This document shows, in pieces, positions 1 through 40,657 of a DNA stretch of 40,657 bases. The notes under the pieces are model-generated. The model was not told the DNA's origin and did no database searches. It was given only the letters and a program-made list of their open reading frames with translations. Each line of letters begins with the position of its first letter. The first letter of the stretch is position 1. The translations under genes were made by a program, and so were the position numbers. This stretch comes from Verrucomicrobiota bacterium (GTDB lineage Bacteria > Verrucomicrobiota > Verrucomicrobiia > Limisphaerales > VHDF01), in assembly GCA_016871495.1 (NCBI GenBank), contig VHDF01000039.1, positions 1 through 40,657 of the forward strand, in the 5' to 3' direction.

Positions 1-73
1 ATTGCAAAACCTGGTTGGCTGAGAATCTCGCCGCGGGAAGTGAAGTCAACACCAGGATGTAGCTGGTCCGTTC

Positions 74-88
74 CAGGCTTGCAGCCTG
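74..88. repeat. CAGGCT-TGC-AGCCTG palindrome
   Basis: A six-base-pair perfect dyad with a three-base loop. Its arms match the core of the two longer hairpins at 35903-35920 and 36006-36023, so I read it as a member of the same dispersed intergenic repeat family. It lies just before the truncated CotH-like gene. The surrounding 1-145 holds no other convincing feature. One frame is open from the window edge to a TAA at 127-129 and another ends with TAG at 60-62, but neither tail is recognisable. Confidence 0.45.
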
Positions 89-145
89 AGCCTGCGTCCC
101 ATTGCGTTGGGCTTTTCGTTCCGCCTTAAATACTAAGGGACACAC

Positions 146-793
146 ATGTTGAAAGAAAGAAAGCGATTGAAAGTCCGCGACGCCGCGGCCCAATGGGAGG
201 TCATTCAGAAGGAGTTCAACGTCGAAGAGTTCATCAATTACTTCGCGGTGAACATGTGCGTTCAAAACTGGGATGGATTCTTCAACAACTACTTCGTCTA
301 TCGTGACGTGAAGCCTGGATCGAAGTGGGAGATCTACCCCTGGGACCAGGACAAGACCTGGGGCGAATATGACGGGGCGAGCGAGCGTTTCGATTGGTAT
401 GACATGCCGCTCACGATGGGCATGCAGGGTGACAACCCGCCCCGGTTACGAGGTTTGATGCGATTTGAAGGTGGAGGCCCGTTCGGAGGCGCTTCCTGGT
501 GGCGCCCGCCGGGATGGTTTTCGGGTCCTTTGCTGGCTAATCCTGAATTTCGCCAGCGCTTCAAAAAAAGGCTGGCGGAAATCTGTCTGACCGTGTTTAC
601 GCCTGCGAAAATGGAACCCCTCGTCGTGTCGCTGGAGAATCGGCTGGGGCCGGAAATCATGATTCGCGCGGGTCTGACGCGGCAGGATCCCGCTGAAGCT
701 TCCAGGCGTTTTCAGCGCCATCTCGATTCGTTCCGGAACCAAGCCGAACACCGGCGCCAATTCATTTTGAACGCCCTCAGCAAGGAAAAGTGA
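146..793 (+). CDS. CotH-like kinase domain protein, 5'-truncated
   Basis: The 215 residues match the C-terminal half of the CotH family, spore-coat-type secreted protein kinases that are common as extracellular proteins in Verrucomicrobia and Planctomycetes. The key stretch is near residues 31-67: a block like NYFAVNMCVQNWDGFFNNY, then a YRD, then PWDQDKTWG, which carries the WDxD metal-binding aspartates. The N-terminal half of the domain and any signal peptide are absent. All three frames upstream are closed by stops between 127 and 152. A purine-rich AAGGGA at 135-140 sits well placed before the ATG, so the fragment could still be translated. It may be a decayed remnant, a rearranged gene, or the edge of an assembly join. 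Family assignment is good; a functional product is doubtful. Confidence 0.6.
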   Translation: MLKERKRLKVRDAAAQWEVIQKEFNVEEFINYFAVNMCVQNWDGFFNNYFVYRDVKPGSKWEIYPWDQDKTWGEYDGASERFDWYDMPLTMGMQGDNPPRLRGLMRFEGGGPFGGASWWRPPGWFSGPLLANPEFRQRFKKRLAEICLTVFTPAKMEPLVVSLENRLGPEIMIRAGLTRQDPAEASRRFQRHLDSFRNQAEHRRQFILNALSKEK

Positions 794-899
794 GTTTGAG
801 GGAAAAGCCGGCGCAGGATTCAGCGGCGGAAACGTTCCGGGGAGGGAGGGGCTTGGGTTGAGATGATCTGCTCGAACCCCTAGTCCATCATGCTGCAGC

Positions 900-984
900 T
901 GGTGCCCGCGACAGGACTTGAACCTGTACGATGTTACTCACTAGAACCTGAATCTAGCGCGTCTGCCAATTCCGCCACGCGGGC
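900..984 (-). tRNA. tRNA-Leu (anticodon CAG)
   Basis: On the minus strand the acceptor stem GCCCGCG (984-978) pairs with CGCGGGC (910-904), followed by discriminator A and an encoded CCA (902-900). The anticodon arm reads CTAGA-TTCAGGT-TCTAG, which gives anticodon CAG and hence leucine. The T arm ACAGG-TTCAAGT-CCTGT is intact, and a long variable arm typical of class II tRNAs lies between. The gene's 3' end faces the truncated CotH-like gene. Confidence 0.95.
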
Positions 985-1242
985 AATCCTGCTCTCGCCG
1001 CAGGGATCTTGAACTCACTTCAGAGCCGCCTGCCGGGAGCTTAAACCCGCTCGGCAATCATCGACCCAACCGCGACAATCCCTACTAACTAAGGACCCAT
1101 CCCCGACATCGCAAGTGAATTCATCGGGCCAGCCGAGAATGATCCTTGTGACAACTTGTTACTGTTTGAACGGGCTTCGCCGCATCTGAGCACAGCGCCA
1201 ACTTGACTCATTGCAAGGGTTCATGGAAATTGGGGTCGGATC

Positions 1243-2241
1243 ATGGTTCGTTCATTTGCTTTTACGACTCAGGGGCGCTTGCATATGCGCGACCTGGATG
1301 CCTTCCTGATTCCGACGTTGCTGGCGGACACCAACTTGTTTCTATGGGTTGACTTGGAGGATCCGACACCGGAGGAGACCAAGTTTTTTCTAGAGGATGT
1401 ATTTCGATTTCATCCGCTTTCCATTGAGGACTGTGTGATGGTGACGCCGTCGCCGAAGGTGGAGGAGTATGTTCCGAAGGAGGAAGACCGGTTTGCGCCC
1501 TATCTATTCATGGTCATTCACGCGGTCGATTACAGCCGGAAAGACGGTGTATTTGCGACCAGCGAGCTTAATTTTTTTCTGGGGAAGAATTTCCTCGTCA
1601 CTTTTCACGAGGTGGCCATGAAGTCGATGCAGGCCGTTGAGGAGCGCTGCATTCGCAGCAATGTCCTCGTCGCGAGGGCGCCGGACCGGGTGGCCCACAT
1701 TCTTCTCGATGCCTTAGTTGAGAATTACAAACCGGCCCTTGAGGAGCTGGCTTTGGAGATTGGCGATCTCGAACAGCAGGCGTTGCAGCACCCCTCCTCC
1801 CGCACGTTGAACAAGATTCTTCAGGTCAAGAAGGAGGTCATGCATTTGCGGCAGATCATCGGTCCTCAGCGCGAAGTCCTTTCCCGCTTCGCCAAAGGCG
1901 AGTTCAAATTGATTCGTCCTCACCTCGTGCCCTACTACCGCGACGTCCATGACCGGTTGTTCCACATCGCGGAGCTCGCCCAAAGCTACACGGATTCCCT
2001 CACAGGGATCTTGCAGGTGTATCTCAACATGTCCTCCAACCAGACCGGGGAGGTGGTGAAATTTCTGACCATGATTACCGCCATCACCACTCCCATGATG
2101 ATGGTGGGCACCTGGTACGGCATGAATTTCGAAACGATGCCGGAAGTGAAATGGGCTCACGGCTACGGGCTGGCTTCCGTGGTGACCTTGATTTCCACCG
2201 TCGCCACCGTCTGGTATTTCAAGAAGCGAAGGTGGTTCTAG
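1243..2241 (+). CDS. corA: CorA family magnesium/divalent cation channel
   Basis: The 332-residue product has the normal length and layout of CorA: a large cytoplasmic alpha/beta N-terminal domain, long helices at about 160-270, and two C-terminal membrane helices at about 272-290 and 307-326. The signature YGMNF is at residues 292-296, continued by ETMPEV, in the periplasmic loop after the first helix, where it forms the pore entrance in the family. The protein should form a pentamer and bring Mg2+ (or Co2+/Ni2+) into the cell. The ATG at 1243 is the only good start; a nearby ATG at 1223 is out of frame. An imperfect dyad, GTGACAA-C-TTGTTAC, lies at 1148-1162 upstream. The gene ends 19 bases before the histidine kinase. 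I saw no recognisable Mg2+ riboswitch in the 258-base leader. Confidence 0.93.
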   Translation: MVRSFAFTTQGRLHMRDLDAFLIPTLLADTNLFLWVDLEDPTPEETKFFLEDVFRFHPLSIEDCVMVTPSPKVEEYVPKEEDRFAPYLFMVIHAVDYSRKDGVFATSELNFFLGKNFLVTFHEVAMKSMQAVEERCIRSNVLVARAPDRVAHILLDALVENYKPALEELALEIGDLEQQALQHPSSRTLNKILQVKKEVMHLRQIIGPQREVLSRFAKGEFKLIRPHLVPYYRDVHDRLFHIAELAQSYTDSLTGILQVYLNMSSNQTGEVVKFLTMITAITTPMMMVGTWYGMNFETMPEVKWAHGYGLASVVTLISTVATVWYFKKRRWF

Positions 2242-2260
2242 AAGACGCCGGGCTCCTCCC

Positions 2261-3520
2261 ATGCCAAAAGCCAAGTCCAATTTTGTCGAGAAAGTGCTTG
2301 GGCGTCTCGGACGCATCGATCAGCAAGGACTCCAAAGCGTGGTCCAGCGCCTGGCCCGCGAGAGAGCCTTCCTGGAAACACTCTTCAACACCATCGAAGA
2401 TGGCATCCTCGTGGTGGATGAGGAAGGCAAGATCGTTTACAGCAATTTGGCGGCGGGGCACTTGTTCGGTTTTGCACCGGAGTCCGTTGAGAATCAGCCG
2501 GTTCGCCGCCATTTGCCCGAGCTCGATTGGCTGAGGCTCGAGTCGCTCGACAAGGAGGGCGGACCGCGCATCTTTCGCCACGAATTCGAAATTCATTATC
2601 CCCGGCCCCGTTTCCTCCGGCTTTACGCGGCGCCGTTGGATGGCGAGAGCGTTGGGCGAGCCGGATTTGCCTTGATCGTGCACGACGCGACTGAAGCGCG
2701 GCAGCAGACCTTCGAAGCGATCGAAAGCGAGCGTGTTCAGGCGCTGACCCTCCTGGCGGCAAGCGTGGCCCACGAGGTCGGAAACCCTCTCAACGCACTC
2801 AGCATTCATCTCCAGTTGATGGATCGGGAACTCAAGAAGTTGCGCTGGACCGAAGCGCGTTGTGCCAAGAAGAAAACTCCCGCCCCGCCCGCCGCCTTGC
2901 CGTCCAAGCCTCTGGAAGGCCGCGATGTCGAGGAAATCAGTGACAAACTCGCCGGGTATCTGGCGGTGGCCAAAGGGGAAATCGCCCGGCTCGATGACAT
3001 CGTCACGCAGTTCTTGCAGGCGATCCGTCCGTCGCGACCTCAGTGGCGTCCTGCGTCGCTCAACGACGTGGCGGCCGAGACGCTCGCGCTGCTGCGTCCC
3101 CAATGCGACAATCGCGGCCTCCTCGTCGAGCAGCGCTTTCAAAAACCGTTTCCCGATGCGGTCATCGATCCGCGCCAGATCAAACAGGTGCTCGTGAATT
3201 TGGCGAAGAACGCGATGCAAGCCATGACCCGCGGTGGACGCCTGGGCATGGAAACCGGGTCCACGCCGGACGGCGTGTGGATCGCCGTCAGCGATACGGG
3301 AGGAGGGATACCCACGGATCAGCTCCAGCGCATTTTTGAACCCTTCTTCACCACGAAAAAGAAGGGATCCGGCCTGGGGTTGATGATCGTGCAGCGCATC
3401 GTTCGAGACCACGGCGGGCGGATCGAGGTGGAAAGTCACATGGGCAAAGGAACTTCTTTCCGAGTTTGGCTTCCCCGGGGACAGAAGGCACCCCGCTTGC
3501 TTGAGGCGGGAACCCCATGA
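2261..3520 (+). CDS. PAS sensor histidine kinase, NtrB-like
   Basis: 419 residues with no membrane segment, so a cytoplasmic kinase. A PAS-like domain spans roughly 36-145 (it starts FLETLFNTIEDGILVVDEEG). The HisKA segment carries the phospho-acceptor in the motif SVAHEVGNPLNAL, His171. The ATPase domain shows the N box (N313/N317), G1 box DTGGGI (345-350), F box FEPFF (359-363) and G2 box GSGLGL (369-374). A proline/alanine-rich insert of about 20 residues (about 203-222) interrupts the dimerisation helices, which is unusual. The stop overlaps the next gene's start by four bases (ATGA), so it is coupled to the sigma-54 activator. It presumably phosphorylates Asp53 of that protein. The signal sensed cannot be told from sequence. 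Confidence 0.92.
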   Translation: MPKAKSNFVEKVLGRLGRIDQQGLQSVVQRLARERAFLETLFNTIEDGILVVDEEGKIVYSNLAAGHLFGFAPESVENQPVRRHLPELDWLRLESLDKEGGPRIFRHEFEIHYPRPRFLRLYAAPLDGESVGRAGFALIVHDATEARQQTFEAIESERVQALTLLAASVAHEVGNPLNALSIHLQLMDRELKKLRWTEARCAKKKTPAPPAALPSKPLEGRDVEEISDKLAGYLAVAKGEIARLDDIVTQFLQAIRPSRPQWRPASLNDVAAETLALLRPQCDNRGLLVEQRFQKPFPDAVIDPRQIKQVLVNLAKNAMQAMTRGGRLGMETGSTPDGVWIAVSDTGGGIPTDQLQRIFEPFFTTKKKGSGLGLMIVQRIVRDHGGRIEVESHMGKGTSFRVWLPRGQKAPRLLEAGTP

Positions 3521-4893
3521 GCCGCCCCACCTTGCTCATTGTCGACGACGAGAAGCCTACCCGCGACGGCTTGCGGGCGGCACTCGAGGACCGCTACGAG
3601 GTCTTTCTGGCTGAGGACGCCGCGACCGCCATGGCGCTCCTGGAAAAGGAGCCCGTGGATGTGCTGCTGACGGATCTGCGGCTGCCCAACGAGGACGGTC
3701 TGAAGCTCCTGGCACGGGCCAAGTCGTTGTCCCATCCGCCGATTTGCATTTTGATGACGGCCTACGGGTCAGAGGAAGTTGCGGTCGAGGCGATGAAGCA
3801 AGGGGCGGATGATTATATCGCCAAGGGCCGGCTGCAGATTGAAGAACTTGAGTTGCGCATCGCCAAGGCGCTTCGGCAACAGAATTTGGAAGTCGAGAAT
3901 CGCAACCTCCATCAGCAGCTCGACCGGAAGTTTGGGGTTGAAAACATCGTGGGCGAATCGTCCTTGATGAAGGAAGTGTTTGAGGTGGTGGCGCAAGTGG
4001 CCCCCAGCCGCGCCACCGTGTTGGTGACGGGAGAAAGCGGCACGGGAAAGGAACTCATCGCCAAGGCCATCCACCGGCTCAGTCCCCGCGCGCGCTTTCC
4101 ACTCGTCACGGTCCATTGCGCGGCGCTCTCCCCGTCCCTGCTGGAAAGCGAACTTTTTGGTCACGAAAAAGGCGCGTTCACCGGGGCGCATGAGCGCCGG
4201 GTGGGACGATTCGAGCTGGCGGGCGGTGGCACCCTCTTCCTGGATGAAATTGGGGAGATCGACGCTTCGGTTCAGGTCAAGCTCTTGCGCTTCTTAAGCG
4301 AGCGCACATTTGAACGCGTGGGGTCGAACAAGACCTTGACGGCGGACGTTCGGCTGGTCGCCGCAACCAACAAGAATCTGGCGCAAATGGTCAAGCAGGG
4401 AACGTTTCGCGAGGATTTGTATTTCAGGCTTCGCGTCGTCGAGATCCACCTCCCTCCGCTGCGGGAACGCCCGGGGGACGTTCCACTGCTCGCCCGCGCG
4501 TTTCTGCAGGAATTCGCCCGCGAGAACGGCAAGGGGGTCCAGGAGTTCACCCTGGACGCCTTGGATGCGCTGCGGAGTTACCCTTGGCCGGGGAATGTCC
4601 GGGAGTTGCGCGCCGCGGTTGAACACGCCGTCGTGTTGTGCCGGGGTGACCGGGCCGGGGTGCGTGACCTTCCTGCCGAGCTGCGCGCCCCTGCGGTGAT
4701 GACGGCCGCCCCCATTCCGAGTGATGCCGCGCCGGGAGAGACTCCTCTCACGGTCAAAGAGGCCGAGAAGCAGCTCATCATTCGCGCGCTGAAGGAAGCG
4801 GGCGGCAGCCGCACCCTGGCCGCACAGCGCATTGGGATCAGCCGGCGCACGCTGCACCGCAAGTTGAACGAGTATCGATTGGAAGGCATCTAA
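3517..4893 (+). CDS. sigma-54-dependent response regulator, NtrC family
   Basis: 458 residues in the classical three-domain order. The receiver domain (1-120) has the acidic pair D10/D11, phospho-acceptor D53 and a conserved lysine in DDYIAKG. The AAA+ domain (about 140-375) has Walker A GESGTGKE (172-179), the sigma-54-contacting loop GAFTGA (219-224) and Walker B FLDEIG (241-246). A Fis-type helix-turn-helix ends the protein (GGSRTLAAQRIGISRRTLHR). It should activate RpoN-dependent promoters once phosphorylated by the kinase just upstream. It directly precedes the polysaccharide genes, as the related PrsK/PrsR pair does in some PEP-CTERM bacteria, but I found no clear -24/-12 element in the leaders here, so its targets are open. 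Confidence 0.95.
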   Translation: MSRPTLLIVDDEKPTRDGLRAALEDRYEVFLAEDAATAMALLEKEPVDVLLTDLRLPNEDGLKLLARAKSLSHPPICILMTAYGSEEVAVEAMKQGADDYIAKGRLQIEELELRIAKALRQQNLEVENRNLHQQLDRKFGVENIVGESSLMKEVFEVVAQVAPSRATVLVTGESGTGKELIAKAIHRLSPRARFPLVTVHCAALSPSLLESELFGHEKGAFTGAHERRVGRFELAGGGTLFLDEIGEIDASVQVKLLRFLSERTFERVGSNKTLTADVRLVAATNKNLAQMVKQGTFREDLYFRLRVVEIHLPPLRERPGDVPLLARAFLQEFARENGKGVQEFTLDALDALRSYPWPGNVRELRAAVEHAVVLCRGDRAGVRDLPAELRAPAVMTAAPIPSDAAPGETPLTVKEAEKQLIIRALKEAGGSRTLAAQRIGISRRTLHRKLNEYRLEGI

Positions 4894-4916
4894 ACCCGGA
4901 CTGGAAGGAGACTGGC

Positions 4917-6716
4917 ATGGTAGGTCTGCAAGAACTGATTCATAAATTCGAAGTGGGCGAGGGGGCGGGCTGGCTGCGCTCCGTGCTGGGCGCGGTGGCG
5001 CTCCTGGCGATGGCGGTGATCTACGATCTTCGCGAGTTCAAGAACTTCAATTCACCCGAGGCCATGGACCAGGCCCAGCTCGCCCGCAACATTGCTGAGG
5101 GGGAGGGCTTCACCACGCGCTGCATCCGCCCGCTCAGCGCGCACCTCCTTCAGCAGCGTCATCGCGAGCTCGCGAAAGATAAGGCCGCCAGCCCGGCCGA
5201 TCCGGCGTCGGATCCGACTTTTTTGCATGTTGATCATCCGGATATCACTCATCCGCCGTTGTATCCGGTCCTTCTGGCCGGCCTCATGAAAGTGGCGCCG
5301 TTTCGCTACGAAATTCCCCAAAACGCCGCCTTCCACACCTATCAACCCGAGATCGTGATCGCCCTGTTCAACCAAGTGCTGTTCATGCTGGCGGCGATCC
5401 AGCTCTATCTGTTGGCGAGGCGGTTGTTTGACGCATCCGCGGCCTTGATCTCGACCTTGCTTTTCGTCGGCGGCGAATTGTTTTGGAGGTTCAGTATTTC
5501 AGGGCTTTCAACCCTGCTGCTCATCAACCTGTTTCTGGCCTTGGTCTCAGTCCTGACTCGACTGGATGAGTCCTGCCGGAATCCCGAGAAACCATTGCGA
5601 TCCACCATGCTCTGGGCCGCAGCGGCGGGGTTATTGCTCGGGGCGGGTTTGTTGACCCGCTACAGTTACGGGTGGCTCCTTTTACCCGTCCTGGTTCATG
5701 CCGGGTGGAGCGGGCCGCAGCGGCGATGGGTGGCGATGGGCGCCGTGTTGGTTGCGTTCGCAGTGGTGACAACCCCTTGGCTGGTGCGGAATCATCAACT
5801 GAGCGGTCATTTCTTTGGGACGGCGGGATACGCGGTTTACGCGGAGAGCAAGTCCTTTCCGTCCGATCATTTGGAACGCGCTTTGGCGCCCGCATTCAAC
5901 CGGGTCGAATTTGAAGAATTCCTGCGCAAATTGGTGGTGAACGGCACGGCGCTTTTGCAAGAGGATTTGCCGAAGCTGGGCGGGAGCTGGGTCTCGGCGT
6001 TCTTTCTCGCCGGTCTGATGGTAAACTTTCGGAATCCGGTGTTGAGCCGTTTGCGATGGTTCCTCGTTGGAACACTGGCGATCTTCGGGTTGGTTCAGGT
6101 GATGGGCAGGACCTTCCTGAGCACCGAGAATCCTGTGGTGAACGGGGAAAACCTGCTGGCCATCGCGGCACCGCTGGTTTTTGTCTTTGGGACGGCGATT
6201 TTCCTGACGCTGCTGGATCAATTGGAAGTCCCGATGCCGGAAATCAAGCATCTCGTCACCACGGGGTTCGTGTTGTTGTCGTGCGCTCCCTTGTTGCTCG
6301 TGCTGCTGCCGCCGCGGTTGCATCCGGTGGCTTATCCGCCTTACTATCCGCCCGTGGTGCAGACGCTCTCGGGATGGATGACGCCCAAGGAACTGATCAT
6401 GACCGATGTCCCGTGGGCGGTGTCGTGGTATGGCCGGAAGAAGGCCATCTGGACGGTGATCAACGCGAAAGAAGACTTTTTCGCGGTGAGCGACTTTCAG
6501 AAGCCCGTCTCGGCACTCTATCTGACCCAGCGCACCACGGACGCAAAATTTCATTCGCAGATGGTCAAGCCTCAGGCGACGAGCTGGGAGTGGTTTATTT
6601 TGCAGGGCCTGGTGAAGACCAACTTGCCGTCGGGATTTCCACTCAAAAAATCGGCGGGAGGATTCGAGACGGTGGGCCATTTTTACCTCACGGACCGGGA
6701 ACGCTGGCTGAAATAA
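4917..6716 (+). CDS. GT39-like membrane glycosyltransferase
   Basis: 599 residues with many hydrophobic helices, beginning at about 21-38. The first external loop has the family-typical pattern PEAMDQAQLARNIAEGEGFT, with Asp51 in the place of the catalytic aspartate of ArnT/PMT-type (GT39/GT83) enzymes. A second loop, HPDITHPPLYPVL, is also typical. Such enzymes move a sugar from a polyprenyl-phosphate donor to an acceptor on the outer face of the inner membrane. A strong Shine-Dalgarno sequence, GGAAGGAG at 4903-4910, sets the ATG. It follows the sigma-54 activator by 23 bases and heads the polysaccharide locus, so it probably decorates the polymer or an associated protein or lipid. The donor and acceptor are unknown. 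Confidence 0.75.
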   Translation: MVGLQELIHKFEVGEGAGWLRSVLGAVALLAMAVIYDLREFKNFNSPEAMDQAQLARNIAEGEGFTTRCIRPLSAHLLQQRHRELAKDKAASPADPASDPTFLHVDHPDITHPPLYPVLLAGLMKVAPFRYEIPQNAAFHTYQPEIVIALFNQVLFMLAAIQLYLLARRLFDASAALISTLLFVGGELFWRFSISGLSTLLLINLFLALVSVLTRLDESCRNPEKPLRSTMLWAAAAGLLLGAGLLTRYSYGWLLLPVLVHAGWSGPQRRWVAMGAVLVAFAVVTTPWLVRNHQLSGHFFGTAGYAVYAESKSFPSDHLERALAPAFNRVEFEEFLRKLVVNGTALLQEDLPKLGGSWVSAFFLAGLMVNFRNPVLSRLRWFLVGTLAIFGLVQVMGRTFLSTENPVVNGENLLAIAAPLVFVFGTAIFLTLLDQLEVPMPEIKHLVTTGFVLLSCAPLLLVLLPPRLHPVAYPPYYPPVVQTLSGWMTPKELIMTDVPWAVSWYGRKKAIWTVINAKEDFFAVSDFQKPVSALYLTQRTTDAKFHSQMVKPQATSWEWFILQGLVKTNLPSGFPLKKSAGGFETVGHFYLTDRERWLK

Positions 6717-6774
6717 GCGGAAATTCAGAAATGCGAAAGTGGCTCGCCTTATGAGTTTTCTGGGAGTTTTCCGT

Positions 6775-6803
6775 TTGACACCAATTCTGTTTGAACGTAA
6801 AAC
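6775..6803 (+). promoter_or_regulatory. sigma-70 type promoter for the barrel/Wzc genes
   Basis: A perfect -35 TTGACA at 6775-6780, a 17-base spacer, and a -10 TAAAAC at 6798-6803 (4 of 6 matches). Transcription would start near 6810, about 64 bases before the ATG at 6874. It lies in the gap after the glycosyltransferase gene. Confidence 0.55.
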
Positions 6804-6873
6804 CTGCCTGCATTTCAAATAATCAAGCTGTTTGAGGGTAACGTCTTTCCCTGGAAACGGACATCGTATCGCT

Positions 6874-8136
6874 ATGAACAAAATTCTTGCATCCGCCAGT
6901 ATGGCTGCTGTGGGCGCCTTGGGGTTGAACGCTGCTGACACCCAAATCCTGAGCCCGCTCGAAACCGGCAAACCCTGGAGTATCTCCGCAGGTTTGCGCG
7001 GATTCTATGACGACAACTACGCCATGCGTCCGGACGGGGCTGCTCGCGAGAGCTATGGGTTTGAGGTGACCCCTTCCGCGAAGTTCAATATTTTTCACCA
7101 TCAAACGCGCTACTCGCTTTCGTATGATTACATCATGCGATACTTCGAGGATCGCGTGAATGATTCCGCCGACCACAGTCATCTGGTGAATGGCGCGATC
7201 AATCACCGGTTCAACGAGCATCACAAGGTGGATCTGAGCAATTCCTTCGTGGTAGCGCGCGAACCCGAGTTGCTGGAACCGACCGGCCCGACCACGGCGC
7301 CGATTCTTCGGAGCGATTCCAACAACATCAACAATCGCGCTTCCGCCGCTTATACCGCTGACTGGACTTCCGTCCTGAGCACGGTGGTGGGGTATGGCAA
7401 TACGATTTACGATTACGACGAAAGCGGGCCTGGCAGCTATTCGGCGATTCTCGACCGCATGCAGCATTTGATCTCGGGCAGCCTCCGGTTCCGGGTGGCC
7501 TCGAGCACGATCGCTTCGGTCGGTTATCAATTCGGGATCGTCGATTATCGCGGCAAGGATTCTCTGGCCTTTGCGGCGCCGTTCGTGAGTCCCAACGTTC
7601 GCGACAATGAATCCCATTATCTGTTCGCAGGGTTGGATCATTATTTTAACCCGACTCTGAACTTTTCCGGACGTGTGGGTGTCCAACTTACCGATTACAC
7701 CGGTTCGCTTCCTGGGTCGCCTGATGATAAAACCTCGCCCTACGCCGACGGCAGCCTTTCCTGGAATTACACCACGGGCAGCACGCTTCAAGTGGGGGTG
7801 CGTCACGAGCGGGTACCCACGGATGTCGCCCTGTTCAACGTCGGGTTGCCGACGCTCGACATGGTCAGCACCGCGGCTTACGTCCTCGTCCGCCACCAAC
7901 TCACCGCCAAATTGCGCGCCGGCTTCACGGCTCAGTACCAGCATTCTACGTTCAACGACAATATCCCGGGCGACTTGGTGGACGATTACTGGACCCTGGG
8001 AGCGAATGTCGCCTACCAATTCAACCAGTATATTGCAGCGGAATTGGGCTACGCCTACGACAACCTCGATTCGGACTTGGTCGACCGTGGGTTTGATCGC
8101 AGCCGGGTCTTCCTGGGCGTGCGGTTTACCTACTAA
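6874..8136 (+). CDS. outer-membrane beta-barrel protein of a polysaccharide locus
   Basis: 420 residues. I chose the ATG at 6874 because it opens a clean signal peptide (MNKILASASMAAVGALGLNA, cleavage before ADTQ); an upstream in-frame TTG would add 14 unlikely residues. The mature part is rich in alternating aromatic and polar residues. It carries repeated strand-like segments such as LSYDYIMRYF, GFTAQYQHSTF and AAELGYAYDN, and it ends with RVFLGVRFTY, a terminal aromatic typical of barrels inserted by BamA. Proteins of this look sit beside Wza/Wzc in PEP-CTERM and EpsL-type loci and are thought to be export pores or anchoring partners. A promoter precedes it and a hairpin terminator follows. 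Confidence 0.75.
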   Translation: MNKILASASMAAVGALGLNAADTQILSPLETGKPWSISAGLRGFYDDNYAMRPDGAARESYGFEVTPSAKFNIFHHQTRYSLSYDYIMRYFEDRVNDSADHSHLVNGAINHRFNEHHKVDLSNSFVVAREPELLEPTGPTTAPILRSDSNNINNRASAAYTADWTSVLSTVVGYGNTIYDYDESGPGSYSAILDRMQHLISGSLRFRVASSTIASVGYQFGIVDYRGKDSLAFAAPFVSPNVRDNESHYLFAGLDHYFNPTLNFSGRVGVQLTDYTGSLPGSPDDKTSPYADGSLSWNYTTGSTLQVGVRHERVPTDVALFNVGLPTLDMVSTAAYVLVRHQLTAKLRAGFTAQYQHSTFNDNIPGDLVDDYWTLGANVAYQFNQYIAAELGYAYDNLDSDLVDRGFDRSRVFLGVRFTY

Positions 8137-8157
8137 GCCCTTCAGTTAACTTTGACG

Positions 8158-8191
8158 GGAGGCTGGACCAACATCTAGCCTCCTTTTTTTT
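8158..8191 (+). terminator. rho-independent terminator or attenuator before wzc
   Basis: Stem GGAGGCT (8158-8164) pairs with AGCCTCC (8177-8183) around a 12-base loop and is followed at once by eight T (8184-8191). It should end the barrel-protein transcript. The next gene's ATG starts only two bases after the T-run, so the element may control read-through into wzc. Confidence 0.8.
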
Positions 8192-8193
8192 CC

Positions 8194-10383
8194 ATGGAAT
8201 CAGTCAAGAACGCCCCTCAGTCCGAATCCAAGCTCCATTTCCTCGATTATTGGCGCATCATTCGCATCCGGAAGAGCGTCATTCTGCTGGTGTTCTTGCT
8301 CGTGGTCATCACGACGACCGCCGTCACGTTGATCCTCCCCCCTCAATACCTCAGCATGGTTCGCATCGCCGTGGAAAAGGACGCCACGGACATTTCGGGT
8401 CTCTTCCAAAGGGACAGCATTCAAGTTTACGATCCCTATTTCATTCAGACTGAGTTCGAGAAGATCACCTCGAAGAAGGTGCTGCATAAAGTCATTGAAG
8501 ACATGGGGCTCAACAACGAATGGGCCAAGAGGTATAACTCGGAAGGTCCGCTGAAGACCTCCGAGACTTACGAGATTTTGAAGCGGCACATTGATGTCCG
8601 CCAAACCCGGAATACGAGTCTGATTGAGATCAGCGTCCGCAGCGAAGATCGGCGGGAAGCGGCCAATCTATGCAATAAAATTGCGGAAACGTACAAGGAG
8701 AACCGGCTCAGTCTCCGCCGTGACATGTCCGACAAGGGCATCACCAAACTCAAGGATGAGTATCAATTGCAGTTGGCCAGGGTTCATTCGTTGCAGAGCA
8801 ATGCGGCCGAGTTGCGCCTCAGGTTGAAGATCTCGGATTACGTGGCCGAAGGCAACGCCCCGGTCACCACTCTCGAACCGGAGACGGTCCGGCGGCTCGA
8901 GAACGAACACCTGGCGGCCCGCGGCGAGTTGGCATTTTACACCGCGAAGCTCGACGATTTGCGCAGCATGAACCGGGAAAACCTTCGCAAGGCCATTCTC
9001 TCGGCCGAGCCGGACGACCTGTTGAAGGATCTTTTTCTCCGCCTGAACGACACCGAGCAGCGGTGGTCCGCGCTGAACAAGGATGTGGGTGATTTGCACC
9101 CAGAAGTGATCAAAACCAAAGCCTTGCTCAGCACCCTCAACACGCAGATTGAGGCGCGTATCGATGGGATCCTCATGGGATTGGGAAGCCGGTTGAAAGC
9201 CACGACTCAACGGGCCCTCGAGCTGTCGAACCAAGTGGCGGTGGCCATCGAGAAGGACGCCAAGGCCGCCAGCGAATACCGGCCCTATTTCTTGATCAAA
9301 GGAGAGTTGGAGACGGAGAAGCGGATCCTGGAGACGATGAAGTTCAAGATCGTCCAGGAGGAGGTGGACTTGAGCCTTCCCAAGAGCTCGATCGTGGAAG
9401 TCACGGACCGGGCGGAAGAGAGCCAAAAACCTTTCCGGCCGAATATTCCGCTGAACATTGGTTTGGGCGTGGTGGTGGGTCTTCTGATCGGAGTGGGCCT
9501 GGCCTTCTTCATTGAGTATCTCGACACGAGCGTGAAGACCATTGACGACGTGGAGCGCGCTTTGCAGGCGCCGGTGCTGGGCGTGATTCCGCAGAACGTG
9601 GGCTCGTTGCTGGAGGAAGGGGCGGACAGCCCGCATGCCGAAGCTTACCGGGTGTTGAGAACCAATGTCTTGTTCTCCCAGAAAGACCCTCAGAAGAACA
9701 CGTTGACGGTGGTGAGCGGTGGCGCGGGTGAAGGCAAATCCACCACGATTTTCAATCTGGCCACCATCTTTGCCCAGCATGGGAGCCGGGTTTTGGTGGT
9801 GGATTCGGATCTGCGCCGCCCGAGCCTGCACAAGATTCTGAAGGTCTCGAACACCGTGGGACTGACCAACTACCTCCTCAAACAGAACTCGCTGGAGGAG
9901 GTCATTCAGACGACCAAACAGCCGGGGTTGGATTTTCTGCCGAGCGGCAAGTTGCCCAGCAGTTCCCTGGGTATTTTGAATTCGACCCAAATGCGAGAGT
10001 TCATTCGCGAGGCCAAAAAGCGTTACGATTACGTGTTCTTCGATTCTCCGCCCATCATGGGTGTCAGCGACGCCTCGATCCTGGCAAGCGAGGTTGATTT
10101 GGCGCTGTTGGTGATTCAATATCGCAAATACCCGCAGGCCATGACCGTTCGTGCCAAGCAGATGGTCGAGAAGGTGGGCGGGACATTGCTGGGAGTTGTG
10201 CTCAACAACATCAATATTTCCCAGGATTCTTACTACTACTACTACAGCGGTTATTATTACGATTACTACTCCCGGAACGATGAGGGCGGGGGCAAAAAGA
10301 ACGGGGAACACAAGAAGGCCGCCGCCCAAGCCGGGGAAACGCCGGAACGGGGTGGCGGAGTGGAGATCAAGCAAAAGTATTGA
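8194..10383 (+). CDS. Wzc-type polysaccharide co-polymerase with tyrosine autokinase
   Basis: 729 residues. An N-terminal Wzz domain has membrane helices at about 29-48 and 421-443 flanking a long periplasmic coiled-coil region. The cytoplasmic BY-kinase domain follows: Walker A GGAGEGKST (about 509-517), Walker A' VLVVDSDLRRPS (about 534-545) and Walker B YVFFDSPP (about 613-620). A tyrosine-rich cluster at about 680-693 (YYYYYSGYYYDYYS) is the expected autophosphorylation tail, followed by a glycine/lysine-rich end. Such proteins set chain length and drive export of capsule or exopolysaccharide with Wza. No Shine-Dalgarno sequence is visible, because the ATG directly follows the terminator's T-run. 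The Wza-type gene is 34 bases downstream. Confidence 0.95.
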   Translation: MESVKNAPQSESKLHFLDYWRIIRIRKSVILLVFLLVVITTTAVTLILPPQYLSMVRIAVEKDATDISGLFQRDSIQVYDPYFIQTEFEKITSKKVLHKVIEDMGLNNEWAKRYNSEGPLKTSETYEILKRHIDVRQTRNTSLIEISVRSEDRREAANLCNKIAETYKENRLSLRRDMSDKGITKLKDEYQLQLARVHSLQSNAAELRLRLKISDYVAEGNAPVTTLEPETVRRLENEHLAARGELAFYTAKLDDLRSMNRENLRKAILSAEPDDLLKDLFLRLNDTEQRWSALNKDVGDLHPEVIKTKALLSTLNTQIEARIDGILMGLGSRLKATTQRALELSNQVAVAIEKDAKAASEYRPYFLIKGELETEKRILETMKFKIVQEEVDLSLPKSSIVEVTDRAEESQKPFRPNIPLNIGLGVVVGLLIGVGLAFFIEYLDTSVKTIDDVERALQAPVLGVIPQNVGSLLEEGADSPHAEAYRVLRTNVLFSQKDPQKNTLTVVSGGAGEGKSTTIFNLATIFAQHGSRVLVVDSDLRRPSLHKILKVSNTVGLTNYLLKQNSLEEVIQTTKQPGLDFLPSGKLPSSSLGILNSTQMREFIREAKKRYDYVFFDSPPIMGVSDASILASEVDLALLVIQYRKYPQAMTVRAKQMVEKVGGTLLGVVLNNINISQDSYYYYYSGYYYDYYSRNDEGGGKKNGEHKKAAAQAGETPERGGGVEIKQKY

Positions 10384-10417
10384 CCCTTGCGGTTGGATTG
10401 TTGGAATCGTGGCGCTC

Positions 10418-11110
10418 ATGAAGCTCGTTCGATCATTCTTTTTTTCCTCCCTTTGGGAAAAGGCCAGGCCTCGGCTCGCGGTCCATTTTCTTTGGCTACT
10501 CCCGGCGATGGCTTTGACGACCGGTTGTGAAACCACCGGCGGAGGACTCGGGAGTTCCACTTCGCCTGCGCCCGGTGCGGCGGCGAAGGCTCCTGTCGCG
10601 CCCGCCCCCGAAGCGCCTCCCGTGGTCCGCGGCGATGTGCTCAGGCCCAACGACATGGTGTCGGTTCTTTTCTCGGGTCTGGCTTCCGCTCCCAATCGCC
10701 ACGACGAGCGCATCAAAGATGACGGGAGTTTGACTCTGCCTCTGAATTTGCGCATCCAGGCGGCGGGTAAAACCCCCGGCCAGTTGCAAAGGGATATTTA
10801 TAACCTCTACGTTCCGGCTTATTTCCGCGAACAATTGACGGTCACGGTGGCTCCGGAAAATCGGTTCTTCTTCGTCGATGGCGATGTGCGGACCCCGAAC
10901 CGTTACGTCTACGCGGGCGAGATGACCGTGCTCAAGGCCATTTCCGCTGCCGGAGGATTCACGGATTTCGCCAACCGCAAGAATGTCATCCTGAACCGGT
11001 CCAACGGAGAGAAGCTCATCATCAATTGCGAGAAGGCCGCGAAGAATCCCACCTTGGACAAGCCGGTTTATCCCGGGGATCAGATTATCGTCAAACGCAG
11101 GCTCATCTGA
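10418..11110 (+). CDS. Wza-type polysaccharide export lipoprotein
   Basis: 230 residues from the ATG at 10418. The frame stays open much further upstream inside wzc, but this ATG opens a lipoprotein signal with lipobox LTTGC (Cys37). After a proline/alanine-rich linker comes the polysaccharide export domain (about 72-145: VLRPNDMVSVLF, then LPLNLRIQAAG). An SLBB domain follows from about 148 to the end (VDGDVRTPNRYVYAGEMT, then VYPGDQIIVKRR). It should form or cap the outer-membrane channel through which the polymer controlled by the adjacent Wzc leaves the cell. At this length it has one SLBB domain and no long C-terminal helix of the E. coli Wza type, so the barrel protein at 6874 may supply the outer-membrane pore. 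Confidence 0.92.
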   Translation: MKLVRSFFFSSLWEKARPRLAVHFLWLLPAMALTTGCETTGGGLGSSTSPAPGAAAKAPVAPAPEAPPVVRGDVLRPNDMVSVLFSGLASAPNRHDERIKDDGSLTLPLNLRIQAAGKTPGQLQRDIYNLYVPAYFREQLTVTVAPENRFFFVDGDVRTPNRYVYAGEMTVLKAISAAGGFTDFANRKNVILNRSNGEKLIINCEKAAKNPTLDKPVYPGDQIIVKRRLI

Positions 11111-11161
11111 CCCTGGCTTAGCCGTGCTGCGCGGGGTTGGTTGTGCGGGGTGTTCGCCGTT

Positions 11162-11548
11162 TTGATTCAACTTCGTGTCATGAATGGCCCCGGTGCGGGT
11201 TCCACTTGGGTGGCCAGTTCTCTCCCTGCAAGCTTTGGGAGGAGTCCAGCGGACGGCTTGCGTTGCGAAGCCAAAGGAGTCTGGGAGGGGCACTTCAACG
11301 TCCGCCTCGAAAAGGATGGTGTCTTTGTGCTCTCGGCCCGGGCAGAGGCGTTCTGCAGGGTCAATGGGTCTCCTGTTTCGGAAGTTCCCCTGCGTCATGG
11401 AGACGTCATCGACGCTGGAGAGATGAAGTTGTGTTTTGGATTTGCGGATGCGCCGCAAAAGTCACTCCGGGCGAGGGAAGTCCTGGCCTGGGTGTTGATC
11501 CTCGGCTTGGGTTTGTTGCAGTTGATCGTGGCGGCGCTGTTATTCTGA
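11162..11548 (+). CDS. small membrane-anchored FHA-like protein
   Basis: I place the start at TTG 11162, which gives MIQLRVMNGPGAGSTW, the usual opening of an FHA domain. TTG 11141 and GTG 11150 in the same frame are alternatives. The 128 residues keep several FHA landmarks: GR (about 27), a histidine in WEGHFNV, VNG, and LRHGDVIDAG. The usual Ser-Arg-x-x-His phosphothreonine-binding motif is not there (WEGH instead), so binding may be lost or changed. A single C-terminal membrane helix (VLAWVLILGLGLLQLIVAAL) puts the FHA-like part in the cytoplasm. It follows the Wza-type gene by about 50 bases and could be an accessory of the Wzc kinase or a phospho-signalling link. The family call is moderate and the function unproven. 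Confidence 0.6.
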   Translation: MIQLRVMNGPGAGSTWVASSLPASFGRSPADGLRCEAKGVWEGHFNVRLEKDGVFVLSARAEAFCRVNGSPVSEVPLRHGDVIDAGEMKLCFGFADAPQKSLRAREVLAWVLILGLGLLQLIVAALLF

Positions 11549-11560
11549 ACCTTTGAGCCT

Positions 11561-12049
11561 TCAGCGGTTGGTTTTGGATTTCGCCCGCTGCTGGCGGAAG
11601 AAGTCCAAGAGCAAACTCCGGCATTCCTCTTCGCGAACCCCTCGAGTGATGTCGGACTTGTGGTTGAGTCCTTCAAACTGAAGGAGATTCATGGCGCTGC
11701 CCGCGGCCCCGGCTTTGGCGTCGGAGACTCCGAATACCACACGGGAGAGTCGTGCATGCACGATCGCGCCCGCGCACATGGGACAAGGTTCTTTGGTGGC
11801 GAAGAGGGTGCAATCCGTGAGCCGCCAATCGCCAATCGCGGCTTCGGCTTGAGTAATGGCCAGCATCTCGGCGTGGGCCGTGGCGTCTTTGAGCAGCTCC
11901 ACCTGATTCCAGGACCGCGCGATCACGCGCCCCGCGCGAACGATGACCGCACCCACCGGAACTTCGTCGTGTTCCCAGGCGCGGCGAGCGAGCCGCAGAG
12001 CCTCACCCATGAAGTAGGCGTCACTGTTGAGGTCGATGGGAGGTTCCAT
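11561..12049 (-). CDS. tadA: tRNA-specific adenosine deaminase TadA
   Basis: 162 residues from the ATG at 12049; an in-frame ATG further up (12217) would add a meaningless tail and deepen the overlap with the NUDIX gene. The zinc and catalytic residues are in place: HAE (His59, Glu61) and PCPMC (Cys89, Cys92). The flanking text, VPVGAVIV, NLLQFEGLNH and FFRQQR, is typical of TadA, which converts A34 to inosine in tRNA-Arg(ACG). The start lies 29 bases inside the end of the upstream NUDIX gene, so the two are probably cotranscribed. The stop faces the FHA-like gene 12 bases away, leaving little room for a terminator. Confidence 0.95.
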   Translation of the reverse strand: MEPPIDLNSDAYFMGEALRLARRAWEHDEVPVGAVIVRAGRVIARSWNQVELLKDATAHAEMLAITQAEAAIGDWRLTDCTLFATKEPCPMCAGAIVHARLSRVVFGVSDAKAGAAGSAMNLLQFEGLNHKSDITRGVREEECRSLLLDFFRQQRAKSKTNR

Positions 12050-12539
12050 GAATGGATTCTTCGAGATGCCAGCTGACTTCCGACGCGCTGCTCCAAATTC
12101 CGTGGGCCGCGAAAAAACCACCGCGATGTTTCCAAAACTGCGGCCAGAGAAAATCTCGATCGGTATCCGGGAGGTCGAGCCGATCCAAAGCGGTTCGGGA
12201 GTAAAATGCGAACACACCTTCCTCGTGAGGAGGAGGGGGCTTTTCCAGCTTTCGTCGAATTTCGAAAAGAAACATCAACCAATGGGTCGTGCCTTGGTAG
12301 GCCGCTTCGGAGACGAGGCCGGTCAAACGCAAGTCGCTCTCGGAAAGGGCCAAATTCATTTCCTCGCCGGCTTCGCGGCAGGCGCAGCGATAGGGCGACT
12401 CGCCGAGCCAGGTTTTGAGTTTGCCCCCCGGCGGGCTCCATCGCCCCCGGTTCGGCTCCCGCGTGCGATGGAGCAACAACACTTCGTCCTGGGCATTGAA
12501 GCCGTAAAGCAACGTGGAGATCTTGTGGGGAAAATCCAT
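12021..12539 (-). CDS. NUDIX hydrolase
   Basis: 172 residues starting MDFPHKISTLLYGFNAQDEV. The NUDIX box spans residues 38-60: GGK, then a GE, then REAGEE. The loop between the first glycine pair and GE is two residues longer than the usual GX5E spacing (GGKLKTWLGE). The catalytic REAxEE acids are all kept, so the fold should still hydrolyse a nucleoside diphosphate linked to another moiety. Many such proteins with an RTREPNRGRWSPPGGK start are 8-oxo-dGTP diphosphatase-like, but the substrate cannot be read from sequence. The 3' end overlaps tadA. Confidence 0.88.
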   Translation of the reverse strand: MDFPHKISTLLYGFNAQDEVLLLHRTREPNRGRWSPPGGKLKTWLGESPYRCACREAGEEMNLALSESDLRLTGLVSEAAYQGTTHWLMFLFEIRRKLEKPPPPHEEGVFAFYSRTALDRLDLPDTDRDFLWPQFWKHRGGFFAAHGIWSSASEVSWHLEESIHGTSHRPQQ

Positions 12540-12610
12540 CGGCGGCAGTGAAGCAAGAACGCCGGATCATTTCTACTGCCATTTCATTCCAGGAATTCTA
12601 AATTGCTGGC

Positions 12611-13675
12611 GTGAGTTCGATTCCACTTCTCCGAGCAGAAAACGGCAAGATTCTTCCTGCCGACACGCCCGAAGCTTTTGCCCAGTCCGTGGCGCTGGCT
12701 GCGGATTGGTTGAAGCGCGGTAGCGTGGTGGTCCTCCCGACCGAAACCGTCTATGGACTGGCGGCGAGTGCTTGGAATGAAAGGGCGATTGAGGAGATCT
12801 ATCGCCTCAAGGGACGGCCTGCTTCCAATCCCCTCATTGTGCATGTGTCAGGCATGGAAATGGCCAAAGCCAGTGTGAACGATTGGCCTGAAGCGGCCGA
12901 TCAACTGGCGAGAGCCTTTTGGCCGGGTCCGCTGACGCTCGTTTTGCCCAAGCGCTCTGTAATACCGGACAGGGTGACGGCAGGCGGGTCGACGGTGGCT
13001 GTGCGCTGGCCTTCACATCCCATCTTTCAGGCGGTGCTGGAGCAATGCGGATTTCCGCTGGCCGCGCCCAGCGCGAATCGGTCCAACAAAACCTCTCCAA
13101 CGGCAGCGACTCAGGTCTTGCAGAGCCTTGGTGAAAACGCCCCCTGGATTGTTGATGGAGGTCCATGCCCCGTTGGCATTGAATCGACCGTGGTGGATGT
13201 TGCGGGAAAAGTTCCGAGAGTTCTGCGGGCCGGGATGATTTCGAGGGAGGCGATTGAGAGAGTTCTGGGCCGGAGTGTTGGCACGGCGCAGTCAGAAACC
13301 TTGGCGGGGAATGAAGTCGAGACGCTCCGCAGTCCTGGTTTGATGCGGTCCCACTATGCACCGCGGGCGGATTTGTGGACTGGGCGATGGAAGCACGGGA
13401 AGAGTGCGCGCATTGCCTTGACTGGAATGGGCCTCAAAATGGAGCAAGTGGCTGTCATTTCTCACACCATCATACCTGAAGGTTTCGAGCGAGTGATCGT
13501 CTTGCCGAATGATCCTGAAGCGTATGCGAGGGGGATGTATGCCGCCTGGCATCGATGTGATGAAGAGGGGGTTGCGGCGATCTTGGTCGAGGAGCCACCC
13601 GACGGTCAGGCTTGGGAAGGGATCTGGGATCGACTGAGAAGGGCGTCGAGAGGTCGACTCGAAGGGGGAATTTAA
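12611..13675 (+). CDS. threonylcarbamoyl-AMP synthase, Sua5 type
   Basis: 354 residues from a GTG start. The TsaC-like catalytic domain (about 20-215) has PTETVYGL (43-50), KGRPASNPL (67-75) and, near residue 152, APSANRSNKTSPT. The linker SPGLMRSHYAP and a C-terminal domain of about 100 residues mark the long Sua5 form rather than short TsaC. The enzyme makes threonylcarbamoyl-AMP from threonine, bicarbonate and ATP for the t6A37 modification of ANN-decoding tRNAs. It is divergent from the NUDIX/tadA pair with 71 bases between, and so lies beside another tRNA-modification gene. No neighbour of the TsaBDE set is present. Confidence 0.93.
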   Translation: MSSIPLLRAENGKILPADTPEAFAQSVALAADWLKRGSVVVLPTETVYGLAASAWNERAIEEIYRLKGRPASNPLIVHVSGMEMAKASVNDWPEAADQLARAFWPGPLTLVLPKRSVIPDRVTAGGSTVAVRWPSHPIFQAVLEQCGFPLAAPSANRSNKTSPTAATQVLQSLGENAPWIVDGGPCPVGIESTVVDVAGKVPRVLRAGMISREAIERVLGRSVGTAQSETLAGNEVETLRSPGLMRSHYAPRADLWTGRWKHGKSARIALTGMGLKMEQVAVISHTIIPEGFERVIVLPNDPEAYARGMYAAWHRCDEEGVAAILVEEPPDGQAWEGIWDRLRRASRGRLEGGI

Positions 13676-13958
13676 TTATTACAATATGTTAATGTGCAAT
13701 GACTTGATTCGAAAGTCGATCCCATGAAAAGGGGTAGTTTTTGGATCTGGAAAGTTGAGTTGGGATCGTCGATCAAGTGAAAACGAAACTTGTTGAATTG
13801 GATGTGATTTTGGATAGGTTTGGGGTGTGCGAAGTCCGGCCTGCCAAAGTTGGCGCTCCTCGCGACAGCGAGGGGGGCGAAAATGTTCAAAAAACTGTTT
13901 GACACATCCTTGATGCTTTGAGAGCCTGAGCGCACACACGGAATAACCAAGCAACAAA

Positions 13959-14576
13959 ATGAGAACAAAAGCACTACTACTTACAGCCGCATTTGCTGCG
14001 GCAGGTGTCGCCGCTGCGTCCGCGCAGGTTTACTCAGTGAACGCGGTGGGCTACGTGAATGTGTCGGTCCCCAAGGGCTTCTCGATGATTGCCAACCCTC
14101 TCAAGGCTTCGGCAAACACGGTGGGTGCCTTGCTGGCATCTGCTCCCGATGGCACGACCGTTTACAAATTCAGCGGTGGCAAATTCGGCGTCAACACCAA
14201 GGACTTCGGTGAATTTGCGAATGGCGCTGAGACGATGAATCCGGGCGAAGGTGCTTTCATTGAAGCTTCGAGCGCGTTCACGGTGACGTTTGTTGGGGAA
14301 GTGCCTCAGGGTGCTCTCTCCCAGAACATTCCTGCTGGATTTTCGATTCAAGCCTCTCAAGTTCCTCAAAAGGGACAACTGGATACTGTTTTGAAGTTCC
14401 CTGCGGCTGATGGTGACACTGTCTATCGATACAACAATGGGAGTGGACGTTACAGCATTCACGCCTATGACTTCGGCGCTTGGGACAATCCGCCGTCTCC
14501 TGAAGTGGGTGAAGCCTTCTTCGTGAACAAGGCTGCAGCTGCGCAATGGAAGCGCGATTTCTCGGTCAACAACTAA
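13959..14576 (+). CDS. secreted protein with duplicated domain, 'VYSVNAVGYVNV' type
   Basis: 205 residues with a clear signal peptide (MRTKALLLTAAFAAAGVAAA, cleavage near SAQ-VYS). The mature start VYSVNAVGYVNV is a recurrent opening of secreted proteins in Verrucomicrobia genomes (from memory, not searched). The body is two copies of one unit of about 75 residues. Copy A is about 40-113: GFSMIANPL, DGTTVYKFSGGKF, KDFGEF, PGEGAFI. Copy B is about 127-201: GFSIQASQV, DGDTVYRYNNGSG, YDFGAW, VGEAFFV. There is no C-terminal sorting signal here; that is found on the next gene 31 bases on. The function is unknown, probably surface or matrix. No clear promoter was found in 13676-13958. Confidence 0.8.
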   Translation: MRTKALLLTAAFAAAGVAAASAQVYSVNAVGYVNVSVPKGFSMIANPLKASANTVGALLASAPDGTTVYKFSGGKFGVNTKDFGEFANGAETMNPGEGAFIEASSAFTVTFVGEVPQGALSQNIPAGFSIQASQVPQKGQLDTVLKFPAADGDTVYRYNNGSGRYSIHAYDFGAWDNPPSPEVGEAFFVNKAAAAQWKRDFSVNN

Positions 14577-14607
14577 CCTGGAGTATCCTTAGAAACCCAA
14601 CCAAACT

Positions 14608-15129
14608 ATGAAAAAACTTCTAACTGTGGCCGCGCTGCTGGTGGTTGCTTATGCAACTCAGGCGCAAGGCACTGTGAACTTCAACAACAAAACTGGTGGC
14701 GTCGATTCTCCCGTGTTTGATGTCGGAGGCACGACCAAGCTTGCTGGTCCGGCCTTCCTGGCTGGTCTCTATGAAGGAGATACACTCCTGGGTGCCACGG
14801 CCCCGTTCCGAACGGGTACTGGCGCAGGCTATTGGAATCCGGCTCCGGACAGCTCTCGCGCAACGAGCGTTGCTCCTGGTGCGAACGCGACTCTGACAGT
14901 GCGCGCTTGGGAAGCCTCCGGCGGTGCTAACTACGCTGCGGCTCTGTCTGCCGGCAAGAAGACTGGAAAGTCTGATGCTGTGACCGTTGCCACGGGTGGC
15001 GCTGGTTCTCCTCCGAGCCTGCCCGCCGTTCTGACCGGACTGAAGAGCTTCAGCTTGGTTCCTGAACCCAGCACGATCGCTCTCGGTGCCCTCGGCGCAG
15101 CGGTTCTCCTGTTCCGCCGCCGCAAGTAA
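14608..15129 (+). CDS. PEP-CTERM sorting domain protein
   Basis: 173 residues with a signal peptide (MKKLLTVAALLVVAYATQA-QG). The C-terminus is a textbook PEP-CTERM signal: the VPEPS motif, then a hydrophobic helix (TIALGALGAAVLLF), then a basic tail RRRK. Such proteins are cut and anchored or released by an exosortase; no exosortase gene is in this window. The middle part is Gly/Ala/Thr-rich with no recognisable domain. It is 31 bases after the secreted protein at 13959 and is closed by a strong terminator, so the two probably form one transcript. The polysaccharide locus 3 kb upstream fits the known link of PEP-CTERM proteins to exopolysaccharide. Confidence 0.9.
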   Translation: MKKLLTVAALLVVAYATQAQGTVNFNNKTGGVDSPVFDVGGTTKLAGPAFLAGLYEGDTLLGATAPFRTGTGAGYWNPAPDSSRATSVAPGANATLTVRAWEASGGANYAAALSAGKKTGKSDAVTVATGGAGSPPSLPAVLTGLKSFSLVPEPSTIALGALGAAVLLFRRRK

Positions 15130-15153
15130 CACTTGCTGCATCTGTTCTCATTC

Positions 15154-15183
15154 AGCCGCCCGGAAACGGGCGGCTTTTTTTTT
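15154..15183 (+). terminator. rho-independent terminator after the PEP-CTERM gene
   Basis: A perfect nine-base-pair stem, AGCCGCCCG (15154-15162) with CGGGCGGCT (15167-15175), has a GAAA tetraloop and is followed by a T-run through 15183. It ends the 13959-15129 unit. Confidence 0.93.
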
Positions 15184-15476
15184 GTTCGAGGGAGAGTGAA
15201 GGAAAGAGATGAGCTCACTCAAACCCGTCGTAGAAATCTCGACAGATAAAAAGCACGAGCACTGAAAGTGTGCTACCTAGAAACGGCAATTGCCCTTGAT
15301 GAAGATTCGCAAGGTCCTGGCGATCGAGCCATTCCGAATCACTCACCTGATCCATAATGGATATGCCTCGTTCTTCGTCATGTCTTTCTCATCCAAGTCT
15401 TTGTAAAACATCACCATGTTCAACTATCCTCTTACGGATTAACCCCCACAAGGGCAGAACCGAAGACGGGTTTGCG
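15184..15476. other. intergenic region with small dyads
   Basis: No gene is seen between the terminator and the FG-GAP protein. It holds a small hairpin candidate at 15252-15274 (AGCA and CACT against AGTG and TGCT), a perfect palindrome GGCAATTGCC at 15285-15294, and a weak promoter candidate at 15401-15430. The frame of the downstream gene stays open back to an ATG at 15357, but those 40 extra residues look noncoding. Confidence 0.4.
15401..15430 (+). promoter_or_regulatory. weak promoter candidate for the FG-GAP gene
   Basis: TTGTAA (15401-15406, 4 of 6), an 18-base spacer and TATCCT (15425-15430, 4 of 6). Transcription would start near 15437, after the upstream ATG at 15357 but before the ATG at 15477, which is consistent with the latter being the true start. 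Confidence 0.3.
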
Positions 15477-18400
15477 ATGGGGAGGTGGATTCTCGTCACC
15501 TTGGTTTTGCTTCAAGTGACGATGGAGCTGCGCGGGACGGGTTGGGAACAAGGAGAAGGATATCGGGTCAAGCAAGTTGATTTCGGCAAGGAGTCCGCAT
15601 TGGATCGAGTAGGTTTGTTTCCGGTGTCCGCCGATTTCACCGGAATTCGATTTGAGAACCGATTGTCGATCGAGGATGTGGCGGAGAATCGTCTGCTTGA
15701 GATTGGTTCCGGGGTCGCTTTGGGGGACATCGATGGTGATGATCGCGTGGACATCTATTTCTGCGGGTTGAAGACGCAGAATCGTCTGTATCGAAACTTG
15801 GGCGGCTGGAAGTTTGAAGATGTCAGTGATGCTTCGGGATTGGGTTTGAAAGGAGAGGCGTTTACGGGTGCCGCGCTGGTTGATTTGGATGGCGACGGCG
15901 ACCTTGACTGCCTTGTGAATTCTCTCGGGGGAGGAACGAAGCTATTCCGTAACGATGGAAAGGGCCGTTTCAGCAAGGTTGACGCTGCTGGATTGCTGGG
16001 CCGATCGGGCGCGACCTCGATGGCCCTGGGGGATGTGGATGGCGATGGGGACCTCGACCTCTACGTGACGAATTACCGGTCGGATACCTTTTTTGACTTC
16101 CCCCCGGGTCTTCGAACCGAGATGAGGCGGACGAGTCAAGGCGGTTGGGTGGTGGAACCCCGGGCGCGATTTCTGACGCTCGGCATGGGGACGGCGCCGC
16201 CGCTGGTGCTTGAGCGTGGGGAGCCGGATGTCTTTTATTTGAACTTGGGGAAGGGCAAGTTTGTGCCGGTTCCCTGGGAAGCTGGGGTGTTCCTGGATGA
16301 AGCGGGTGGGGCGCTGAAAGAAGCACCGACAGATTGGGGCATGGCGGCGATGTTTCGGGATTTGAACGGGGACCGTCTGCCGGATCTGTTTGTCTGCAAT
16401 GATTTTGTCCAGTGGCCAGACCGTTTATGGCTTAACCATGATGGAAATGTGCTCAAGGCGGCCCCTAAAACAGCAGTGCGGGCCTGGAGTGTAGCGTCCA
16501 TGGCTGTGGATGCGGCGGATATTGATCGGGACGGAGATTTCGATTTGGTCACGGTGGATATGTTGAATCCCTTGCGACAGGCTCGATTTCGCCAGCGTCC
16601 GGATCTTCTTTTGGGTAAGGTGGAATGGCCCATGGAGGAGCCGGAGTTTTCGCCGGAGGTGCCTCGAAATGTGCTTCAGCTTAACCGTGGCGACGGCACT
16701 TTCATGGAAGTGGGACGTTATGCGAAGCTCGCCGCGTCGGATTGGTCACCGAGCGTCATGTTTTTGGATCTCGATTTGGATGGATGGGAGGATTTGTTGG
16801 TCGGCGTCGGCAACTGGCATGACGTTCAGGATATGGACGCGCTCGCTCGTCAAAAGCAGGTTCAGACCAGAAACATTCCGGTCCGTGTGCAGGACCTTCA
16901 ACACCTTCCGCTGAGGCTGGGCGCGAGCAAAGTGTTCCGAAATAGGCGGAACCTTCAATTCGAAGAAATGAAGGGCGTTTGGGGATTTGGCGGGATTGGG
17001 ATCGCGCAAGGCATGGCTATGGCGGATCTGGATGGCGATGGGGACCAGGATGTGGTGGTGAATTGCATGAATGAGCCCGCACGGCTTTATCGCAACGACG
17101 TCCGTGCCGGGCGTGTGATGGTGCGGCTCGTGGGCGAGAAAGAGAATCGAAGCGGGGTGGGAGCCAAGGTGACGGTGCGGGGTGGACCCGTGACGCAGGC
17201 CCAAGAGATCGTGGTCGGAGGGCGTTTTGCTTCCAGTGACGATCCCACCCGGACATTTGCGACGGGGAAAGCTGAGACCGTGGAAATCGAGGTCGATTGG
17301 CGGGACGGAAGACGCAGTCTGATTTCGACGGCCAAGGCGAACCGGATTTATGAGATCAACCAGGCCTCCGCTTTAGCCGTCCCAAGCCCGGTTCAAGCGG
17401 GGCCGACCCCTTTCTTCGACGATGTGAGTTTACGACTCGGACACCGCCATGAAGACCTGGCCTATGATGACCGATCGCGGCAACCGCTGCTTCCGTTTAA
17501 GCTCTCCACGTCCGGGCCTGGTGTGGGTTGGATCGATTTGGATGGAGATGGAGACGACGATTTGATGGTGGCAGGAGGCAAGGGCAGTCGCGTTGCGGTT
17601 TTTAGAAACAAGGGCCAGGCACAGTTTGAGAAGTGGACTGGCAGGAGTTCGGAGGCGGCTAATCTCAGGGATCAAACATCCATGGCGGTGTTTGTGGAGG
17701 GAGGACAGAAGTTGCCGGGCGCCCTCGTGGTGGAGTCGAATTGGGAGGATGGGGAAAGCTCGGCTCCGGCGGTTGGGCGGCTGGGTATCGTGGGGGCTGA
17801 CGTCGCTTACGATCGTTGGGATTTCCCCGGCGGCAAGAACACGACGGGGGCGATGGCCGTGGCGGATCTTGATGGCGACGGCGCGTTGGAACTATTTCTG
17901 GGAGGGCGCTCCGAGGTTCATCGGTATCCGGTGGCGGCGGAGAGTTTATTCGTCAGGAAGTCAGCGAACAAAGTGGAAGTCCTTCAACGAATGGGGAGCC
18001 TGGGCATGGTGCAAGGCGCTGTCTTCACGGATTGGGATGAGGATGGTGACGCGGACCTGGCGGTGTCGGTGGCCTGGGGGCCCATTTGGTTGCTGAAGAA
18101 TGAGAAGGGGCGATTCAGCGATGTCACGCAGGGGACCGGATTGGAGAGGTATCCCGGATTATGGAACGGAATCGCGGCGGGGGATTTTGATGGAGATGGT
18201 AGGATGGACTTGGCCGCGTCCAACTGGGGCATGAATTGGAGGGTTGATCAGCAGGAGGGGCGGCCGGAAGATGTCTGGTTGTATTATGGCGAGTTTGCGG
18301 GTGATGGTGTGCTTCATCCTGTTTTGGCTTCGATGGATGAGTTGTTGGGCAAGGTGACTCCGTGGCGGGATCGGAAGACGCTGGCGGCGGCCTTTCCCTG

Positions 18401-19148
18401 GATCAGTGCCAAGTTTCCCGATCATCTCTCCTTTAGCAAAGCGGGTTTGGAAGAGATGATTGAAACTCAGGGGAAAGGGGCAGGAAAACTGATGGCCCGA
18501 CATTTCGCATCGTCGGTTTTCTTGAATCGAGGAGGCCGATTTGAGATGCGCGTCCTGCCTCCTGAAGCCCAGTTTAGTCCGGCTTTTGGAATTACCGTTG
18601 CGGATTTTGATGGTGACGGGAAGGAGGACCTTTTCCTGGCGCAGAATTTTTTTGGAGCGGACTCCGAGTTGTCCCGTTCTGACGCGGGGAGCGGCATGGT
18701 ATTGCTGGGAGACGGGCAGGGAGGATTTCGGGTGATGCCGGTGCAACAGTCAGGCCTTCGTTTGACGGGCGAACAACGAGGAAGCGCGGTGGCGGATTTC
18801 GACTCTGATGGCAGGACCGACTTGGTGGTGGGCGAGTCTCGTGGTGCAACGCGGCTTTTTCGGAATCGCTCCGGGAAGCCCGGGTTGCGGATCCAGTTGG
18901 AAGGGCCTCGTGGACTATCGGATGTTATCGGCTCCAGGATTCGTGTGGTGGATGAGCAAGGGCTGGGTCCATCGCGGGAACTGCATTCGGGATCGGGATG
19001 GCTGTCCCAGGACAGTTTGATCCCTGTGATGGGGGTGAGAGGCCGGGCCAAGGAAGTTCGGGTAACTTGGTCTGATGGTTCGCATTCGATCCACGAGGTT
19101 CAGCCGGGCCAGCGTTTTCTCAAGGTCCGCAAGCCGATCGCGGACTAG
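15477..19148 (+). CDS. large secreted FG-GAP/VCBS repeat protein with two UnbV/ASPIC domains
   Basis: 1223 residues from the ATG at 15477, which opens a signal peptide (MGRWILVTLVLLQV). I count 13 calcium-loop-like motifs of the DxDGDGxxD type, from DIDGDDRVD near residue 83 to DFDSDGRTD near 1107, which marks FG-GAP/VCBS beta-propeller repeats. Two ASPIC/UnbV-like domains follow repeat blocks. One is at about 547-620 (NRSGVGAKVTVRGG, then VEIEVDWRDGRRS). The other is at the end, about 1140-1220 (SDVIGSRIRVVDEQG, then VRVTWSDGSHS). Most family members have one such domain, so this looks like two propeller-plus-UnbV modules fused head to tail. It should be extracellular or periplasmic, perhaps for adhesion or carbohydrate binding. 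No catalytic residues are recognised. It converges on the metalloprotease gene. Confidence 0.88.
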   Translation: MGRWILVTLVLLQVTMELRGTGWEQGEGYRVKQVDFGKESALDRVGLFPVSADFTGIRFENRLSIEDVAENRLLEIGSGVALGDIDGDDRVDIYFCGLKTQNRLYRNLGGWKFEDVSDASGLGLKGEAFTGAALVDLDGDGDLDCLVNSLGGGTKLFRNDGKGRFSKVDAAGLLGRSGATSMALGDVDGDGDLDLYVTNYRSDTFFDFPPGLRTEMRRTSQGGWVVEPRARFLTLGMGTAPPLVLERGEPDVFYLNLGKGKFVPVPWEAGVFLDEAGGALKEAPTDWGMAAMFRDLNGDRLPDLFVCNDFVQWPDRLWLNHDGNVLKAAPKTAVRAWSVASMAVDAADIDRDGDFDLVTVDMLNPLRQARFRQRPDLLLGKVEWPMEEPEFSPEVPRNVLQLNRGDGTFMEVGRYAKLAASDWSPSVMFLDLDLDGWEDLLVGVGNWHDVQDMDALARQKQVQTRNIPVRVQDLQHLPLRLGASKVFRNRRNLQFEEMKGVWGFGGIGIAQGMAMADLDGDGDQDVVVNCMNEPARLYRNDVRAGRVMVRLVGEKENRSGVGAKVTVRGGPVTQAQEIVVGGRFASSDDPTRTFATGKAETVEIEVDWRDGRRSLISTAKANRIYEINQASALAVPSPVQAGPTPFFDDVSLRLGHRHEDLAYDDRSRQPLLPFKLSTSGPGVGWIDLDGDGDDDLMVAGGKGSRVAVFRNKGQAQFEKWTGRSSEAANLRDQTSMAVFVEGGQKLPGALVVESNWEDGESSAPAVGRLGIVGADVAYDRWDFPGGKNTTGAMAVADLDGDGALELFLGGRSEVHRYPVAAESLFVRKSANKVEVLQRMGSLGMVQGAVFTDWDEDGDADLAVSVAWGPIWLLKNEKGRFSDVTQGTGLERYPGLWNGIAAGDFDGDGRMDLAASNWGMNWRVDQQEGRPEDVWLYYGEFAGDGVLHPVLASMDELLGKVTPWRDRKTLAAAFPWISAKFPDHLSFSKAGLEEMIETQGKGAGKLMARHFASSVFLNRGGRFEMRVLPPEAQFSPAFGITVADFDGDGKEDLFLAQNFFGADSELSRSDAGSGMVLLGDGQGGFRVMPVQQSGLRLTGEQRGSAVADFDSDGRTDLVVGESRGATRLFRNRSGKPGLRIQLEGPRGLSDVIGSRIRVVDEQGLGPSRELHSGSGWLSQDSLIPVMGVRGRAKEVRVTWSDGSHSIHEVQPGQRFLKVRKPIAD

Positions 19149-19236
19149 TGTGCTGTTCATGAATTGGGTGGTTTCAGAAGCTGGATCGTGTGACCTCTGC
19201 TGAATGGCCGTTTTCAGGTTCAACCGTGGTGCCTGG

Positions 19237-21000
19237 TCAGGGTAACCGTTCGACTTTGTAGAAGCGGATGTCCTTGGCTGAGGGATCCTGAAGTGTTGTC
19301 TCTTCGGCGGTAGCGGGTGGCGAATCCGCGATGGGGATTCACTCACCTTGGGGGAAAGCGTCGCGTGTGAAGAGGCGGTAGCGTTTGCCGGGGAGGCTGA
19401 GGAATCGCACAGCGCCACCCCCGGCGTTCACTTCCACCGAGAGAATCTTGAACACGCTGGAAGCCTGTTGGGGATCTGTGCCGGAGGCGTATTCGTGGGC
19501 GTTGTCGGCGCCATCGCCGTCGGGGTCCGCGGCGGGCGATGCTTCCGGGGCGGTGAAACGTGGGAAGTGGAGTCGTTGATATTCGTCCGGGAAGCCATCG
19601 AAGTTGTCGTCGCGGGATGCGGGTTGAATATCGAGAAAACCGTGGGCCGCGGACCAAGAACCGTCCGGCCATTCGACGAGCAGGGAACGCATGCCGGGAA
19701 CGGCGTTGGGATCGATTTGGATGAGGGCGGATCTTCCCCGCAGGTTTCCTCCGGCATCCATTTGAGTGGGGCCGACGCGGATGCCGGTCCCGGTAACGCG
19801 CAAGACACCTCCGACCACCGGGAACTCCGGGGAAAAGACACCCACGACGAGGTTCGATTGTCCAGGTCGCGCCAAGGCCGCCAAGGCTGAATGGAAGATG
19901 GGATCCTGGGAGGAGCCCGGAATGCGGATACTGGTGATTCGGGGGGAAGGAGAGGAAGAAATCGCTTCGAAGTCTGCACCGAGGGTTGTTCCAGGCAAGA
20001 GTTGAAGGTTGGTTCGAACGACGGGGGCGAACTGGGTTTGAATCGCATTCGTGAGGAAGTAGGTCGAAAGATCGCGTCCTCGCGCGAGAAACTGGCTGGC
20101 ATCATTCGGGTCGAGGGGAAAGATCCTGGCTTGGTAGGTTCCGGGGTCGAGCCCGGCCATCTCGAAGGTTCCGTCGATGCGCGTGGGATTGGCGGCGACG
20201 AGATTTCCATGAATGTCTTCCAGGGCGACGACGGCGCCGGGGAGGGGCTCACCGCGCAACGTCACGCGGCCATGGAGGGAGCTTCGCCGCGTTCGATCGG
20301 TCTCCCGGCCGTAGAGAGCGCGCGCGGCGGCAATATCGTCGGAGGAGAGTCCGAGGTAGGCGTCGATGCCATCGCCTCCATTCGGGAACATGGTCGCTCC
20401 ACCGGCGGGAGAGTGGTCGAGTCCGAGGAGATGTCCGATTTCGTGGAGCATGGTGGATTCCACGAAAATGCGGTTGGGAGATGTTTCGAGAGGGTTGGTG
20501 AACCAGGAGTAGGTGCGTCCGTTCAAGACGATATCGGCTTCATGAATGACGCCGTTGGTGGAGGAAAGGTAGGTGAGGGCTAGGCTGAATCGGATGTCAT
20601 CGCGTCCTCCGTTGACGAATTTGTCTTCACGGGTCCAGTAAACGAGGTTGGTGTGATCGGAAGTGTGAAGCGGAGTTTCGGGGGGCACGAGGCCGGCGAA
20701 TTCGAATCGGATGGCGACACCCGGGATGGCCTGCCATTGATCGAAGCTGGCGCGAACGGATTCGATTTCCTCCGAGCGGTGAGCCGCAGACCAAGCATCG
20801 GAGGCGATGTGGTACCGGATGGCGTGGGTGGAAGGGTTGAGGGAATTGGTGTGGACGAGATTCGGCTGATCGAAGGGCCAGCGGAGAGGGTTGCCGGGCG
20901 TCGTTTGATCCAGCACGTAGGCCAGGACGGGCATTGGGCGCAGCAGCAGCAGCAGTGCGAGGAATACGAACCAAGCGTACGCGCGGGTCGACTTGCTCAT
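19237..21000 (-). CDS. matrixin-type secreted metalloprotease, interrupted by in-frame TGA
   Basis: A signal peptide (to about residue 28) is followed by a matrixin catalytic domain with zinc site HEIGHLLGLDH (186-196) and a Met-turn near 204. A carboxypeptidase-regulatory-like beta domain follows (LHGRVTLRGEPLPGAVV, about 243-300), then a spacer and a calcium-type segment DPDGDGADNAHEY. The frame meets TGA at 19339-19341 after 553 residues, in ...DAFPQGE. Reading on in the same frame gives 33 more sensible residues ending KDIRFYKVERLP and a TGA at 19237-19239. The interrupting codon stands where GEW would be expected, so a TGG-to-TGA change or a base error is likely. The stated span includes this extension; a conservative call ends at 19339. 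It follows the secreted companion gene by 23 bases. Confidence 0.85.
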
Positions 21001-21023
21001 GGAGGACGATGCGGCGCGGGGAT

Positions 21024-21539
21024 TCAGCGGTTTGGCGCGACGAGGGATTTGAATGCGGGCAGCGAGAAGTAGCGACCGTGATGGAGAACGCCTTGGGTTT
21101 GGGCACCGGGGATGTTGCGAGCGGGAGGCGGACTGATCACAGAGAGTTTTCCTTGTCGCATGGCGAGCGTGACGAATTCCCCCTGCGGGTTACGGTCGAG
21201 GAAGGCGATGACTTCCTCTCCCACCTGGAAATCGACTTGTCCCGAGACTTGGGTCTTTCTGCCGCCGAGGATGCCTCCGCTATGGACGACGGTGACGACG
21301 GGGCCGGGCGGGGTGCCCTTCCAGGTTTCGCGCAATTGGATTCGGACTTGGGTGAACAGTCCGGAGCGGGGATCTTCGCGGATGGTTTTCGAGATGACGG
21401 TGCCGTGGACGATGAGTCGAGCCTGGGTGGAAAGTTCCGGGAGGGTGACGGGCGTGGCTCGGAATCCGCAGAGCAGGAAGAAGCCTGGAATCAGAGTGAA
21501 GAGCGTGCAGCAGGCGGGGAGCGTTGAAGTGGACTTCAT
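21024..21539 (-). CDS. secreted protein, companion of the metalloprotease
   Basis: 171 residues from the ATG at 21539, which opens a signal peptide (STLPACCTLFTLIPGFFLLCG). An upstream ATG at 21656 would run into the divergent transaldolase gene and adds no sense. The mature part has a recurrent pattern: ARLIVHGTVISK, ETWKG, VTVVHSGGILGG, VGEEVIAFLD and RQGKLSV. To my knowledge proteins of this look, often without a domain name, are found beside matrixin-like proteases in other bacteria. It is 23 bases upstream of the protease and in the same direction, so the two are one operon. It could be an inhibitor, chaperone or substrate-binding partner; the sequence does not decide. Confidence 0.7.
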   Translation of the reverse strand: MKSTSTLPACCTLFTLIPGFFLLCGFRATPVTLPELSTQARLIVHGTVISKTIREDPRSGLFTQVRIQLRETWKGTPPGPVVTVVHSGGILGGRKTQVSGQVDFQVGEEVIAFLDRNPQGEFVTLAMRQGKLSVISPPPARNIPGAQTQGVLHHGRYFSLPAFKSLVAPNR

Positions 21540-21623
21540 GGGTTGAGTTTGTCGGGAGGCGGTAGAATTCCGCGACACAATACCTTTTGCGGGCACCGAT
21601 GAAAGCTGTATAAGGAGTGTGAC

Positions 21624-22586
21624 ATGGCCGACTTGCTTTCCCAATTGAGGCGCCACAGTTTAATTGTGGCCGACACCGGGGACTTTGAGAGCATCCGAGC
21701 GTTTCAGCCGCGAGACGCGACGACGAATCCCAGCCTGTTGTTGAAGGCGGCGCAAATGCCGGAGTATGGCGGCTTGGTGGAGCAGGTCTTGGGAGAGGCG
21801 CGGAAGCCGTTGGTCGGGGGCGCGGAGCGCATGCGTTATGCGTTGGAGGCTTTGTCGGTGGCTTTTGGCTGCGAGATTTTGAAGATTGTGCCCCAGCGGG
21901 TTTCGACGGAGGTGGACGCGCGTTTGAGTTTTGACACGGCGGCGACGATGGAGTGTGCGCGGCGCTTGATTGGGCGTTATGCCGCGGCGGGGATTCCACG
22001 TGAGAGGGTGCTGATCAAGATTGCCTCGACGTGGGAGGGCATCCAGGCGGCGCGGGAGTTGGAGCGGGAGGGAGTCACGTGCAATTTGACGTTGTTGTTT
22101 TCGTTTGCGCAGGCGGTGGCGTGTGCCGATGCGGGTGTGACGTTGATTTCGCCTTTCGTGGGGCGGATTCTGGATTGGCATCGCAAGGCCACGGGCCGTG
22201 AGAGTTATGCGGCCGCTGAGGATCCGGGAGTGGTTTCGGTCACCAAGATTTACCAATACTACAAAAAGTTTGGGGTGGCCACGGAGGTGATGGGGGCGAG
22301 TTTTCGGAATGTGGGTGAGATCCTGGGGCTGGCGGGTTGCGACTTGCTGACGATCAGTCCGGCGCTGTTGGGTGAGATGGCGAAGACGGAGGGGGTGGTG
22401 GAGCGCAAACTGACGATGGAGGCGGCGAAGCAATCCGGGTTGGAGAAAGTGTTCATGGATGAGAAGGTGTTCCGCTGGATGATGAACGAGGACGCGATGG
22501 CGACGGAGAAGCTGGCGGAAGGCATTCGGATGTTCGCGGCGGACACGGTGAAACTGGAGGCCTTTTTGCGTCCGCGGCTGGGTTGA
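21624..22586 (+). CDS. tal: transaldolase
   Basis: 320 residues of the long TalB class. The Schiff-base lysine is Lys132 in [12 protein letters not shown]. Asp17 in VADTGDF and the TTNPSLL motif (33-39) match the E. coli TalB active site. [16 protein letters not shown] and [10 protein letters not shown] are also classic. It transfers a dihydroxyacetone unit between sedoheptulose 7-phosphate and glyceraldehyde 3-phosphate in the non-oxidative pentose phosphate pathway. A strong Shine-Dalgarno sequence, AAGGAG at 21612-21617, precedes the ATG. The gene is divergent from the secreted protein at 21539 and is followed 14 bases later by a LysR regulator, which may control it. Confidence 0.97.
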
Positions 22587-22600
22587 GGCGGTGGATGGGC

Positions 22601-23476
22601 ATGAACATCCACCACTTGGAACTCTTTTATTACGTGGCCAAGCATGGGGGCATCGCGGAGGCGGTGCGGAACATGCCGTATGGGATTCAGCAGCCGGCGG
22701 TGAGCTCTCAGGTCATCCAGTTGGAGGAGTTTCTGGAGTTGACGTTGTTTCATCGGCGTCCCTTTGCCTTGACGCCGCCGGGGGAGAAACTGTTTCAGTT
22801 TATTGAGCCCTTTTTTTCGCAGGTTGACCGGGTGGCGGAGGAGCTTCGTGGCGGGCTGGCTTCGCAGGTGCGTTTTGGGGCTTCGGAGTTGATGTTGCGC
22901 GATCACCTGCCGGAGATGGTGCAGAGTGTGCGGAAGAAGTTTCCCCGGTTGAAGTTGTTTTTGCGTGAGGATTATCAGCCTCAGCTGATGGAGCTCTTGC
23001 AGCAACAGGCGATCGATTTGGCGGTGACGATCGTGGAGGGGCGTCCGCCGCCGGGGTTGCAGGTGATTCCGTTGCTGGAGGCTCCGTTGGTCTTGTTGGT
23101 GGAGAAGGGGTCGGGATTGAAATCGGCGGAGGAGTTATGGAAGCAGGACAAGATTGAGGAGCCGCTCATTTGCCTGCCGCCCAAAGAGCCGGTGAGCCGT
23201 GAGTTTCAGGCGGGTCTGCGGCGGCGGGAAGTGGATTGGTTTCCGAGCATCGAGGTGAGCTCGCTGGCTTTGGTGGAGACCTATGTGGCGAAGGGTTATG
23301 GCATTGGAGTGGGCGTGAAGGTGCCGCGCCAGAAATTGGACGAACGGGTGAGGCTGCTGGAGTTGGAGAAATTTCCGGCTTTGCGCGCGGGCGCCGTGTG
23401 GCAGGGCAAGCCGTCGCCTGTGGTGGAGGCTATTCTCAATGAAATCAAGAAGCGTGCGCAGCATTTATCTTCCTAG
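22601..23476 (+). CDS. LysR family transcriptional regulator
   Basis: 291 residues from the ATG at 22601 (MNIHHLELFYYVAKHGG); an ATG at 22595 or a TTG at 22583 in the same frame would add only a few residues. The N-terminal winged helix-turn-helix is standard, with IQQPAVSSQVIQLEEFL and LFHRRPFALTPPGEKL. A type-2 periplasmic-binding-like effector domain follows. The inducer cannot be told from sequence. It lies 14 bases after transaldolase and its end overlaps the next gene by 38 bases, so it is embedded in an operon rather than divergent from a target. Autoregulation or control of the hydrolase gene is possible. Confidence 0.92.
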   Translation: MNIHHLELFYYVAKHGGIAEAVRNMPYGIQQPAVSSQVIQLEEFLELTLFHRRPFALTPPGEKLFQFIEPFFSQVDRVAEELRGGLASQVRFGASELMLRDHLPEMVQSVRKKFPRLKLFLREDYQPQLMELLQQQAIDLAVTIVEGRPPPGLQVIPLLEAPLVLLVEKGSGLKSAEELWKQDKIEEPLICLPPKEPVSREFQAGLRRREVDWFPSIEVSSLALVETYVAKGYGIGVGVKVPRQKLDERVRLLELEKFPALRAGAVWQGKPSPVVEAILNEIKKRAQHLSS

Positions 23477-25436
23477 GATCCGAATCCACTTCATTGCCTG
23501 CTGGGTGGCGGCCGTATGGATCGCCGACGCAGCCGGTGCCGGTCACGCGGCAGTCGAGCTCTCCCAAGTTTTGGCCAAGCCTGTTTTGGCGACGAACCAG
23601 ACGTGGCGTGAGCTTCAGGTGTATTTGGAGGGGCGCGTTCCGGCGATGGAGCCAGTCCGGTCGGTGCGGGATTGGCGGAAAACGGCGGACACGATTCGGA
23701 GGCGGATGCTGGACGAGGTGGTTTTGAGGGGGGAGGCGAGGGAATGGGCGGCGGCGAACGCGCAGGTCGAATGGCTGGAGACGATCGAGGGCGGCCCGGG
23801 GTACAAGATTACGAAACTGCGTTACGAGGCGATTCCGGGCATGTGGATTCCGGCCCTGTTGTACGAGCCCTCCGTCGTGTCCGGGAGAGTGCCGGTGGCG
23901 CTTGCGGTGAACGGGCACGACGCGCAGGGCAAGGCGGCGATTTACAAGCAGATTCGGTGCATCAACATGGTGAAGCGAGGCATGGTGGTCTTGAATCTGG
24001 AGTGGTTCAACATGGGGCAATTGAAGGGGGAGGAATGGGATCACTATAAGCTGAACCAGATGGATTTGTGCGGTTCCAGCGGGTTGGCTCCGTTTTACCT
24101 GGCCATGAAGCGGGGGATTGACTTGTTGCTGGCATTGGATCATGCGGATCCCACCCGGGTCTCGGTTTCCGGTTTATCGGGAGGCGGGTGGCAGACGATT
24201 TTCATCAGCGCGCTGGATTCGCGGGTCACGTTGTCGAATCCGGTGGCTGGGTATTCGAGTTTTCTGACGAGGATCCGGCACCTGGAGGATTTGGGGGATT
24301 CGGAGCAGACCCCGGCGGATATGGCGACGGTGGCGGATTACACTCACCTGACAGCGTTGCGGGCGCCATGGCCCACCTTGTTGACCTTCAACGCTTATGA
24401 TCAGTGTTGTTTCACGGCGGGGCATGCGATGGGGCCCTTGGTGGGCGCGGCGGAGCCGGTGTTTCGGTTGCTGGGCGGGGCGCAGGCCTTACGGACCCAC
24501 ATCAACTTTGATCCCGGGACGCACAACTACGACCGCGAGAACCGCGAGGCTTATTATCGTATGTTGGGCGATTTTTTCTTCAAGGACACGCCCGGTTTCA
24601 GCGCGACGGAGATCATCAGTGATTCGGAAGTGAAGACGGCGGAGGCTTTGCATGTGGCTGTTCCGGCGAACAACAAGAGTTTTCGACGCGTTTCCCTGGA
24701 GTTATCGGCACCCTTGCCCAGGGTGGAAGAACCACCGGATCGGGGATCGGGCCGTGAGCGATGGCTGGCCGAGTCCCGGGTCAAGCTCGCGAAGGTTTTG
24801 CGATTGCCGACTCTGGACACGGTGTCTTCGGATGCGGGGTGGTCGGAGAGCGGGGACGGATGGAAGGCGCACGCCTGGCGGCTGCGATTAAACGCGACCT
24901 GGACGTTGCCGGTGGTGGAGATTTCCGCCACCGGGGCGGAGGAACCTGTGCTGCTCTTGGGGGATTCATCGAGGGCGACCGCCGCGATGGTGGAGCGGAT
25001 CCAAAAGTTGGTGGCGCTGAAGAAGCGAGTGTTTTGGGTGGATCCGTTTTACTTCGGCGATTGTCGGTTGCCGCAGCGTGATTTTCTGTATGCGATCCTA
25101 TTGTCCGCCGTGGGGCAGCGACCGCTTGGATTGCAGGCGGCGCAGATTGGGGCCGCGGCGCGCTGGATCTCGACGGTGCGGTGCGGAGGTACTCCGGTGT
25201 CGATGCAGACCGTGGGTCCGCGGATGGGGTTGATCGGGCTGGCGGCGGCGGCGTTGGAGCCGAAGGCGATTGGGGCGTTGGAGGCGGAGAACGCCTGGGG
25301 AAGTTTGAAGAAAGCGATTCAGGACAATGTGGGTGTGAACGAGGTTCCGGAGATCTTTTGCTTCGGACTTCTGGAGCAGTTTGACATTCGACAGATCGCG
25401 GGATTGGTGGAGCCGCGTCCGGTGAGTGGGTTGTGA
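23439..25436 (+). CDS. secreted alpha/beta hydrolase, acetylxylan-esterase-like
   Basis: 665 residues. The first ATG lies 38 bases inside lysR and gives a long but plausible export signal (hydrophobic IHFIACWVAAVWIADAAGAG). The hydrolase core at about 125-380 has a nucleophile elbow GLSGG with Ser247, a likely acid near Asp321 (FNAYDQCC) and His362 in GTHNYDREN. Preceding text such as PVALAVNGHDAQGK matches dienelactone-hydrolase/acetylxylan-esterase-like proteins common in Planctomycetes and Verrucomicrobia. About 270 residues after the core are not recognisable; they may be a degenerate second hydrolase-like or binding domain. The substrate is unknown, perhaps acetylated plant or algal polysaccharide. 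Confidence 0.8.
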   Translation: MKSRSVRSIYLPRIRIHFIACWVAAVWIADAAGAGHAAVELSQVLAKPVLATNQTWRELQVYLEGRVPAMEPVRSVRDWRKTADTIRRRMLDEVVLRGEAREWAAANAQVEWLETIEGGPGYKITKLRYEAIPGMWIPALLYEPSVVSGRVPVALAVNGHDAQGKAAIYKQIRCINMVKRGMVVLNLEWFNMGQLKGEEWDHYKLNQMDLCGSSGLAPFYLAMKRGIDLLLALDHADPTRVSVSGLSGGGWQTIFISALDSRVTLSNPVAGYSSFLTRIRHLEDLGDSEQTPADMATVADYTHLTALRAPWPTLLTFNAYDQCCFTAGHAMGPLVGAAEPVFRLLGGAQALRTHINFDPGTHNYDRENREAYYRMLGDFFFKDTPGFSATEIISDSEVKTAEALHVAVPANNKSFRRVSLELSAPLPRVEEPPDRGSGRERWLAESRVKLAKVLRLPTLDTVSSDAGWSESGDGWKAHAWRLRLNATWTLPVVEISATGAEEPVLLLGDSSRATAAMVERIQKLVALKKRVFWVDPFYFGDCRLPQRDFLYAILLSAVGQRPLGLQAAQIGAAARWISTVRCGGTPVSMQTVGPRMGLIGLAAAALEPKAIGALEAENAWGSLKKAIQDNVGVNEVPEIFCFGLLEQFDIRQIAGLVEPRPVSGL

Positions 25437-25478
25437 AGCCTCAGTCGGGGCTGTGGGCGCCGACGCTTGCCACAAGGG

Positions 25479-25835
25479 CTATTTGGAGAAAAGCAAGCGA
25501 AGCCCGACGAGGACGATGAAGCCTCCGAACGCACGCTTCAAATTGGCGTCGGACAATTGGCTGCTGAGCCACGCGCCCAGGTAACCTCCGAGCACTGCGG
25601 CCGGGGCGATGGCAAGGACGGCGGAGGGTTGGATATTTCCCATTTGGAAGTGTTTGAAGGAACCGACGATGGTGGTGGGGATGATGACGGCGAGGGAAGT
25701 GCCGATGGCTGACTTGATGGGGAGGTTCATGAAGTAAACCATGGCGGGCACCATGATGATGCCTCCGCCGACGCCGAAGAGCCCGCTGGCCAGTCCTCCA
25801 ATCCCGCCGATGAGCGTGCCGATCCATAAGTGCAT
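25479..25835 (-). CDS. half-size TauE/SafE family membrane permease
   Basis: 118 residues with about four hydrophobic helices and the family's glycine-rich motif GLASGLFGVGGGIIMVPAMVY, followed by IGTSLAVIIPTTIVG and GGYLGAWLSSQL. Full-length TauE/SafE proteins have two such halves and about 250 residues; this is one half and would need to dimerise. The family exports sulfite, sulfonates or related anions. It is 48 bases downstream of mpl on the same strand and probably shares its transcript. No sulfur gene is nearby. The end of the hydrolase gene faces it 42 bases away. Confidence 0.88.
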   Translation of the reverse strand: MHLWIGTLIGGIGGLASGLFGVGGGIIMVPAMVYFMNLPIKSAIGTSLAVIIPTTIVGSFKHFQMGNIQPSAVLAIAPAAVLGGYLGAWLSSQLSDANLKRAFGGFIVLVGLRLLFSK

Positions 25836-25883
25836 GCGCCAGTCATGCCTGGAATGGGCGGGGACAACAAATCGAATCTGCGG

Positions 25884-27278
25884 CTACTTTCGTGCGAGCC
25901 GTTCCAGCAGGCGTTGATGGATATTGCCGAAGCCTCCGTTGCTGAAGACACAGACCACATCGCCTGGTTTGGACTCGTGTTCCAGGTGGTCGAGGATGGC
26001 CTCGACATTCGGAATGTAGGCGGCGGGTTTGCCGGCCAGCTTGAGATCGTTCATGAGGCGGTCGGGATTGAGGCGGAGTTCGATCGGCAGTTGTTCGAGG
26101 CGGGCGACTTCCGCGACGACGATGGCGTCGGCCCGTTCCAGCGCCTCCACTAACTCGCATTGGAAAACGTTGCGGCGGGTGGTGTTGGAGCGGGGTTCGA
26201 AAACGGCGATCAGCCGGCGACCGGGGAAACGGACACGCAACGCGCGCAGCGTTTCCCGGATCGCGGTGGGGTGGTGTCCAAAATCGTCGATGACGATGAC
26301 GCCGCCGGCTTCGCCGCGTGTTTCCATGCGGCGCTGGACGCCGAGAAACGAGGTGAAGGCGGACTGGATTTGGCGGTCGGCGAGTCCGCAGTGGCGGGCG
26401 CATGCGGCGGCGGCGAGGGCATTGCGAACATTGAGTTCACCGGTGAGGGGAATTTCGAAGCGGGCGTCGCCGAGACAGAAGCTGGACCGTTCGGATTCGA
26501 GTTTCAGTGCCGTGGCTCGGATGTCGTTCCTCTCGCCGAGGCCGAAACGTTTGATCGGGCAATGTTTTGACTGGAGGATCGGTTCGAGATTGGGTTCGTC
26601 ACCGTTGGCGAGGAGGAGTCCGTTGCGCGGGACGATATGGGCCAGCCTTCGGAAAGAAGTCTGGATGGCGGCGAGGTTATCGAAGATGTCGGCGTGGTCG
26701 AATTCCAGATTATTGACGATGACGACTTCGGGGAGGTAATGGACGAATTTGCTGCGTTTGTCGAAGAAGGCGGTGTCGTATTCGTCGCCCTCGATGATGA
26801 ACCATTCACTTTCGGTGAAGCGAGCGCCCTGGCCGAGATTGGCGGGGATGCCTCCGATGAGGTAGCTGGGTTGAAGGCCTACATGCTCAAAGATCCAGGC
26901 GAGCAGAGAGGTAGTGGTGGTTTTACCGTGGGTCCCGGTCACGACGAGCGAGCGCTTGCCCCGAATGAAGAATTCTTTCAACAGTTCGGGCAGGGAGACA
27001 TAACGGAGGCGGCGATCCAAGGCTGCTTCCGCCTCGGGATTGCCGCGGGAAATCGCGTTCCCGATCACGACGAGGTCGGGCCGGTGGTCGAGATGGCTTT
27101 CGGCGTAGCCCGAGAACGGATGGATGCCCCGGGAAGCGAGAAAATCGGACATCGGGGGATAAACATTTTGGTCGCTGCCTGTGACGCGGTAACCGCGTTC
27201 CTTCATGGCTGCGGCAACCGAAGCCATGGCGGTACCGCAGATGCCGACGAAATGAACGCTGCGCAGGTCCGAGAGCAT
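25884..27278 (-). CDS. mpl: Mpl, murein tripeptide ligase
   Basis: 464 residues of the Mur ligase fold. The Rossmann start HFVGICGTAMAS (9-20) is followed by the ATP loop TGTHGKTTT (114-122). The stretch around 163-180, EGDEYDTAFFDKRSKFVHY, is the signature that separates Mpl from MurC. A DFGHHP motif follows further on. The enzyme joins recycled L-Ala-D-Glu-meso-Dap tripeptide to UDP-MurNAc in the cytoplasm, in the peptidoglycan recycling route. Its presence implies meso-diaminopimelate in the wall, in keeping with Gram-negative Verrucomicrobia. It is divergent from the response regulator gene with about 160 bases between the starts. Confidence 0.95.
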   Translation of the reverse strand: MLSDLRSVHFVGICGTAMASVAAAMKERGYRVTGSDQNVYPPMSDFLASRGIHPFSGYAESHLDHRPDLVVIGNAISRGNPEAEAALDRRLRYVSLPELLKEFFIRGKRSLVVTGTHGKTTTTSLLAWIFEHVGLQPSYLIGGIPANLGQGARFTESEWFIIEGDEYDTAFFDKRSKFVHYLPEVVIVNNLEFDHADIFDNLAAIQTSFRRLAHIVPRNGLLLANGDEPNLEPILQSKHCPIKRFGLGERNDIRATALKLESERSSFCLGDARFEIPLTGELNVRNALAAAACARHCGLADRQIQSAFTSFLGVQRRMETRGEAGGVIVIDDFGHHPTAIRETLRALRVRFPGRRLIAVFEPRSNTTRRNVFQCELVEALERADAIVVAEVARLEQLPIELRLNPDRLMNDLKLAGKPAAYIPNVEAILDHLEHESKPGDVVCVFSNGGFGNIHQRLLERLARK

Positions 27279-27439
27279 GCGGTGATGATAGAGATCAGGC
27301 CAGCAAGCGAAACATCAAAGCGGCCTTGAAAGAGGGAACGGCCTGGTGGTGCTTTGAAATAGTGGCGGGGCGCGGCTTGAAGTGGCGGTGGTTTGACATG
27401 CGACCGGAGGATTGGCAACGTTTCGAAAGCGCGTCCCAG

Positions 27440-28066
27440 ATGAAACGAACTGTCTCCATCGTTGAGGATCATGAAGGCATTCGGAACGATCTGGCGCTGG
27501 CGGTGAGGCGTTCCCGGGATTTGGAGTTGATTTCGGCCTACTCAGACGCGGAGACGGCGGTGAAGCGGCTCCCGGTGGAGCGTCCGCACGTGGTTTTGCT
27601 CGACATTAACCTGCCCGGATTAAGCGGACTTGACCTTTTGCGCTACGCGCGTCCGCTGCTTCCCGACGCCCTGATGATCATGTTGACCATCCGGATGGAT
27701 CCGGAGGCGATCGTCACGGCGTTGAAGGCAGGAGCGGACGGCTATTTGCTGAAGCAGAGTTCGGGGAGGAAAATGATGGAGGAAGTGCGCAGGGCGATCA
27801 GCGGCGAGACACCCATGTCGGGTGCGGTGGCCCGGTTGGTGATCCAGTCCTTTCACATGACCCGGTCCGTGCCTGCGCAATGCGCATTGAGCGTGAGGGA
27901 GCATCAGGTGCTGGATGAACTGGCCAAAGGCAAGTCCCACGACGAAATTGCGACGGCGCTGACGATTTCGAAGAACACGGTTTCCTCGCATCTGCAGAGC
28001 TGCTATCGAAAACTCCATGCGAACGAGAAGCTGGAAGCGCTGAGAAAGGCTGGCAAGATCACATGA
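27440..28066 (+). CDS. NarL/FixJ-type response regulator
   Basis: 208 residues from the ATG at 27440 (MKRTVSIVEDHEGIRND). The frame is open upstream to 27326, but that text is noncoding in look. The receiver domain has acidic E9/D10, phospho-acceptor Asp55 in LLDINLPGLSG, and a conserved lysine in ADGYLLKQS. A LuxR-type helix-turn-helix follows (LSVREHQVLDELAKGKSHDE, then ISKNTVSSHLQSCYRKL). No histidine kinase is adjacent, so it is an orphan here. Its stop overlaps the start of the PQQ-repeat gene (ATGA), so the regulator is translationally coupled to that gene. This suggests autoregulation of the whole run to about 33 kb. Confidence 0.93.
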   Translation: MKRTVSIVEDHEGIRNDLALAVRRSRDLELISAYSDAETAVKRLPVERPHVVLLDINLPGLSGLDLLRYARPLLPDALMIMLTIRMDPEAIVTALKAGADGYLLKQSSGRKMMEEVRRAISGETPMSGAVARLVIQSFHMTRSVPAQCALSVREHQVLDELAKGKSHDEIATALTISKNTVSSHLQSCYRKLHANEKLEALRKAGKIT

Positions 28067-29373
28067 AGCTGGGCGCTGCTGGCGGGGTGTTGTCGAGTCG
28101 GGGGGCATGGGGGTGGCTGGCAAGGGTGGGAGGATGCCGCCGGTGGGGGGCTTGGTGGTGCGGATCATGGATTCTTGCATGGGCCGTTCAAGCTGAGGAA
28201 TGGCCGCAGTTTCTGGGGCCGCGGAGGGACGGGAGTTCGACGGTGGTTTTGGAGCCTGAACGCTGGCCGGAGGGTGGACCCCCGCTGCATTGGAAAAAGA
28301 AAGTGGGCCAAGGGTTCAGCAGCCCCATCGCGGCGAAGGGCCGCGTCTGGTTGCATCATCGGTTGGAGGGGAAGGAGGTTGTGGAGTGCTGGGAGGCGGC
28401 GACGGGGAAGAGGGAGTGGATTCAGTCGGTGGAAGCGACTTACCGGGATGATCACGGATTTGAGGAAGGTCCGAGGGCGACTCCGGCGTTGGAGGGGGAT
28501 GATCTGGCCACGCTGGGGGCAGACGGGGAGTTGCAGTTGCTTTCCGCGCGCACCGGGGAAGTGCGATGGCGGAAGAGTGCGCGGCGTGATTTCGGAGCGG
28601 GAAAAGGATTTTTTGGATTTGCGAGTTCACCCCTGTTTACGGGCGGCCAGGTGGTGTTTTGCCTTGGCGGCGCGTCCGGGGCGGGATTGGTCTCGCTGGA
28701 TCGTCAAAGCGGAGTTGTCGTGTGGAAGGCGGACGTGGGGGAGGCGGGTTATGCCTCCCCGGTGTTTGCAGGCGAGGGAGAATCGAGGCGGATAGCCTGC
28801 TTCAATCGATCCGGGCTGCATTGGGTGGAACCTGGGCGGGGGGATGTGTTGGCGCGTTTTTCGTGGCGGGCGCGGAATCCGGCTTCGGTGAATGCGGCGA
28901 CCCCGTTGGTGGCGGGGAGCCATGTGTTTATCACGGCCAGCTACGAAACGGGAGCGGCCTGGTTGAAGTGGCCTGAAGGGGGGCGGGGGGATTTTAAGGT
29001 TTCGTGGTCTGGCGACGAATCTCTTTCGGCCCATTACGCGACGCCGGTGTTGCACCAGGGCCATCTCTATGGATTTCACGGACGTCAGGAGCAGGGGGCT
29101 GCGTTGCGCTGCGTGGAGGCTGGAACCGGGCGGGTGCTTTGGGAATCCGAGCGATTTGGGAATGGAACGTTGATTCGAACCCCGGGACACCTGATGATTC
29201 TTCATGAGCGGGGGGAGTTGGTGGTTGCTCCATTGAAGTCTGACCGATTCAAGCCGGTCCGCCGGTTTCAGATGTTGGGTTCGGGCGTGCGAGCGGGGTT
29301 GGCGGTCACGGAGAAGTGGATGTTCGCGCGTTCGCTGACCGAGATGGTGGCCTTGCCGCTACGGGTGCCTTGA
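28063..29373 (+). CDS. PQQ-like beta-propeller repeat protein
   Basis: 436 residues with a long N-terminal region ending in a signal-like helix (AWWCGSWILAWAVQA, then EEWPQFLGP). The opening WPQFLGPRRDGSS is characteristic of the many PQQ-repeat proteins of Planctomycetes and Verrucomicrobia. Blade motifs recur, for example WEAATGKREWIQS, LSARTGEVRWRKS, LDRQSGVVVWKAD and VEAGTGRVLWESE. The protein is periplasmic and resembles BamB-type or quinoprotein propellers. I see no cysteine pair or metal residues that would prove PQQ binding. The start overlaps the response regulator stop and the next gene follows three bases after its stop. Confidence 0.88.
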   Translation: MKLGAAGGVLSSRGAWGWLARVGGCRRWGAWWCGSWILAWAVQAEEWPQFLGPRRDGSSTVVLEPERWPEGGPPLHWKKKVGQGFSSPIAAKGRVWLHHRLEGKEVVECWEAATGKREWIQSVEATYRDDHGFEEGPRATPALEGDDLATLGADGELQLLSARTGEVRWRKSARRDFGAGKGFFGFASSPLFTGGQVVFCLGGASGAGLVSLDRQSGVVVWKADVGEAGYASPVFAGEGESRRIACFNRSGLHWVEPGRGDVLARFSWRARNPASVNAATPLVAGSHVFITASYETGAAWLKWPEGGRGDFKVSWSGDESLSAHYATPVLHQGHLYGFHGRQEQGAALRCVEAGTGRVLWESERFGNGTLIRTPGHLMILHERGELVVAPLKSDRFKPVRRFQMLGSGVRAGLAVTEKWMFARSLTEMVALPLRVP

Positions 29374-29376
29374 GGG

Positions 29377-30504
29377 ATGGCCATGCCGAAATTGCAGGAT
29401 TCATCTTCGTCCGAGCGCGCGCCGCGGTTGGAATCCCTTGATGTGCTGCGAGGCTTCGACATGATTTGCATGGCGGTGGGGGAGGAGATTGGACGGGGCT
29501 TGCATGCTGCGTTTCCGAACGCGGCCACGCAATGGGTGGCGGATCAATTCAGTCATGTGGCTTGGGCCGGGGTGCATTTCTACGATCTGATCTTTCCGTT
29601 GTTTGTGTTCATCGCGGGGATCTCCATTGTGTTTTCCGTGGATCGGATGATGGAATCGGGTGGGCGCGGGCTGGCGGTCCGGAGGATTGTCACGAGGACT
29701 TTGGTGTTGGTGGCGCTGGGGATTTTTTATTATCGGGGGTTGGAGAATGGTTATGAGAAGATCCGCTTGCTGGGAGTGTTGCAGAGAATTGGACTCTGTT
29801 ATGGTGCGGCGGCGTTGCTGTATTGTTTTTTCAAGACGCGGGGGTTGTTGGCGTGGACGGCGGGATTGCTTCTCGGTTATTGGGCGATGATGGCGTTGAT
29901 TCCCGTGCCCGGGCATGGCGCCGGGAACTACGCGGAAGGAATGAACTTGGCCAACTATGTGGACAAGCAATGGCTGCCTTTTCGGAAGTGGGATGGAGAC
30001 CATGATCCGGAGGGTTTGCTGAGCACACTGCCCGCGGTTGGATCGTGTTTGCTGGGAGTCTTGACGGGGATCTTTTTGAAATCGCCTGGGATGGAGGGAT
30101 CGCGGAAAGCGCGGACTCTGTTTTTCGCTGGTGTGGCGGGGATGGTGGCGGGGCATCTGTGGGGGCTGAGCTTTCCCGTGATTAAAAAGATCTGGACCTC
30201 CTCATACGTGTTGGTGGCGGCGGGGTGGAGCGCGGTTTTCATGGCTTTGTTCTACCAAGTGATCGATGTGTGGAAGTGGAGAAGGTGGACTCCGGTTTGT
30301 CTTTGGGTGGGATTGAATCCGATCACTTTCTATATGTTGTTCAACTTGATTGACTTCGAAAAAGTGGGCAACCGATTGGTGGGAGGCGAGATTCAGCGGG
30401 CGCTGGGTCACGGGCATGAGTTGGTGTTGCACCTCGTGATCTTGGGCATGGCTCTGGCGGTCGTGCGATTCATGCATCGAAGGCGGGTGTATTTACGGGT
30501 TTGA
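29377..30504 (+). CDS. COG4299/DUF5009 membrane protein (heparan acetyltransferase-like)
   Basis: 375 residues with about nine to ten membrane helices. The start RLESLDVLRGFDMICM is the typical opening of the COG4299 family, distantly related to eukaryotic heparan-alpha-glucosaminide N-acetyltransferase and to other acyltransferase-3-like proteins. Further family features are the conserved loop AGVHFYDLIFPLFVFIAG, VLQRIGLCYGAAALLY, DPEGLLSTLPAVGSCLLGV and a C-terminal VGLNPITFYML. It may transfer acetyl groups across the membrane to an envelope sugar, but no bacterial member that I know of is clearly characterised. It follows the PQQ protein by three bases, so the two are cotranslated. Confidence 0.85.
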   Translation: MAMPKLQDSSSSERAPRLESLDVLRGFDMICMAVGEEIGRGLHAAFPNAATQWVADQFSHVAWAGVHFYDLIFPLFVFIAGISIVFSVDRMMESGGRGLAVRRIVTRTLVLVALGIFYYRGLENGYEKIRLLGVLQRIGLCYGAAALLYCFFKTRGLLAWTAGLLLGYWAMMALIPVPGHGAGNYAEGMNLANYVDKQWLPFRKWDGDHDPEGLLSTLPAVGSCLLGVLTGIFLKSPGMEGSRKARTLFFAGVAGMVAGHLWGLSFPVIKKIWTSSYVLVAAGWSAVFMALFYQVIDVWKWRRWTPVCLWVGLNPITFYMLFNLIDFEKVGNRLVGGEIQRALGHGHELVLHLVILGMALAVVRFMHRRRVYLRV

Positions 30505-30535
30505 ATCGGGTTGCGGGTGGCCTTATTTTGGGGCC

Positions 30536-30820
30536 ATGCCGATTTACGAATTTCATTGCCGTCAATGCGATCGCGACAGCGAGATCTTGGTACGATCCTC
30601 CAAGTGGGAAGGGAGCGAATGTCCTCATTGTGGTTCCAAGAAGTTGGAAAAGAAGTTTTCGACGTTTGCCTCGAGCGTGGGGGGGGCTGCGGTTGAGCCG
30701 GGGCCCGTGTGCAGCGGGGTGCCAAGCTCCTGTGGAATGTGCGGGACCGGAAAACCGCATTCCCATTTACCCCGGATGGCGATGAATACCGGCCGGGCGG
30801 CTGCGTCCAAGCAGGCGTGA
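30536..30820 (+). CDS. FmdB-type zinc ribbon protein
   Basis: 94 residues beginning MPIYEFHCRQCDRDSEILVR, the standard FmdB opening. Two CxxC knuckles (C8/C11 and C29/C32, in CPHCGSKKLEKKFSTF) should bind one zinc. The C-terminal half adds another cysteine cluster in SSCGMCGTG, which many members share in some form. The family is named as a regulator but has no firm role. It follows the COG4299 gene by 31 bases in the same direction. Confidence 0.9.
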   Translation: MPIYEFHCRQCDRDSEILVRSSKWEGSECPHCGSKKLEKKFSTFASSVGGAAVEPGPVCSGVPSSCGMCGTGKPHSHLPRMAMNTGRAAASKQA

Positions 30821-30907
30821 TGAAGCGTGCCTTGGCGGGGTCATGTTCGTGCTGAAGGGTTTGATGTGATGGGGAGAGAGCGTGGAGTGGTTGGCGACAG
30901 GATTTTT

Positions 30908-31543
30908 ATGGATGCAGAACTTATACGAGCGGCCGCGCGCGCGGCTTTTTGCGGGCTGGCATTGTTGATGGCGGGCTGTGCTTCGTCGGGAATTCGACAA
31001 GCGTCGGGAGTCCCCGCCACGCCGATGAACCCTGATGAGCGCGGCTTTGTGGCGGGCACGGGTGTTGAATCTCAAGACTTGGTGGCGGTGACGGACAAGA
31101 TGGCGAGGAGCATCGTGGCGGTTCCGGTAATTCAGAAGGCGGCCGCTGCGCCTTATGTCATTTTGGAACCGGTGCTCAACGAAACGCGATTTCCGATCAA
31201 CAAGGACATGTTTTTGGACCGGCTTCGGGTGCAGTTGAGCTCGAAGACCCAGGGGAAAGTGAGATTTCTGGCGCGGGAGAGGCTGGCGGCTTTGGAGAAG
31301 GAGCGTGCCGCGAAGCAAGCCGGCCAGTTCACTTCGAGCGCCAATCCAAACGTGCAGGAATTCAAGGGGGCGGATTACCTGCTGACCGGGAAACTGCAGG
31401 GTTTGTCCACTCGCACTTCGAAAGGAACCAGTGATTACATTCTCTACACCTTTCAATTGATCGACGCGCGGACCACCGAAATCGTGTGGGAAGATGCGGC
31501 TGAGATTAAGAAGCAGGGATTGGAGGACGCCGCGTATCGGTAG
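30908..31543 (+). CDS. LpoB-like lipoprotein, penicillin-binding protein activator
   Basis: 211 residues from the ATG at 30908, which gives a lipoprotein signal with lipobox LLMAGC; a GTG/ATG further up in the frame would hide it. The mature part has LpoB-family features: VILEPVLNETRFPINKDMFL, VRFLARERLAALEKER, GADYLLTGKLQGLS and a C-terminal YTFQLIDARTTEIVWED. In E. coli, LpoB reaches from the outer membrane through the peptidoglycan to activate PBP1b. The linker here is short, so the reach may differ. The start of the COG3014-like gene is 49 bases on, followed by a YcfL-like gene; lpoB and ycfL are neighbours in E. coli too. Confidence 0.85.
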   Translation: MDAELIRAAARAAFCGLALLMAGCASSGIRQASGVPATPMNPDERGFVAGTGVESQDLVAVTDKMARSIVAVPVIQKAAAAPYVILEPVLNETRFPINKDMFLDRLRVQLSSKTQGKVRFLARERLAALEKERAAKQAGQFTSSANPNVQEFKGADYLLTGKLQGLSTRTSKGTSDYILYTFQLIDARTTEIVWEDAAEIKKQGLEDAAYR

Positions 31544-31592
31544 TTCGACGTGGAGGGCGCCTTTGCCTTCGTTTGCTTCCGTTATTCCCGCC

Positions 31593-32762
31593 ATGCAAAT
31601 GTTGAGGACCAGCGGACTGTGTTTGGGATTGGCGGTGTTGGGGGGGTGTGCCACGACGGATGCAGAAAGTCCGGCTGCCTGGACGAAGTCCGGGGATGCG
31701 ATGGTGGACGCGCGGCAGGCGATTGAGACGGCGCCTGCGAAGGACAAGGTGTTGTGGCAATATCGGGCTTCGGCCACGGCGATGCGAAAGGGCGAGTTTC
31801 TTCAGGCCAAGGGTTGGCTGGACGATGCCTTGATGACTTTGGGGGGCATCCACGCTGCGGATCCTTCGGCCCGCAAGGCCCGCGGGATGTTTCGAGAGGA
31901 AGGGCGGAAGCGGTTCCTGGGTGAGCCGTTTGAGAGGTCGATGGCTTACTATTACCGCGGGATCCTGTATTGGATGGACGGCGAACTGGACAATGCGCGG
32001 GCCTGTTTCCAGAGCGCGCAATTTGAGGACAGCGACACGACGGACAAGACGTACGCGGGAGACTATGTGTTGTTCGACTATTTGGACGGGCTTGCGACCT
32101 CCAAGCTGGGTGGAGACGGTGGGGATGCGATTCGGCGGGCGACGGCCAGCGCCCGCCAGGCCCGGTTGCCGGCGTACGATCGCGAGGCTAATTTGGTCTT
32201 GTTCCTTGAGTTGGGGCGGGGTCCGAGGAAGTACGGGGACGGCGAATACGGGGAGCAGTTGAAATTTCGAGAGGGCGAGTCGGTGGCGCGGGGCGCCGTG
32301 TTGCGGGTGGCGGGCCAAACGATTTCGATTCCGGCTTACGACAACTTGACTTTTCAAGCCACGACGCGGGGCGGACGGGTGATGGACCATGTGTTGAGGA
32401 ACAAGGCCGTGTTCAAAACGGGAACCGGTGTGGCTGGGGACGTCGGGATCCTCTCGGGCGCGGTATTGGCTCACAACCGGCAGACTCGCGAGGTGGGTTT
32501 GGGTCTGCTGGCGGCGGGGTTGGTGGGGAAGATCGTGTCGGCGGCCGCCAATCCGCGAGCCGATTTGCGCGGCTGGGACAATCTGCCGCAGTGGCTCGGT
32601 TTTGCGGCCGTGAAATTGAGTCCCGGAGAATATTCGGGGTTGGTGGATTTTGTGGACGAACGCGGGGCTGTGCTCGCGAACAAGTCGCGCGCGTTCAAGG
32701 TTCGCATTGCGGATGCTCCGAGGCGGGACAGTGTGGTGTTCATCAGTGACCGAAACGACTAG
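31593..32762 (+). CDS. COG3014-like lipoprotein of the LpoB cluster
   Basis: 389 residues from the ATG at 31593, with lipobox LGGC (MQMLRTSGLCLGLAVLGGC). The frame begins earlier, inside lpoB, but those residues make no signal. The N-terminal half is helical with TPR-like text: YYYRGILYWMDGELDNARAC, then YVLFDYLDGLATSKLG. The C-terminal half is beta-rich and contains a glycine/alanine-rich hydrophobic stretch (GLGLLAAGLVGKIVSAAANP). This layout and the position between lpoB and ycfL match COG3014 proteins of Gammaproteobacteria as I remember them. The function is not established; a role in the outer-membrane control of peptidoglycan synthases is an inference from context. Confidence 0.75.
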   Translation: MQMLRTSGLCLGLAVLGGCATTDAESPAAWTKSGDAMVDARQAIETAPAKDKVLWQYRASATAMRKGEFLQAKGWLDDALMTLGGIHAADPSARKARGMFREEGRKRFLGEPFERSMAYYYRGILYWMDGELDNARACFQSAQFEDSDTTDKTYAGDYVLFDYLDGLATSKLGGDGGDAIRRATASARQARLPAYDREANLVLFLELGRGPRKYGDGEYGEQLKFREGESVARGAVLRVAGQTISIPAYDNLTFQATTRGGRVMDHVLRNKAVFKTGTGVAGDVGILSGAVLAHNRQTREVGLGLLAAGLVGKIVSAAANPRADLRGWDNLPQWLGFAAVKLSPGEYSGLVDFVDERGAVLANKSRAFKVRIADAPRRDSVVFISDRND

Positions 32763-32773
32763 GAAAACGATTT

Positions 32774-33250
32774 ATGAAAGCAAGCATTCGGGGATTGGGA
32801 TTGGGATTGACGGCAGCGGTGGTGCTGGCGACGGGTTCGGGCTGTGTGCCGGTGGGTGAGTCCATCGAGAGCTCGGGTCGGGCCGTGGTGACGGGAAGGA
32901 CCGGAGGCGCCTACGAGCCGAGGAACGCCAATCGTTATGATCTCGAAAACAGCCAGCGATTTGTGCTGCTCGACAAGACAACGGAGCGGGAAGTGACCTG
33001 TTCGGGCTTGCAGGAGCGGTTCACGGACGACAAGCGGTTGGAAGTGATGGCGAACATTCGCAACCGGCGCAATCGCCGCGTGGAGGTGCAGATCAATTGT
33101 GTTTTTAAGGATGAGCAGGGATTTCCGACGGGCGACGAGACGCCGTTCCAGACTTTGATTCTGTCCGAGAACGCGCAGGAAGGCGTGCGGTTCGTATCGA
33201 TCAACGACAAGGCCAGGAAATACACGATTCGGGTGCGCCAGCCTCGCTGA
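32774..33250 (+). CDS. YcfL-like (DUF1425) lipoprotein
   Basis: 158 residues with a lipoprotein signal (AAVVLATGSGC). The core resembles DUF1425/YcfL: an early hydrophobic strand (RFVLLDKTT), a NIRNRRNRRVEVQINCVFKDEQG segment typical of an Ig-like beta sandwich, and ETPFQTLILSENAQEGVRF. In E. coli, ycfL lies directly next to lpoB (ycfM), and here it ends the same run 11 bases after the COG3014-like gene. It is presumably anchored in the outer membrane facing the periplasm. The exact function is unknown. Confidence 0.8.
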   Translation: MKASIRGLGLGLTAAVVLATGSGCVPVGESIESSGRAVVTGRTGGAYEPRNANRYDLENSQRFVLLDKTTEREVTCSGLQERFTDDKRLEVMANIRNRRNRRVEVQINCVFKDEQGFPTGDETPFQTLILSENAQEGVRFVSINDKARKYTIRVRQPR

Positions 33251-33303
33251 CCAACAGCGACGGACGTAGAGGCACGGTGCTTTCGGCTTGGGGCGTTGCG
33301 GGG

Positions 33304-34077
33304 TCAACGAGTCCGGTGGGGGGCGCCAAGATCCTGCGGCGTTCCGGCGGATGGCGCCGGTGTGCGTGCGGCATGAATGCTCATGGCCCCGCCGAGGATA
33401 CGCTGGATGTTGATTTCGCCGCAGCCTTGGGACCGGAGGATTCCTTTGATTCCCTCGATGGATGGATAGTGCCGCAGCGATTCAAGGATGTATCCGTAGG
33501 CTGCAGCGTCGCCCGCGATCAACTTTCCAATCGCCGGCACAACGAAACGAAGATAGCCCGTATAAATGGCCCGCCAGAGTAAATTTTCCGGGCACGCGAA
33601 ATCCAGGATGAGGAGTTGGCCCCCGGGTTTGACGACCCGGATCATCTCGGCAATTCCGCGTTCGAACGAGGCCAGGTTGCGCAGGCCGTAGCCGATGGTC
33701 ACCGCGTCGAAGGACTGGTTGGGAAAGGGCAGAGCGAGTGCATCCCCACGAATGAAGGTCGGAGCGGGAACCAGGGTGGCGCGTTGGCGTGCGAAACGCA
33801 GCATGGCTTCGCTGAAGTCGATGCCAATGGCGACGGCTCCACGCCGGGACACTCGGAAAGCGATATCACCCGTTCCGCAGCACAAGTCCAGGACACGCCG
33901 AGTTGAGGGAGGGGCGGCGTCCGGAACGGCGAGCTTGGCCAAGCGGCTTTTCCACCGGTGATGCAATCCGAGGCTTTGCAGATTGTTGATGAGGTCGTAG
34001 TGCGGAGCGATGCGACCGAATAGGTCTCGGACATTCGCGGCCCGGCCTTGTCCTGGATCGTAGTAAAGGTTGGCCAT
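33304..34077 (-). CDS. MenG/UbiE quinone C-methyltransferase
   Basis: 257 residues. The start has the family's VRDLFGRIAPHYDLINNLQSLG. The SAM-binding motif I is VLDLCCGTGDIAF (about 62-74), followed by GDALALPFPNQSFDAVTIG and GYGLRNL. It methylates demethylmenaquinone (MenG) and, in ubiquinone makers, the benzoquinol intermediate (UbiE); in Verrucomicrobia menaquinone is the usual quinone, so menG is the likelier role. A short proline-rich tail of about 20 residues is unusual. The gene converges with the lipoprotein cluster (53 bases) and is divergent from the GNAT gene. Confidence 0.93.
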   Translation of the reverse strand: MANLYYDPGQGRAANVRDLFGRIAPHYDLINNLQSLGLHHRWKSRLAKLAVPDAAPPSTRRVLDLCCGTGDIAFRVSRRGAVAIGIDFSEAMLRFARQRATLVPAPTFIRGDALALPFPNQSFDAVTIGYGLRNLASFERGIAEMIRVVKPGGQLLILDFACPENLLWRAIYTGYLRFVVPAIGKLIAGDAAAYGYILESLRHYPSIEGIKGILRSQGCGEINIQRILGGAMSIHAARTPAPSAGTPQDLGAPHRTR

Positions 34078-34126
34078 GTCGGTTGATCGAGCTTGTCAGC
34101 GGGGGCAGGCGTGGAGAGGTTGGGGC

Positions 34127-34651
34127 ATGAACCAACTCCAAGATTTAGGCGGCGAGGAAATGGCAGTGCGTCGGGCCACGCGCGAGGATCTTCCGGGGAT
34201 TTTGGAGATTTACAATCACGCGGTGTTGCATACCACGGCCACTTACGACTACGAGCCGCGCACCTTGGAGCAGAGAACGGCCTGGTTTGAAACGCATGAG
34301 GCGGAGGGGTATCCGGTCTTTGTCGTTTGTGGGGGTACCGGGATGGTTATGGGATGGAGTTCGCTCAATCGGCATCACGACCGGCCGGGGTATCGATTTA
34401 CCGCGGAGAACTCCATTTATGTAGCCGAATCGTTTCGTGGGCGAGGGTTGGGGGGAAGATTGATGGCACCTTTGATCGAGGCGGCCCTGGAAAAGAGGCT
34501 GAGAACGATCCTCGCCGTCATTGATGCGCAGAACGAGGCGAGTCTTCGGCTGCATCGACGATATGGATTTGAAACGGCGGGTCTGCTGAAGCAGGTTGGC
34601 TACAAGTTTGACCGGTGGCTGGACGTGGTTTTTATGCAGCGAATGGTTTAA
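34127..34651 (+). CDS. GNAT N-acetyltransferase, phosphinothricin acetyltransferase-like
   Basis: 174 residues from the ATG at 34127, chosen for a GGAGAGG box just upstream; an ATG at 34160 is the alternative and a TTG at 34070 overlaps menG. The order is that of Pat/YncA-type enzymes: VRRATREDLPGILEIYNHAV, then TATYDYEPRTLEQRTAWF, then the acetyl-CoA loop RGRGLGGRL (104-112), then IDAQNEASLRLHRRYGF. The usual substrates in this group are methionine sulfone or sulfoximine and phosphinothricin-like compounds; the natural one here is not known. It may protect against toxic glutamate analogues. Confidence 0.88.
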   Translation: MNQLQDLGGEEMAVRRATREDLPGILEIYNHAVLHTTATYDYEPRTLEQRTAWFETHEAEGYPVFVVCGGTGMVMGWSSLNRHHDRPGYRFTAENSIYVAESFRGRGLGGRLMAPLIEAALEKRLRTILAVIDAQNEASLRLHRRYGFETAGLLKQVGYKFDRWLDVVFMQRMV

Positions 34652-34747
34652 CCCGCCGTGCTGAGACTCGATGATGAGCGTTTCCCAACCCGGTCGGGTG
34701 GGAGAGATGCGGGTTAAGATCCTCGGTTTTCCGCGGGCGGCGAGACG

Positions 34748-34773
34748 AAAAAAGGCGGCCCCGGAGGGCCGCC
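34748..34773 (-). terminator. rho-independent terminator of the prepilin gene
   Basis: Read on the minus strand: a perfect eight-base-pair stem, GGCGGCCC with GGGCCGCC (34773-34766 and 34761-34754), and a TCCG loop, followed by six T (34753-34748). It lies 40 bases after the prepilin-like gene's stop. Confidence 0.9.
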
Positions 34774-34811
34774 TGGCAGAGAAGTCGTAGAAATGGGTCG
34801 CCGTTTACTTC

Positions 34812-35651
34812 CTACTTGAGAGGCACCCATTTGGCGTGCTTGTAACGTTCGTAAACCCAGCGGAAATCGACGTTGTTGTTATTACCGCCACCCCAAAAGA
34901 AGCTGCTTTTGCCAGCCGCGCTATCTTTGGCGGCTTTGATGGTGCTGCCGACGAGCCAGCGATGAGACTCGGCGTGGCCGTCCGCGAAGGAGATGGTGCT
35001 GACGTTGCCGTGGAAGATGGCGAATGGATCGACCCAGCCGGGGGGGGTCACGTCAATGACCCAAGTTCCACGGTTGAAGCCACGCGGATCGGCTTCTTCG
35101 AGGAAGATCATGGACATGGCGGCTTCCGGAACGGTGCTCAACTTCTTGTACGGGGGTTGGTTTGCCCCCCATTCGCCGCCGTTCATGCCGTTGGCTTTGG
35201 AATAGCTATCGTAGGCCCAGCCGGAGCCGGGCTTGAGGAACTTCGTGCGAAGATCTCCAGGGCAGTGATGGGCGTTGACGGCGTCTACGTATTTAGACAA
35301 CGGGCTGGCCTGCATGCCTTCGGTGACGCGGGCGAGGGCTTCGGTCGTGGTGATCCCACTGGTGATGTCTGAATCCCGCCCGTTTTTCATGGGGCCACGC
35401 CAGTAACCGCCGCCGGGATTGCCATCGGTCGGAGTCATGGTTTCGTTATTATCGCTGGCGTACATGACGAAGCCCAGGCCCAGTTGTTTCTGGTTGTTTA
35501 AACAGGCCGCGCCCGTGGCTTTGAGCTTGGCTCGAGTCAGGGCGGGCAGGAGCATGCCTGCGAGGATGGCGATGATGGCGATAACGACCAGAAGCTCAAT
35601 GAGAGTAAAACCCTGGCGCGTCGCCCTGGATGAAAAGTCGAGGGTTTTCAT
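34812..35651 (-). CDS. type II secretion/prepilin-like protein with N-terminal methylation motif
   Basis: 279 residues from the ATG at 35651; an in-frame ATG at 35672 is possible, but it would lie upstream of the transcription start implied by the promoter candidate. The short leader ends in [21 protein letters not shown], with cleavage at Gly14/Phe15 and Glu19 at position 5 of the mature form. The end of the body shows the [15 protein letters not shown] signature of the large family of pseudopilin-like proteins that are highly amplified in Planctomycetes and Verrucomicrobia. The rest is globular with no named domain. No other pilus gene is nearby, so it probably works alone or with a distant assembly system. 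Confidence 0.9.
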
Positions 35652-35671
35652 GGGATTGATGCGATCGCTCA

Positions 35672-35701
35672 TTAATCGCACAGGGAACTGGTTCCTGTCA
35701 A
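35672..35701 (-). promoter_or_regulatory. promoter candidate with dyad in the spacer (prepilin gene)
   Basis: On the minus strand: a perfect -35 TTGACA (35701-35696), an 18-base spacer, and a weak -10 GATTAA (35677-35672). A near-perfect dyad at 35698-35680, ACAGGAAC-CA-GTTCCCTGT with one extra base, overlaps the -35 and fills the spacer, an ordinary place for an operator. Confidence 0.4.
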
Positions 35702-35902
35702 TCTTCCGGCGTGTTATTCGGAGGGCACAGCTCGGGGAGTGGCGGGAGCCATCGAATTCATTCAACTCCCGGCCTCATTAGCTTCCAACCTTCCGCTCCG
35801 AGTCGGCCTTCCATCACGCGAGCTGAACGCAAGCTGGAGCGCGAGAGCATCCACGCACCAAGGGTGCCGTCCCGCTCATCCCGAAGTTATCAGTCGTGTG
35901 GC

Positions 35903-35943
35903 GCAGGCTGCCCAGCCTGCCGTATCGCCGACTGCCCGTCGGC
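35903..35943. repeat. double-hairpin intergenic repeat, copy 1
   Basis: First dyad GCAGGCTGCCCAGCCTGC (35903-35920), then seven bases, then a second dyad GCCGAC-TGCCC-GTCGGC (35927-35943). The first core is the exact reverse complement of the core in copy 2. Confidence 0.7.
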
Positions 35944-36005
35944 CCGGCGGGTGAAGAACGAGGCCCTTCCATGCTCTCCACGCGCCAGGTTCCCTTCGCC
36001 GCCCC

Positions 36006-36047
36006 GCAGGCTGGGCAGCCTGCGCTACAGCAGACAAGGCTGTCTGC
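36006..36047. repeat. double-hairpin intergenic repeat, copy 2
   Basis: First dyad GCAGGCTGGGCAGCCTGC (36006-36023), then a CTACA-containing spacer, then a second dyad GCAGACA-AGGC-TGTCTGC (36030-36047). The layout is the same as copy 1, with different sequence in the second hairpin. Confidence 0.7.
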
Positions 36048-36180
36048 GTTACCACGACAACGCGGTCACCGACAACCTCTGGATGTACCGGGTGCCGTCG
36101 TCATGGAGGAAGCGGAGGTAGGGGCTGCCTTCAGGATCGACGTCGGTCACAGTCTCAGACGACCTGACATCGAAGCGGAG
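36048..36180 (-). pseudogene. possible C-terminal remnant of a protein-coding gene
   Basis: On the minus strand one frame reads about 43 sensible residues, including ETVTDVDPEGSPYLRFLHDD and then GTRYIQRLSVTALSW. It ends at TAA (36050-36048), immediately beside a hairpin repeat. Upstream of it the frame runs into the purine/pyrimidine filler and has no start codon or signal. The phrase has protein-like composition and no stop, but it is short and unidentified, so the call is tentative. Confidence 0.3.
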
Positions 36181-36337
36181 GGAAGGGTGGGGAGTGGAAC
36201 AAAAATGGGCCGCAAAAAACGAAAGACAACGAAAAGCACGGAGGTGGAATCTGTGATCGTTCCGGAGCAGGGAAGTTCAACCGCGTTGCTTCTTGCCTGT
36301 TTTGGATGATTGGCTTGATGCCACGGGCAACAGTTCG

Positions 36338-37660
36338 CTATGACTTGAGGAAATCGAGAGGATCGAACTTTCTCCCCAGCACGGCGGCAGGCGGGGCTTT
36401 GAGCCAATGTGAGAGGATGGAGGCGTAAACGGAGCGGAAATCGACGGTGAATTTGAGATCGCCGCGTTCGAGTTTTGCCGGCTCAAGGCTTGGCGCCGAG
36501 CCGTGAAATCCAGGGCGAAGCGAAGTGCCGGCGAGGAACATGGGGGCGGCCGCGCCGTGGTCGGTGCCGCCGTTCGCGTTTTCGGCCACGCGGCGTCCGA
36601 ATTCACTGAACGTCATGATCAGGACGCGATCCAGGGATCCTTGTTTTCGCAGATCGCCGACGAAGGCACGCAGGGAATCGCCCAGGTCCCCTAGCAATCG
36701 GGCGTGGGCGCCGGATTGTTGGGTATGGGTATCGTAGCCTCCTTGCGAGACGTAATAGACGCGCGTTGCCAGGCCACCTGTGATCAGACGGGCAACGAGT
36801 TGCAGCGACTGAGCGAGTTTGGAGGAAGGATAAGCCTCTCCGGGTTTCCCTTTGCGCAACACGGCATTGATGGCATCTGAACCCGCTTGAGCATCCAGTG
36901 CCGTCCTTTGGATGAAATCGAGCGGTTGAAGGCCGGAGGCGTTGGCGCCTGGAAGGGAACCGATAGACTGGCCTGACGAGGGCATCCCTTCCATCGCGTC
37001 CTCGGCGATCAGTTCGCGATAGGTCTTTTCCTCTCCGGTCGATCCTTCATCGCGCGCGGATTCAAGCGGTGCGAAGCGAAATCGTTCGGGTGATTCCATG
37101 GAGATGCCGAGCGGGCGAGGGCCGGCAAAGGCTTGAGGTGCCTCGCGTCCGAGATGAACTCCGATGGTGGCGGGGCAGCCTTGGCATTGGTGGTCGAAGA
37201 ATCTCCCAAGCCATCCATGCGTTGCGAAGCGGTTGGAGTCGCTGGCGGTCTGCCAAATCTCGGTGGAACGAAAATGCGACCGGTTTGGATTGGGGTATCC
37301 GACACCCTGAATGACGGAGAGGCATCCCTGGTCCCAAAGATCTTTGAAGCCTTTCAACGCCGGGTGAAAGCCCCAAGCGTCGTTTGCTTTCAGCAAATCT
37401 CCCGGCTTCAATGCCAAGCGGGGCCGAGCCCGCTGGTAGTGGTCGTTGCTGATGGGGGTGATGGTGTTGAGGCCATCGTTTCCGCCTGCCATCTGCAAGA
37501 CGACCAGGATTTTCGCATCGTCGGCGGTGCCGGGCAGGGCGGATGCGGCGAGCAGGTCCATGGTTTTCCCGAGGAAGGCGGGAATGGTCCAGGCGAGTGA
37601 TGCACCCGTCATTCCGTGCCGGAGGAATTCCCGGCGGGTTTTCAAAGTGGGGGTGTTCAT
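36338..37660 (-). CDS. DUF1501 family twin-arginine exported protein
   Basis: 440 residues with a Tat signal (TRREFLRHGMTGASLAW, R9/R10). The typical DUF1501 phrases are VVLQMAGGNDGLNTITPISN, RSHFRSTEIW, VYYVSQGGYDTHTQQSGAHA, IMTFSEFGRRVAENANGGTD and HGAAAPMFLAG. The fold is related to sulfatases and alkaline phosphatases, but the catalytic Cys/Ser is not confirmed, and the family's role is unknown. It is folded in the cytoplasm and exported to the periplasm. It follows the DUF1800 gene by 16 bases, the usual partnership in Planctomycetes, Verrucomicrobia and many other phyla. Confidence 0.95.
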   Translation of the reverse strand: MNTPTLKTRREFLRHGMTGASLAWTIPAFLGKTMDLLAASALPGTADDAKILVVLQMAGGNDGLNTITPISNDHYQRARPRLALKPGDLLKANDAWGFHPALKGFKDLWDQGCLSVIQGVGYPNPNRSHFRSTEIWQTASDSNRFATHGWLGRFFDHQCQGCPATIGVHLGREAPQAFAGPRPLGISMESPERFRFAPLESARDEGSTGEEKTYRELIAEDAMEGMPSSGQSIGSLPGANASGLQPLDFIQRTALDAQAGSDAINAVLRKGKPGEAYPSSKLAQSLQLVARLITGGLATRVYYVSQGGYDTHTQQSGAHARLLGDLGDSLRAFVGDLRKQGSLDRVLIMTFSEFGRRVAENANGGTDHGAAAPMFLAGTSLRPGFHGSAPSLEPAKLERGDLKFTVDFRSVYASILSHWLKAPPAAVLGRKFDPLDFLKS

Positions 37661-37676
37661 GGAAAGTGCGATGCGG

Positions 37677-39146
37677 CTAAGTCAGTTGGAATTCGGGTGT
37701 GCAGAGGATCAGTCGAATCACGTGGCGCAGGTCTGCGTCATCCAAGGGGGAACGCGCAGCGAGGAATTCGTCGATTGACCTTCGCTGAGCGACTCCGAGC
37801 GGCATGCCCAGGAGGCGGCGGGACAGGGCGGAAATCGCGAGTTCGGGGTCGCGGCGTTCTTCTGGAGTCAGGAGGGGTTCAACGCGAAGGGCCTGGGCTT
37901 GGCGATTCCTCCTTGCGCGCCGGGGACGATTCATGTCGTTCGTCGCGCGGGCAGGCCGCGCGGATGGAGCGAGTTCACCCGAGACCAGGTAGGCCGCGAG
38001 TTGGTAGCGATTCATCAGACTGGAAGCATTGATCCAGGAAAGGCCGCCTTCCCAACCTTTGACATTGGGTGGGGCGAACAAATCCTGGCCCAAGAGGCGG
38101 AGCGCTTGAGAGGAAGCGGGGGCCGGTGGGAGAGGGCATTCGAGCGCCTGGACTGTGCCGACGAGCCATTGAACCGGACTTTTGACTTGAGCTCGAACGA
38201 GGTCTGTCGCGTAGAAAGCTTCCGAGAGGAAGATCTCGCGCAACCATGGACGGAACGATTGTCCATGGGCATGGAAACGATCTGCCAGTTGTTGTTGCCA
38301 CGCGGTCGCGGGCGGTTGGCCGGCGAAGAAGTACCAGAGCTTTCCCGTGATCCACAAGGAGGACTGGCGTGAGGTGGCGACTTGACGGACGATATCCTCG
38401 CCTTTCCAGGGACCGGTTTGGTCCAGGACCGTTTTCGAGCCGGGATCGTGCTGGCGTGGCCGGAACGCGAACGACTGGCGGCTGGCGTCCAAACTCCAGC
38501 CGGTCAGAGCGCGGGCCGCTTCCGCGACGTCTTTTTCGGAGTAATGGCCTTCACCGAGCGCGAACAATTCGAGGAGCTCGCGGGCGAAGTTTTCGTTGGG
38601 GTGACTGCGGCGGCTTTGCGCCTGGTCGAGCCAGATCAACATGGCGGGATCCTTGGATGCGGCTTCGAGAAGGCTTGGCCAAGTTGCCGCGCCGAGTTCG
38701 CGGAAGGTCTGGTTTTGGCGCCACATGAGGTAAGCGTCGCGGACTTTTTCCATACTGGTGGCGAAATGGCCGTGCCAGAAGAGGGCGAGTTTTTCCTGCA
38801 ACGGCTGGGGGCCGAGGGTCATTCGTTGGAGCCACCACTCGCGGAGACTGAGCAACCGGTCCTGTTGGAGGCGACGTTCCTCGCGTTGAAGTTCCTGCCG
38901 TTTTTCAGGGGAGGCTTGGCGGTAGGTGCGTAACCGTTCGGCTCGGGTGGGGTCAGGCTGAGCCCAGGGGGGTGGAGGAAAAGGATCTTTGACGGGATCG
39001 AAATGGACGAGGGAGTCCACGGCCGCGGCGTGTTTTTGGGCGGCCAGGCGTGCCACGCTGCCTGGACTGCCGCCGAACCCTGCTCGGGCGAGGAGGTGGG
39101 TGGCGGCGGCGTGGTTCCAGCGCTCGGCGGGCAAGGGCTTGAGCAT
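37677..39146 (-). CDS. DUF1800 family protein
   Basis: 489 residues. DUF1800 signatures are present: HLLARAGFGGSP near the start, LFWHGHFATSMEKVRDAYLM, HPNENFARELLELFALGEGH, YSEKDVAEAARALTGW, PPNVKGWEGGLSWINAS and a C-terminal LILCTPEFQLT. No N-terminal signal peptide is visible, unlike the exported DUF1501 partner just downstream. A basic stretch (RPRRARRNRQAQ, about 408-419) in the C-terminal part is unusual. The biochemical role is unknown. It is divergent from the EamA gene across the inverted-repeat element. Confidence 0.95.
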   Translation of the reverse strand: MLKPLPAERWNHAAATHLLARAGFGGSPGSVARLAAQKHAAAVDSLVHFDPVKDPFPPPPWAQPDPTRAERLRTYRQASPEKRQELQREERRLQQDRLLSLREWWLQRMTLGPQPLQEKLALFWHGHFATSMEKVRDAYLMWRQNQTFRELGAATWPSLLEAASKDPAMLIWLDQAQSRRSHPNENFARELLELFALGEGHYSEKDVAEAARALTGWSLDASRQSFAFRPRQHDPGSKTVLDQTGPWKGEDIVRQVATSRQSSLWITGKLWYFFAGQPPATAWQQQLADRFHAHGQSFRPWLREIFLSEAFYATDLVRAQVKSPVQWLVGTVQALECPLPPAPASSQALRLLGQDLFAPPNVKGWEGGLSWINASSLMNRYQLAAYLVSGELAPSARPARATNDMNRPRRARRNRQAQALRVEPLLTPEERRDPELAISALSRRLLGMPLGVAQRRSIDEFLAARSPLDDADLRHVIRLILCTPEFQLT

Positions 39147-39223
39147 GACAAAAGTTGAGACGATGGCCTGGGGACGAAGGTTACAGTCGATGGAGGGATC
39201 CCGGGTGGCGAGGGGGGGGGCAG

Positions 39224-39401
39224 GCCCGGAAATTTCATACCCCTTTTGCTGCGACTTGCGGCGAGCCCGACTGGCGTTGTTGGCCTCGCTTTCCTCACCG
39301 GGCAGTATGTTCTCCTACAGCCCGGGTCGGAAGAGCTTCGTCCGCCTAGCCAGTCGGGCTCTCGCCGCGTCTCGCGACGAAGGTGTATGAAATATCCGGG
39401 C
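39224..39401. repeat. 178-bp imperfect inverted-repeat element
   Basis: The left arm (39224 to about 39275) begins GCCCGGAAATTTCATAC and ends GCCCGACTGGC. The right arm (about 39350-39401), read in reverse complement, begins GCCCGGATATTTCATAC and also ends GCCCGACTGGC. The arms are roughly 52 bases and about 80% alike by eye, with a non-palindromic centre of about 74 bases. No protein is encoded. It looks like a MITE or a REP/BIME-type element between two divergent genes. A run of nine G (39212-39220) precedes it. Confidence 0.75.
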
Positions 39402-39460
39402 TAGAAAAGGTGGGGAATGGTGCTTGGTGTGAGTTGAGCCGTTCGTTACAACAGCGCGGC

Positions 39461-39480
39461 CGTGGCGGCCTGCCGCCACG
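39461..39480. repeat. CGTGGCGG-CCTG-CCGCCACG palindrome
   Basis: A perfect eight-base-pair dyad with a CCTG loop, ending seven bases before the EamA start codon, so a hairpin could form in the leader of that message. Confidence 0.6.
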
Positions 39481-39486
39481 GGCTCG

Positions 39487-40467
39487 ATGAATACCACGCT
39501 CTATCCCCAAGCGATGCGCATGCTCGCGATGTGCACGGCTTTTTGGGCATTAAGTTTTCCCGCCATGAAAGCGCTCTCGTTGACCCAGCAGAAGATGGCG
39601 CCTGAGACGAGCGTTTGGTTTATCACGGCCTTGAGCGTGTTTTATCGTTTTGTGCTGGCGGGAATATGCCTGGTCCCCTGGGTGTTGAGGGCGCGGCCTT
39701 GGTTGACACGTTCCGAATTGAATCAAGGGTTGTTGATTGGATTGATCGGCGGGGTTGGGGTGGTGTTGCAGATGGACGGGCTTTCTTACACGGATGCATC
39801 GACCTCGGCCTTTCTGACTCAGTTTTATTGCGCGATCATTCCAGTTTGGATGGCTTGGAAGCACCGTCAATTGCCTTCGCGGCGGGTGGTGTTGTGTGTT
39901 GTGTTGGTGCTGGCCGGGGTGGCTATTTTGTCCGGATTCGATTGGAGGAAAATGAGCTTCAGGCGGGGTGAGTTGGAGACCTTGCTCGCTTCGGTGATCT
40001 TTACGGGACAGATTCTTTGGCTGGGGCACCCCGGGTTTGCGGGGAATCGGACGCTGCCGTTTTCGATGGTCATGTTTTTCACGATGGCCCTGACGGCACT
40101 GCCGGTGGCGGTGGCGGCGTCGCCGGGAGCTCCGGCGTGGGTCGGCTTGTATGCGCATCGGGGGGCGTTGACGAGTCTGGCGGTGCTGGTTTTTTTGTCT
40201 GCCTTGGGGGGCTATTTGTTGATGAACCATTGGCAGAAGCATGTGCCGGCGACGCACGCGGGGATGATCTATTGCCTGGAACCGGTGTTCGCGAGCGCCT
40301 TTGCGCTTTTCTTGCCGGGTTGGTTTTCCGAGTTTGCCGGGATTGAATACTCGAACGAAAAGCCTGGCTGGCGATTGGTGGCGGGAGGCGTTTTGATCAC
40401 GCTGGCCAACGCGGGGTTGCAGTGGGGGTCGGGCGAGAATCGCAACAAAGAGGGACCCCGGGGGTAG
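39487..40467 (+). CDS. EamA family (DMT) transporter
   Basis: 326 residues with about ten hydrophobic helices arranged as two EamA halves. The first half has FWALSFPAMKALSL and FYRFVLAGICLVPWVL, then GVVLQMDGLSYTDASTSAFL. The second ends with HAGMIYCLEPVFASAFALFL and VAGGVLITLANAGLQ, which match the conserved 'EP' helix and last helix of drug/metabolite exporters. It probably exports a small metabolite; the substrate is unknown. No Shine-Dalgarno sequence is obvious and a hairpin lies directly upstream of the ATG. Confidence 0.9.
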   Translation: MNTTLYPQAMRMLAMCTAFWALSFPAMKALSLTQQKMAPETSVWFITALSVFYRFVLAGICLVPWVLRARPWLTRSELNQGLLIGLIGGVGVVLQMDGLSYTDASTSAFLTQFYCAIIPVWMAWKHRQLPSRRVVLCVVLVLAGVAILSGFDWRKMSFRRGELETLLASVIFTGQILWLGHPGFAGNRTLPFSMVMFFTMALTALPVAVAASPGAPAWVGLYAHRGALTSLAVLVFLSALGGYLLMNHWQKHVPATHAGMIYCLEPVFASAFALFLPGWFSEFAGIEYSNEKPGWRLVAGGVLITLANAGLQWGSGENRNKEGPRG

Positions 40468-40530
40468 AAGAAGTTGAATTCGGACTTTCCTGGGGCCGTA
40501 ATCCTTGCGAACTTCTGGAGTCCTAATCCC

Positions 40531-40657
40531 ATGATGCATTCGATTCGAGTCCTCATTATTGGGGGAATCACGGTGTTGTCCGCCACTGCGGTTGCCCTGC
40601 TGGCCGGCGAGTCTCCTCGATTCAATCGGGATATCAGGCCGATTTTGGCGGACGCTT
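40531..40657 (+). CDS. cytochrome-domain (PSCyt1-like) protein, N-terminus only
   Basis: 42 codons run off the window edge. A signal-like N-terminus (SIRVLIIGGITVLSATAVALL) is followed by SPRFNRDIRPILADA. That phrase directly precedes the heme-binding CxxCH of planctomycete-type cytochrome proteins (PSCyt1, often with DUF1549/DUF1553); the heme motif itself would lie beyond the edge. CTGGAG at 40515-40520 could serve as ribosome binding site. Such genes commonly accompany DUF1501 genes. Confidence 0.8.
   Translation, partial: MMHSIRVLIIGGITVLSATAVALLAGESPRFNRDIRPILADA

Follow-up and report, generated by a model that had tools for sequence, protein, structure and literature searches.

The 176-bp palindrome that lies between two divergent genes in the window (the whole stretch of 40,657 nucleotides that was analysed) is very probably a MITE, gene-less and with IS1380-type ends, that is mobilised by an IS1380 transposase; we put the probability of this reading at about 0.88. 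The first-pass annotation had described an inverted repeat of 178 bp at 39224–39401, and had proposed either a REP-like structure or a non-autonomous element that depends on a distant transposase. Alignment of other copies set the ends of the element at 39225 and 39400, and assigned the outermost base on each side of the 178 bp to the flanking 4-mers. The features of the region are as follows.

39225–39400, no strand assigned: near-complete palindrome of 176 bp, very probably a MITE, defined by its inverted repeat and fold and by 12 further copies of equal length that come from five other genomes and align with no gap
39225–39240, plus strand: left terminal inverted repeat (TIR), CCCGGAAATTTCATAC; an identical end occurs on IS1380 elements
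39258–39275, plus strand: inner stem, 5′ side (helix 2)
39299–39324, plus strand: apical hairpin, CGGGCAGTATG-TTCT-CCTACAGCCCG, second only to the TIRs in conservation and the best conserved stretch of the core
39349–39368, plus strand: inner stem, 3′ side (helix 2)
39385–39400, plus strand: right TIR, GTATGAAATATCCGGG, with 16-bp identity to the TIRs of the IS1380 elements L112 and L254 and to the right end of L248
39221–39224, plus strand: left flanking 4-mer, CAGG; target duplication degraded or replaced
39401–39404, plus strand: right flanking 4-mer, CTAG; target duplication of the YTAR type
37677–39146, minus strand: gene for a DUF1800 protein, the left neighbour, with its start (39146) 78 bp from the element
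39487–40467, plus strand: gene for an EamA-like transporter, the right neighbour, with its start (39487) 86 bp from the element

The inverted repeat described in the annotation was recovered by a repeat finder, as outer arms of 22 nt (39224–39245 and 39380–39401, 91% complementary) and inner arms of 13 nt (39263–39275 and 39349–39361, 100% complementary). As single-stranded DNA, the region folded to −56.2 kcal/mol, compared to −37.3 ± 3.2 kcal/mol for shuffled sequences (z = −6.0), and none of 200 shuffles folded as well. The two 16-bp TIRs differ by one mismatch, and the terminal 17-mer had 2 matches within the window, against 0.02 expected. No convincing gene was found inside the 176 bp, and the short open reading frames (ORFs) that cross the element are incidental. 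The element is within the size range of MITEs (70–300 bp) and carries no transposase gene, and its TIRs are within the 15–30 bp given for MITEs.

The annotation was also right that the element has no gene of its own and separates two divergent genes, here those for the DUF1800 protein and the EamA-like transporter. From this position, it may plausibly influence both. The element occupies the place where both promoters would be expected, as would a regulatory palindrome bound to these genes (serving the DUF1800/EamA intergenic region as terminator, attenuator or operator), but we consider this explanation extremely improbable: copies sit at unrelated sites in many genomes, and searches by consensus at the window element showed neither a sigma-70-like promoter nor a terminator.

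The annotation had suggested looking for further copies in this genome and its relatives, for conserved ends and for target-site duplications. A nucleotide query returned copies in both places. The 5.06-Mb draft genome to which the window belongs contained a single complete copy of the 176-bp class, and partial copies of the window element on C28 (left 100 bp, 95%), C26, C52 and C81. Twelve other full copies were found, in G003, G054, G056, G317 and G319; all are exactly 176 bp long and align to the window copy gap-free. Matches to the class occurred in 9 of the 320 genomes of the order, including that of the window. The ends are also conserved, as the terminal 17-mer had 81 matches at up to two mismatches in the own genome, compared to 0 for the reversed control. 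Paired inverted ends in this genome delimit size classes of 132, 176 and ~231 bp, and the 132-bp class has at least 40 copies at ≥92% identity. Thus, dispersed copies are numerous, as is characteristic of MITEs, with the 12 full copies elsewhere and tens of copies of the sister classes in the own genome.

When GTDB contigs were scanned for an exact 19-mer, at least 109 stretches matched, in Verrucomicrobiota, Planctomycetota and Proteobacteria, the last including Endozoicomonas, Salinisphaera and Nitrosospira. The TIR-bounded sizes among these matches peaked at 176 bp and at 160–162 bp, and the latter class is found mostly in Proteobacteria. The window element had no match to plasmids; the 162-bp class had a match on one Endozoicomonas plasmid. 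A coding function was rejected, as lengths of 176–183 and 160–162 bp show no constraint to be divisible by three and the ORFs that run across the element are incidental. Separately, five elements of 266–275 bp (L203, L127, L149, L176 and L189) have the same outer arms around a different insert (GAGCAGGTGCGAGCGAGTCAA...), and look as if one MITE core was replaced or inserted into.

Identical 4-mers flanked 59 of 116 non-redundant elements, whereas 10,000 shuffled pairings gave 29.7 on average and at most 49. The target duplication is 4 bp long, with the consensus YTAR (CTAG, CTAA, TTAG, TTAA), and copies of the 176-bp class with intact duplications include ones with TTAG/TTAG and CTAA/CTAA. The two 4-mers at the window copy differ (CAGG on the left, CTAG on the right), so its own scar is not intact, and the copy looks old. 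Target-site duplication, a further mark of MITEs, thus characterises the family and copies of the same class, and is degraded at the window copy itself.

A dispersed host repeat in the own genome exists both with and without the 132-bp element. Empty forms have 7 nt between two fixed motifs (GAACCAG, for example), whereas the occupied forms have 141–146 nt, mostly 142 or 143, where 143 would be expected (7 + 132 + 4), in a comparison of ten long forms of which one (L009) is a chance pairing and some others may have spread jointly with the host repeat. Besides the palindromic elements, a second dispersed repeat (GGGGCGACGAAGGGAACCAGGCGCGTGGAGAGCATGG and its flanks) is a landing site of 132-bp elements. 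It is present at 35969–36005 of the window and at many loci of the own genome (L002, L010, L014 and L032), and the copy in the window is empty.

Which transposase uses these ends? Long elements that share these TIRs and the flanking YTAR repeats code for DDE transposases, which belong to the IS1380 family (Pfam PF13701). These include L103 (1593 bp, E = 3e-166), L207 from Parasulfuritortus cantonensis (1569 bp, E = 3e-162) and L112, which is internally deleted (1801 bp, E = 3e-97). We also surveyed the PF13701 genes of the order, which were chosen without regard to these ends. IS1380 copies with such ends were flanked by CTAG on either side (L240, L243 and L247), by TTAA/TTAA (L232) or by TTAG/TTAG (L233), and in three copies the repeats were altered (L237, L244 and L248). 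L254, which has the same length and ends as L112, had CTAG/CTAG and a TIR match of 16/16. The other PF13701 genes of the order were without such ends, and the TIR-matching IS1380s are therefore a subgroup. TIR identity to the element was 16/16 for L112, L254 and the right end of L248, and 15/15 for L103 and for L207, in each case at one end. The element and the IS1380 copies also agree in the length and type of the target-site duplication, with CTAG/CTAG, TTAA/TTAA and TTAG/TTAG all present at IS1380 copies.

Traces of such an IS are present in the own genome. On contig C48, the C-terminus of an IS1380 transposase is followed by CATGAAATATGCGGG and CTAG, and contigs C44, C114, C156, C70 and C20 terminate in the opposite IS end, as expected when a repetitive IS interrupts assembly. 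This assembly, which breaks at IS ends, yielded no complete IS1380 transposase. Of the eight genomes other than that of the window that carry the 176-bp class, one (G263) was among the PF13701 matches; because most carriers have no detectable transposase, the link to IS1380 rests on ends and scars and not on co-occurrence. Beyond the TIR, the core resembled no interior part of the IS1380s examined, and a simple deletion derivative of these elements was rejected, as they have only the TIR in common with it.

The non-autonomous element and distant transposase proposed in the annotation are thus supported by the copies, the conserved ends, the 4-bp duplications and the IS1380s with matching ends. 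We propose that an IS1380 (DDE) transposase produced elsewhere would bind both 16-bp TIRs and excise the 176-bp unit, which would then insert at a YTAR tetranucleotide (CTAG, CTAA, TTAG or TTAA) and duplicate the target. We infer that the window copy was moved in trans by such a transposase, and anciently.

A small divergent ORF (KVQAIRPKGQNPKLYVYFPIPLAAAIGLQPGELVEWELLDRGELHLVRK) appears to be present in some of the Verrucomicrobial IS1380s, namely L244, where the element starts at 398, and L112, where it is divergent from the transposase. It had a weak MazE/AbrB-like match (E = 0.003) that is below the cut-off. The IS end in the own genome resembles the C-terminus of this ORF.

An IS5 origin was suspected from the YTAR target and was rejected, as the TIR-bounded long elements are PF13701 and the own genome's sole DDE_Tnp_1 match to pass the cut-off (on C117) was, by eye, without such an end. 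This PF01609 (DDE_Tnp_1) gene (L093, positions 1069–2013 of C117) is truncated by the contig end, and no IS1380-type end is visible upstream of it.

The REP-like alternative in the annotation did not hold up. An origin as a REP/REPIN-like element, with a RAYT (Y1 tyrosine transposase) as its mover, would suit the five Y1_Tnp genes of the own genome, and also the sister 132-bp elements, which hold two GTAG-tagged hairpins of the REP type described in Verrucomicrobia (PMC3733652). However, these TIRs were absent from the flanks of all five RAYT-like Y1_Tnp loci, a GTAG-tagged hairpin pair is lacking in the window element, and neither 4-bp target duplications nor 16-bp TIRs are among the features of REPs. 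Although the element resembles REP/REPIN with RAYT in being a dispersed palindrome, its ends and target duplications are those of a DDE transposon, of the IS1380 type, and we regard movement by a RAYT as very improbable.

Elements of the 176-bp and 160–162-bp classes form a single end-to-end hairpin, with a typical symmetric pairing of 0.6–0.8 of bases, unlike the 132- and 231-bp classes, which form no end-to-end hairpin. In counts that include relatedness, and with structures derived from the identical alignments, the window class was paired in 95.6% of cells (slid controls, 34–44%), with 7 double-sided pairs and a covariation of 0.099 compared to 0.058 when shuffled, and the 160–162-bp class was 91.7% paired, with double-sided changes in 28 of 60 pairs and a covariation of 0.344 compared to 0.173 when shuffled. 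Several unpaired motifs of the 160–162-bp class are invariant. The hairpin persists, with compensatory changes, both in Verrucomicrobiota and in the 160–162-bp class of mostly Proteobacteria, and over its full length it belongs to the design of the 176-bp class.

It is possible, if somewhat doubtful, that the core is itself under selection as a structure (as RNA, or as a hairpin of DNA with a part in transposition or regulation) and that the TIRs are simply its vehicle. The pairing and covariation in both classes and the invariant unpaired motifs would fit this, as would the length of 176 bp, constant without indels in five other genomes, and a core unrelated to the IS interior. The elements also avoid long ORFs, which by a crude ORF call overlapped 16 of 45 elements compared to 86% of random placements. 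However, template switching between the arms of a palindrome also creates paired changes, and such arm-by-arm correction leaves selection on the hairpin unproven. By the same crude ORF call, a count of 9 to 5 showed no preference of the elements for either strand with respect to adjacent genes. The poor fold of the broad alignment A1 comes from its mosaic of halves that belong to different subtypes. A known RNA was rejected, as neither the window element nor 12 carrier loci had a match in Rfam. We consider it rather unlikely that the core of 160–180 bp is a functional structure (a structured RNA, or else a hairpin in the DNA for use by the transposase or the replication machinery) that rides IS1380 ends in several phyla, with its pairing kept by selection, instead of a decaying remnant. 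The hairpin may aid transposition, may protect or influence neighbouring transcripts, or may do nothing beyond arm correction.

How does the element compare with known systems? IS1380 insertion sequences have the same 16-bp TIRs (CCCGGATATTTCATA(C)) and 4-bp YTAR duplications, but the element is 176 bp long, has no transposase and has a core unrelated to the IS interior. IS1380 (PF13701) is a bacterial relative of the eukaryotic piggyBac, a relation that YTAR fits: piggyBac targets TTAA, with TTAG and CTAA variants, and has CCC-type ends (PMC10813416). There are well-known MITEs whose ends are IS-like, among them RUP with IS630, YPAL and ERIC (PMC2229807, PMC3733652). RUP of Streptococcus pneumoniae, a MITE of IS630-Spn1, is likewise short and gene-less with TIRs common to a named IS (PMC2229807), but has TA targets and an IS630 transposase where the element has YTAR and IS1380. 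YPAL (RU-2) of Yersinia is also a palindromic mobile repeat, of ~168 bp and mostly intergenic (PMC2229807), but its inverted repeats are internal and its target-site duplications are 3–26 bp long, whereas the element has terminal repeats and a fixed 4-bp YTAR. A literature search, made largely outside the subscription journals, found neither the end sequence nor IS1380 MITEs in Verrucomicrobia. We class the element as a MITE with IS1380-type ends, set apart by the conservation of its full-length hairpin.

Through the analysis, a single transposase family is linked to unannotated palindromes of Verrucomicrobiota, Planctomycetota and Proteobacteria. The cores of MITEs usually decay. The fixed length and double changes seen here give a testable case of whether a hairpin core aids the spread of a MITE or acts on neighbouring genes.

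The sister 132-bp elements (for example L009:857–988 and L015:1386–1516) carry, in at least 40 places, the GTAG-tagged hairpins GTAGGCCGCGTGCCCTCACGCGGC and GTAGGCCCGGTGTCCTCACCGGGC between TIRs of the IS1380 type. They are apparently a REP pair carried by a DDE transposon.
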